Positions 1-64,000 of a DNA stretch of 64,000 nucleotides are shown one piece after another. The position numbers were made by a program, and so were the translations under genes. Under the pieces are notes generated by a model, which made no database searches, was not told the origin of the DNA, and saw nothing but the letters and a program-made list of their open reading frames with translations. Source of the DNA: Labia minor. Taxonomy: Eukaryota > Arthropoda > Insecta > Dermaptera > Spongiphoridae. The stretch is from positions 54,852,528 through 54,916,527 of the forward strand of contig OY720345.1 of NCBI GenBank assembly GCA_963082975.1, read 5' to 3'. Position 1 is the stretch's first letter. Every line of letters begins with the position of its first letter.

Positions 1-300
1 TCTATCTTTCTCTTTCTCCTTTTCATGTAACATCTCTAAGGAATAAAAAAATATGATAATCACTTTAAGAGATATATTTTTTGAATAGGAAAAGAACATA
101 CATACTTACAATGGAAATGCATTTTGGTAATTATTTTAAAAATAAATCAATTTTAAAAATTAAAAAGAATGAAATTAAAATTTATTGAAAGTTGTTAATT
201 TTTTTTTTTTTTTTTTTGTATTATGTAATAATTTGCTAGTATTATTACGCGCGTATAAATACCTGCTTCACCGAGCCGCCTCTCGGTACTTTAAAAAATT

Positions 301-908
301 AGCTGGAGTGTCTCCACTCGACTATCTCGCAATTTGAATTGGATTAAATAACATAATATATTATATTTAAATTAAATTTAATTAATTATAAATTATAAAT
401 AATAAATATTAAACCAGCGCATGTTTGGTTTTTTATTGATGGCACCATGGCACGTGTTGGCGCGTGAGATTTGCAGTGTTAAAAAATTAATTCTGGTACT
501 TTCGGCGATTCAATCAAGCTGAAATTCTATATATAGCAGTTTTATACAATTATTAATCATGTGAAAAATTATCAAACATATATCTTTATTTTTACGGTCA
601 CTTTAGAGGAAAAAAAATCAAAACGTTGTAGGTAATGACCCTCTTCCGGTTGAGCTACATTTCTCAAAAGTTGATAGAAAACTATGAATTTTGAATAATG
701 TCCATGTACCAAATTTCATCATTCTAGCTCAAACCGTTTTTGCGTAATCTTGTCTACATACATACACACACACACATACACACACAGAGAGAGACATTTT
801 TCTCAACCTTAGTGAAAATGATTCAGGAACCTTCAAAACGTATAAAAACATCAAAATCTCAACATCGAAAATTTTCATGATCGCAATACTATCTCTGGCG
901 AGATAGTA
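301..908 (-). mobile_element. Family A repeat, copy 1 (HINE-like)
   Basis: Near full-length copy in minus orientation, from GCTGGAGTGTCTCCACTCG to the palindromic CTATCTCTGGCGAGATAG end. Family hallmarks are an ACTATCTCGC / GCGAGATAGT subterminal inverted pair, a GAGTG-GAGA-CACTC hairpin outside one of the pair, and an internal (GT)n tract. The frame that spans part of it is not a gene. Just after it (914-945) GAGCTGTGGCTAGGCAC resembles the terminal hairpin region of family B. Confidence 0.8.
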
Positions 909-1595
909 AATATGAGCTGTGGCTAGGCACAAAACCGACCTATATACCGTTTCTTTTAAGAAGAAGAACGAAATATTAAAAGTGAAATGCTCAACCAACA
1001 ATCAAATAAAAAAATATCAATTAATTTAAATTAACTTTAAATTAAGTTATATTTTAAGAATACATAACTAATATTTTTTAGTAAAATGTTAGTTTTCGTT
1101 TCATCACGTTAAATATATACCCACGTCTCTTTATTTAAAATGTTTTAAATTAAATTATACACCATTCGTCAAATTATAATAATAAGTATAATAAAATAAA
1201 GATTAGAAATATTGAGTTCTATTATACTTTATAATATTTAATTTAGTGATTAATTTACAGAAAATCAAACAAAAAGTAGTATACTGATTGGAACAAAATA
1301 AACGTGAAACTATTACATTCAAACTACAAACTTCATATATTAAATATGCTCTTTGATTATTATTATTATTATTATTATTCTTTAAGTCATTGCAAAACCC
1401 CTGGGATACAGAAGGCAGGGCTTATATACTAAAAGTATTTCCATCAAAAGATAGAAAAAATATTATATTATAAAGTGGATAATTAAAGATTCTATATCAA
1501 TAATGTATTTATATAAGATCTTCAAAAGAGAAACGTCTTAAGATTAAATTAAAAAAAAACGGAAATTGATAATCTCTAAAAGGACCTTAAAAAAA
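909..1595. other. AT-rich stretch between repeats
   Basis: Contains a family B hairpin-like fragment at 914-945 and (ATT)n at 1357-1379. No gene seen. Confidence 0.6.
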
Positions 1596-2217
1596 TAAGT
1601 TGACCTGTGACCAGGTCCGAACCGACCGACGGTTTGAAATAAATTAATTTCCAGCTACAGAAACAATTTCAAATAATTTTAATATATCTATTAATGTAAT
1701 AAAAAACAGATAGGCATAGAACCTAAATATTTTAAATTTTATTTTATTTATAATATATATTTAAGATCAGGTTGTGACGTCATGAATGGCTGAATAACGT
1801 CATATAATTTTAAATTAAGAAAAAAACTAATAAAAATGATTTTTCTCGAGAATAAAACCAATACAAAGTGATTCGTGGTGATATGTAAAAAATCTCCTTA
1901 TGTAAAATTTGGTGCGAAAATAACCCTTACCTTCGTATCGTCGATCGCTAATACTACCACTTCCGGTTTCCGGATTTGCACCAAAAGTTGATCAATTCAT
2001 CCCACTGATACATTAAGTAAATATACAAAATTTCATCAAAATCGGTTCAGCCGTTCAGGCTGTACACATCTATACGGACGGACGGACGGACGGACAGACA
2101 TCATGCTAAAAATACTTTTTTCTGTTAAGAAAATGCATGATTCGTGGAGGTATGTAAAAATCTCCACATGTGAAATCTGGTGTGAAAACAATACCTCCCT
2201 TACTATCGTCGGTCGGT
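1596..2217 (-). mobile_element. Family B repeat, copy 1
   Basis: Full-length minus copy from TAAGTTGACCTGTGACCAGG (terminal hairpin GACCTG/CAGGTC) through the (GGAC)n tract at 2073-2092 to ATCGTCGGTCGGT. Flanked by A runs, equivalent to a TT target. Confidence 0.82.
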
Positions 2218-2353
2218 AAAAATATAATATAATATGATTTAAGAACAAAAAACAATTTTTGGTATTGAATATAGAATAAAATATATTCCGAAGAATTTCA
2301 AAAATAGTTTAAAAGAAACTTGGTTTTTTATATTTATTTTATTTCATAGTTTT

Positions 2354-2926
2354 GCTATATTGCCAGAGATAGTATTGCGATCACGAAAATTTTGATGGTT
2401 TTATACGTTTTGATGGTCCCTGAGTCATTTTCACTAAGGTTGAGAAAAATGTGTGTGTGTGTGTGTGTTCGTAGACAAAATTACGCAAAAACAGTTTGGA
2501 CTAGAATCATGAAATTTGGTGCACTGGAATAATTCAAAATTCGTAGTTTTCTATCAAATTTTGAGAAATGTAGCTCATTCGGAAGAGGATCATTACATAC
2601 CACGTTTCGATTTTTTTTCCTCTAAAGTGACCGTAAAAATAAAGATGTTTGATAGTTTTCACATGATTAAAAATTATATAAAACTGCTATATATAGAATT
2701 TCAACTTGATTGAATGGCCGAAAGTACTGGAATTGATTTTTAACACTGCAAATCACTCGCCAGAACGTGACATGCCATCAATGAAAAGCCAAACCCTCGC
2801 TGTTTTAATAAATATTATTTATTAATTTTAATTTATAATTTAATTAATTAAATTTAATTTAAATATAATATATATTATTTAATCCAATTCAAATTTGCGA
2901 GATAGTCGAGTGGAGACACTCCAGAT
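2354..2926 (+). mobile_element. Family A repeat, copy 2
   Basis: Plus orientation, from a degraded start (ATTGCCAGAGATAGTATTGCG) through a (GT)n tract near 2450-2470 to GAGTGGAGACACTCCAGAT. The inner region matches the other copies closely. Confidence 0.8.
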
Positions 2927-3711
2927 ATTTATATAATTATGATCAGAAGTAATAATATAATTTCTAATATGTTTATAATTCTCAAAAATTTAACATTTTA
3001 TATATCTTCAGATATCAATAATTAATACTATAAGATAAACCAAAATTATATAAAATATTAAATTAGCAAATATTTCTATACTTGAGAAGGTAGGGTGATA
3101 TCAAGCCGATAAAGTTAAACGGGCTGTCCTAATGAAAGTTCGTGTGAATGACCGGCAGAGTTGTTAAGATAATAAAGGTAAATAACCTATTTGACTGGAT
3201 TAAGGAAGGGCTTGAAAGAGGGTAATTGAGTGGAAGGAGGTGGAAACGGAAAGCGTTTTGTTGGATACCTTGAATTTCTATTAATCAGCCAAGAGAGCGA
3301 AAGTGAAAGAGAGGAGAGAGAGAGAGGCAAGACACCGCCAAGTGATTAGTGACGATCAATAAACAGACAAATGGAGATCTGCATTTTTTAACATTCCAAT
3401 CTTCCAATCTCGTTGGGATATTTACTCGTTTCTTAATAAATGATGCCACCGCTCATTAACGAAAGGCAAAATTTTCTAACAATTAGGTTATTTATTCATT
3501 CTGTTGACGGGGTTTGCGAATAAAGTAAAAAGGCAAAAGAGAAAGAGAGAGAAAGAGCGAAGAAGACGACTTGTGGGAGCAAAAAAGGCAGGCAAAATGC
3601 GCGTTAGGGCTCCATTTGCTCTATCAAACAAGAGCCGTCTCGACACGGTGCCCAGGGGAGTCACATTTCATCCTTTACTTTGTAAATATCTCAACATATC
3701 ATCAATAACCT

Positions 3712-3748
<37 letters not shown>

Positions 3749-4141
3749 CTTGAGCTTTCATGTTATAATAATCTGAAAATATTGAGAAGGAAAAAAAATA
3801 AATTTACTTAAAAATCTTATAAAAACATCCAATTATTTAGAAAGCAAATTTTTATGTTTTATAACTAGCAATTTCGAGGTCTTTTCAGCCTATAAAACGA
3901 TCTCTTCAAGTTTTCAATCGAATAAATAAGAATTTTAAATAGGATTCATTGGACTTTCTATAATTGAAAAAAAAAATGTTAATACATATATAATTAAAAA
4001 TGTTTAAATAAAAAGGAAAATAATATATATAGATGATGTATTTTCTTAGAATTAGATTTTAATTAATTTTAATTCAACTATAAGTATTTAAACGATAAAA
4101 GTTTAATTTTTTTCAAATTTAACACTATTTAATCTTTCTTG
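2927..4141. other. Noncoding stretch with a purine-rich island
   Basis: 3080-3680 is less AT-rich, with a GAGAGA tract near 3310 and an AAAGAGAAAGAGAG tract near 3535. It holds an open frame (3504-3776) rich in Lys/Arg that ends in a (TA)n tract at 3717-3741 and looks compositional. It could be a leader or enhancer. No exon is supported. Confidence 0.45.
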
Positions 4142-4472
4142 CAGCTTAATAATTCTCTTTACGAATAATTCTTTCGATTTACCCCGCTTCCTTAACTTCC
4201 TCATTGTTAGCAAATCTCTTGGGCGTCTTTAAGTGGTCCAAACAGAGAAAAATCAGATGGGGCGAGGTCTGGACTGTAGGCAGGATGAGGTAAGACTTCC
4301 CTGCCCAATTTTTGAAGCTTATCACGGGTCAACTAAGGAAGCTGAAAGAAAGATGGGACAAATGCATAACTGAGGGGTGATTATGTTAAAAAATAGCATG
4401 GCTTTTGTAAGAATCAAATAAACCGTTTTTGAGCTATACCCATTTGTCTCTTTACTTATTGAATGACTCTCG
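4142..4472. pseudogene. Rearranged mariner transposase remnant
   Basis: On the minus strand 4190-4300 encodes LPHPAYSPDLAPSDF, the block holding the last catalytic Asp of mariner D,D34D transposases. After a frame slip RFANNEEVKEA follows. On the plus strand 4330-4380 encodes LKERWDKCITEG, the usual mariner C-terminus. It is followed by an end resembling a mariner TIR (ATTGAATGACTCTCG) and TA at 4473-4474. The two halves are therefore in opposite orientation: the copy is internally inverted as well as frameshifted. Confidence 0.7.
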
Positions 4473-4474
4473 TA

Positions 4475-6783
4475 AAATAAATTAAACCTTTTGATAATTT
4501 AGTAAATTTATATTTTATTTTATAGGAAATAACCAATACATATGCAGAGGGAGAAATATTTAAAAACTTCAATTTTGTTGTGGAATTATTAATTCAAAAA
4601 TGTATCTCGTGTGTGAAATATCCCTGACTTCTAATGGTCCATTTAATAAATATCATTATTGTTATATTTGTGTTATGGAAAATGAATTTATAAGCTGCAA
4701 ATGAATTTTTTTTAATGACTTTTCCAATTCCAATTTTCAACAAAGAGTTTTAATAATTTTTATTTATTTTATATTCAACCTTATCCACTTTTCCTAAGTG
4801 GAGGATTTAATTAATACAAGACAACAAGAATTTAGAAGTAAAAAGAGTTGTTATTGTTACGTTTAACGTTGCAGCTGATTGTCATTGATTTTGATTAAAT
4901 TAATAATAACGTTGATGTCAAGTGGGGGAGTAGAGAATAGGATCCTGTTCAAATTCCAACTGAAGAGTGCTTGAGAATGAGAGTCCGAAATGTCATAAAT
5001 TTTATTAAAATACTAAAGTTTCATACAATTATATATGGTTTTTGTTTTCATCATTTATTTTGCTAAAGGAAAAATAAATAAAATGACAATTTTATTAAAT
5101 CAACATAATTATAAAAATGAAATTAATAAAGATGATTTTTTTAGCTTATAAATAATAATAGAGAAGTATTTTATTTGGATCATCTATGAAAATAATTAAA
5201 TGTTGTATGAATATTATTTAAAATCAGATTGCAATAAAATTTCGTATAGAAATTGTTTAATTATAAAATCGAAAAAAGATATTATGTGAGTTATCAAGAG
5301 AGAAAAAATATTAATGCGAAATTTATTAACTGGCAAACCAATTAAGAACTAATAGATGGATACTTCCATGAAAGGACAAAATTGGAATAAAGAAATTGAG
5401 ACAAAATTAAAGATTTTGCTTACGATGACCAAGAATATTCGCATTAAATTAAAAAATCAAATGTGATTTATTGAAATAAATAAAATCTAAATAAAGTATT
5501 TAGATAATTAATGTTGGTATGGCTTTTATTTGAAATAATGATATTGTTATTAAACATAATATTATAATAATAAAGTAAAAAGAGAATATTGTCAGAATCT
5601 CAACCTTTTTCTTAAAATTGAACAAAACAATGAATTGTAAGTAATTCATGGTTTTAGATATACCGTATATTCTCCTTTTTTACTATCTCGCCAGAGATAG
5701 TATTGCGATCACGAAAATTTTCGATGTCGAGATTTTGATGTTTTTATACGTTTTGAATATCCCTGAGTCATTTTCACTAATGTTGAGGAAAATGTATGTT
5801 TGTGTGTGTGTATGTTGACAAGATTACGTAAAACGGTTTTAGCCAGAATAATGAAATTTGGTACTCGGGCATTATTCAAAATTTGTAGTTTTCTATCAAC
5901 TTTTGAGAAATGTAGCTCATCCGGAAGAGGGTCATTGCCTACCACATTTTCATTTTTATTCTCTAAATTGACAGTAAAGATATATGTTTGATAGTTTTTC
6001 ATATGATTAAAAATTGTATAAAACTTCTATATATAGAATTTCAGCTTGATTGAATTGTTGAAAGTACCGGAATTAATTTTTTTAACTGCCATCAACAAAG
6101 CCAAACACGCGCTGGTTTAATAAATATTATATATTAATTTTAATTTATAATTTTATTAATTAAATTTAATTTAAATATAATATATGTTAATTAATTTAAT
6201 TCAAATTGTGAGATAGTCGTGTGGAGACACTCCAGATTTTTTGTCATTAGACTAATAAGGATAAAACACATAATGGACACTTTCAATGGTTCATTTGGAC
6301 TGAAAATTTGACCTGTAGTATTCCAACGTATTTTATCAAACGTAATCATTCAAAATTCATTTAAATATTAGTAATAATAATGTGAGTATACCCCACAATT
6401 TAAAATCAATTAAAGAATTTTCAAACTCTAAAAATAAAATATTTTTAGAAAATTTTTATCACAAATACATTTCAAATTGAATATAATGTATATAATATTT
6501 TTTTTAATATAAATTTTAATATTTAAAAGTATCATATTTTCACTGGACTTTCAATCGGTCTCTCTACAAATAAGCTTTTCGTTAGTCTTTCCTCTCCCAT
6601 TCTGGCCACGTATCCTGCCTTCTCGCTTTTAATACGTTATGTCTATAGATGTATACAGGTTATGCAATTCTTCGTTATCCAGTCTTCTTCATTCTTCGGT
6701 AATTCTTCATTTTTTACCCATAAATCAGATACTAGGTGCTTTAGAGTAAGACCACCAACTTTAAAAAAAATTACTCCTTTTTT
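4475..6783. other. AT-rich DNA around family A copy 3
   Basis: Outside the repeat at 5682-6236 nothing beyond AT-rich sequence is seen. A pyrimidine-rich block lies at 6540-6720. Confidence 0.5.
5682..6236 (+). mobile_element. Family A repeat, copy 3
   Basis: Full-length plus copy with an intact ACTATCTCGCCAGAGATAG start and a GTGTGGAGACACTCCAGAT end. Preceded and followed by T runs, consistent with TT targets. Confidence 0.82.
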
Positions 6784-7334
6784 ACTATCTCGTAAGAGAT
6801 AGTATTGCGATCACGAAAATTTTCGATGTTGAGATTTTGATGTTTTTATACGTTTTGAAGGTTCCTGAATCATTTTCACTAAGGTTGAGAAAAATGTCTC
6901 TCTCTGTGTGTGTATGTGTGTGTGTGTGTGTATGTATGTAGACAAGATTACGCAAAAACGGTTTGAGCTAGAATGATGAAATTTGGTACATGGACATTAT
7001 TCAAAATTCATAGTTTTCTATCAACTTTTGAGAAATGTAGCTCAACCGGAAGAGGGTCATTACCTACAACGTTTTGATTTTTTTTCCTCTAAAGTGACCG
7101 TAAAAATAAAGATATATGTTTGATAATTTTTCACATGATTAATAATTGTATAAAACTGCTATATATAGAATTTCAGCTTGATTGAATCGCTGAAAGTACC
7201 AGAATTAATTTTTTAACACTGCAAATCTCACGCGCCAACACGTGCCATGGTGCCATCAATAAAAAGCCAAACATGCGCTGGTTTAATATTTATTATTTAT
7301 AATTTATAATTAATTAAATTTAATTTAAATATAA

Positions 7335-8807
7335 CTAGCTGCTCCGAGCGTCTTCGGCGCTCTTGAGACCTAGACGGGGGTTCCGCCCCCTGTACCCCCG
7401 AGTGATACATAGTATTTGGTTGAAAGTCTGTATTTAAAATGATTTCATCCATTTTGTTTCAATCAGTATAAGTAGATAAGACATGTATTTGTTTTCTTGT
7501 AAAATATATTTTAATTTAATCATTAAATTAATGATATATTATTATTGTATTTATCTAACTCTGTGTCTCTACAGTTTTCGAAAATTCTTAGCCGCAGCAT
7601 CCACATTTCTCTAAGCGTCCCTATCCTGAGCTACAACCAAATCCTACCCTGTCCCATCTCTCCCATGTCCCTTCCTTCATTGTCCACCCACCTTGGTCCT
7701 TGGTCTTCCACCGGATGTTTCCCAATCGGTTTCTCCCAATTTCTAGTTTCTCTAATTCCAACCACGTCCCCATCCCATCCCAGCCTTCTTGATTTTATAA
7801 CCTTAACTATATCTGGACATTATCTCTCGTTATGCCATCTCCGCCACCCCCCTGTGACCTCATCTTCTTTTGGCCTATAAATGCTGCGAACAATATTAAT
7901 CTCACAAATACTCCAAATCTACTCTCGTCTCCCAGAGTCATCGATAGGGTGACCAAACGTCCCGTCTTTAGGTGCTCTGTCCCAAAAATGTCTTCGGGAC
8001 ACCCTACTGTTTTTTCAATATTTAGGACATTTCGTAATTTTTTTTTTCAAAATTTTTTCAATTTAGTTCTAAAAAAAAAGGTATACCGTTTGTCCCGGTT
8101 TGGTGTTTTCGAAATATGGTCACCCTAGTCATCGATCAACATTAAAAATAATTGTTTTATATATTTTAATTTTGATCCTCTTTGATGAGATAAGCCCCTT
8201 TACTGCATAATAACATGCGTTACTCAATTACCACGTCGATTTAAATTCTTCTCGAATATTATTATCCTTCGTGATTAGAGATCTTAAGTATTTAAATATT
8301 TATACTTTTTCAAATTCTACATTTTGTATGTTAATTGTATGTAAGTCGTATCCGTATCATAATTCTTGAATTTTTTTGTTTAATTACATTTCGGTTGATT
8401 TTTCCCCAATTTCTCTAATCATATGTCTCCTCTTCCAGTCCAATTCATTTACCTATCAATGTTTCATAAGGAATTTAAATTTCTTAATTTGGCTAGAACA
8501 CTCTATTTTTTAAAATTTTAAATAGAGGGAGAGAGAGAGGTTCTAATTATATATATATATATCTGTTTCTATGACAGCAAAAAAGTAAACAAATTACATA
8601 CATACAAACACTCTCCTTTATATATATTTCTGGAAAATGCAACACCCGCAGCTCAGCTCAGGAGTTACCTAAGATTCTAATTTCTTTTTTATATTTCATC
8701 ATTTGGGGTACCCTTCACCTCAGAAAAATTTGGTTACCTTACTCCTTGTAGTTTAGGCTCTGGAGTTTTTTGCGTACAGACGGACACTATCGTATTAAAT
8801 ATATAGA
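7335..8807 (-). mobile_element. Non-autonomous Helitron nested in family A
   Basis: Read on the minus strand, the element begins TCTATATATTTAATACGATAG (5' TC) at 8807. It ends with a short hairpin (GAGCG-CCGAAGA-CGCTC, 7346-7362), seven bases, then CTAG at 7335-7338. It sits between A and T (5'-A|TC, CTAG|T), with no target duplication. These are the textbook Helitron termini. No Rep or helicase coding region is present. A GC-rich GGGGG-TTCC-GCCCCC hairpin lies near 7376. The open frame at 7545-7880 is not recognised and is probably incidental. Confidence 0.85.
7945..8127. mobile_element. 183-bp hAT MITE nested in the Helitron
   Basis: Ends TAGGGTGACCA and TGGTCACCCTA are inverted, and both flanks carry the 8-bp duplication GTCATCGA (7937-7944 and 8128-8135). 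TIR and target length are those of hAT superfamily elements. No coding capacity. Confidence 0.9.
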
Positions 8808-9570
8808 TATATTATGCTATTTAATCCAATTCAAATTGCGACACTCCAGCTTATTTTGTAAACTTTGAGGTAACTCCAAAAATGTGTTAGGAAGAACAAC
8901 CTAATAACCTAATCTTATTTTCTTAATATAACTAAAATTATATGTAATTATTATATGCACATATTTAGTTTTGGCCTCAACAATCACAATTCTCCAACTA
9001 ACCAATTCTTATCTGTATTTCCTTTATAGTGCACATTTATCAAAGAAATTTTGTAGTGGTCTAAAATTTATTATACATTCCAATTTCTTAATCCTAATAA
9101 TAATAATATCCTTTTAATAGTGTAACATAGGTATTTCAATATTTGTATTTTTTAATACACAAAACAAATGCACTGCTCGGTTTCAATTCTTCTTTCACTT
9201 CTCTATCTAAATTTATTTTTTTCATTTGTTAAATATACTGGTACAACAAGCTTTGTAGATTCCAGATTTCTAGTTTTAATTCCCCTATTATATCAACTAA
9301 GTGCCCCTATAATATGGTAACTGTTTCATGATTGAATTTTTTTCTGGGAAAAGTAATCACCTCTCTGTCCAACCATTATACAAAAGAATAAAAACAAACT
9401 AGCAAAAATAAACAATTTTTACCAATATAATTGAATGGATTGTAAAGAGAATATAAAAGAAAACCAAATATATAAACAATCAAAATATAAATTTAAAACT
9501 GAATTTATTATTGTTTGATTGATTATTGATTGAATGATTAATTAATCAGCTATTTAACACCAACAAAAAG

Positions 9571-9613
9571 ATGAATTCTTTGCTGTTGTTTTTTTGGATG
9601 ATATTTCAGTCAG
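9571..9613 (+). CDS. Candidate first coding exon (signal peptide)
   Basis: ATG after an A-rich context opens MNSLLLFFWMIFQSG, a compact hydrophobic signal-peptide-like start. It runs straight into a good donor (TCAG|GTAAATA) after 14 codons plus one base. The splice phase agrees with the exon at 19254. The next exon is unproven, and short ORFs like this arise by chance in AT-rich DNA. Confidence 0.35.
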
Positions 9614-10967
9614 GTAAATATTTATTTTAAATTATAAAAAGTGTAATCAATGTTGAGTGCAGCGAATTGAAAATTATTAAAGGCCGCTCACTCATCTTTT
9701 GTATCGGAAAACTGTTGACATAATCTAGACTACATTTTGGTTATCCAAATGCAGAGGGGGCATGGTTGCCTAATGTGCTTTCATTACCCAAAGGAACACA
9801 TAAAGGAACACATTGGATGAGTTATGGAATCTAAAGTTAAAGCCCAAAAAAATACAAATATATAGATAACAAAATATGGACAAAATTCCACTACACTCTT
9901 AAATATGTGTGACATTTTGGTGTAGAGGGACAAAGTAGGTATTACTACTTAATCTATAAATCACAAATAACTTTTTTGTTTTTGGGAATTGGTGTAAATT
10001 ATTATTGCTTCAAAACATATTTTATTTAAATTTTCATCTATTTTATTAAATCATAAAATAATATTTATTATGTTATTCTCAACTTCGCTTGTTGTCTTTC
10101 CCGATGTCTGTTCGCTCTTTTGACAAATTGAAATCGACTTTTAATCAGCTTTAAACAGACTTTTGGAAATTCTTATAGATATTTCAATTGTCCCTAGAAG
10201 ATATGGAAGTAATATAATTTAATTATAATTAATTAATTTTTATGCAATTAGCAAATAATTCTTGAAATAGAGATAGTCAACTATCTTTGTCGAAATAAAT
10301 AAAATAAATATTAAAAGTCATCATGGCTCAACGAATAATCGCTCTCTCTTATGAATTTGCCTTCGCGATTCCAATCTTACTAAAAACATTTTTTTTTAAC
10401 TGTTATATATTTTTTTTACAAATTTATTAATTTTTTATTATTTTAAAAGGCAAATTAAACTTATAATTATGTCAATTAATTTTTTGTGCATAAATAAATA
10501 TATATGTAGATAAATATTGATTGAATTTCATTTTAAAAAAATTCAAAATAATTTTAAACATTAAATTAAACATTTAATTAATGTTGGATTGAGAGAAGCG
10601 AAAGGAAGAATAATGACTTTAATCATGAATTAATATCGATTGCAAAATTATACTAAAAAGTATAAAATATTTAAAATATAAAAAAATGAAGATATAAGAG
10701 TAAAATAATCCATATTTACAAAATGTCACTTTTTTAATTGTTTATTTACAAATATATTATTATAATCATAAAATTTGTATTTAAAAAATATAGTTATGTC
10801 CGCGTCCCTAAACATTCTCGGACTTGTTCACACAATAGATTAAGTGTATTAGAAATTGGCAAACTTATAAATACTCAATCATTTATACTTAAAAATTCTT
10901 TATAACATCATTTTTTCTAAACTTCTTGTATATTAAATAAATTTATAGAATTAAAATTGCACTAAAA

Positions 10968-11490
10968 AGATTAAAATAATTTTTCTATAAGTCTGACAAA
11001 GTTTATGGATGAATTTCTTCATATACAACGAAAAAAGTTGGGAGCATTTTGTTTACATTTGCTTTCTATGCAATTAAATTCCTTTATAGAGCTATAATTT
11101 ATATAAATACTTGCATACCAACTAAAACATTTAATTAACAAGTAACACTATTTCTTTTAATATAATCAACTGTTTTGACTTTGATTGATAATATGTAAAT
11201 TTAAGAAAATAATCATTCGTTTAAAATTTGTTACATAATTTGATATAAAAATATTACATTGAAATATAATAAAATATTAATTTCTTAAATCTTATTCTAT
11301 CAATTCTATTGCATAATAAAAAATTTTGTTATTTTATGTGTTTAATAAAATTTTTATTATTACAAAAATTTGACTTGATGTTTTATAAATACATTTGACT
11401 AAATGCGCCCAACGTTTTTCGTTGTATATGAAGAAATTCATCCATAAACTTTGTCAGGCATATAGAAAAATTATTTTATTCTTTTTACTC
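10968..11490. repeat. Long inverted repeat, about 520 bp
   Basis: Arms 10968-11050 and 11404-11490 are inverted copies, including GACAAAGTTTATGGATGAAT and TTCTTCATATACAACGAAAA. The AT-rich centre is noncoding. Probably a foldback MITE; no clear target duplication. Confidence 0.75.
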
Positions 11491-12337
11491 CATGAGAAAT
11501 ACGTTATTATATAAACATTTTGTTATATTTATATTCATATATTTAAAATTATGTTGCTCAAAAAAAAGAAGAAAGAAATAAAAATTAAAAAAAAATTATT
11601 ATTTTATTTCTAAAATAAATAAATGGACGTTTATTTTTATTTATTTATTTATTTCTTAAAGGCAATTCTATTCAGAAAGTTTCCATTTTTCTTTATTTGC
11701 TTTCTAGATGGTTTCGGTTAGATGTCATTTATTGGTCAATACACTTGGGACACGAATTGAATTTAACAATCAAGTTCTTAGCTCCAGCGGTAAAACGGTA
11801 ATCTCTTTTCAGTTTAACAATTCACTACGGGGGTGTTTAACTCCCTTGGGAGTGTGTTGCGATCTAAATTTCTGGACTGCATTAAAAATACATTATTTTC
11901 TTTTTTTTTTCTTTTATTTTTGCTTACATCGTTGAAAATATTTATTTGAAAGTGTTTTAAATGCATTGCAAAAAAACAACGAAAAGAAAAAAATTAACAA
12001 AAATATAGTTTCTTCAATGTGAATGTCTATAAATTTCAATCCGTTCAAATTTAAATTTATTTAACAATGATATTAAAACAATTGTTCACTGGAAAATACA
12101 TATTAAATTAGTTTAAATTGAATTAATATATTCAAATATATTATCTTTATCTTTTTCTTTAATATTGATAGAAACCTCGGCATTCATGCACATAAGAATT
12201 TCATTTGAGTGAGGGGGTGAGAAATTTAAATATAATATTCTTAGAGAATTAATTAAAATATTTAATGTGAACTTTATTTAATTAATTTATGATTGTGTAG
12301 AGTTGATTTCTGTCTGATAAAAGAATGATTTTTTTTT

Positions 12338-12436
12338 GGGCCTAGGGAAATTCAATAATTAATAATTTCTGTTTAAAAGCTATGCGTGATCTTCAGGGTC
12401 TATCAGCAAATAATGTAACAATAATAATAATAAAAT
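12338..12436 (+). mobile_element. tRNA-derived SINE, copy 3, head missing
   Basis: Plus orientation: GGGCCTAGGGAAATTC to TTCAGGGTCTATCAGC and (AAT)n. The tRNA-like head is absent, a 5' truncation. Confidence 0.65.
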
Positions 12437-12959
12437 TTATTTAAATGAAGAATAATAAATAAAGGATATTAAAAAAAATCATTTATTTTTTTTACCGGTC
12501 AGGAAATTAACCTGGATCAAAAATGGTGAATAGGGAGGGAGGGAGTAAGCTATGGTCAAGGTTGTACTGTAATGTTTGAATGAAATTAAAATTTTAAGAG
12601 AATTTTCTATAATTACAACACTTTTGTATAAGAAATTAATTATAATTTAATTTTATTTCTTTTCATCATTTTATAACCATTAATTATTATTTTGATTTCT
12701 AAGAGGAGTATATACTATCCTCCTCCTTCTTCACCTAAAATTTCTATTTCTAAACTTAGTAAAAAAAAAATTATTTATTTTAAAATAATATTTATATTTA
12801 ATTATTTATTTTTTGAATAACAAGTTATTTCAATTCAAAATAATAGGTTTTTCGATTACCCCGTTGATTATTTCGTTTTCTTTTTTTTTTTAATCGAATT
12901 CATTCAAATTGAAAAGAATCGAATATTGTATTGAAAAGGATTTCAAATACTCTTAATAA
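12437..12959. other. AT-rich stretch before the CpG-rich block
   Basis: A short less AT-rich piece near 12490-12570 contains a GGGAGGGAGGGAG run. Nothing else is identifiable. Confidence 0.45.
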
Positions 12960-13150
12960 GAAGAAGAATGGTCTCTTCGGGGTGGCCAATGAATATTTTT
13001 TGGGCAGTGACCCTCCCTTACAGTGTAGTTAAAGCGCATGCGTCCTCTCCCATTGACGGGGTGGATGAAATGGGTGGGGGTGCGCCAGAGAGATGTTGCG
13101 CCCCTGAAACTCGCCAGTCCGCCGAGCGCTCGCGTTAATTTCACTTCGAG
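12960..13150 (+). promoter_or_regulatory. GC/CpG-rich island in AT-rich DNA
   Basis: Contains AAAGCGCATGCGTCC, GGGGTGCGCC and CGCCGAGCGCTCGCG-type CpG clusters, with a TATC simple repeat just downstream. Unlike its surroundings, so a promoter or first noncoding exon of the gene starting near 13.6 kb is plausible. The open frames on both strands are probably side effects of base composition. Confidence 0.35.
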
Positions 13151-13630
13151 GGTTCTACTCTATCCTGGATCTATCTATCTATCTTTCTCTCTCTATCCAT
13201 CTATCGATATCTATCTCATACATACAAACACACACTCACTTTTATTCTCTCACTTCCATAAACATCCTACCTCCTGTCTTTTGATTTTCGATTAATTATT
13301 GTAGAACTTAATTAAACAGTGAAATGATATAAATATTATTTTTTACATTCACATACAATTAAATTAAAATTTAAAAAAATAAAAAAAAAAACTAGTTGAA
13401 GTGACTGGAAGATAATTTTAAGTGATTGGTGTAAAATATAAAAAAAAATGTTTCTAAACAATTGATAAATAATATAATTATCCATTGACCCGTGGTGTTA
13501 ACTTGAATTATATTTTTATTTATTTATTTTATTATTTTAAACATATCTATATATATATATATTTATATATATAATTATTTATTTATTTTTCTATTTTATT
13601 TGTTCTTCATTGTGCATGTATGTGTTGTGA

Positions 13631-13818
13631 ATGATTATCATGATGGTGTGGTTTATGAAAAAGTTGGTGCCACAACGACTACAAATAAAAACGAAATATT
13701 TTCTATTCACGCTGTACTTGTTCATGTTTCTTGTGATGAAGAAGACGGGGGCTGCCAAAGACGGTGAGCACCATAAACCCTACCACCCTACCAACCCCCC
13801 ACCACCTCTCAGGGTAAA
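13631..13818 (+). CDS. Candidate first coding exon (signal peptide or anchor)
   Basis: The frame has basic residues (MKKLVPQRLQIKTK), a hydrophobic YFLFTLYLFMFLVM core, then a hydrophilic stretch rich in His and Pro (DGEHHKPYHPTNPPPP). It meets GTAAAA right after CTCAGG, a usable donor. The start may be the ATG at 13631 or an inner one at 13658. A GC- and CpG-rich block 500-650 bases upstream (13000-13145) could be its promoter or leader. Protein identity unknown. Confidence 0.42.
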
Positions 13819-13822
13819 ATAA

Positions 13823-14068
13823 TATTATCGTTACTCCTATATGAAAACAAGCAACACAAGCAAGAAGAGTGTCATTCCTATTATTCAAAATAAGAATAAA
13901 CAAGAATTAAAATTTTATTAAAATTCCCAATAAAAAAAATATAATAGAATGTTTTTGGATAATATTTAAGATTAATGATAGCTATTTTTTGATGTTTTAT
14001 GACTATCTTCAGGAATTTTTCGCAATTTTTGGCGAAACATAAATTCTTTTTTAATCCGAAAGAATTCC

Positions 14069-14104
<36 letters not shown>

Positions 14105-17100
14105 TAGATACTCTTTAGAAATTAAAATCTTTATAAGAAACGAAAACAGAGGAGGGGTAAAAGATGTGGGACAAATAAATTAACAATTTTACTTTAATAT
14201 AAAAAGATTGAAAATATAATCAAGAAGTATTTTTAATCTATAAAAATTATTAATTCAATAATTTTTATTTTTTTAATATATCAATTAATTAATTTGGAGG
14301 ATGTCAAAAAGATATTAACCATCAATGATCATTTTAAAATTGACCTATTCATTTTTAAATATTCATTTCAAAAATGATTTTTTTTTTAAATGTAATAAAT
14401 CAGCTATCAATCTTTTCTATATTGAAGTTTTAATTATCAAGTCGAACAAATATTTAACCGCGAGTATTGCAAGTCCAATCAAACAAATAAAAAAAGCTGT
14501 TTTTCCATTTAATCCTATTTTTAATGCTTAACCTTGTCTCATATAGATCCATTTATTCATTCAATTACAGAAATAGTGAATAAAACAAAGAATGACAATG
14601 AATGATTAAATTAATAGCATTCTCTGTTTAAAGTAAAAATTAGGCTTTAATATTTAATTTTTTTAATATATTATATACTAAATATATACCATCTATAATT
14701 AATCATTTTATGAATAGATAAAAAAAATCATTTATTTATATCATACAGAAAAATAATTTCCAATTCCAAAATATATCCATATTAACAAAAATTTAATTAA
14801 TAATCCATATAATATTATCTTTTTTCAGTTATTAATAAACACTATTTGCATTTATTAATATTAATAATATTAAATTTATTAAAAAAAAAAAATTGTAAAA
14901 ACTAACTTAAGTTATCATAATTGTGAAATCGAATTAAATAATTAAATAAAGATTATTCTTTTTTATAATTAAACAACTTTAATTAAATTAAAAATAAATA
15001 ACTATACATAGACTAACTATATGTTACATATATTTAATCATAATAGTAATATTTAATTTAATAAATATTGAAATCTTTATTCAATGGATTTATTTTATCT
15101 ATTTTTTTTTTTTATAATAAATTTTCTAATTTAATTTCAAAGCTATTCTATTGTATGATTAAATAGGTATAATAAATTATTTATTAGAAATTGAAAAGGT
15201 TATTTTCCAATATCAAACAAAAGAAAGACTCTTCGGTGATAAAAATACTAAATATAATCATAGTACTTGTATATATAATCATATTTTTTATTCAATGCAA
15301 TGAAATTATAATTCATTCTCCATTGCCATGTTTTTTTTATTATATTTAAAGAATATACAATTGTGAAAAACATATTTAATAATAAATTATCTTTAATCAT
15401 CAATGATGGGACTATATTTTATTTTATTTATCTAAATACATTATTATAGTTATAGTAAATTCCAAGAAAAATTTTGGATTCTTGTTAAGAGCTCATAATC
15501 GTCAGAGAAAATCGAACACTGTTCAAATAATATTACTGAATTCAAGGTATTTACGATAAAGTGTTGACCATTAGAAACTATTTAATATTTTCCAATACTA
15601 GTTATCAGAATGATAAAGATTTTTTAAATAAAAATACTTATATTATAAACAAATTTCCAAAAATTCAAAAAAAAAAAAAATAAAAACTAAATATTAGACA
15701 TTTAAAATTAAATCATAATATCATTTTTGAAAAATAAAATAAATTAATATAATTTGGGTTTGAATATATATATATATATATCACTGAAAACTAAAAAATG
15801 ATTTTTTATAACAAGAACATTTATCTTCAATGCTAATTTTATATTGGAATAATAATTTACCAAAGAGATATAATGCTGAAAAGTTAGTGCCTCGTCTAAG
15901 TCTTCCCCCCTCCACCCTCTGTTTCATCCGCTTCCAAATTTAATCATGAAACTTTCATAAGTTTTGTATGACTTAGGATTTAAATATTTTTTGGACATAA
16001 TTTCATTTTTTGTTTTATATATATATTTTATTAAAACTTGTTCAAATTTTTCAGTGATAAATTTTAATTTTTTTTATAAAATTGCACTACATTTAATTTC
16101 ATATTTTTATTGAAAGTGAATTATTACATTCCTTTCATTTAATAAATAATTTCTTAAAATAATTATTTTTATAATGAAATTCAATTAAATAAAATCATCA
16201 CTAAAAATGGTAAATAAAATAGCAATTCTCAGTTCTATTTAATATATATATATTTTTAAATGACAAAAAGGCAGCTCATTTTAATCCAAATTAAATAATA
16301 TATAACTTCAGTTTAAAAATAAATCACTTTCACATTTTATGAAGAGCACGAAAGTTAATTTTTCATAAAATAATCAAGATTTATAGGACTCGTCAACAAC
16401 TTTGCATATTCCACTTTATATTTATAATTACACACAATTCAACAAATATACTTTTATTTGACATCCTATAATTTAAGAATACATATACATTATTTAAATA
16501 ATCATGAGTTCTCGTTGGAAAGGGGGATGCACACAATACACCATATATAAAGATTACATTTGATATGATCAAGCTTAATATGTAGTTATTTTTCGAAAGT
16601 TAATAATTTTAATTATAATAATTATTTAGATTAATACAATTAATAAAATTCAAAAATTAATTTTGTCTTAAATTTTTTTTTAAATTTTTTTGTTACTATT
16701 TTCAGGTATTTACTTAGTCATCGAAAAAAGTTGAATGACTAAAATAAAATAAAGGTATATATTTATGAATTTTTTTTTTTTTTTTGTAATATAAAATGAA
16801 GATATTGAAATTTTGTCTTTATAAATATTTATCTATAATAAGGTAAAATTTATTTTTAATAGATTTAATTTATTTTTTATTTAAAAATAAGTAATTTATT
16901 TATTTGGATTTTTTATTAATAAATTAAATAAATTAGAGAGTATGATTTATTATTGAGAATGTTTTGAAATGAAACAAAAAAAAAAAATAAAATAAAACAA
17001 TGCCCAGCTCCTAAATGACATGTTTGAAGGCAAGTCAGTTAGAAAATGAATTTTTCTAGTTTTAGAAATATCTACTTCTGGACGCGATTCAAGTGTTAGA

Positions 17101-19253
17101 CTGGCATAACATATACACAAACTAAAGAAAAGATCGATCAGACAGAGGACATGAAAGATTTTTTTTCTTTATAAAATGAAATAAACAAAGCCAAAACTTA
17201 TTTGTTTAATTTAGCTGTCCAGTGTATAATGATTTGTTTTTTATGTTAAACAAATTTAAGAATACAAAAAAATGAATCTTATTAGGATGATAGATCTATA
17301 TTGTATTCAAGAAAAGTAGTAGTTTTTTATATCTCTCATCCAATATATGTTAATATATCAGGTGGATTTGGTATTAAAATTTATTATATCTCCATTTTTT
17401 ATAAATCTTATCTTATTATAGTAACAAAAATTGATATATACTTAAATATATTTGTATATTTTTGAATTAGTTTATTAATTAACCGCTCTAAGAATTTTTT
17501 TTTTGAAATTCACACCGTAAAAAATATTTATAAAAACAAATCGATCTGTTTTGGTTTCAGCCTGGACAAAAATAATCTTCATTAGTTTTTTCTTAATTTA
17601 AATACGTCATCCATATTTACCTTTTGCCATTCTTTTTTTAATTTAAAATGTATAAATATTTTTTTATATTTAAAATATTTTTAAAATTTTTATTTAATTT
17701 TGAAATAAAATTAAAAATAATTATTTTAATAATATTTTAGAATCAAATTACGAAATATATTGATTAATCTTTCACCAAAAAAAAAAAAAATCAAAAAGTT
17801 ATCTTTATTTGCTTTGTAAACATTGTAAGTTTATTTATGATATTTTTAAAACAATATTTTAATCTATTTTGTCGTTTAATTTTTTGTTAATTCTTATAAA
17901 TTTTTAATAGTCATTTTATATTTTTTTAATCTATTTTCGCGTTTATTTTTTATTAAATTAGTAATTTATATTTATTTATTCATTGTTTTTTATTAATTAA
18001 CTTTTAGATTTTTATAATTTGTATTATTTTTCACTAAAATATTATTTATTATTTATTATTATTATTATTGAGGACCCCAAGTTCCATTCATTTTAATCAG
18101 ATTGATGCAATGTTGTAATATTTAATAATTGTAATAAAATAAATAATAAATAAATAAATAATTAAAAAATTGATTTTCGATATTTTTTAAAGGGTAGAGC
18201 GATTGACGGTGTTCCAGGTATTATATATTATCTATTATATTTATTCTTCAAGTTAATAAATTTGGTGAAGTTTGAGCCCTCATCCTTATATAAATTGAGT
18301 TAATATGAATATACCACCGCATTCTACTAACATTTCATCTATATTATATAATTATTTATTAAATTAATTTATATATAAATAAAATTATAATTTTATCGCT
18401 ATTATACAAAGGAGATGCGCCATCTTCTATATCGGTATGTGAATATTAAATAACTTAATAAAATAATTTTTATTTAATTTATTTAATGCAATTTCAAGCC
18501 CAAATTAAATAAAAATACCTCATGTTCATTTTTTTTTAAGTTATTCAAGATTCACATTCCTACATAAAAAATGGCGCAGGATAGATATCCATTAAAATAT
18601 AATGTGACTTTAGTGGAATTGGAATACATCTATTGATTAGAGATTATAAAGAAAAAATAATAATAATAAACATGCCAAATAATCTATACTATATCTTTAT
18701 GGTTTGCTGGTGTTTCCGATGTAAGTGAAAGGGAAATTTTTATGTCCCCTTTTGGTCGTGATCTTGATACTTATGAATTAATAGATAAAATTCATTAAAT
18801 ATTTTATTTGGTACCTTTGCCAGTATAATAAAATCGTCCTTCTAAATATAGACATAAAACTAAATAATATATTTATATTAAATTAAAATCAACGAGTTGT
18901 AATTTTTTTATATTCGGCATTGTCAGAGAAAAATTATTATTATTTCATATATAGTGGAATAAAAATAATGCAATTAACTTAGGAAAAAATGTTATATCCT
19001 TCCAACTTGATGTATCCTGTTAATTTTTCATTCAATTATAATGATGAGTGGTGTAAACTAAATATTAATTATTCTGTTTCTGTCTTCAGGTGTGAAGAGA
19101 AAGGGATGGTGGGGGAGAGAGACAGCGGAGGGGGGGGTGAATATTACCATTGAAATGAAGGCCCGTATTCATATGATTGAATTAGCCAACCCAAGTGGAA
19201 TTGAATTATTCCCTGAACTAATACTATTAATAATAAATAATCCTATATTCCAG
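13823..19253. other. Very AT-rich DNA, probably intron
   Basis: Simple repeats include (TA)n at 14074-14102 and AATA/TTAT-type tracts (18040-18160). Poly-A or poly-T runs are frequent. No transposon family or exon recognised except the purine-rich frame starting at 19092. Confidence 0.5.
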
Positions 19254-19355
19254 GCCATGAATTTATCAAAATTCTCCCGGTAGCTGTTGATTTGACATGG
19301 TCAACAGGCCAGTCACAAAAAGAGCATTCAAAGGAGTTTTATTCATATTTGGAAG
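19254..19355 (+). CDS. Candidate internal exon, 102 bp
   Basis: Bounded by TATATTCCAG| and GGAAG|GTAATA. The only open frame through it reads HEFIKILPVAVDLTWSTG followed by QSQKEHSKEFYSYLE. With one base on the preceding exon and a trailing G, the exon is symmetric (phase 1-1), and the phase matches the signal-peptide exon at 9571. No family recognised. A second possible acceptor (CTTCAG|GTGTGAAG) lies at 19089. Confidence 0.45.
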
Positions 19356-19817
19356 GTAATATCTCGATAGTGGCAGATGGTGGGAGGATTAATTCTTAAC
19401 AACATATAACTAAATGAACGAGTTAACCTCAATTTATTAGAGAATATTTTCTCACTAAATCATTCTATGGTGGAGGGGGTCAGGTGATTAAGTTTAAGAA
19501 AAATTATAAAATATAGGATCAAAAAATTTACCATATCTTATCAAATAGTGTAATTATTATCAAAATCATTTTCTCGTTAATGAGACAAAAAGAGATATGA
19601 AAAAAAATCATATCTAAATGGTAGGATGGTTTGAAAAATACTGAAAACACATATTATCAAATGTAATAATAAAAAATAATTAATATATTAAATTAGATTT
19701 ATGAAATTTTAAAATCAATGTTAAAGTAAATTGTTTCTATCTTAAAGGTCTGAAAGACAAAAACCTTTATTTACACCCGGTTAATTTTGTATCATTATTT
19801 TCACATCACTCTTTTTT

Positions 19818-21173
19818 CACGCCAAAGATAGTATTGCGATCATTAAAATTTTTGATGTCGAGATTTTGATGTTTCTATACGTTTTGAAGGTCCTTGAGTC
19901 ATTTTCTATAAGGTTGAGAAAAATGTCTGTGTGTGTGTGTATGTAGTAAAAACGGTTTGAGCTAGAATAATGAAATTTGGTACACGGCATTATTCGAAAT
20001 TCATAGTTTTCTATCAACTTTTGAGAAATGTAGCTCATCCAGAAGAGAGTCATTACCTACAACGTTTTCATTTTTACCGACCGACGATAGTAAGGGAGGT
20101 ATTGTTTTCACACCAAGTTTCAAATGTGGAGATTTTTACATATCTCCACGAATCATGCATTTTCTTAACAGAAAAAAGTATTTTTAGCATGATGTCTGTC
20201 CGTCCGTCCGTCCGTCCGTATAGATGTGTACAGCCTGAACGGCTCAACCGATTTTGATGAAATTTGGTATATTTACTTAATGCATCAGTGGGATGAATTG
20301 ATCAACTTTTGGTGCAAATCCGGAAACCGGAAGTGGTAGTATTAGCGATCGACGATAGGAAAGGAAGGGTTATTTTCACACCAAATTTCACATGAGGAGA
20401 TTTTTTTATATAACACCACGAATCATACACTTTGTATTGGTTTAATCCTCGGGAAAATCATATTTATTAGTTTTTTCTTGATTTAAAATTATATGACGTC
20501 ATCCAGCCATTTATGACGTCACAGCCTGGTTTTACATATATAAATTATAAATAAAATAAAATTAAAAATGTTTATATTTATTATTTATGTATCCATATCT
20601 GTTTTTATTACATTAATAGATATATTAAAATTATTTGAAATTGTTTCTGTAGCTGGAAATTAATTTACTTCAAACCGTCGGTCGGTTCGGACCTGGCCAC
20701 AGGTCAACTTATTTTTTCTCTACTGACCGTAAAAATAAAGATATTTGTATGATAGTTTTTCACTTGATTAAAAATTGTATAAAACTGCTATATACAGTTT
20801 TGCTGTATTGCTGAAAGTACCGAAATTATTTTTTTAATTAGCATTGTCAATAACACCTTTGATTTTTTTACTCTAAATGGACCTTTAAAAATAATTATAT
20901 ATGTTTGATAATTTTTTACATGATTAAAAATTGTATAAAACTGCTATATATATAATTTCAGCTTGATTGAATTGCTGAAAGTACTGGAATTAATTTTTTA
21001 ACACTGCAAATCTCACGCGCTAATACGTGACGTGGTGCCATCAACAAAGAGCCAAACATGCGCTGATTTAATAAATATTATTTGATAATTTTAAAATTTA
21101 TAATTTATAATTAATTAAATTTAATTTAAATATAATATATGTTAATTAATTCATTTTGCGAGACACTCCAGAT
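19818..21173 (+). mobile_element. Family A repeat, copy 5, split by a family B element
   Basis: Left part 19818-20075, right part from 20712. The right part repeats its own middle: CTGACCGTAAAAATAAAGAT to CTGAAAGTACCG (20722-20820) is followed by a second, diverged version at 20870-20985. The end is AGACACTCCAGAT at 21161-21173 with the inner subterminal repeat shortened. Confidence 0.8.
20076..20711 (+). mobile_element. Family B repeat, copy 2, nested in family A
   Basis: Full-length 636-bp copy from ACCGACCGACGATAG to GGTCACAGGTCAACTTA (terminal part written with GGCCACAGG). It lies inside the T run of A's GTTTTCATTTTT, so its target is T|T. The family has inverted ACCGACCGACG / CGTCGGTCGGT subterminal repeats, a GACCTG-GTCA-CAGGTC hairpin at the right end, (GTCC)n at 20191-20218 and paired TGACGTCA-type motifs near 20505-20520. 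Confidence 0.85.
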
Positions 21174-22094
21174 TGTTTAGAAATAATTTCGATATCCTAA
21201 ATTTTCACAAGCATCACTCTTTTTCTGGAAATAAAACTATTTCAAGATTATATCTAAAATTGACCTCTCTCTGGCATACGGGGAATTCATTAAAGACTAA
21301 GCTCCTGGCTAAAAAATCTACTTTAAATAAAAAAAAATGATACCTATCAATTATATGAAGAGTTGATAAGTAATTCTATATAAATATATATATATGTTTC
21401 AAAATATATTATGTGCTTTGTTTAGATTATTTGTCAACAAAATAACCAAAGCAATATTCATTTATTTTTTTAATTTATTCTATTTACAAATGCATCTATA
21501 TATCATATATTCCATATATATATTATTTTACTTTATTTTTATTATTTTTTTTAATAATTTCATTTATATTTCATTTTTGTTTATTCATTCAGCCAGGGGG
21601 CCCTGCTTTTTATTTTTACACCACCCTCTCGATCCTACATTTCTCCCATAAAACAATGCCAATGAATGAAACCCATTATCGCAAATTCATTAATTAATTT
21701 TTTTTAATTAATAAATAAATATAAACGTGATTTTGTCATTTTTTATTTTATATATTGCTAGTGTACATTAATAAAATATTTATTAAAATATATTTGTGTA
21801 ATTACTATTAATTAAAAGTAAAATTATTGGACGTATTTTGTTAATAAATTATATATATATAAATATATATATATTATCTTTAAACTATTAATTAACTTAT
21901 AATTATTTATAATTATTGTCTATTTTTTTATTTATTAAATAATTTAATATTTTCAATAAATTTAATTTATAAATAAAAACCTTTTTTAAAATTAATTATA
22001 TCTAATTTGAATCTTATGCATGTACATATAATCAATTAACTTGAAATTTCACCGAGTGTTCAATTAAAAATTATTCTTATTGATTTTTATATTT
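21174..22094. other. AT-rich stretch between family A copies 5 and 6
   Basis: An open frame at 21394-21651 is mostly Phe/Ile/Tyr from TA-rich DNA; not supported as a gene. Confidence 0.5.
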
Positions 22095-22696
22095 ACTATC
22101 TCGCCAGAGATAGTATTGCGATCACGAAAATTTTCGATGTTGAGATTTTTATGTTTTTATACGTTTTGAAGGTCCCTGAATCATTTTCACTAAGGTTGAG
22201 AAAAATGTCTGTGTGTGTGTATGAGTGTATGTATGTAACCAAGATTACGCAAAAACGGTTTGAGCTAGAATGATGAAATTTGGTACATGGACATTATTCA
22301 AAATTCATAGTTTTCTATCAACTTTTGAGAAATGTAGCTAAACCGGAAGAGGGTCATTACCTACCACGTTTTCAATTTTATTCTCTAAATTGACAGTAAA
22401 AATAAATATATTTGTTTGATAGTTTTTCACATGATTAAAAATTGTATAAAACTTCTATATATAGAATTTCAGTTTGATTGAATCGTTGAAAGTACCGGAA
22501 TTAATTTTTTTAACTCTGCAAATCACGCGCCAGCACGTGACGTGGTGCCATCAACAAAGAGCCAAAAATGCGCCGGTTTAATAAATATTATTATTAATTT
22601 TAATTTATAATTTAATTAATTTAATTTAATTTAAATTAATATATGTTATTTAATCCAATTTAAATTTGCGAGATAGTCGAGTGGAGACACTCCAGA
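22095..22696 (+). mobile_element. Family A repeat, copy 6
   Basis: Full-length plus copy, with an intact start palindrome ACTATCTCGCCAGAGATAGT and a GCGAGATAGTCGAGTGGAG end followed by ACACTCCAGAT. A good reference copy for the family. Confidence 0.85.
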
Positions 22697-24499
22697 TTTT
22701 TTTTATATATTTTCAATTTTAATATTAGTTTACCTAATGTTTGAATATTATATTTGTCTTTCTCCTCTATATCATTAATAGAATATTCATTTTTCGAATT
22801 TTATAAAATTAAAATTAATGTAGTCTCTTTTCTTTTTAAATTATTTTTAAGCAAATAATTTTTATAATTATAATTTGATTTTTAATGTACTCCTTTTAAT
22901 TTTATAATTTAATTTGTATGTTTTTTACTATTTCTTGAAAATATTTTTAATTTGTCATCATATGATTGTTTTTTTATGATTTAAATATATTTATTCAAAA
23001 AATTTTTTAATAGGATTCTTCTTATTACTTATTAGTCAAAAAAAATGTGCGAACAATGTGGAATGAAGAATTGCATGATCTCTGTGCATCTCCAAATATT
23101 GTTAAAATCGTGAAATTAATGAACAACGTTTGGCAAGACGTTATTTAATCGGTTAAAGAAAACGAGAGATAATTGAAATCCAATTGAGAAACGACATAGA
23201 AATGTAGTGATCTTCAGCAAACAATATTAAGGTGTACGTGAGAGAATTAGGAAAGGGTAGGCATGTGTGTGTGGATCTTCCGGACAACAACATTTGGGTT
23301 CATATCCAAATATATAATATAATCTAGTTTGTGTTAGAGTTTAATGGCTAGTTTCAGAATGTTCTCTACCAAAATGAAATATATGAAATTTTGACACGAC
23401 CTGTATTTACATCCAAATGTAATATATTATAATATATTATAATATTTATTAATGAAAAAAAAAAAAATTCTAATTCAGGAAAAATCTATAAAAACTGTAA
23501 ACAAAAATATTTAATTAATCAGTATAAATTCAAAAAATTATCATGTTTCTTATTTATTTTTCTATTTATTTCTCTTTATATTTTATATGGAGAGCCTCTC
23601 AAATGATTCAAATAATAAATTAATTAAAAATATTTTTGTTTAAACAATTTTATTTAAATTTAATAAGCAAATTGAGTAAATTTAATCATTTATTTTAATG
23701 ATAAATTTCTAATGAATTTTAAATAAATATATAATTTCATTTGAAACGTTTTTTTTTTAAATGTTTGCATTTGACAATAATATATTTTTTTAAATTTTAC
23801 ATATCTTGATTAAATCAGGATATAATGCATGAATTAATTGATGGGTGTTAAGTAGAAATTATTTGATTTAATATTTTAAAATTGTTTATAACCAATTATA
23901 CGATAAAGAATTAAAATAATATCAATGATAATTAAAATAATTAATAGAAGGATAATTTATATAAATTTTGAACTTGATTGAACAGAAAATAATAGAGAAG
24001 GAAAGAAATAAAAAAATATTATTCGAATATATGTTTTACAATCAATCAGAGGTGATTGGTATCGACATGGTTAGGGTTCAGGCCTCACACACACACACAC
24101 ACACACACCAAGTTGAGAAATGTAAAATTATGAAATATATCTATGAAAACTATACATATAAAAATATTGTTACTAAATTCTGGTTTCATGATTACCCTAA
24201 CAGGAATAATAAAATTTTTCAAAAATTATTTAAATAAATAAAATCAATCAAAAATATTGTATTTAAAAAAGATAAATTTAAAAAATTATAGATTATTAAT
24301 TTGATTAAAAAGAATCTGGAATAGAATATTAGAAAAGTGTGATATAAAAATCATCATTCCTTTTAACTATTCGTACCACCTCCATTGAATTCTGCTCTAC
24401 TCCCAATTCCCTTGTATATAATTTTTTAATATCAACTTCCCAATTTAAAGTAAAACTTAATTCAAAATTTAATTATAACTGTCAACTTTATATATATAT
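22697..24499. other. AT-rich stretch with (CA)n
   Basis: (CA)n at 24088-24109. 23050-23370 is less AT-rich but without a supported exon. Confidence 0.5.
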
Positions 24500-24785
24500 A
24501 TATTTGTTCATTTAGGTTTTCGTGAATATTTTTATGATTATGAGAAATTATTTCCAGGTTATTTTCACTTTTAATTGGCAGATTTGTGTCTTGACGTTTC
24601 GGCGCCTATTATGACGCATTTTTTCTTATTACTAAACTATCACTGATACACGTCTGCTCTCGGCGACATCTAGTCTATCCTAAATAAACTCTCTTGAAAA
24701 TAACGCCAAAATATTGAGATCCAATTATCACAATTAAACGTGAAAATAATCCGGAAATAATTTCTCATATATACATATATATATC
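24500..24785. repeat. Inverted-repeat element with Penelope-like end motif
   Basis: Arms near 24536-24580 (GAGAAATTATTTCCAGG, TTATTTTCAC) and 24725-24770 (GTGAAAATAA, CCGGAAATAATTTCTCA) are inverted copies. The interior contains CTTGACGTTTCGGCGCC, close to the end motif of the 27-28 kb element. The left flank TTTAGGTTTTCGTGAAT also matches, inverted, the flank at 28190-28215. Probably a short relative or solo terminal structure. Confidence 0.5.
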
Positions 24786-25257
24786 CTTATAAAATGTATT
24801 ATAAGAAAAAGGGTAAGAAGTAACATTTAAAATGTACTCATTATTTGGTTGCAATCTTACATTTTATTTCTGATTAAATTAATATAATAGTATCTTGAAA
24901 TTATTTTTCATCAAAAGACGATGAAGATTCTATATAATCATTATAGAATCCCCTAAGGCTAAAGAAAATGATCAAATGGCATTGATTTTTGTAATAGTTG
25001 GTTATATTAGTGCGAAAATCTCCAATGAAAAGTGATTACTTTTAATTTTCCTTAACAATCTCAATGTAAACATTTTTGTGATATTTTTTAACAATTAAAA
25101 AACAAATCTTATACAGTTAACTTATCTTACAATCTTACAAAGTTAATAATTAAAGTAGAATTCCAAACAGAAAGTATGAAAAATTCTGTTACATGTTTCT
25201 TGTATGATTTTTATCTCCCATTCAAGCCATTTATTTCTAAAATTCCACAAAATTATA

Positions 25258-25764
25258 GAAAACAGATATGGATATAACAAACATTTTTAATTTTATTTAT
25301 AATATATATGCAGACCATGGCTGTGACGTCATGAAGGACTGGGTGACGTCATATAATTTTAAATTCAGAAAAACCTAATGAAGATGATTTTTTTCGAGGA
25401 TAAAACCAATACAAAGTGCATGATTCGTGGAGATATGTAAAATATCTCCTTTTGTGAAATTTGGTGTGAAAATAACCCTTCCCTTCCTATCGTCGATCGG
25501 TAATACTACCACTTCCGGTTTCCGGATATACACCAAAAGTTGATCAATTCATCATACTGATGCATTAAGTAAATATACCAAATTTCGTCAAAATCGGTTG
25601 AGCCGTTCAAACTGTGTACACATCTATACGAACGGACAGACGGACAGATATTCTAAAAATACTTTTTTCTGTTAAGAAAATGCATGATCCGTGGAGATAT
25701 GTAAAAATCTCCACATGTGAAATTTGGAGTGAAAACAATACCTCCCTTACTATCGTCGGTCGGT
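25258..25764 (-). mobile_element. Family B repeat, copy 3, lacking the hairpin end
   Basis: Minus copy matching from AAACAGATATGGATA to ATCGTCGGTCGGT; the terminal hairpin and the outer roughly 100 bases are missing. Retains the TGACGTCA-like pair and the GACGGACAGACGGACAG tract. Confidence 0.8.
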
Positions 25765-26747
25765 AAAAATGAAATGAAATAATATTATATTAATTAACTT
25801 GATTTATTGAAAGAAAATATTCTCTGTTCACTGATTAGAAAAATCATATTTTATTCAATTAAAATTATACCATTTTTTATTTTTTATTTTATTTTATTTT
25901 TTTTTTCTTCAGCTTTTGTTCTAGAATGTCTGTTTGAGGTGGGCATAACCAACCTTGCACTTTTCAAAGAGCTTTTACTCCTTAAAATTACCTCAAGGAG
26001 GACTTTTTGCTACAGTTGACAGAGTGCCAGAGGCAATGCGTCAAAGATTACGGTTCACTCTTTCTCTTGCATAATGGAGGTTTGCAAGCGAAAGAAGTGA
26101 ACGCACCTTCCAATGGTCTTCTTTATGTAGTAGATTTGCAGATGTATTACATATGATTTATGATAGGGTGCAAAGTAAAAGAATTCGTTTATTCATACTT
26201 TTCAACCATGAATTAATCTTAGAAAGAGTCAACTAAATAATTATTTCTGTTAATTAAATGTCAAATAATAATAATAACGAAAAAAAAAATTTAAAAACTA
26301 TCAATATAGAAAAAACAAAATGTTCAATTTTATTTCAAATAAAAGAAAATGAAATATGTTTATATAAGAATATTAGAAGTGATGATATATTGAAATGGAA
26401 ATAAAATACTATTAAAAAAAACAAGACAAGTTAGGGTGGTTATTTTTTATGATACAACTCTACAAATCAATATCGCACTTTCAATCATAATACTGACAAA
26501 TTTTTTAATTCTTTTAAGTGAAAGAACTATTTCTGCCAAAAAAAAAAATAATCGGATGATGCCTATTACAATCACTTTTTTATTTCCTATTTAATTAAAT
26601 TGTTCAAACGATGTCCTGGAATTTCAGTTTTGCAAAAATAGAGGATTTAAAATACTGATTGTATATAATATATAATATCTCCTCCATCACACTGAATTAG
26701 GTTATTTAATATTAATTTATTATTTATAATCAATTCCTGACGTAGAT
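25765..26747. other. Stretch with a strong acceptor-like site
   Basis: A long T-rich tract ends in CTTCAG at 25915, followed by 34 open codons to a stop at 26019. It could be a terminal exon but no protein family is visible. 26020-26170 is less AT-rich and unassigned. Confidence 0.35.
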
Positions 26748-27017
26748 TATTATTATTACTATTTGTGGATATACTCTGAGGATCACGTAGAGCTTTAAAG
26801 AGGAATTATTAATTATTGAATTTCCCTGGGCCCGAACTCGAGTCTTTACTGCGGTAGAGTGTTGTTAGTTTATGTTTATTAGCTAATTTGTGATTTATAA
26901 AATATTTTATCCCATAACATAATAAAAAAGGGGTTATGATACAATAATTTTTACTTTCAATTGGTGATTCATGGTCGTAATTAGTGCGGTAGAGAGTCGT
27001 GCTAACCACTAAATCAC
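26748..27017 (-). mobile_element. tRNA-derived SINE, copy 2, with an insert in its head
   Basis: Same body (CGTGATCCTCAGAG, GAATTTCCCTGGGCCCGAAC on plus) and (ATT)n tail. The head is split by about 140 bases, with GCGGTAGAG repeated on both sides of the insert (26851-26859 and 26986-26994), which suggests a later insertion with a short duplication. Confidence 0.65.
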
Positions 27018-27149
27018 TGATCACCAATCGTACATTATAATATATAATATATATATATATTATCAGATTTATCAGGGATATAATCACGTATTTTTGTGAG
27101 ATTGTTTTCTCGACGTTTCGGCACCCATTTTGGCGCCATTTTCAAGAGA

Positions 27150-27872
27150 TTATTTAGGTGGGAATATTTTTGGGATTCTGGGTCTTAGTCTGTGTGACCA
27201 AGGGTTAATATCGGGATTTTGGGTTGATAGGTTGGGTGGTTTTGTACTCACTGCGTTGCTGTAGAACTCCGAAGAATCCTGGGCAATCCTGAGACCAGCA
27301 CACGTCCGCACTGGACAACAGTCCGAGGCCAACTGAGGACTGATGCTTGTGATTCTATCTGAGCTTGCTACCTGCGCATGCGCAGTGGGCTTTTGTGTAC
27401 TTAGGTGGGCGGAGCTTAACTTAATGTCGGGATTTATATTGATTCTGGATCTGAGGCGGGAATTCAAGCTGTTTGTGCGATCAACTTTGTTATTGGCAAT
27501 ATTTTTAAGATTTTGTGAATTGTTTTGGGTTTGAGTTTTTATGGGAGGTTGGGAGTGTGATTTCAGAGCTAATTTCCAGGACGGAGGCAGGTTCAGGGCG
27601 TCGTCCCTTGTGTTGAGGCAATTGGGACGTTTTTCAATCTCAATTGCTTCACGCAGGAGTCTGGGATATTTGAGTTGGATAGGAGCTAAGGTTTTGGTTT
27701 CGGAGAAATTGATGTTGTGACCGGTCTCGTTGTGGTGCTTGGTTAAAGCCGAGGCCGGATCTAATCTCCTTAGAGACAGCTCATGCTCATAAATTCTATT
27801 TTGTATTCTCCTGTTCGTCTGTCCTATGTATGATCTCGGGCAGTCTGAGCAGGGAATCTCATAGACACCTAG
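27150..27872 (-). pseudogene. GIY-YIG endonuclease C-terminal region of a Penelope-like polyprotein
   Basis: On the minus strand the frame opens with GVYEIPCSDCPRSYIGQT, the G-VY-IPC-C-Y-GQT pattern of Penelope-like GIY-YIG domains, with the CxxC pair characteristic of that group. It continues through YEHE, LTKHHNETGH and REAIEIEKRPN to LNLPPSW, the usual conserved end, then about 120 less conserved residues to a stop at 27150. About 240 codons are open. Upstream the frame is destroyed by the 95-bp repeats, which carry a TAG and are not a multiple of three, so no full protein can be made here. Confidence 0.78.
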
Positions 27873-28065
27873 ATTCTAGATTCATAAATTCTATTTTGTA
27901 TTCTCCTGTTCGTCTGTCCTATGTATGATCTCGGGCAGTCTGAGCAGGGAATCTCATAGACACCTAGATTCTAGATTCATAAATTCTATTTTGTATTCTC
28001 CTGTTCGTCTGTCCTATGTATGATCTCGGGCAGTCTGAGCAGGGAATCTCATAGACACCTAGATT
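27788..28065. repeat. 95-bp tandem triplication in the Penelope-like element
   Basis: Units start at CATAAATTCTATTTTG (27788, 27883, 27978) and look identical, so the amplification is recent. Each unit encodes the GVYEIPC core of the endonuclease and ends with GATTCTAGATT. The third is cut short at AGATTC near 28065, where the sequence switches to the inverted end. Confidence 0.9.
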
Positions 28066-28231
28066 CCCTGCTCAGACTTTAACCAAGCACCACAACGAGA
28101 CCGGTCACAAAATGGGTGCCGAAACGTCGAGAAAACAATCTCACAAAAATACGTGATTATATCCCTGATAAATCTGATAATAATAATAACAATAAAATTC
28201 ACGGAAACCTAAACCAACATATATATATATA

Positions 28232-28735
28232 TGTAGGGAATTTCGTTGTCTAGGGGTTGTTTAGCAAAAAATATCTGTTTTGTTTAAATGGTTGCAAAAA
28301 TATCGTTTTATTGAATGAATATGAACAAGATAAAAATACAGTGTAAAGATAAATGAAATCGTAACTTCTTCGTTTCTTGAATACTTCTTGCGATGTACAA
28401 AAGACTGAATAAACTCTTAACTGTAAACTGACTGAAATCTGACTATATACTAAACTCGAATCGTGCCGGTGTCCCTTTTAAAAGGAAGTCCAAACAGCTG
28501 GAACTCGGTTGCTATTGGTCGGTGGCGTGGAGTGGGAGAATGGCGGCGACGGTGATGGTAGCTCATGGTGGGGAGGCGGCGACGGCGTCTGGGGCGCTCG
28601 CTGCTTGGAGCGGCGTTGAGAGGAAGCACCAACTCCGATGATATTGTGGTTGAGAATGGCCGACCCTGAGGCAGTAAGATGTGCCAGGCTTTTGATGATT
28701 CGGACGGTGATGAGCCAAAAGGCTCCATTCCCACA
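28232..28735 (-). repeat. 3' LTR of the DEK/NASP-carrying element
   Basis: This 504-bp repeat matches 30412-30915 base for base in a line-by-line reading. In the element's sense (minus) it begins TGTGGGAATGG and ends TACA. A TATA-like CTTTTAAAAG lies at 28475-28484 and an AATAAA signal at 28307-28312 (TTTATT on plus), a plausible U3 promoter and polyadenylation layout. The ORF stop codon at 28450-28452 falls about 25 bases downstream of the TATA-like motif. The U3 part is much more GC-rich than its surroundings. Confidence 0.93.
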
Positions 28736-30048
28736 TTCGGCCGTCCTGCGATGTATTCGGCCTCGAATACGTTAATCTTCTTTTCCTTATCTCTCCACTT
28801 CGCCTTCGTTTTTCGATATTTATCGATTTTTTTCTTCACGTAAAATAGTATATCTTGTGATTTGGATAAATCATTTATGCCTGTTTCTAAATTTAAATCC
28901 ACATTAAAATCTTCATTTTCTTTATTTAAAACACTATCTTCAGTTTCAACTTTACTTGCAGTTTGTGTTTTATCATTATCGTTAGAACTTTCTTCTTTAA
29001 TTTCGTCTAATTTTAAAAAAACATTTTCTAAATTTAATTTTGTTTCTTTATTTCCTTCATTTGCTTGTTTTTCATAAATCACTTTTGCCAATTTTAAAGC
29101 TTTCCAGGCGAATTTTGAATTAGTAACGTCATCTTCTTCACTGTCTTTCTCACCATCTTCACTTTCAGGCATTGTTTCATCAAGATAAAAAATTTTATCA
29201 TTGGGATCAATCTCTTCTTCACGAATTGTTTTATTTCGATCTTCTGAAGTGCTTTCATCCTTATCAACTTCCATTGATTCATCGTCATTTACTTTATCCT
29301 CTTCATTAACTTCACTTTCGGTCTTTTTTTCATTATCAGTCGTTAGAGATTCTTTATCTTCATTGTTTTCTTCTTTGACTTCCTGTTTTTCAGTCTCTCC
29401 TTTTTTATTAGATTCTTTCTTTTCAGTCTCTTCTATTTTCTCCGATTCTTTCTTTTGAGTTTTTTCTTTTTTATTAGATTCTTTCTTTTCAGTCTCTTCT
29501 TTTTTCTTAGATTCTTTCTTTTCAGTCTCTTCTATTTTCTCCGATTCTTTCTTTTGAGTTTTTTCTTTTTTATTAGATTCTTTCTTTTCAGTCTCTTCTT
29601 TTTTATCAGATTCTTTCTTTTCAGTCTCTTCTTTTTTATCAGATTCTTTCTTATCAGTCTCTTCTTTTTTATTAGATTCTTTCTTTTCAGTCTCTTCTTT
29701 CTTATCAGTCTCTTCTTTTTCTTCTTCTTCATCATCTTCGTCCAGTGTACATAACCAAGATAGAATGTTACCTCTGATTAGTTCGTCGCTGTCTTGCTCA
29801 GGAAGATTGAGTATATTAGATGTTCGACGTAGTTGCTTACTGGTAAGTTTTTCCTTTAATTCTTCATTTTTCTTTTCGTATTCCTCAGAACCTTCAACAA
29901 AGTTGAACCCTTCAAAGTTGAGTAGGGTTTTTCTACTGAGGCGGCATGTTGCGTCACCGGTTATTATTGTTTTTAGTCCTTTCAATTCATTTGGTTGGGC
30001 CTGCATTATGTTTTTTGCGATTTTTGGAAAACGAGCCAATTTCGACAT
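28450..30048 (-). CDS. DEK-like / NASP-like chimeric acidic protein inside the LTR element
   Basis: Single uninterrupted 532-codon frame. Residues 5-100 resemble the N-terminal SAF/SAP-type DNA-binding region of DEK: a FPKI-(K)NIM-ELKGLKTII stretch, then NFEGFNFVEGSEEYEKK, matching DEK's F-GFPF-GS-YKKKEEML pattern, then a helix ending ILSWL. Residues 104-225 are acidic and Lys/Glu-rich with about ten 10-11-residue repeats (EETEKKES type). Residues 310-355 (FAWKALKLAKVIYEKQ, then ETKLNL and LKLDEIKEES) resemble the helical repeat of the histone chaperone NASP, also preceded by an acidic tract. From residue 438 the frame enters the 3' LTR, giving an Arg/Pro-rich tail. DEK's C-terminal domain is not seen. 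Absence of introns suits capture as cDNA. A nuclear, histone- or DNA-binding role is inferred. DEK match fairly sure, NASP match moderate. Confidence 0.82.
   Translation of the reverse strand: MSKLARFPKIAKNIMQAQPNELKGLKTIITGDATCRLSRKTLLNFEGFNFVEGSEEYEKKNEELKEKLTSKQLRRTSNILNLPEQDSDELIRGNILSWLCTLDEDDEEEEKEETDKKEETEKKESNKKEETDKKESDKKEETEKKESDKKEETEKKESNKKEKTQKKESEKIEETEKKESKKKEETEKKESNKKEKTQKKESEKIEETEKKESNKKGETEKQEVKEENNEDKESLTTDNEKKTESEVNEEDKVNDDESMEVDKDESTSEDRNKTIREEEIDPNDKIFYLDETMPESEDGEKDSEEDDVTNSKFAWKALKLAKVIYEKQANEGNKETKLNLENVFLKLDEIKEESSNDNDKTQTASKVETEDSVLNKENEDFNVDLNLETGINDLSKSQDILFYVKKKIDKYRKTKAKWRDKEKKINVFEAEYIAGRPNVGMEPFGSSPSESSKAWHILLPQGRPFSTTISSELVLPLNAAPSSERPRRRRRLPTMSYHHRRRHSPTPRHRPIATEFQLFGLPFKRDTGTIRV
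29385..29735 (-). repeat. 30-bp coding repeat array (Lys/Glu repeats)
   Basis: On the plus strand the motif TTTCAGTCTCTTC-TTTTTT-GATTC recurs roughly every 30-33 bases. It encodes EETEKKESNKK-type units, with variants DKK, EKI and KEKTQKKES. Because unit length is a multiple of three, changes in copy number keep the frame. A higher-order repeat (EKTQKKESEKIEETEKKES) appears twice, suggesting unequal exchange or template slippage. Confidence 0.85.
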
Positions 30049-30088
30049 CTTTAATATATTTTTATTTCTTTAATCTTCACTGTATTAT

Positions 30089-30358
30089 ATCTTGTATTTT
30101 CTTTCTTGATGATTATTCACAAAAAAAAAATCTTGAAAGTGAATAAGTTTTCAATCTTAAATCTTGAATCTTTTCCTTGACAATTATTCACAAATATCTT
30201 GACAGTAAATAAATCTTCAATCTTGAATCTTGTATCTTTTTCGTAAGAATTATTCACAAAAATCTTGAAAGTGAATAAGACTTGAATCTTGAATCTTGTA
30301 TCTTTTCTTGAAGATTATTCACATAAAATCTTGAGAGTGAATAAGTCTAGGAATCTTC
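30089..30358 (-). repeat. Tandem repeats in the element's leader
   Basis: Four imperfect units start near 30089, 30161, 30227 and 30293, spaced 72, 66 and 66 bases. Each holds ATCTTG(T/A)ATCTTTT, an ATTATTCACAA core and CTTGA(A/C)AGT(G/A)AATAA. They fill most of the untranslated leader between primer site and start codon. Internal inverted motifs (TTATTCAC / GTGAATAA) could fold each unit into a hairpin. A role in packaging or translation is only a guess. Confidence 0.75.
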
Positions 30359-30390
30359 TTTTGCCCGAACGATAAACGAGTTGTTTTCAA

Positions 30391-30408
30391 TCACGGACTG
30401 AGCCTCCA
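30391..30408 (-). other. Putative primer-binding site
   Basis: Read on the minus strand, 18 bases starting TGGAGGCTCAG lie three bases inside the 5' LTR. TGG complements the universal tRNA 3' CCA. The sequence is reminiscent of, but not identical to, the proline-tRNA primer sites of other retroelements; the exact tRNA is not assigned. Confidence 0.6.
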
Positions 30409-30411
30409 ATT

Positions 30412-30915
30412 TGTAGGGAATTTCGTTGTCTAGGGGTTGTTTAGCAAAAAATATCTGTTTTGTTTAAATGGTTGCAAAAATATCGTTTTATTGAATGAAT
30501 ATGAACAAGATAAAAATACAGTGTAAAGATAAATGAAATCGTAACTTCTTCGTTTCTTGAATACTTCTTGCGATGTACAAAAGACTGAATAAACTCTTAA
30601 CTGTAAACTGACTGAAATCTGACTATATACTAAACTCGAATCGTGCCGGTGTCCCTTTTAAAAGGAAGTCCAAACAGCTGGAACTCGGTTGCTATTGGTC
30701 GGTGGCGTGGAGTGGGAGAATGGCGGCGACGGTGATGGTAGCTCATGGTGGGGAGGCGGCGACGGCGTCTGGGGCGCTCGCTGCTTGGAGCGGCGTTGAG
30801 AGGAAGCACCAACTCCGATGATATTGTGGTTGAGAATGGCCGACCCTGAGGCAGTAAGATGTGCCAGGCTTTTGATGATTCGGACGGTGATGAGCCAAAA
30901 GGCTCCATTCCCACA
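30412..30915 (-). repeat. 5' LTR of the DEK/NASP-carrying element
   Basis: Identical partner of 28232-28735. It also holds a 94-codon minus-strand frame (30630-30914), which is the stand-alone copy of the C-terminal tail encoded through the 3' LTR. It is not evidence of a separate gene. Confidence 0.93.
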
Positions 30916-33657
30916 TATATAATTGGTTAATTGGTTAAGATTGTTACAATTTAATCCTTTTTCGACTCAAAATTATTTACTTCCAAATTTTTTTTTTAAC
31001 TATATTATGTATTCTAAGACAAAGTTGAGCAGCTCTCCCAATCCTTCCAGAACTGACGGTATAATGCTTAGAGAATTCATTAAGAATGTGCTCTGTTTAG
31101 TCCTTTTCCCCCTCCGGTCTCATTTAGACATTCCTTGAATCTGCTTGAATTAATTGATGAGGTCCCTAAGGATATATTTCTTCTAACGTTCAATCTTCAT
31201 TAGAGTAATATGCTCCCACAAAATCATTTACAATTACTGATAAAATAACCACTTAAAATTATGAGGATTAAAAATTAAAAAATAAAAAAAAAACAAATAA
31301 AAAATAAAAAATTAAAATCTCTTCGTTTTAAACAACTTTTTTTATACCATAAACATTTTTTTTTTTCAAATAAACAAAATAAATATTTTATTAAAAATTA
31401 ATTTAAATTTATCAACATTCATGTTTATTTATATTTTGCAACGTTCCAATTAAAAATTTGTTAAAATAAATTTATATTAAACTGAAAGGATTGGAAATCT
31501 AAAAATAAAAATAAATACAAACTAACTAAATTCGATTTCATTCTATTATTCGCAATTAATATTGCTAATAAATATTGGTTTTTGTTTAATGTAATCAATG
31601 AAAATTTCAATGTTCAATTCAACCAAACGTTTTTGTTTTAGATGAAAAGGAATGTTGATTTTTCTTAATCATTGAAAAAAAAAAAAACTGTCCGAAGGTT
31701 ATAAAGGTTCAAGTGGAGGTGAATGAGGGAGGGGTTGGTACGACAAGAGAGGAATATGAAGACAAGTGACCTACGACACTAAACGTTCCCCTCTCAACCA
31801 GACTACGTGGAAATCATTCTAATTTCTTGTCTTCTTGGCAATGTCGTCGGGTTCTTTGCTATGTCCTTAATTGATAAATTGTTCGAATGGGATGACATAA
31901 ACAGAAACAAAGCGCTATTAATCGCAACGGGTTAAAAAAAAAGAAATTAGACTAATGTATTCTCGCGAAAACTGTTCTTTTCTTTTCTCTCTACTTAAAC
32001 TTTATAATATATTAATGTATATTTGGAAAGTGCGTTTTTTTTCACTTTCGAAAAGACATTGTGAAGAAGAAAATTCATTAATGATTGAATTAAAACAGTC
32101 CTTTTTTTAAGTACTTTTTAAACTTTTCTAAAAGTTTGTTTTTTTCGTTTTTATAAAAAAAAAGAAATATTATTTTAGTTGAGTTTAATCCTATAATAAT
32201 TTAACAAATATAACTTAATAAAAATACTAAAGTTTATAAAAAAAATCTATTATAATTAAAATTAAAATTAATATATAAACTAAAATTATTTTATTTTATA
32301 ATTTCAAACTTACACGATTTTTTCAAGTAAAAATATATTAAAGGGTTTCATAAAATAATAAATTAAAAAAAAAGAAAAGAAATATAATATATAATACGAA
32401 TCTATATATGTATGATAATTAAGAGATATTAATTTAAAAAATATCAACTTTTTTTGAAATCAGGGCCGGTTTTAGGATAAAACCAAATTTGGCGTCTTTT
32501 CATACAAGATTATACAAATTTATTGCAAATTAAAAAAAATAGTAAAAAAAGACAAAAAATCAAAATTACACAAAAATAATGAATGTAAAAAAATATTTTA
32601 ATTTTATATCGGCGCCCTTCAAAATTTGGCGCCCGGACAGTCACTTTTTACCAACACTGTTTGAAATGGATTATCATTTATAAAATATTTTAAACAATAA
32701 AATTGAAGCTATCTGAGAAAATGAAACTTATTTTTGAGTATAAGAATTTAATGAAAATTCTGTGGAGAGCTTAAAATTATTATATAAGTAATAAATAATA
32801 TTATATATATATATTTTAGCATGAAATGTTTTAAAAATACATTTTAAATAAAATTTAAAAAAAAATCCATCTATGTCTTAGTTCTTAGTCAATTAATCCT
32901 TTTTATATTCTACTTTCAATATGAATGAACTGACATCACAAAGGAATAATTTTTATTAAAAAATGATAAAATTGGAGAGGATTTATATATCTAGGAATAT
33001 ATAGATATTCTATCTATCTTCTCTTCATTTCAATATCAATATATATGAATATTTACTAACTTTAAATGAAAAAAATATAATAAAAAAATTCTATAAATTT
33101 TGCACTGTTGTTCTAAAAAAGAATAGATATTAAAAAAGAAGTTTAAGCAATGAGGCATGTTTAAAGCCCTTCTAGAGTATTTACTATTATTGTATAGATA
33201 TAAGCGATTAAATTTCACCCCTAATGATGTTTTAATGATAATTATCATCATCATCACATTAATATCAAGTCAATTAGCAATTTTAATTGAAACAAATAAT
33301 CAGGGTAGACCATTTTATTTATTTATTTATTTTTTCATTATCATTTGTGATATTTTGATTAATTTCATATTACATATCCGATTGAACTTATTGGTATTAG
33401 TATTTTATAATGTCCTGTGATTATCATTTTTGTTGTTATTATTAATCGAAAGGAAAATCCCTATGTTGAATTAATTTGTAATATTTGAAGCTATATTCAT
33501 TTTATTTTGTTGTTCTGCTGTTCTGATGGTCACATCTGTTTTTTATATCATTCATTTCACCAATTATATTTTTTCTTTATATATAGATATAATTCATTTA
33601 CTAATACTAGTGCTAATGAATGAAATGGAGACCATGTAATGGACCAATTGAATGCAA
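30916..33657. other. AT-rich DNA right of the LTR element
   Basis: 31690-31920 is less AT-rich, with no clear exon. 32463-32640 starts CAGGGCCGGTTTTAGG and ends near GGCGCCCGG, which hints at a hAT-like remnant, but ends and duplication are not demonstrable. Confidence 0.4.
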
Positions 33658-33763
33658 TTATTCAACCGGAGGTGGTTCTGATGGCTGGGTGGTCTCATAC
33701 GGAGCGTGAGGAGGAGGGTAGTGTGTTGCATTTTCTGCCAAGTGATTAATAAATTCCAGTTCG
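33658..33763 (-). CDS. Candidate terminal exon, proline-rich C-terminus
   Basis: On the minus strand an acceptor (AAAATAG|) at 33764 is followed by C, then ELEFINHLAENATHY and PPPHAPYETTQPSEPPPVE-stop. The density of Pro, the lack of AT-driven Lys/Asn/Ile bias, and the higher GC argue for real coding sequence. The polypyrimidine tract is weak. It could be the cytoplasmic tail of a membrane protein. Upstream exons not identified. Confidence 0.42.
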
Positions 33764-33826
33764 CTATTTTATTTTATTTGATTTGGATATCAAAAACCAG
33801 TTCATTTAGCTTTCCATTTCCACCAG

Positions 33827-34109
33827 GAAAATTAGTCGGTTGATGATCCTGACTCCCCCCACGCCCTCCCCACCGCTCATCCCAATACCTCCTTCTCCAC
33901 TCCTGGTGTTTGTTCGTCAACCACACCAGACAGCCCTTGTTGAAGCATTTTATCAATTACAATTCATGTTGAAGAGTCTATGCTATTGTTATAGTAGCGT
34001 GCAACCAGTCATGAAATTGGCTAAAAATAATAAAGAGTTTGATAGGCAAATATCCGAACCACGTATTCCATCGTTAAGACCCATTTCAAATGACGATACT
34101 ACAACATGA
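33827..34109 (+). CDS. Possible terminal exon, plus strand
   Basis: After CATTTCCACCAG| the frame reads KISRLMILTPPTPSPPLIP, then VFVRQPHQTALVEAFYQLQF, and ends with EFDRQISEPRIPSLRPISND-DTTT-stop. The C-terminal 50 residues look more protein-like than the CT-rich start. Another frame covers part of the same DNA on the minus strand. Neither is recognised. Confidence 0.27.
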
Positions 34110-34737
34110 TTTAGAACAAATAACTAAAAAACAAAAACAAAAAAAGTGATCGCATTTTGTTTCATGTTGATGGAAACAAAATGGTTTCGCGTGATTAACT
34201 TATAAAATAGTTCTTGCTTGTCTAAACATTTATTACTTTTCATTAAAATTTCTATCTAAATTTGTCTTTATATATAAATATATATAGTGTACCTGGTTCA
34301 CCGAACCAGTCACTCAGTACTTTAAAAAGATTATTCCTTATGAACTATGAATATTTAAGATTAAGATTATTATTTAAAATAAATAAACGATAAAATATAT
34401 GAAACAATTTCAAATAATTTAAAAGAACATAAATTAAAAAAAAATAGTCATAAAACATACAATCTTTAAACGTACATATTAATGCAATGAAAGACAGAAA
34501 AGTATGGCTTGGGGATATAAAATAATATATAATTTGTAATTTAATTACAAAATATTATTAAAATAAATATTTTTAATTTTAATTTATTATAATATTTTGT
34601 ATTTAAGGAAGCGCTTTGGGCGTTGCCCTGTGCCATTTTTTTATTATTAAAATTCTTATTTTAAATTAAGAAAAAACTTAGAGCCGTTTAATATCTCAAA
34701 AATATACAAATATATATACTTTTGTTAGTATAATATA

Positions 34738-34775
<38 letters not shown>

Positions 34776-34882
34776 TGTACAAATTTATCTTTAAGAGATT
34801 TATTAAAATAAAATTTGCTATATATAGAGTTAAATACAATGAGAGGCATTTACTCTAGAAATTTTTCACATAAATTCAATAA

Positions 34883-34918
<36 letters not shown>

Positions 34919-35085
34919 GACATTAAATATTTAATTAACTTTTTTTTCTAAATTATTTAATCTAAATTTCTATATTTTAATTGAAATATTTGATAGAGTT
35001 ATTTTATATAGAATTTTAAATATTTGTATTATATATATTTCCGATGATTTTGTTTTTTTTTATAAAATATTATAATATCAATATG
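34110..35085. other. AT-rich stretch with (TA)n tracts
   Basis: (TA)n at 34740-34771 and 34888-34911; nothing coding. Near 34291 TACCTGGTTCACCGA echoes 261-279 (ACCTGCTTCACCGAGCCG), a possible minor repeat. Confidence 0.5.
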
Positions 35086-35096
35086 AAATACTACGA

Positions 35097-35449
35097 GCAA
35101 GTATGAGCGAAAATGAGATTGGGGAACAATATGCAAGGGGGAAAAGGCTGGTTTGAAAAGACTGAATGTAGAATGTGTGGAGATGAAAAAGAAGATCTTG
35201 ACCATGTCTGATGTGTGATGAAATGAAAGATGTGATTTGCTCAACGCGATTAAAAGAGGACTTGTATGAAAAGATGTGTAAAAGTTGGTACGAATTGGAA
35301 ATGAGAGTGAATAAGGTGATAGGAAAGAAAAAAGAAGGAAAAAACAAATATGTAATAAAATGTATATAAATATGGAAATAATAAAAGAGCATGTAGCCTA
35401 AACCCAAAGAGAGTAAAATAGAATTCCAAAATAAATAAATAAATAAATA
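35097..35449 (+). mobile_element. 5'-truncated LINE with 11-bp duplication
   Basis: The insertion is flanked by AAATACTACGA (35086-35096 and 35450-35460) and ends in (AAAT)n. It encodes, with frame slips, ECRMCGDEKEDLDHV followed by a Cys, the Cys/His knuckle found at the end of many LINE reverse transcriptases. The short direct repeats and truncation are hallmarks of target-primed reverse transcription. Minus-strand frames over it are shadows. Confidence 0.82.
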
Positions 35450-35460
35450 AAATACTACGA

Positions 35461-36840
35461 TAAAAACTAAATATGAATTGTTATGTATATATATATATAT
35501 ATATTAATCTCAGAAATTAATTAGTTATTTAATATTATATTAAATACAAAAACTCACCGTTTGTGAGGGAATCTTATAATTGAGAGCTGCCAACATTATG
35601 AAAGCCAAAAACAAAAAATTTTAAATTAATCGAGAATATAATAAATTTATAATATAAACGTAAATAGTATATATAGTTGACATGCTTCAGTAGTGCTAAT
35701 CCTGTATCTCTCAAAAGATAACACAAATAAGCTCGTTTTTGCGCGTTTCGCTCTAAGAATAAAATCACCCACGTATTTGGACCGTATTTGCTTAAATCTT
35801 GTAACGTTCTACTTTTTTATGTTAAATTCTCTGGTGTTCCCTCTCCTATAAACTACCCACTTCTAGAATTTATCTATTTTCGCACAACGAAGAGTTTCAA
35901 TCTCTCAAACATGCTTTAAAGGTGTAGCCAAGTGTAGAATAGATGGTGGGGGTGGATTGAGAACGTAGCTGTGCAGTTGTATGAGTGTGTTTTCAAGCTT
36001 CTCTCCTCCTAACCCTTTGGCCCTTTTCGTTTTCTTTTGCATTGAAAATCGCACAGTTCGTCTTTCGGCCCATCCAAACATACGAAGAACGAATCCGTTA
36101 CCTTTCTTTGTCTTTTCGACTTTTCAAAGATTACCATAAACATTCCTCTTATTTTATAGGTATATACATATATAAATTTGAAAACATATATATATATATA
36201 TAAATAGATAAATACAATACGCTTTGAATTATTTGATAAAAAAATAAAATATTTAAATAAAGTATAAGAGTAAACGATACAAACTGTTAGAGAGGCATTG
36301 AATGGGAGAGGGGGAAAAGCGGGAAAGTGAGGGAGACAGAGAGATTCTATTGAATATTTATAACGCAATGGATTATTCATTTTATTTGATAAATCTTCCA
36401 CTAACGTTAATAAATTCAAATTAAATATTATTTAGTGACTCGGCATAATATTTCCAAATATAATTTATTGGTTAAATATATTAAATACAAAAAGCTGAGT
36501 GTATATGTATGGTGATAGACGAGAAATGAAGGATGAGTGAATGGAGATCGAGGGGGGGGGGGGGTTGGTAAAAATAAAACAAAAAAAAAATTTACCCATA
36601 GAAATCCTATTTATATCATCATGGAATTAAATCAAATAATTCATCTTCTCTACAGCATATCAATTTGAACATTTAACAATAAATATAAAGCATAAAATAT
36701 ATATATTTTATTAAAATCAGAAAAAAAATATACAATTTTAATTTTAGGAAATATTCACTTGGAAAATCATTTTATTTTAAGGACACTTTAAGACGATGGC
36801 AAGTCAATAAGCCCGTAACTTCGAATTTCCCGTCTCTTAA
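35461..36840. other. Intergenic or intronic stretch
   Basis: 35760-36160 is less AT-rich and has open frames on both strands (36009-36419 minus; 35985-36203 plus) without family resemblance. (G)14 lies at 36551-36564. Confidence 0.4.
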
Positions 36841-36990
36841 ATGAACACTATCAGCATGCAACTATCAGCTGACTCTTGTCGAAATTTGAACAAGCTGGGT
36901 CTTTTCATTTTTGTTTGACATCCATTAATAGCAGACTACCTCGTGATTGGAGAAGAAAATGGAAAAAAGTGAATTTCCATGAAAATCCAT
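36841..36990 (+). repeat. Dispersed repeat shared with 60075-60190
   Basis: CAACTATCAGCTGACTC, CTGGGTCTTTT, ATTTTTGTTTGACATCC and ACTACCTCGTGATTGG recur inverted next to the mariner remnant at 60 kb. Probably part of the same mobile element family. The short open frame here is not a gene. Confidence 0.6.
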
Positions 36991-37864
36991 CTTTTGGAAG
37001 AGATAACAAAATTGGAGAAAAGTTGGATAAAGTGTATAGTATGTATGTTCAATTTGAATTATTATTTAGTTGAAAGTTTATATCAAGATAATCTACAGTA
37101 TCAATCAAAGAAAATATTTAATACATTTTAATTATATAATGATTAACATACAATCAGAAATAAACGCATTAGTATTGAGAAGAATTAGTTATTTACTGGA
37201 TTTTATATTAAAATTAATATATTAGAATTTTTGGGAGAGTTGAATTTGCAATAAAATTGATGATTAGTCAAATATTATGATATTATATATTATTTAAATA
37301 CTCTACAATTGAACAACTTAATTTTCTCTGGGTAAATAATAAATAATCAATACATTTTATTGATAAAATAGAGTGGATAATTGTTTCTTCTTAAAACACC
37401 AATAAGACACATGTACCAATATTAAGTAATTTAAGTACAAAAGGGTAAAATACACATTAGTTCTCCAAACGTAAGCTTCTAAACAATTGTAAGTTAACTC
37501 CGGTTGTTTTTCTTTTTGTGTTGCTTGCCAACAACAATTGATCACTCTTGAATTATTTGCTGAAGCTTTTAGTTAAATTTGCCACATTTTATCTGAAATA
37601 AAATAAAAATAAAAAGTAAAATAAATTAAAATAAAAAAAAAGACATTTAAAAAATGTTAAGATTTATTTGTATTCATAAAAAAATGAACGAATGAACATA
37701 CTTTAATTTATCACAAAGAAATATTAAATTATAATAAATATATGAATAAAATAATTAATAAACATAAAGAATAATTTTCCGAGAGAATCAGAGAAGAAAG
37801 TTTCATGAAAAGTTTATTTAAGGAAAAATTAAAAGACCAATGAGTGAGATGAGAAAATAAAAAT
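36991..37864. other. AT-rich stretch
   Basis: Nothing recognised; the short frames at 37357-37545 and 37729-37920 have no supporting splice or family evidence. Confidence 0.5.
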
Positions 37865-38098
37865 GAGCTGTGACCAGGCACAGAACCGACCGATGATTTA
37901 AAAATAAGTAAAAACAACATTATATATTTTTATATATTTATTTCCCCAGTTAGTTTAATCTAATAAAAAATTTTCAACAATGAATATAACATTAAGAATT
38001 TGTAAACTATCACTTCCGGTTTCCGGATATACACCAAAAGTTGCTGGATGCATGCTACTGATTCATTAAGTAAATATATCAAATTTTATCAAAAACCA
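37865..38098 (-). mobile_element. Family B repeat, copy 4, partial
   Basis: The hairpin side (GAGCTGTGACCAGGCAC, ACCGACCG) and the central CTTCCGGTTTCCGGATATAC region are present; the rest is deleted. It belongs to the same diverged subfamily as copy 5, about 100 bases away. Confidence 0.65.
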
Positions 38099-38191
38099 AG
38101 ACCACTTGACAATTACACTGTATGTATTTTATTGAAAAATGAATATTTGAATTACTTTAATTTCAAAAAAATGTATATGTCATCAAAAAAT

Positions 38192-38910
38192 GAGCTGTGA
38201 CCAGGCACAGAACCCACCGACGATTTGAAAAAAATAATTTCCAAACAACATTATTTACATGAGCCACTCAGATGCCAAACCGATTAACTGAGAACCCCAA
38301 AGTTCACAGTTTGTATTAAATTCAGGATTATTGATTACAGAAAAATGTATATTGAATTGCAATATTACGATTATCAAGTTCAATATTCACTTCATATGTT
38401 GCAGATTACATTACATTACATTATTAGCAAAATTTTAAAAATTGGAGTAAATCGGTTTGGCTTCTGAGTGGCTCACATATATATAAAGTATAAAAAAACA
38501 ATATTTTTAAAACTTGATTTAAAATGACTAAATATTTTTATCTTTGTTTGTATTATTAATTACTAGATTACTACTATATTTTAAGTGAAATATTGTCTGA
38601 CAATGAATATAAAATTAATACTTTGTAAACTGCCACTTCTGGTTTCCGGATATACACGAAAAGTTGATGAATTCATGCTACTGATGCATTAACCAATGTA
38701 TACCAAATTTTATCAAAATCCGTTAAGCCGTTCAAGCTAAAATCATCTCTGTCCGTATAGACAATGGACAGACGAACGGACGGACAGACATCGTGCTTAA
38801 AATACTTTTTTTCTGTTAACAAAATGCTTGATTCGCGGAAATATGTAAAAATCACCACATGTGAAATTTGGTATGAAAAAAATACCTTCCCTTCCAATCG
38901 TCGGTCGGTT
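38192..38910 (-). mobile_element. Family B repeat, copy 5, with a nested MITE
   Basis: Minus copy from GAGCTGTGACCAGGCAC to CAATCGTCGGTCGGTT, interrupted at 38261-38474 by a MITE. Retains GGACAGACGAACGGACGGAC at 38768-38787. Confidence 0.7.
38261..38474. mobile_element. 214-bp MITE with 4-bp duplication
   Basis: Ends GAGCCACTCAGATGCC and its inverted partner GGCTTCTGAGTGGCTC continue inward through CAAACCGATT. Both flanks carry ACAT (38257-38260 and 38475-38478). Superfamily not recognised. Interior noncoding. Confidence 0.8.
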
Positions 38911-39639
38911 TAAATAAAAATCTAAGGGAACTAGGAGAGAATAAAAATTGAATGGAGTTGGATAACTATAACTAAAGTTGGAGGTCAATGCTTTTTTACT
39001 TTAAAAAAAAAAAAAAAAAAAATAAAAATAAAAATAAAATAAAAAAAAAAAAAATTCCAAATTAACATTGTTAAATAAGGAAAAAATAAGGTATTATTAA
39101 GAAAAATTGACTTTTTCTCTTATCCAAATGTAATAACAAAAACAAAAATAATAATTGGAAACAAATGAAATAATAGTATTATTCTAGTCTGAGGGTTAAT
39201 TGGTATTTTACCTCTTCTAAACAATATATAATTAAATTAATTACATCTTTCTTACACAGATTAATCTTCCTCGGCTAATAATTTTGTGACGAAGTATAAT
39301 TTCATTTTATTCTTTTATATTTGAAGTTCGCGAACAAAAATATATACAGTATATATCTTTTACAGAAAAAATTAAAAAATAATAAGGACACCCATATTTT
39401 TAATGATTATAGGCCAATTTTTTTTATTTTGTTATAAAAATGTCGCCAGTTGCATTCAATTCGAGAGTAGAACGAAAAAAGAATTGAGGGTTTTGGAATT
39501 TTTTTAATTAAAATGGCCACAAGTGTTGAATGAAAAGAGGCGCTATACACCCCTCCTATCCATCCCCGTTATCCATGAAACCGCCTTTTTTATATGCGGC
39601 TAAAGGAGACTTATTAGAAAAAAAGTAAATATGTATGCG

Positions 39640-39671
<32 letters not shown>

Positions 39672-40262
39672 TCATTGTTATACATATGCATATATTTTAA
39701 TTAACGGACAAATAAGAATAAAAATTAAAGTAATATTTTTTAATAGGTTACATTGACAAATAATTGTATAGATTTAGAATATAGTCAACATGTTTCATTT
39801 TAAAAAAATAAAACCATTTCTTTTGACTAAAAGAAAGAAAAGATTCATTTATTATATTTTTTTTTATAAATCTTTTAGATTATAAATTACAAATGATATA
39901 TTTTTAAAGATAATTTTTTTTTGTAGAAGGTATAAAAAGAGTTTAGAAACACCTTTTATAAATGCAGGTGGTAAACAAGAAGTACAAATGGAAGTCGATA
40001 AGCTACGTTACGAAAAGACTCCCTGTTTATTATGGTTCCACACTAAGTCTATATAATCTACTTGCAACACTCTCACAAATACATACGGTTACAATACGAT
40101 CTTAAAAGGAATTTTATGAATATTCTTTATTTAGGGGGGATTACTTTTTATTTACTTAAGAAATGAAAAGAAAATCTTGTATAGAAAGGATTTATTAGTT
40201 AATTAATTTATAAAATATTAAAATGAATAATTTTTTTTTAACTTTTATAAATACGAATATAC
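38911..40262. other. AT-rich stretch
   Basis: Poly-A tract at 39003-39054 and (TA)n at 39648-39672. 39960-40090 is slightly less AT-rich; no gene seen. Confidence 0.5.
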
Positions 40263-40428
40263 CTACATTCTACTATAATTATTATTATTATTATTATTAT
40301 TATTATTTGCCTATAGATCCTGATGATCACGCAGAGCTTTAAAGAGAAATGATTAATTATTGAATTTCCCTAGGCCCGAACTCAAGTCTTCAGTGTGGAA
40401 GACTGTCGTGCTAACCACTGAAGAGTTT
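40263..40428 (-). mobile_element. tRNA-derived SINE, copy 1
   Basis: Minus strand begins AGTGGTTAGCACGACAGTC (A-box-like) and continues GACTTGAGTTCGGGCC (B-box-like). The body is GGGAAATTCAATAATTAATC, then GCTCTGCGTGATCATCAGG, and it ends in an (AAT)n tail at 40276-40306. The best preserved of three copies. Confidence 0.72.
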
Positions 40429-40429
40429 C

Positions 40430-40469
<40 letters not shown>

Positions 40470-43400
40470 TAATTTAACATTTTCAAATTCTCATTATGCA
40501 CATTTACTCTTTTTCTCAAATTCCATAACCCTTTCTATATATTTAAACAATTTATTATTCAATTACTTAATTTAATTCAATTTTATATACTATATAAAAA
40601 AAAATTAAAAATGAATATTAATATAAATATTAAAGAATATTAAAAGGTACAATATTATTAAAATGCTTGCATCGAACAACTTTGTTCAATTTGTTTCCCT
40701 TATGATCTCAGGTTATTATTAACCCAAAACTAGAAACTTTAAGACATGTTAGCATATTGAGAGAATATATCACTCCCCAATGAGTTTATTTATTTTATTA
40801 TTTTTTTCTTTTTTTTTTTTGAACTACTTTTATTTTCTTTCTCGTTCTCTTATTTTTTTTAATGTTGTTTTGCATAGGGAAATTGGTCACCCATTGGGTT
40901 TTAAAGGGTGAAAGGAAAATAGGGCGAGTGAGCGAGATGGCTGGAGTGTTTATGGCCCTCCTGGTGGCCATCTTCTACTTGTTTGTTCCTCTGATGTTTC
41001 CTACCCTTTCTTTTCTACTTGTTGTTTCCTTTTATATTTTATTTTGTTTTAAAATATTCATCAAGATAATAAATTTCATTTTTATATTATTCTTGGGGAG
41101 TAAATTATCATACACTGGTATATATCAAAACCATGATATAAGGTGTAAAGAAAAGCAGAATGTAATTTATAAGTATGAAACAAGTTTTGAATGAATTAAC
41201 AAAAAATTAGATTTTAATTTGTTTTGGGATATAGTTACCACTCTTCAATAATTAAATACAAAGTTTATATATAATTTTTTTTTTTTTTTAATTTAAATAA
41301 AGAAATTATATTATTTTACCTAAAGAGTATAAGATCCATATTTATAATTATCTAAAATGATCAAAATAATAATTATTAAATATTAATTTAAAATTTGTTG
41401 GAGATTCAACAAATAAATTGATGAGTTTGTTGTTAATTTTTTTAATTCAGGAGATTGGGAATCAAACACACAATTTTTTGAAAACAGTTCTAAATACATG
41501 TTCTAATTTTGGAATTGTCTGATTTAATAACAAAATAAATTTTCAAACATAAAGAGTAAATAGGAATAAGATAACTATAATCTCTAGTTTACTCTTGGAA
41601 AATTTTATATAAGGTAAACGTACCAGTAGTTGACCACCTTAAGAGAAATTTTCATAAAAAAACATTATTATTCTGTAACAAAATGTATGTATATTTAAAT
41701 ATTTTTTCAAAATTTTTTTTCTAAACGTATTTCTTGTTCTAGTAATTGACCATCTTAAAATCTAAAGTTTCTAAAGATTTTTTAACACCAAAATCTTCAA
41801 TTTATAATATTTTTATATAAATATTTATGGATTATAAAAGGTTAAAATTGTGTATATTTACAGGGGCCACGATCAATATGGCGCTACATAAGCACCCACT
41901 TTTATACCTATTTTCTATTTCAGTTAGCACTTAAATCTCTTTGATAAAATATAAACATATGAAAAGAAACAATGATGTTTATCTTCCTAACCAATATTGT
42001 AAGAGTACATATCTATTAAATATAAAAAAAATGTCTATCAGGAGTTAGAAAAGGGCTCAGACCCCTGAATAAATGAGAAAACCACCTTATATGGGCTAAT
42101 CAGCTTCTTGATAGCTAATATTTATTTATTCATTAATTTCTTAAGTAACTAAATTTATTTGCTTGCTTACTTAACTCCTTTTGGCAAACCTTATCAGCTA
42201 ATTTAGTAGTATTTTCTATTTCAGATAATAACGGATATTTCATATTTATGTTATCTGATAAATTTCAAGCTCTAATTTTCTAACCGACTAGGTTTATGCA
42301 TGTAATTAGAATTACAAAAAAAAAAAATTAAAAGAACTCTTTAAATTATCATAAATCTCGGATTTTCTCTACTTTTTGTGTTCGGTGAACCTTTAATATA
42401 TTTTTTTCTTTAAAAACAACTCAACCCCAATTTACCGTCTTCAATTATTGCCTAATTTGTCTTTTCTTTTAAAAATTTCAACTCATTATCCCTCCCACCA
42501 CAACCCTTTCCCCCTAATATTTCTCCTAATACTCTTATCGATTCGCTCAAACCACTCCGCGCCGCTTTGGTCAAAAAATATTGATTAAAAATACCTTATA
42601 AACTTTCATTAAACAAAATCTTTAAATTTATTTTATAGAAAAAAAAGGGAGAATAAGGGTTGTAGACGCAGGGTGTAATTTGATCTCTCCTACTTTTTCT
42701 TTTTCTTGTTTTTTTTTTTTTTAAACTTAACGAGAAAGTTTTCATAAGACAACTCTTAATGTGCACGTAAGAAAGCGGGGAGTGTGAAGGGCGGATTTTA
42801 GAATGAGAGAGAGAGAGAGAAAGAGAAAAAGAGAGAGAGAGAGGGAATAGAGGAGAGAAGTTATATATAATTGAATGATTGATTATATTTCATTAAAACA
42901 TAAAATGGAGAAAATTAATAATATCTAGTCTTTCATATATATATTTTATATATATTGAATTTAATTAATTACTTAAAAGTCATTTGCAGCTGATTTCGAT
43001 TTGAGATTAATTTTAAATATATAGATCTTAAAATAGATTATTTCAGTGGGGAAAAAAAAAGATTTTCTAAGAATTAAAGCATAATGAATTTAAAAATTTT
43101 GATTAATTTATTATTGCATAGAATTGTTAACGAGAAAAAATTACATAATGATAAATAGGGAGTAATTATTATGGTGCGCCCTTTATATGCCCTTTATTCA
43201 TGTTTCTTACAATATCTTGTAGATTTAACTTCGAGAGAGAAACTTTTATAGTAAATTATTCTTTATTATTAATTGTATAATCTGGGTCATTTGCTAATTT
43301 AAAACAAAAAAACAATATCTAGCTATGATTAATGTTTTAAATTTATTTTAATAAACATAGTTGAATCATTATAATATTATGATTTGGATACCAATAGATA

Positions 43401-43500
43401 TTTATTGACACCTGTTGATGAAATTACACATCTATTTACCTTTTAAAGTTTAAAATAGTAAAAAGGACGAGAAATTGTTTTATATTTATTATTAAAAAAA
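40429..43500. other. AT-rich stretch, no supported gene
   Basis: (AAT)n at 40434-40469. A 110-codon frame at 40862-41194 starts plausibly and is hydrophobic but dissolves into AT-rich codons. A (GA)n block lies at 42805-42860. 41620-41650 and 41740-41757 share an AGTA-TTGACCA-CTTAA motif of unknown meaning. Confidence 0.45.
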
Positions 43501-44165
43501 GTTGAAGTGTCCCCGCTCGACTATCTCGCAAATTTGAATTGAAATAATTAACATATATTATATTTAAATTAAATTAAATTAATTAAATTATAAATTAAAA
43601 TTAATAAATAATATTTATTAAACCAGCGCATGTTTGGTTCCTTGTTGATGGGACCACGTCACGTGCTGGCGCGTGATTTGCAGTGTTAAAAAATTAATTC
43701 CGGTACTTTTATCCATTCAATCAAGCTGAAATTCTATATATAGCAGTTTTATACAATTTTTAATCATGTGAAAGAAAATCAAACATTTATCTTTATTTTT
43801 ACGGTCACTTTAGAGGAAAAAAAATCAAAACGTGGTAGGTAATGGTCCTCTTCTGAAAGGACTACATTTCTCAAAATTTGATAGAAAACTACGAATTTTG
43901 AATAATTCCAGTGTACCAAAATTCATTATTCTAGCTCAAACCGTTTTTGCGTAACCTTATCTACATACACACACACACACACACACATACTCTCACTCTC
44001 TCTCTCTCTAACACACACACACATACACAAACACACATATATATATATATATATATAGACATTTTTCTCAACCCTAGTAAAAATGTCACAGGGACCTTCA
44101 AAACATATAAAAACATCAAAATCTCGGCATTTTGTGATTGCAATACTATCCTTGTCAAGATAGTA
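43501..44165 (-). mobile_element. Family A repeat, copy 7
   Basis: Minus copy from a changed hairpin (GAAGTGTCCCCGCTCG) to CTATCCTTGTCAAGATAGTA. The internal simple repeat is expanded into (CA)n, (CT)n and (TA)n at 43967-44057. The short frames on both strands there are repeat translations. Confidence 0.8.
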
Positions 44166-45019
44166 AGAAGCAAGAATAAAGGAATTTAATTATTTTTATT
44201 TTTTTTTAATTATTATTTTTTTAATAATTATTAATTTATATAGAAATATAGAATCATTATTTTAAAAATCATATTTATAAATTAATAATTATTTATTAAA
44301 TTAATATATTTTGGGTATGAGTACAAGGGGTGTAAATATAGTTTCCTGTATATTGTATATAGCTGAGACAACATATGAAATAGCGATTGAATCAGATTAC
44401 CGAAATGGAGTAATTAATAGACAGCTGCTGATGATCAATTAAACCTCTCGTAGTGACAGTCAGTCTAAGAGCCCCTTATATTAGGCAACCGCTACGATCA
44501 AACTAAACTTAACACTTTATAGCATATTTCAATACATTTATCTTCTTTCATATATTGAGATATTATATATTTAAAACTTAAATGAAAAATAAGTATTTGA
44601 TATTGTTTTATTATTTATATTGAATTTATAACACCAGAATGAACTGAAAATATGAATATAAATATTGGCGAAAGATAAATTTGTGATATAAATACAAATA
44701 CTTAATTTTTTTAAAATATGATTGTTGCATAAATTAATAAGATAAGATTATGTATATAATACTATATCATATAATGTATGCATGTCCAAACCTAATTAGA
44801 ATAATCATATAGAGAAGGTTGTGATGGACAGAGATCATGGGGGAGAAACAATTAGCATGAAGGGTATTCACTGGTAAACTAGGAGACTGCATAGAGGTTC
44901 AAGAACCGGAATAATATTTAATCAAACTGATAGAGAGAAAAAGAAGAAAAATATAGTTTGTTTTGTATGATTTATTTACAGAAACGATTAAATTTATAGA
45001 TTTTTGAATATTAATTTTT
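44166..45019. other. Stretch between family A copies 7 and 8
   Basis: Less AT-rich patches at 44400-44500 and 44815-44930 without recognisable content. Confidence 0.5.
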
Positions 45020-45142
45020 ACTATCTCACCAGAGATAGTATTGTAATCACAAAAATTTTTGATGTCGATATTTTGATGTTTTTATACGTTTTGAAGGTCC
45101 TTGAGTCATTTTCACTAAAGTTAAGAAAAATGTCTGTCTCTC

Positions 45143-45173
<31 letters not shown>

Positions 45174-45650
45174 AGACAAGATTACGCAAAAACGGTTTCA
45201 GTCATAATAATGAAATTTGGTACAAATTCGTAGTTTTCTATCAAATTTTGAGAAATGTAACTTATCCGGAAGTGGGTCATTACCTCCCACGTTTTCATTT
45301 TGTTTCCTCTAAACTGACCCTAAAAATAAAGATATATGTTTGATAGTTTTTCACAAGATTAAAAATTGTATAAAACTGCTATAAAATTGTTTTTAGCTTG
45401 ATTGAATCGCTAAAAGTACCGGAATTAATTTTTTAAATTTTGATTTAAAAATGAAGGTAAAGATTTTACACGTTGACTGCCATAACGCACCAGCACGTGA
45501 CGTGGTGCCATCAACAGAGCCAAACACGCGCTGGTTAAATAAATATTATTTATTAATTTAAACTTAAATTTAATTAATTAAATCTAATTCAAGTATAATA
45601 TATGTTAACTAATCCAATTCAAATTTCCGAAATTGTTGAGTAGAGATTAG
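45020..45650 (+). mobile_element. Family A repeat, copy 8
   Basis: Plus copy from ACTATCTCACCAGAGATAGT with (GT)n at 45142-45160. There is an extra segment near 45438-45480, and the right end is degraded (TTGAGTAGAGATTAG). Confidence 0.75.
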
Positions 45651-47750
45651 AATATGATAATGATTAATTATTGTTAAATTATGAATTTGTCTAGTGAGTT
45701 TTAACTATGATTAAAAAACTGCCCTTTATATCGGATGTTTTGCTATATAGATAATATATCAGATTATATAATATATATGTACTATATATACTACATATAT
45801 AAGGTCAAGGTTTTTTATAAAATGACTTTTAAATATCAATTTTCCTAGTCATAATTAGTGATTAAGAGACAGAGAAAAATAAATTAAAAACGTATAAATA
45901 ACAAAATAATAAACATTTTTTATCTATAATATATAAATTTAAAACTAACATTGAAACATTTAATTAATAAAATAATTTTGAGATCAAAAAATAAAGCTAT
46001 TATCTTTCTTTATATATTAAATGTGATTTTATTAAAATTGCCTTTGATGTTTAATAATAATAATTTTTAGAATTAATTATTGAAAAGCAACACGAATCGT
46101 TGTTTCTTATAGAAGTTGATTCTAATGAAAGGGTGAAGATGTTTTGAAAGAATGGATTACCTTGTTATGTCTACGTGACAAATGAGACTATAGAAAAACC
46201 CTCCTACTACTTTGAAGAGTTTAAATAAAAGTAAAATGAGAATTTTGTATTGTCTTAGAAAATAGAATACGTGTACAATTAATTAAGCTTGCTCTCTCGG
46301 TAATTAATTCAAAACGAATTTATAAATAATTGATTTGCTTTATAAATAAAAGTATTTCTTACGCTTTTGACAAGTTAGATATTACTTTATCTTTAATTGT
46401 TGAGTATTAACCCTTTAACTAAAAATTGAAAATACTTATTTTAAATATCATCAAATTGTATTTTATTCATTTCTCTTATTTCCCTAAAAATTAAGTAAAT
46501 TAGGTGAGAATTGTACTTTTGAATTTACTAGCAGCATAGAGATTGAAATTTGGTGTAGTAACTAAATGTAGAGTACTTTTCATTAAGAATCTTATAAGGA
46601 GGAGAGAAATTTAATTAGAAAAACAAAAGTATATAATTTTATTTTAAATCAAATTAGAATTTTAGTCCTTGAAAGAACAAAATAAATCATTGTTTTATTG
46701 TAAACAGGTTTGCTTCGATTTAAAATTGGAAAAAAAAAAATTATCTTTGTAAATACTCCAAACTAAATTTAAAATAATTATCCGATTGTTTAAGCCCTAT
46801 GATCTACAATAAAGAGTGATATGGTTTTTGTGGCATTTTGTTTGGTTTGAATTATAATTTTTTTTTTTTTTTTTTTTATTTCAATGTAATTCCGCCTTTT
46901 TCAGTAAAGAGCAAAACGAGAAAAAAAGTAGCAAACGAGCAGTGTGCTAATGGACTTCTCTTTTTGTACATTTTATTTAGCCCACCGTGTAATACGTTTG
47001 TTTTTCCCTCTCACTTTTCTTTTATTCGACTATATTTTAGTACCACTGTGCGACCATTTTATTTATTTCCACAAGATCGAAATTCAACAAGAATGAATAA
47101 TTTTATATACATTTATTTATTAAATATATATATTTATATATATAAAATGATAAAGTTCAATGATAACACAAAAATACATACATAGACAAATATATAATGA
47201 AATAAATTCACCATTGCGTTAAATAAAAATAAGAGAAATGAATCTCTATCGAATTCATTGGTCTGTAAATTCAACCCTGCATAGATCAAAAATTGATAAG
47301 CAGATTTTTAGGCCAATTTAACAATTTTATTGTTTGATGAATTTCATTTCATATTTATATATTAAGAATAATAAATAATCAAAATAAAAAAAAAATGTAT
47401 TCTGGAACAATAAGCAAAAGATAAAAGATTAATAGTAAAAATACAAAATCAACAGAGTGAAAAAATTATTTATTAATAATAATTTGTGAACCAACAATAA
47501 ACGGGAAAATATAAATGACGATATTACACTTTTTTTTATTTATATTTATATATTTTTGATTATAAATAAATAAATTCTCCTATTTAAATTATATAATATA
47601 TATATATATATATTAATATCATCACTTATTAAATGGAAATAAATATTTATCTATAGTTTCCTGTTATTTTTATCTATAAATAATATAATCAATCTATTTT
47701 TTTTTTTATCTCTCATATTTAAAAATTGGTAAATGTTTACAAAACGGGAA
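45651..47750. other. AT-rich stretch
   Basis: A T(19) run at 46859-46877 starts a frame (46838-47185) with no family resemblance. Nothing else seen. Confidence 0.5.
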
Positions 47751-48236
47751 GCTTCAGGGATTTGGATGAAACTTTGCTACTAAATTCCTTTTCTAATACC
47801 AAAGAAACTTTCTTTATGCAATGTTTCTCGGTCTCTTCTAGCTTACGAGATAAAAATTATTAAAGTTTGACAGATAATCTAGTTATGAATGAGCAGAACT
47901 TTATTAATGTTATATTGACTAATTCACTAATTATTCACTTATTCACTAATTTTCTGTTTTTTTGGATATTGAAAAATTATATAATTTAATTTAATTTTTT
48001 AATTTTCATATAAAACCAAACCAAAATGAATCCCCCCTGAAAATTAATGGAACCTTCTGCTGGTCAAATTAATAAAACATGGTAGCTAAATAGAATACCA
48101 ATGGATTTATATGGAAATTTTAATAATGTTTATCTCGTAAACTAGAAGAGAGCAAGAAAAATTTTATAAGAATTTATTTGGAATTAAACAAGGAACCCAC
48201 AGGGTGTCATCCAAATCCCTGAAACTAAACAATTAC
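47751..48236. repeat. Long inverted repeat, about 485 bp
   Basis: Outer ends TTCAGGGATTTGGATG and CATCCAAATCCCTGAA are inverted, and further inward TCTCTTCTAG-TTACGAGATAAA matches on both arms (47831-47855 and 48132-48155) with intervening divergence. Likely a decayed MITE. No coding region. Confidence 0.75.
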
Positions 48237-49884
48237 CTAAAATTTTTCTGTATATACCTCTCGTTTACACTGATATTGTTAAATCTCATACTTAATTTAT
48301 TTATTTAAAGAAAAATAGTCTTGTAAATATCACTTATGAAAAAAAAAATGAAAATCGAAAAAAAAACAATGAAATCTTATTTGTTTTATTAATAAAAGAG
48401 TAATCGATTAGAGAGAAAGAAAATTAGATTTAAAAAAAAACATTTTCTATATCTCCCTTTCTCCAACCATGCCAGGTATATTCTATTCTTTTATAAATCT
48501 AGAGCCAATTTTTCTTTGTCTAATGGAATTTATTGTCCAAACAAACGTTATACTTTTGTTCAAAGATAAAAGGATATATTATTAATGAAATTTAACAAAA
48601 GGTTTGCGCAATGGGAAATAAATTAGAAATATATATATGAAAAATATACTTATTTCTCTATAAAATTTTAATTAATAATTAATTATTAAATTAATTATTA
48701 TTAATAATAGTATACTTTTATCTGTTCATGCTCATATAGGCAATTCATTTGGTTATGTTTTTATAAATTCAAAGATGGACTATCAAATGTAGATTTTTAC
48801 AAAAATCTAGCCATTACCATATCCGTATATTTTTTTTTAAGTCTTTGTATAAAATTCATGAGAAGGAGAGAAAATAACATCTTCATAAAATATTCTTATT
48901 TCATTTAATTAACTATGAACTGGGATGCATATAAATCAGCGTCTTGAATAGAGAATAACTCTAATTAAGAATATGTCTAGAAGAACCAATAGGGAAGCTT
49001 TTGAAATCTAAAACAAAAAAAAAGGAAAGAGAATATTTAATATTTATTACTTCTTTTATTTTTAAACGCATTGGATTTCATTCTGGACAGCTTTCCTATT
49101 CTCTATTAATAAATGATCAAGATCGCTGAAATCAAAGGATTGGAAAGGAAACGATCTTTTTCAGCTTTTTGTTGTAATTTTCACCAAAAATATGATAATT
49201 TTTAATCTCCAATTTGGTTATAAAATCTAAAATATAAAAATAATATTTTTCTTCTAAATAATATCCAGAAAATGAATCAGATTTGATATAATAATGGATT
49301 ATTCTAATATAATTGTTTGAATCCGTTTCCATCCAAAAGTTAGAATTTCATAAATTTTGAATATTTTAAAATAAAAAAAAATAATAAAAAAATGAAATAT
49401 TATTAAGAATAATATTTTTTTTAATAAATAAGCTTTAATAAATTTTTATTTTAAGTAAGCTTCAAAAGTATATAAATAAAAATAAAGTAGATAAAAATAA
49501 ATGTTGGTAAAAATTAATTAATTGTATAATATTGGTAGTTGAACCCCTACCTAACTTTTAATTAGGTTTGTGGCAAGGTTAAAGTTTGACTCTCAAGTTA
49601 ATTTAATAGATTTTTTTTTAAATTAAATGAAATGAAAAGTTCTAGAAGCGGTTTTTGTTATGATTAATCTTTAATTTGACTTTTGTATTTTATATTTTCT
49701 TTGAATCAATAAAATTATTTATAATAATAGATTAACTTAATTAATAAAATCTAGGTATATTCAAGATTAAATAAATAAATATAAGGAATAATAGATTAAA
49801 AACACTTTCTTCTGAATAAAAAAAAAATAACACTAAAAGATAAATACACTATTAATGAGTAAGGTATATCGATTTCTAATTTCA
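48237..49884. other. AT-rich stretch
   Basis: No repeat family or exon recognised. Confidence 0.5.
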
Positions 49885-50029
49885 GTCAATATGGCTCAGT
49901 TATCATGACAAAGGATCGGAGGTTGGGAACCCGACAGGAAGTGGGGGTGTTATCAAAATCTGAAATCTCTGTGATGTTTCGAATAACATTAAACAAATCA
50001 CTCTGGCACACCCTTTCCCTTTGAAAAGG
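49885..50029 (+). CDS. Possible terminal exon
   Basis: A good acceptor (ATTTCTAATTTCAG|) opens QYGSVIMTKDRRLGTRQEVG, continuing VLSKSEISVMFRITLNKSLW to a stop at 50029. No homology recognised; reported because the composition differs from the AT-rich surroundings. Confidence 0.22.
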
Positions 50030-50454
50030 AAAATGAAATGAAATCGGTTGGAAATTATATATTAATGAACTAAAGTTGATAATATTCTTATGTTGGTTAA
50101 AATAACAAATAAATAGTTAATATATTATATATTATTTTTTATTTGTTAAAGTTAATTTTAATTATTTATTATCATATTAAATATTTAATTAAAATAATAT
50201 TAGATTATGTAAATAATATAATCGATTTACATATTCTTTAATTCTTATTTATATTTTAAATTATTTTTTTCCATATAAAAACAAATATAACAGATCGATA
50301 GGTTAAAAAAATATAAATGAACAAAATAAGAAGTGTTTATAGTCCGTATTTATATTTCTTGCATAATAATAAGAAACAAAAACAAATAATTATGATCGAA
50401 ATTGACTTTTTTACTTATCAAAATATATTAATTGATTATAACTATTTGTTTTTT

Positions 50455-50785
50455 ATCGACCGACGATAGTAAGGGAGGTATTGTATTCACACCAAATTTC
50501 ACATGTGGAGATTTTTACATATCTCCACGAATCATGCATTTCTTAAACAGAAAAAAGTATTTTTAGCATGATGTCTGTCCGTCCGTCCGTTCGTATAGAT
50601 GTGTACAGCTCAACCGATTTTGATGAAATTTGGTATATTTACTTAATGCATCAGTATGATGAATTGATCAACTTTTTGGTGTATATCCGGAATCCGGAAG
50701 TGGAAGTATTACCGATCGACGATAGGAAGGGATTAATTTATTTCAAACCGTCGGTCGGTTCTGTCCCTGATCACAGGTCAACTTA
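50455..50785 (+). mobile_element. Family B repeat, copy 6, internally deleted
   Basis: Plus copy from ATCGACCGACGATAG to ATCACAGGTCAACTTA. The right half is fused at GATAGGAAGGGATTAATTTA, losing about 300 bases including the TGACGTCA-like motifs. Confidence 0.8.
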
Positions 50786-50946
50786 TTTATTATTAGGTCA
50801 GAAATACAGAAATATATAATTATATATAAATATATTTTATTATTTTAAAAAAATGCATTTTAGAATATTATTCATCATAATATACAAGTATAGAATTGCT
50901 ATAGATTGCTATGTTTCCTAAATCGTACCACTGTGGAGTTTCCTAA

Positions 50947-51152
50947 ATGGTACTGGCATCACCAGATTTCCCAGTTTCCGTAGATAAAGAAGACTGGTTT
51001 TGTACATTAAGCAAAGAATCTCGGCTTGAGAATATGATTCAATGCATAAAATGTAAAAGATGGGTACACGAGGCATGTTGCGGTGTCTTGGCTGGTAAAT
51101 TTACTATTGTCCTAAATGTCCTAATTAAATTAAATTTAATATATAATTACTG
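50947..51152 (+). pseudogene. Zinc-finger (PHD-like) tail, possibly of a pogo/Tigger-type transposase
   Basis: The frame encodes DWFCTLSKESRLENMIQCIK and continues CKRWVHEACCGVLAGKF. This is a C..C..H..C arrangement like PHD-type tails of some DDE transposase-derived proteins. A one-base slip after GKF restores YYCPKCPN-stop, the expected last Cys pair, so the copy is frameshifted. The family assignment is tentative. Flanks at 50915-50945 and 51258-51275 both contain GTACGATTTA / TAAATCGTAC in inverse orientation, which may be the element's ends. Confidence 0.5.
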
Positions 51153-54100
51153 CTAAAATAATTAATATTTAATAAATTATTTACATTATATATTGAGACC
51201 TTATTACTTATTTTATTTTATTACTTAAAAAATAGGTCTGATTTTGGAGATACCCCAGTACGATTTATGATACTCGTTGCCAAAATCGTATCTTTTGACG
51301 TATTTAAAGAAAAAGTGAAAATATTATTAATATGTTATTATAAATAAAATCATTGTCCAAGCAAGAATAGGATGTCCTAAATATTTGTTTAAATAAGTAA
51401 ATGAAATTTGATTGAAGATCAAATTTCCTTAAGGGGTATGATTTCAGCAAGTCTCCCGAATATATTCTAAGTGTAGGATCATTTCTTACAAATAAAAAGA
51501 AATCAATATTTATTTATATTTATAAATTATATTGATTTGATTTGAATTTGTTCCTCGTGATTATTTTACCATTCATTTTTATTTAATTTTTAAAAAACAT
51601 CTATATATTTTCTATTTATCTAAAAAAAAAATAATTAAATTCTAAATTTTTATACTTTAAACTATTATTTACACATTAGTTAAGTATAAAAAAGTTAAAA
51701 ATTAAATAAGTATAGAATTAATTCAAAAATTCAAGACCGATAGTATTATTTGATATACCACTACTTTAAATAGAATTCATATATAAAATATACTCTATGT
51801 TAGATGAAGGAAAAAAATTTACAGACCATCATGTATCATGAACTTTTATACATATATTAATATAATTTACAATTCTAATAGTTTGTTGTCTGTTATTGTT
51901 AATAAATAAAAAAAACAACACTTTTTCAGTTGTTTTCAAAACCAGAAGCTTTTAAAGACCTTATAAAAAAATTTCCTCTGTATACCTAGAGTAAAAGACA
52001 TTATGAAACTTTGCAACATTTAACTCTATAAATAGACAAACAGAGTTTGTATTATAGTCGACCGAGCATAACTAAAGTGGCAGTGACACAGGTGCAGTGG
52101 AAGGGAGAGAAAGAATCACAAACTTAAGATATAAAACTTTGGGATGAAGGAAAAAAAAAGAGAAAGTTTATTATAAAGTCGATTGGAAGCAAATTTCAAA
52201 GTCTCTTAATTATTTTGCCGATAAGCGATAGTAATAACAGAGAGTTGGTAACAATAATTCAATAATGATGATTGTTACGGTATGAGGTTAGTGATAAGGA
52301 ATTGTTTGTCCTCTCCATGGATTTCCTACTTACGAGGGGGAAGTCCCCAATGTTTGCGTTTGATTACCAAAGTCAACAAATTTTACAGGCAGAATGTAGC
52401 GGACAGACATTCAATCTATAAACCTATCAAAGGACAATCTTAACATCGGGAATCTTGCTGGAGTGATAAGTTAGGAGAACAATCGAATAGATTTAGTCCA
52501 AACACATTGTTAGGGGGAATTAATAACCAATTGATTATATAATTATTTATATAAGTAACAAAGATTGAAATTGATTATGGATTTAAGAATCAATTTATAA
52601 ATATTACTAAATAAATATTTTTCTTTTATATCGATAAGAAATCAGAATTCTTTATGTATTTACTCGTAGAATAATATATTCTTTTTAAAATTTTCACAAA
52701 GAAATTTTAAGTATAAAATGTATGATTTTCGTTCACCATTCTCCCATCTTTTCTATGTAATTTAAACTAAAAATTGAAAATTTAAGAACATATTTGTAGT
52801 ACATATACATATATATTCCCTTCTTGTATTATATTTGATTCAAACACAAACTAAAAAAATACTTTTAAGTTGTCCCTCACATCCCTCATTAAAAATTAAT
52901 CAAATATCGATTTTTTCAAATAATTAATAGATTTTTTTTATTTGTATCTCAGAGGATTTATTTATTTATTTAATTTATTCCAAGTGTTTCAAAATTTATT
53001 TTAGGTTTTTTTTTTCTACAAAATAATTGAAAATTTGTGGAGAAGTAAATCTATTGAAATCATTCATAAAATCTTTTTAGTTATGTAATACCAACTAATA
53101 AGTTTTTATAAATTATTAAATTTCATAACCTAGGTCTGTATAAAGATAATATTAATGAGAGGGATTGTGGTTTAGCGAGAGCACTCTATTTTATGCATAG
53201 AAAGTCTCTGGACAGCAATGCATCTGGAATACTAACAATCATTTAAAAGTAAAGCACACTGAATCTATCATTTACATCTATAATAACTGCTATTGCAAAA
53301 TATAAATCTTAAAAATTCTTATTATTAGCTTCAATATATATATTCGTCAATGAAAAAGATTAGAAATAATATCAAAAAATATTTTATGAAGATTTTAAAA
53401 ATTTCATTCATTTATATTTTAATATTAGACTATTTTATTTTTATGTTTTAAATTATTAGAAAATCTGATGAAAATTGAATTCTAAATCTTTCGACCTATA
53501 TTCATTGAATCTTGTAGATAAGAACAGTCTCCTGGTCATTTAATTTCAAATATAATCGGTATCGTGTAAATGCCGAGTTGGTTAGATAGAAGATGGTGTG
53601 GCTAGGATCCCATTAAACTGCGGCCTTTTGGCAAACAGGAAAGTACTTGCAGGGATAATTGATCTTTAGATTTGGACACAGAAAATTCCAAATGCCGTCT
53701 TCAGAGAGAAGAGTGGTGAAAGAATAAGAAAGAAGAAGCAATGCATGTTATATTTTATATTTTATTTATTGGTTGTGATATAAGTTGGTTGCTATGGTAA
53801 ATCAAGATTTAATAACTAAAATATTTTATATACTGTTTGCATGGCTGTGCCCCCAATAAAGTGGGCGCTAATCATTTTAATGGAATATTTATGATATGAA
53901 TAAAATTGAATAGGAATATACAATAAATAAATATAGATGATTAATGGGCGACAGTAATTGCTTTAGCTTCTGATGTCTACTTAAAATTTTAACATTACTT
54001 TTATTTGTAAAAGTACATTTTTCAATTTCTTTCTTTGTTATTAATAATTATTTTATAGTCCTATATATTATTAATAACAAAAAAACAAGAATTGCAATAT

Positions 54101-55746
54101 CAAATATCTTTATTAGATCGTTTATCACGAATGAACTACACACGCAATATTTTTTTTTTAATTATATTTTTATCTTGAACCATTTCAGTTCAATTTGTCT
54201 AAATTTTTTCTGACAGTTTATCTGTTCGTTGTTATCTGTTTCCTGAATGTCTTTTCTTTTGTGATTTTCTGCAAGTGTTAATTCGATGATTAGAGAATGT
54301 TCCAAATGGTGTGAGGTTAAAGGAAGTTTCAGCTTTAAAAGCTTAGGAAGGAGATAGTGGATCGACACCGAAGAGAGTGCCAAGGGGATGAAGGGCGGTG
54401 ACGCAAACCACAATTCAAGTCCACCATCCATCTTAATCAGATGTCTAATAAAGAAACAACGATGAAAATGGACATACAGATAAGAAAATGATCGAAATAA
54501 TGAAAATATACCAGATAGATATTGATTATATTTTAGTTTTAGTTTTCAATACAACATTGAGGTTAGAATACAAGAGCAATATACTAATATGTAAATAAAT
54601 AGTCTCCTTTGGTTTCAATCTACCTTATGTTAAGGGGAATCAATAAAAAAGAGCAAAACTTAAAAAACCTATATATATATATATACATATATATCATAAA
54701 AATGAAGAAAATGTGCATTTATTTGTTTTGGAAAATGATTTAATAATTTAAAAAAAAATGAATTAATTAATAATATTGAAGAAAAATAACTAAAAAATAC
54801 CTTAATTCTATATATCCCTTAATATCGAATAATAAAAACAAGAAGATTATGAGGATATGCAGTCAGAATGTCTGAATAAATTTTAACGCCAATTTTGTTT
54901 ACAGGGATTCAATTGAGAAACGACCGGTGAATAAAAATCAGGAACTACATTGGTGACATTTTAAAAGTTGGAATAAAGAATATGGGAAAGGAATTGAATG
55001 AAGATGGAATATTTGGGGAATGTGATGTGGACACCAATATCTTTCAAATTAAATATCACATCAGAGTTATATATAAACTTTTTGGATGCACTATTTATCC
55101 TTTTTAACGGAAAATATGATAGCAAAATTTAATTTAAAATATAAAATTAACCTTGAATATTTAATATTAAAAAAAATGATATAAAATGAATTAGTCTATC
55201 GATATATCTCGAGTTGGAAGGGAAGATTGATACCCTTTAGCATAGTTGCAAAAGAAAGACATAATAAAAAAAATAAATAGAGAATATTAGATGGATAGGG
55301 ATATAAATCATCGTCATCTTTCATATTTGACGTCACACAAAAGAGTCGATCTTTTTAATGATGTTACACACAAATAGATCAAACATTCGTACGAAGTACG
55401 AAGAAACGATTTCAAAGTTAGGGGTATGAGGGATTTTGTACAAAAGTAATTCATCGTAACTGACAAACAAATTCCTATAAAAGAGATGGCCAATTCTCCT
55501 TACTTTTCAGATACATGTTTGGAGTGAATGAAGGGAATGAATATAATGAAATCTTATTCGCGATTAAATATATAATCCATATATAATGATAGAGTTATAA
55601 CATAGTTTTAAACGTTTTTAATTTGATAATTATTTTATAATTTTTACTTTAAACGAAATTAAACAAACCGTCATTTAAAAAGATATAGGCACGAGAAAAC
55701 TAAAAAAATAATGTTTATTCACTCTAACGATATTATTATAAAATAA
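51153..55746. other. AT-rich stretch, no supported gene
   Basis: Less AT-rich patches occur at 52030-52130, 52240-52500, 53560-53720 and 54290-54440. The last has an 89-codon minus-strand frame (54162-54431) with a possible internal acceptor but no recognised family. Confidence 0.4.
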
Positions 55747-56092
55747 GCTGGATGAGTGTCTCCACTCAACTATCTCGCAATTTAAATTGGATTAAATAAC
55801 ATATATTATATTTAAATTAAAATTAATAAATGATATTTATTAAACCAGCGTATGTTTGGCTTTGTTGATGGCACCACGTCACGTGCTGGCGCGTGATTTG
55901 CAGAGTGAAAAAAATTAATTCCGATATTTTCAACGATTCAATCAAGCTGAAATTCTATATATAGCAGTTTTATACAATTTTTAATCATGTGAAAAACTAT
56001 CAAACATATATCTTTATTTTTACGGTCAGTTTAGAGGAAAAAAATGAAAACGTGGTAGGTAATGGACCTACTTCCGGATGAGCTTCATTTCT
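55747..56092 (-). mobile_element. Family A repeat, copy 9, truncated
   Basis: Minus copy from GCTGGATGAGTGTCTCCACTC that stops abruptly at CTTCATTTCT, where sequence coding for a hAT transposase tail begins. Half of the element is missing. Confidence 0.8.
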
Positions 56093-56275
56093 GTTGAAAA
56101 TTTAACACCATCTAAAATGGCTAATTTAAAATTTAGTCCATTAACCTCTTGTGAAGTTGAACGCACATTTTCAATATATAAAACAATTCTATCAGATAAT
56201 AGAGCATATTTTACCAGTGAGAATCTTGAAAAATACTTAATAATAAATTATAATGCTAAATATTTAAACAAATAA
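56078..56275 (+). pseudogene. hAT transposase C-terminal (dimerisation) fragment
   Basis: The frame encodes ANLKFSPLTSCEVERTFSIY, then DNRAYFTSENLEKYLI and NYNAKYLNK-stop. It matches the L(T/S)SC-VERSFS-YK ... FT-EN---YL hallmark of hAT transposase dimerisation tails. It directly abuts the truncated family A copy, so only the last exon-sized piece of the transposase survives. The first few residues belong to the junction. Confidence 0.75.
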
Positions 56276-57263
56276 ACATGTCAATATTTTACTATTATTT
56301 TCAAGTTTCACTTTGTTTTTAAAGCTTTGTTTAATTAAAATAAAAATATGTTCGATAAGTAAAATATTATTTACGTATTTTATATCATTTTATTTACAAT
56401 TGTATATCACCCTAAGGGGGATTTTTCTAAACCAAATTTTAAGCTTGGATCTAGTTTTTAAACAAGATATTAAACATAAATCGAGTTCAATATAAGAGCT
56501 AGTTTATATATAATTCTCTGAATAATAACTTTGAAATGACTTAATCTAAGCATTTTATCACATTTTTGTGTAAACATAAAAAAAAAAAAAAAAATAAAAT
56601 AAAAAGTAATTTGAATTGAATTTACAAATAACAAAACAAGTTTATTTTTATTTAATTTCCCCTGAATTGAAGTTTTAATTTCCGTTTGGAGATTAAATTT
56701 TATTTAGAGCAGGTCATAAGTTGTCTTTTCATCCTCTATCCATTCCTCCATTTGCTTTTTCTCATCCCGATTTAGTCTGTTGTTAGTTTTTGTTGTCCAT
56801 TTTTTTTATTTTATGGAATGTTTGAGTATTTGACAAAGCCATTGATCCTTGTTTTCTGTCGTTTTAATGTCATCAACCGCTGAGACATGATTAACATCAC
56901 TAACATGTAAATTTACATGAATGCTGTCTACTTAATAAAATATTGTAACGAGCCATCTCCGTTCCTCGTATGGGTGCCTCCATCTTTTATTTTATTCATA
57001 TATATATATATATATATATTATTCAAAAAGTTTTGATGCAATAATCAATTGTAGGAATGTGATCTTTAAATTGGCAATACCTCTAAATAAATTCATATTA
57101 TTTCCAGAACAAAATTTTTGAAGAATGTTTATGTGTAAATGGGGGGGGGGGGGAGAATGTCATACCATCATATTTCTTAACGATATCGAAAATATGTCAC
57201 AAAAAATGTTGATGATTATTAGCAAGATGATGAAAAGTTATTTGATGTAAAATTAGTTATCAA
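56276..57263. other. AT-rich stretch left of the Tc1 remnant
   Basis: (TA)n at 56999-57019 and a G(14) run at 57140-57153. Part of 57100-57260 may be upstream transposase sequence decayed past recognition. Confidence 0.4.
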
Positions 57264-57470
57264 ACAACGTTGACATGATTTCATCCAAAGAATTTGACCT
57301 CCTAACAGCTCAGATCTGAACTTCTTTATAATGAACATGAATGAAAGGGTCACTCACAAGTGCAGATGACCGAGTTTGGCATCATTGACGCAAGCTTTTG
57401 AAGCAACATTCGCCAATATTGACAGTAATTCATTAAAATGGACCTTTTGGAAGCTCATTTAAGGAAAATA
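57264..57470 (+). pseudogene. Tc1/mariner-type transposase C-terminal remnant
   Basis: Plus strand reads HDFIQRI-stop-PPNSSDLNFF, then NERVTHK and LASLTQAFEATFANIDSN. This parallels the FI-WPPxSPDLNPLDY ... LERVTxK ... A-FA-ID block of Tc1/mariner-like transposases, with stops and a lost proline-rich core. Strongly decayed. Confidence 0.55.
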
Positions 57471-59773
57471 TTCAAGTAGAAGAGGATTAAGTAAATGTCC
57501 TCTTATCCCTTCTAACCATCAATTAAAAATTATTCAAGTAACTATTTCGGTCTCTTCTGGTGTTGGAATACTTTAGTTTGATCTTTGACCCAGAGATATA
57601 ACTAACCCAGATTGTTGACATTTCTTTAAAAATCTAGCTTTAAAACTTATAAATTTCAAAATTAAATTAAATATAAACTATATAAACTTATAAATATAAA
57701 CTTTAGAAAATTACTATAAATTAAAATAAAAAACTATCAATTTTATTAAAGTTTAACTCTAGTTAAACTTCAAATTCAGCAAAGAACCACATAGAATTGT
57801 TTTTTTTTAATTTTACACCTAATATTTTAAAGAAAACTACTCAAAAATTTTTCTTTTTTTAAATTAATTGATTGAATGGTTTTGAAATTTATATTATTAA
57901 CTAATATTGACAAATATTTAACTAATTTTAAAGAACATAACTATTCTATTTATTCATACAATCCTTGAATTAATTTTTAGTAATATTATAAATATGGTAT
58001 CAACAATAACTTACAAGGAAATAATTTTTATTAAAATAAAATGATAATTAAATAACTATTTTTGTAATTTCTTTAATCATTATATTAAATGTGACTAGTA
58101 GATTTATTTATTTTTTTTTTCTTTTTAAAGAAATGTTCTGTTTTATTTTTACCTCTACTTTTTTAATTCTTGACCTAGGTATTATCTAACAATGCGATCT
58201 TCTTTTTGTTAGTGATTTTTTTTTATAAAAAATTGCGCATAAAAAATGTCTTTTCACAAGTACACACACAAATAGCACGTATACATCTACAAGCTCACAA
58301 ACACATTCACAGGCCCAAACAAAGTCTTAAATCTCTTTCATCTTTCTGAGATTTCTTCTGTTTTTTTTTTTTTTGTTTTTTTTGGTTTTGAGAAAGAGAA
58401 AAAAATCTGCGATTTATTTCGCCTTAGCCAAAGACTGAAAGAGAATGGGGCGGAGGAGAAAGTGCCTTTTGCAGAAGTAAAGAGAAAAAAAAAAGAATAA
58501 AAAAAAAGATAGAGAGAAATGAATTGAACTTTTAACTTGTCATTTCTAATAAAAATAATAAAAAAAAAAATTATTCTCAATATTATATATATATTGTATA
58601 TATAAGTAAAAATATATAATTTAAATTTTCTTCTTATTAAAAATTTTTTTGATTTTTTTTTAAATACTTATAAGTCAAGCTTAATTTCTGAGACACTGAT
58701 GAAAATTGTGCTGGAAGTATATAATAAAATAAAATCTAAACTAAAATTCCTACATAAAGAATCAATTTATTAATAGGTATTAGTAAATAAATAAATTATT
58801 AATATTATAAGAAATAATAATAATTAATATTAATAAATATTAGATATTAAATACAAATAAAATCTTTGAATTGTATAATTATTTTTATTTACTATATACA
58901 ATGGAAAATTATCTATTATCAAAGGTATCTTTGGAAGAATAAAAAAAAAATTCTCTCCATTTCCTGCTACCACGTTACTTCCGCCCGTTTCCAGATTGAG
59001 GGGAAGGTGACGGATCTTCGTCACTCAAGTTTCAACAACCTTGTGGTTTATGGATGACTCCTGAGGGGACGAAGAAATATGACTTATATAACGTTGGGGT
59101 GTGTGCTATCAAATAATTTCACTTAATTCATTCATGAAAGAGAAACCATTCACTTTTCTCTGTTATTGTAACATTGAGCAAGGCCATTTTAAATTAGATT
59201 TAATTAATATACAAAATTATACTGAATAGGTATGTAATAAAATGTCATTGGTTTGTTTATTAAATTGAAATTGAATGCATTTAGTTGCATTGTGTCTTGT
59301 AGTTCAATTACCTCAATTACATTGTAATTAGAGAGTTAATTTCATTTTAAAAGGGTTAACGAGCTCAAATGCCTTTTGAAAGAGGCATTCGTATTTTCCT
59401 TTCAATTACGTTCTTCAAAAACCTCAAAATTTCAATTTATTCATTTTCACTTAATATAATAGAAATTAATTAAAATGTTTTATCATTTTTGTTTTTTATA
59501 TAGAACAATATGAAATTATTCTTAATATAAATTAATGTTTTTCGAATAAATACATTAAAACATTCGAATATCTAAAGATCAAATTAAATTATCATAGACA
59601 TTATATTACATATATGCTATATATTGATATTTGATATCTATTTAATTATTTTATGATTAGATACTAAACAATTGCTCCTATTAGGATTGTTAGAATTTTT
59701 TCATGATTTTCTTTCAAATGATTTTGATTAATTTTTATTCATCTGACAAAAGTACAGTTTTATTGCATTGCTA
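57471..59773. other. AT-rich stretch
   Basis: 58960-59100 is less AT-rich with short frames on both strands (for example TKIRHLPLNLETGG on minus), unrecognised. Confidence 0.4.
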
Positions 59774-60205
59774 CAAGGGCAGGTCAAAGTCCGTGAATTT
59801 TTGAATGGAACACAGATTTTTGAGCTTCTTTGAGCTCCATACACTTCGTCCAATGTACAATTTTGTTATCCTTTCCAAAAAATAAAAGATTTGTCGAGAA
59901 TATCAAAAAAGGTATTTGTTTGTGAGATGATTTCAACGTTGGGGAGTCAAATTTATTTTTGCCGAATCATTTCTTCAGCTTTAGAAACAAGAAATATTCA
60001 CTCGGGGCTAAATCCGGAGGATAGGGCAGATGAGGGAGCAATTTGTATTCCAATTCATAAATTTTCATGGGAATTCACTTTTCACCAATCACGAGGTAGT
60101 TTGCTATTAATGGATATCAAACAAAAACTAAAAGACCCACCTGGTTCTAATTCCGTCAGGAGTCAGCTGATGGTTGCCTGCTGACAAGAGCAGTGTTGCC
60201 ATTTC
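59774..60205 (-). pseudogene. Mariner transposase C-terminal remnant
   Basis: Minus strand 59790-60050 encodes KLLPHLPYPPDLAP, then SEYFLFLKLKK-stop-FGKNKFDS and finally WTKCMELK, the D,D34D end of a mariner transposase with one stop and substitutions. A TIR-like GCAGGTCAAAGTCCGTG lies beside TA at 59772-59773. The upstream part (60075-60205) is not transposase; it matches the segment at 36841-36990 in inverse orientation. Confidence 0.7.
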
Positions 60206-60608
60206 ATTTAAGAGACGAGAAATCCAAAAAGTCACGTATAATTTATATCAAAATTGAAAACAAGAGTGAGTTTAGATTTAAATTTTACTCAGGGTGGTGA
60301 ATTTTTAGCACATTCCATAGAAATATTACTTAATGTTAATTTATAAATAATTTTTAATTATTATGTAAAATTATGAAGTTGAAATATTCAAATATAAATA
60401 TTATTATACGAATGAATATTATCATATGGATCACATATAACAATCAAACCTATTGGTTTCTGATTAATGGATTGACCATATGAGAAAATAAATTCAACAA
60501 AAATCAATTAAAAAAAATTATAAGATTAAAAGATCTTAAAGTAAAAATATCAATTATTCTATTTTTGATTAATAATATATAATGTCTCTATTTGTTTTTA
60601 AATTATTA

Positions 60609-60808
60609 GGGCTGATTATAAAAGGACTTTACAACTTTGAAAGCACCTAAATATTTATTGAAATTACTTTCAGAATTGAGAAAGGTGTTATTTTATTACA
60701 AAACACTTCAAGTTGAACATATGAGTGTCATTTTGATTTATTCTGTACGTAATTTCAATAAATATCTATGTGCTTTCAAAGTTGTAAAGTCCTTTTATAA
60801 TCACCCTG
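60609..60808. mobile_element. 200-bp MITE with long inverted repeats
   Basis: GGGCTGATTATAAAAGGAC at the left and GTCCTTTTATAATCACCCTG at the right are the outer parts of roughly 65-base inverted arms, which also include TTTACAACTTTGAAAGCAC. TA flanks (60607-60608, 60809-60810) point to a Tc1/mariner-type origin. The 62-codon frame through it is incidental. Confidence 0.85.
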
Positions 60809-61887
60809 TACATCTTTTATTTTGAAATACAATTAAAAGTCTTTATCAAAATCTATATCTTTTATTATAAATTTATTTCTTTTCTAAACCAAAATTTTCT
60901 TAACTTATTTCATGTCAAATGTCATATTTTTCTGCTGCTTTTTTATTCACCAATACATTTCTTATTTCTTTATTCATTCATTAACCTCATTCTATATATT
61001 TTATCGACATTTTTATTTTAATTCTATATTTTGTTATTTATCAAATTGTATTCTTTTTTTTTTTATAAATCCTGCAGCTCATTTCTTTTAATATTTTTAA
61101 TCTTCTTTACGAGGACATTTTTCAAAATTTTCAAGACATAATTTAAAGCAAAAGCACTGCTAGATGGTTATTTAATCCTCTGGTATTTATCTCGAAAAAT
61201 TCATGTAAATTGCTAGATGTCAATTTTTAATGCAATTTTAAACCCCAATCAGATTCACCCTCTCGCTCTTTCCATTTCCCCCATCTCTCTTACTCCCTAT
61301 TTCTCTTTCATATTCTCACACCCTATCGTTATTGATCGAATCATGATAAATTAGGGCATTAGAAGGGCGTTATAATATGTTGTTGTTGTTGTTGTTGTCG
61401 TTGTTGTCCTGAAGGCTTTCGAATGCTCCATGGATGGATGGATGGATGGATGGGGAAGAGGTGCAGCAAGTAATTCAATACCACACCATATAAATGCTTA
61501 TTAAGCTCTAGCATGCATAGCATAGCGCTCTGGATTATGCTTGGCTAAAGGGCCTTGAAATCTATTTAGGCCTAAATATGTCTACTCTATTGAGAGATGG
61601 AGCGCATGCATATCTATCTCATTCTACCAGGAGATGCGTCTCTCTCCTGTCATGCAAAACAAGGTGTGTATAATAAGATAATAACAACCTTCTTACCCAT
61701 TATAACCCATATTCAAAAAAAAAAAAAAACAAAACAAAAATAATACTTAAAAATTATTTTAGAACTTAATTAATTTTTTTTGAATTGATTTCAATCAAAT
61801 AATTAGAATAGATCAATAATTTATTATAATATTAATAATAATTTATAATAATTAGTAATAATAACATAATTAATAATCATAATAGAA
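60809..61887. other. AT-rich stretch with simple repeats and one unusual GC-richer block
   Basis: (GTT)n at 61379-61403 and (GGAT)n at 61431-61453 bound a 61400-61670 block of normal complexity containing GCATGC-rich sequence; no coding frame. Function unknown. Confidence 0.45.
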
Positions 61888-61889
61888 TA

Positions 61890-62361
61890 CGAGGGTGGTT
61901 TCAAAAGTTTCCGACCTGGCCAAGAAAAACGATATTTTTCAATTTTTCTTTTGTTTTATTTTTCAAGATAGCTGAGACCTGTACGATGTCAGCTGAACGG
62001 GTGCGAAGTATTTTGCAAAACCATTTGAATATGGAAAGCTGTGTGCAATGTGGGTGCCGCATTTCCTAACGTTAGACCAAAAATTGCTTCGAAAAACCAT
62101 TTCTAACGACAATTTGGCGCTGTAGGCGTAATCTAAACGCATTTTTGCGTCGATTCATAACTGTTGATGAGACTTAAATTAAATTAAATCAAATTTAATT
62201 AATTAATTAATTTAATTAATTAATTAATTTAATTAATTAGAACACCGTTATGAGAAATGTATCAGTCTTGATGGAGATTATGTTGAAAAATATAGCAAAA
62301 AAAAAAAATTTAAAAACATCATTTTTCTTGGTTAGGTCGGAAACTTTTCATCCCTCCATTG
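61890..62361 (+). mobile_element. Internally deleted mariner element
   Basis: Termini with inverted AAAAGTTTCCGACCT followed by (A/G)(A/G)CCAAGAAAAA extend about 40 bases and are flanked by TA (61888-61889, 62362-62363). Inside, MSAERVRSILQNHLNMESC, then after a frame slip WVPHFLTLDQKLLRK, is a mariner transposase fragment, followed by AT-rich filler. Cannot encode transposase. Confidence 0.8.
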
Positions 62362-62363
62362 TA

Positions 62364-64000
62364 TATTATAACAATAAAATTATTTAAATCTTTTAAATTA
62401 AATAATAGCAACTTCAAGTTAAGTGATCGAATTTAAGGCCTATAAGTATTATAATCATAATATAATATAAATAATATAATTGCAAATAAGGACTAAGATT
62501 CCATTCCAATAGTCAATAAATCTTAATAAAAAAATAAAATATTTAAAAAATTTTAAAACTAATAGAAAACAAAAAGCGATCTCTATTTTTGATGTTATGA
62601 TGATCAGTTGTATTTTGTAATATTGCTTCATCCCTGTCACAAAGATCCCGAACTACCACCACTCATTTGCCATAGTTTCAAAGGTGGATTGCAGACCGTC
62701 TCGACATATCCCTCAAAAATTAAAGAATAAAAAGAATGATTAAAAAAAACAATATTTTATATTAATTAATAAAAAAAAATATTTAAAAAATTTGAATAAC
62801 TAATATAAAACAACATAAGTTTATAAGTTATGTTATTCAATAAGTTTATAAGTTATGTTTTACAATAAGTTTATAAGTTATGTTTTACAATATACATAAT
62901 CTTTTTACTTTTCAATCGAAACAAATATCTCAGTTAGTAGAAAGAAAAGAACTTGTAATCCTCATTCACTACCAAAATAAGTTTTTTCACAGATATCCAC
63001 GTTTCAAGTCATTCTGATTCTAAAAGAGTTTTTCCCGTTGACGTGTGTGTGTGACGGAAATCTTGTGAACTAAATTCCGGTCAAACGATAAAACCAATCA
63101 TAACCAAATTTGATATTTATGCTTCATTTGGGTGCTCCCAACCTGGCCAAATTTTTTCTTAAATATATTCCTAAATAAACAAATAAATAAATATTATTAT
63201 AAAAAAGTAAAAATGCCAATATTTCTTAAACTATAATAAATATAAAAAAAATTTTATGAAACAAATTATAGAAAAAATTATTCTACAAATTTCATCTCTT
63301 ATGAACAATTTTGTAAGAAATTAAATAATAATTAAAATGAGACTTGTTTGATTACCTATTTACACATATTTATATATACCAGTAAGCCGATGTGAAAATT
63401 TTCAAGTTTCATGATTAAAATAAATTAAAATTATATTAAATTATTTTTTTAAAAAAATAATTTGAATAAAAATATATCTCTTTTATTTTGTGGTTATTCT
63501 TACATATGTTTGAATTTCCAATATTCATTGAAATAATGACAATGCTACAAATATTTTCGAATCTTTTAGTTTTAATCATTTCCCACTCTAAATGTACTAC
63601 ATGTTCTACTCTCGTATTACAACTGTTGTATCTATTGCCTTGAGCACAGCTTTTTGGTTAAATCTTCCCCAACCCTAATGAACCTGCTCTGATTAATTTG
63701 CTCCAAGCAATTTTTGTTTTTCATCTCCTATCTCACTCACAATATACATATGCTTTATTTTCGAAATTAATTTTCATTAAAAAGCCCTTTGAATTTTCAT
63801 TTTTTTTGTATTTTACCAAAAAAACAATTTAAATACCAATTCATAATTTATATTAGTTTTTTTAAAAGGAAAAAAAATACATATAAAGAAACAGAAGAAA
63901 GACTGTTTAATATTTTGCGAGAAATTTTTTAAATATATTCTGTTTAGTTTTTATAATATTATATATTATATTATATTATAGTATTGATAAAAATCTGGAG
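62364..64000. other. AT-rich terminal stretch
   Basis: A 27-29-base unit (AATAAGTTTATAAGTTATGTT) repeats about three times at 62811-62890. 63055-63145 has a CCGGTCAAACGATAAAACCAA motif followed by ACCAAATTTGATAT, reminiscent of the core shared by families A and B. Confidence 0.45.

Follow-up and report, generated by a model that had tools for sequence, protein, structure and literature searches.

A young non-autonomous LTR retrotransposon of Labia minor with a DEK-type domain and a captured fragment of the histone chaperone NASP

Structure and copies of the element

The window, which is the whole stretch of 64,000 nucleotides that was analysed, contained at positions 28232–30915 a complete, young, non-autonomous LTR retrotransposon of a Ty3/gypsy-type family, with its sense strand on the minus strand. 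The direct terminal repeats, their TG...CA ends, and the target-site duplication were those of an LTR retrotransposon. The two 504-bp LTRs (28232–28735 and 30412–30915) had zero mismatches between them and were flanked by TATATA. The features of the element were located as follows.

28226..28231, no strand: left-hand target-site duplication, TATATA (at least 4 bp)
28232..28735, minus strand: 3′ LTR, 504 bp, identical to 30412–30915; the ORF enters it for 286 bp
28450..30048, minus strand: single ORF of 532 aa, with its stop at 3′ LTR position 286
28736..28787, minus strand: tail homologous to the helper 3′ end (91.7% over 541 bp with L074, from sense position 2129)
28789..28995, minus strand: 69-aa stretch with no recognised source, belonging to the shared cassette
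28999..29720, minus strand: captured piece of host NASP, with E/K repeats, an acidic stretch, and the start of the TPRs; exact position of its 5′ boundary ambiguous within a GAA tract
29737..30048, minus strand: DEK-type domain, aa 1–104, with which the Gag of this clade begins
30049..30411, minus strand: leader, from the 5′ LTR to the ORF (together with the LTR and the ORF start, 93.4% identical to the helper end L073 over 1143 bp)
30391..30408, minus strand: putative primer-binding site, starting 3 nt past the 5′ LTR
30412..30915, minus strand: 5′ LTR, sense TGTGGG...CCTACA, with a TTTTAAAAGG box near LTR position 254 and AATAAA at LTR position 424
30916..30921, no strand: target-site duplication, right copy, TATATA

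The window copy itself was without pol. With a length of 2.7 kb and a 532-aa ORF, it was distinct from a TRIM, which is a very short element without coding capacity. No obvious polypurine tract was seen upstream of the 3′ LTR of the window element, the Rfam search of the window gave no match, and the Pfam search with the ORF and its pieces gave nothing at the cut-off, the sole row being DUF4748 below it (E 0.027). At the putative primer-binding site, the same 22 post-LTR bases were found in 38 of the 43 scanned sequences, including the helper end L073, and with one change in one more; the remaining four (L039, L047, L074, and L072, the last with a different site) had no such match. The original prediction of identical LTRs, a primer-binding site, and a structurally complete non-autonomous element with a sole, chimeric, chromatin-protein-like product was confirmed, the primer site as a putative one. 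The ORF was indeed chimeric, but its parts had been identified incompletely, and the NASP fragment had been missed.

The genome searched comprised 604 Mb in 71 contigs. A DNA search with the window element, in which 40 of 281 candidates were scored, gave at least 50 matches, at least 33 of them over all 2684 bases, the window included. With the C-terminal 69 aa as the query, all 118 candidates were scored and 116 matched. Of these matches, 75 were near-complete, including that in the window, and no host gene was recognised among the 116 as the source of this stretch. The frames at the 75 near-complete places were of 450–630 aa (57), 887–1123 aa (14), or <450 aa (4); those at the other 41 matches ranged from 51 to 1022 aa, and many lay beside places found in the search with human DEK. 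Other 2.7-kb copies, which had been proposed as a check, were present in number, and they contradict a single-copy locus without LTR relatives.

The copy set consisted of 39 retrieved stretches and the window (40), and 37 copies were evaluated; the tandem array L037, the partial copy L039, and L047, with a single LTR in its stretch, were left out. The LTR pairs were identical in 31 of the 37 copies, with one difference in four and four differences in one, and were not comparable in L044. Target duplications of at least 4 bp were found in 35 of the 37, being absent in L038 and L044. The longest Met-started ORF exceeded 480 aa in 36 copies of the 37, and 29 distinct proteins were encoded. The copies were spread over seven large contigs. 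By LTR-pair identity and target duplications, this is a young multicopy element. The copies L031–L033 had flanks in common and look, for that reason, like a single duplicated insertion. The longer target duplications were mostly situated within (TA)n.

The DEK-type domain and the NASP fragment

The first ~104 aa of the ORF matched DEK chains with an E-value of 1.1e-4 (phmmer), and a profile of nine element domains, with the host DEK left out, matched DEK with an E-value of 5.5e-13. The domain was modelled with a pLDDT of 87.6 from alignment A1, composed of ten sequences with the host DEK exon among them. DEK accounted for the top five structural matches of this model, the best being nucleosome-bound DEK with a TM-score of 0.75 and an rmsd of 1.9. 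The DEK-type domain is therefore predicted, from the model, to have a fold like that of nucleosome-bound DEK. The ORF was not a DEK protein, because the SAP-type N-terminal domain was present and DEK_C was absent (Pfam).

With human DEK as the query, the host DEK was located at C1:104778184 (E 3.5e-17), 1 kb ahead of a DEK_C match; the same query, with 150 of 181 candidates scored, also gave many long repeated frames. The element domain had 33% identity to the host DEK over 55 aa and 31% to human DEK over 81 aa, and the identity to the host DEK in the alignment was 24%. A tblastn search of the window domain against loci including the host DEK exon gave no match at E 1. In the L047 and L061 elements, the DEK-type domain opened the Gag and was followed by the capsid, zinc knuckles, and protease, and it stood at the head of frames in several families that were unrelated or strongly diverged in DNA. 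The position at the start of Gag, the identity to the host no closer than to human DEK, and the tblastn result together indicate that the domain belongs to the Gag of the element clade as its own N-terminal domain, and is not a recent theft. The view of the DEK-type part as a transduced host gene, held in the original prediction, was accordingly given up, since the domain was about equally distant from host and human DEK. No Gag relatives in other species were found at E 0.01 when a protein database was searched, in one case over the 7978 candidates sharing most words. The DEK_C loci L050 and L052 were also considered as a source of the domain and were rejected; L050 presumably encodes a Slingshot-type phosphatase, and L052 we take to be a DEK_C/SWIB-type gene.

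The middle of the ORF matched three PDB NASP sequences (E 4.8e-4 to 3.1e-3) and a TPR-like protein (E 3.3e-4). The host NASP, the only one of two SHNi-TPR matches to exceed the cut-off, was located at C1:91120670 and had an apparently complete frame of 707 aa. Its identity to the element was 87.7% over 562 bp (blastn), or 81.7% over 766 bp including repeats. The true host cargo of the window element, judged from these alignments, is a fragment of the H3–H4 chaperone NASP. No match to the SHNi-TPR domain was found in the window ORF or its pieces (Pfam). The host NASP region was intronless, so an absent intron cannot prove RNA capture of NASP itself. Compared with other species, the host NASP matched oyster best by E-value (41% identity), and the highest identities among the named matches were those of thrips (56%) and leafhopper (49%).

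A probable helper, an intermediate form, and related families

The two elements that connect the window element to a complete gypsy-type element were located as follows.

Helper and INTERMEDIATE: probable helper, C9:42798900-42804417; L047, C5:22663037-22666641

The LTR ends of the element on C9 were identical over the 464 bp compared. Its identity to the window element was 91–93% at both shared ends, and the letters of the putative primer site matched. The frame of 1398 aa had the DEK-type domain first and an RNase H end and integrase last. At the end of the frame, the RNase H end, which we take to be gypsy-like by its motif, stood directly before the H2C2 zinc and rve domains, in the Ty3/gypsy order. 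Six frames of 1398–1399 aa, one of which was read, contained both the DEK-type domain and the RNase H/integrase stretch. The window element had the LTR type, the putative primer site, and the leader in common with the element of the 1398-aa frame, as a non-autonomous partner would. The element at C9:42798900-42804417 is thus the probable helper of the window element, and the search for an autonomous partner by LTR and primer site, as originally suggested, led to this one likely candidate.

The L047 element was closely related to the window element, with 99.0% identity in the LTR and 96.7% over 1313 bp in the 3′ half. Its single 991-aa frame was composed of Gag, knuckles, protease, NASP, the 69-aa stretch, and the shared tail, with NASP and the 69-aa stretch in the place expected for reverse transcriptase and integrase. 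In the Pfam search of L047, two protease families were over their cut-offs, and Retrotrans_gag (E 1.9e-4) and zf-CCHC (E 0.013) were below theirs; in L061, the gag, zinc-knuckle, and protease families were all over the cut-offs, and no match to NASP was found within its stretch. The primer site of the L047 element (L072) was unlike that of the family. When compared with L047, the window form additionally lacked the capsid, knuckles, and protease, and at its join the GAA-rich acidic tract of Gag ran straight into the GAA/AAA-rich repeats of NASP. L047 is an intermediate that reveals the steps behind the window form, in which NASP was captured behind the protease and the capsid and protease would then have been lost at the GAA-rich tract.

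Host cargo was also found in other families. In a second gypsy family (L063–L071), whose Gag DNA aligned with that of L047 in short tracts alone, overlapping NASP sequence was present in six of the eight loci tested; the eight did not include L067, which repeats L066 in tandem, and no NASP was found in the frames examined of L063 and L065. The identity to the host NASP was 93–97.5% in L064 and L068–L071 and 82–89% in L047 and the window element; for L066 it was 82.8% in a gapped alignment of 495 bp. A third family had frames of 829–833 aa with a coiled-coil piece. The search with this piece (38 of 38 candidates scored) gave nine element copies and also two pieces of one host locus (C9:47857452-47858747). 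The GT...AG intron of the host was exactly missing in L075, the element copy examined, with flanking identities of 98.6% (72 bp) and 100% (83 bp). This precise loss shows that the cargo of the third family came from spliced mRNA. Further frames with the DEK-type domain, of 656–930 aa, had no match to the coiled-coil cargo. The host gene itself gave weak coiled-coil matches alone.

Origin of the element and known systems

The window element very probably arose as a non-autonomous gypsy-type form by way of the helper, the intermediate, and the capture of NASP. Host NASP RNA may have been co-packaged and joined to the element by template switching, a route of host-sequence capture described in the consulted part of a review (PMC13317346). 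The capsid, knuckles, and protease would have been deleted through the GAA repeats, and the copies would have been made by helper enzymes acting in trans on the common LTRs and putative primer site, as the ends in common suggest. More weakly, the DEK-type domain may bind nucleosomes and help to bring the complexes of the element to chromatin or to hold them there. The NASP piece may be mostly a passenger that does no harm, although some histone binding may be left in it.

In the part of the source consulted (PMC12263440), the SAP domain of DEK is described as binding the nucleosomal dyad and linker DNA. By sequence alignment, five of the nine DNA-contact positions of DEK (R107, K124, K125, K144, and K158) were basic in the window domain, and four (K111, R116, R153, and R168) were non-basic; the histone-binding region of DEK was absent. 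Although the four non-basic positions and the missing histone-binding region count against it, tethering to nucleosomes by the DEK-like domain is plausible and is favoured here, with the NASP piece for the most part carried along. It is rather doubtful that the clade as a whole tethers its complexes through a nucleosome-binding Gag domain and repeatedly takes spliced host mRNAs into the protease–pol position, NASP being kept and passed on for histone handling at insertion sites or in the nuclear phase.

In 36 copies, the DEK-type part had 10 synonymous and 8 nonsynonymous distinct variants (pN/pS 0.21; one multi-change codon was set aside), and in 34 of the 36, two copies of other length being dropped, the NASP part with the 69-aa stretch had 10 synonymous and 31 nonsynonymous variants (pN/pS 0.66). 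The dN/dS was 0.11–0.27 for the DEK-type part (L047 against six chosen copies) and 0.46–0.86 for the NASP part (host NASP against seven chosen elements), values that come from few changes and non-independent comparisons. The DEK-type domain appears to be under a constraint that may go back to helper lineages older than the short form. These values bear on the alternative that the fusion protein is of no use to the element and that the ends, leader, and primer site alone matter, the ORF having stayed open through a recent burst and frame-keeping indels in the 33-nt repeats. This alternative falls just short of an even chance. The NASP part tolerates amino-acid change, as both of its ratios indicate, and decay had little time in copies whose LTR pairs are mostly identical, whereas the low dN/dS of the DEK-type part and the frame of at least 450 aa kept at 71 of the 75 places argue for a function, unless both reflect constraint older than the short form. 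It competes with the tethering step alone, and the anatomy of the element is unaffected.

The other alternatives concern the source of the parts. NASP may have been captured twice, once per gypsy family, with no transfer by recombination; the boundaries and host identities of the two families differ, and their Gag DNA aligns only in short tracts. However, a GAA-to-GTA change relative to the host was common to L047, L064, L066, L068, L069, and L070, all six of the NASP-bearing elements that cover this single site, and the second-family frames match the 69-aa stretch at 78% over its residues 6–32. For these two reasons, and on thin evidence, one capture with exchange between the families seems likelier, and two captures somewhat unlikely. 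A recent capture of the DEK-type domain from the host DEK gene is highly improbable; the profile and structural match place the domain clearly in the DEK type, but it resembles the host gene no more than the human one, was not matched by tblastn at loci including the host exon, and heads frames in families with little or no DNA relationship. That the locus is an ordinary gene bordered by an assembly duplication, or that a family of host genes was spread by segmental duplication, is scarcely conceivable. The common flanks of L031–L033 and the single tandem array of L037 would fit it, but the target duplications, the mostly individual flanks, and the seven contigs contradict it.

Host-gene capture by LTR elements is already known in plants and retroviruses. 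Among the titles and abstract starts listed from open-licence PMC papers, none described an LTR element that had captured NASP or DEK. What is new here is a clade with several captures, a Gag domain resembling a nucleosome binder, and an identified probable helper. Within one animal genome, a retroelement transduction can be followed from the host source gene and the probable helper through the intermediate to the final form, and a sister case with a missing intron shows spliced mRNA to have been the source. Host-gene acquisition by retroelements becomes directly traceable outside retroviruses and plants, and the DEK-type Gag domain suggests chromatin tethering by a route other than integrase chromodomains.

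When compared with DEK, the element domain shares the fold and profile of the SAP-type N-terminal domain; unlike DEK, it is part of Gag, without the DEK C-terminal domain and with the low host identity given above. The window piece of NASP retains 82–88% nucleotide identity to the host gene but is truncated, without the N-terminal part and most TPRs. Acute transforming retroviruses carry host sequence in place of gag-pol or fused to it, and are defective and helper-dependent. The window element resembles them in the host sequence fused into gag-pol and in its presumed dependence on a helper; unlike them, it is a retrotransposon. Maize Bs1 is without most of pol. It is described, in the part of the source consulted, as an LTR element with segments transduced from three host genes in a chimeric gene (PMC13317346), and the window element is likewise an LTR element with host sequence in a chimeric gene. 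It differs from Bs1 in its animal host, NASP cargo, tens of young copies, and probable helper and intermediate, and in that cargoes are found in three related families. The LTR elements of bdelloid rotifers, which according to the consulted part of the source have acquired ORF3s common to different retroelements (PMC5408684), are also animal LTR elements with acquired coding sequence; there, as far as that part goes, the ORFs are extra beside gag and pol, whereas here an in-frame fusion replaces pol.

Leader repeats and the neighbourhood of the window element

Four features were located within or beside the LTR element of the window:
30126–30323, three imperfect 66-bp repeats (repeat family D4) within the element leader
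27150–27875 (−), open frame of 241 aa
27787–28071, three 95-bp direct repeats
27058–27132 and 28108–28182, perfect inverted repeat of 75 bp, spacing 975 bp

The leader repeats might serve in regulation or in packaging. The 241-aa frame, which presumably resembles the GIY-YIG-type piece of a Penelope-like element, was adjoined by the direct repeats and flanked by the inverted repeat, which also adjoined the LTR element.

Tandem arrays and further DEK-type frames

In the genome holding the window (G000), the stretch L037 (C5:65614786–65624385) was composed of LTR-interior units in a tandem array, containing five LTRs with a spacing of 2121 bp; L038 appears to belong to an array of this kind. Two units of the second, partly NASP-bearing gypsy family, L066 and L067 (C2:19125736 and C2:19128742), contained 757-aa frames and were located 3 kb apart, possibly forming another such array.

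Frames of 656–930 aa with the DEK-type domain were also present in G000 (e.g., C9:32393202 and C2:70720170), and shared the DEK-type subtype of the coiled-coil family. These frames were absent among the coiled-coil cargo matches of the G000 search, and they may carry cargoes other than the coiled-coil piece.

Primer site of the L047 element

The primer site at the 5' end (L072) of the element L047, the intermediate Gag-protease-NASP copy, was unlike that of the family. This departure in sequence suggests a primer switch or recombination in the L047 element. The putative primer site of L072 probably resembles a tRNA-Pro primer site.
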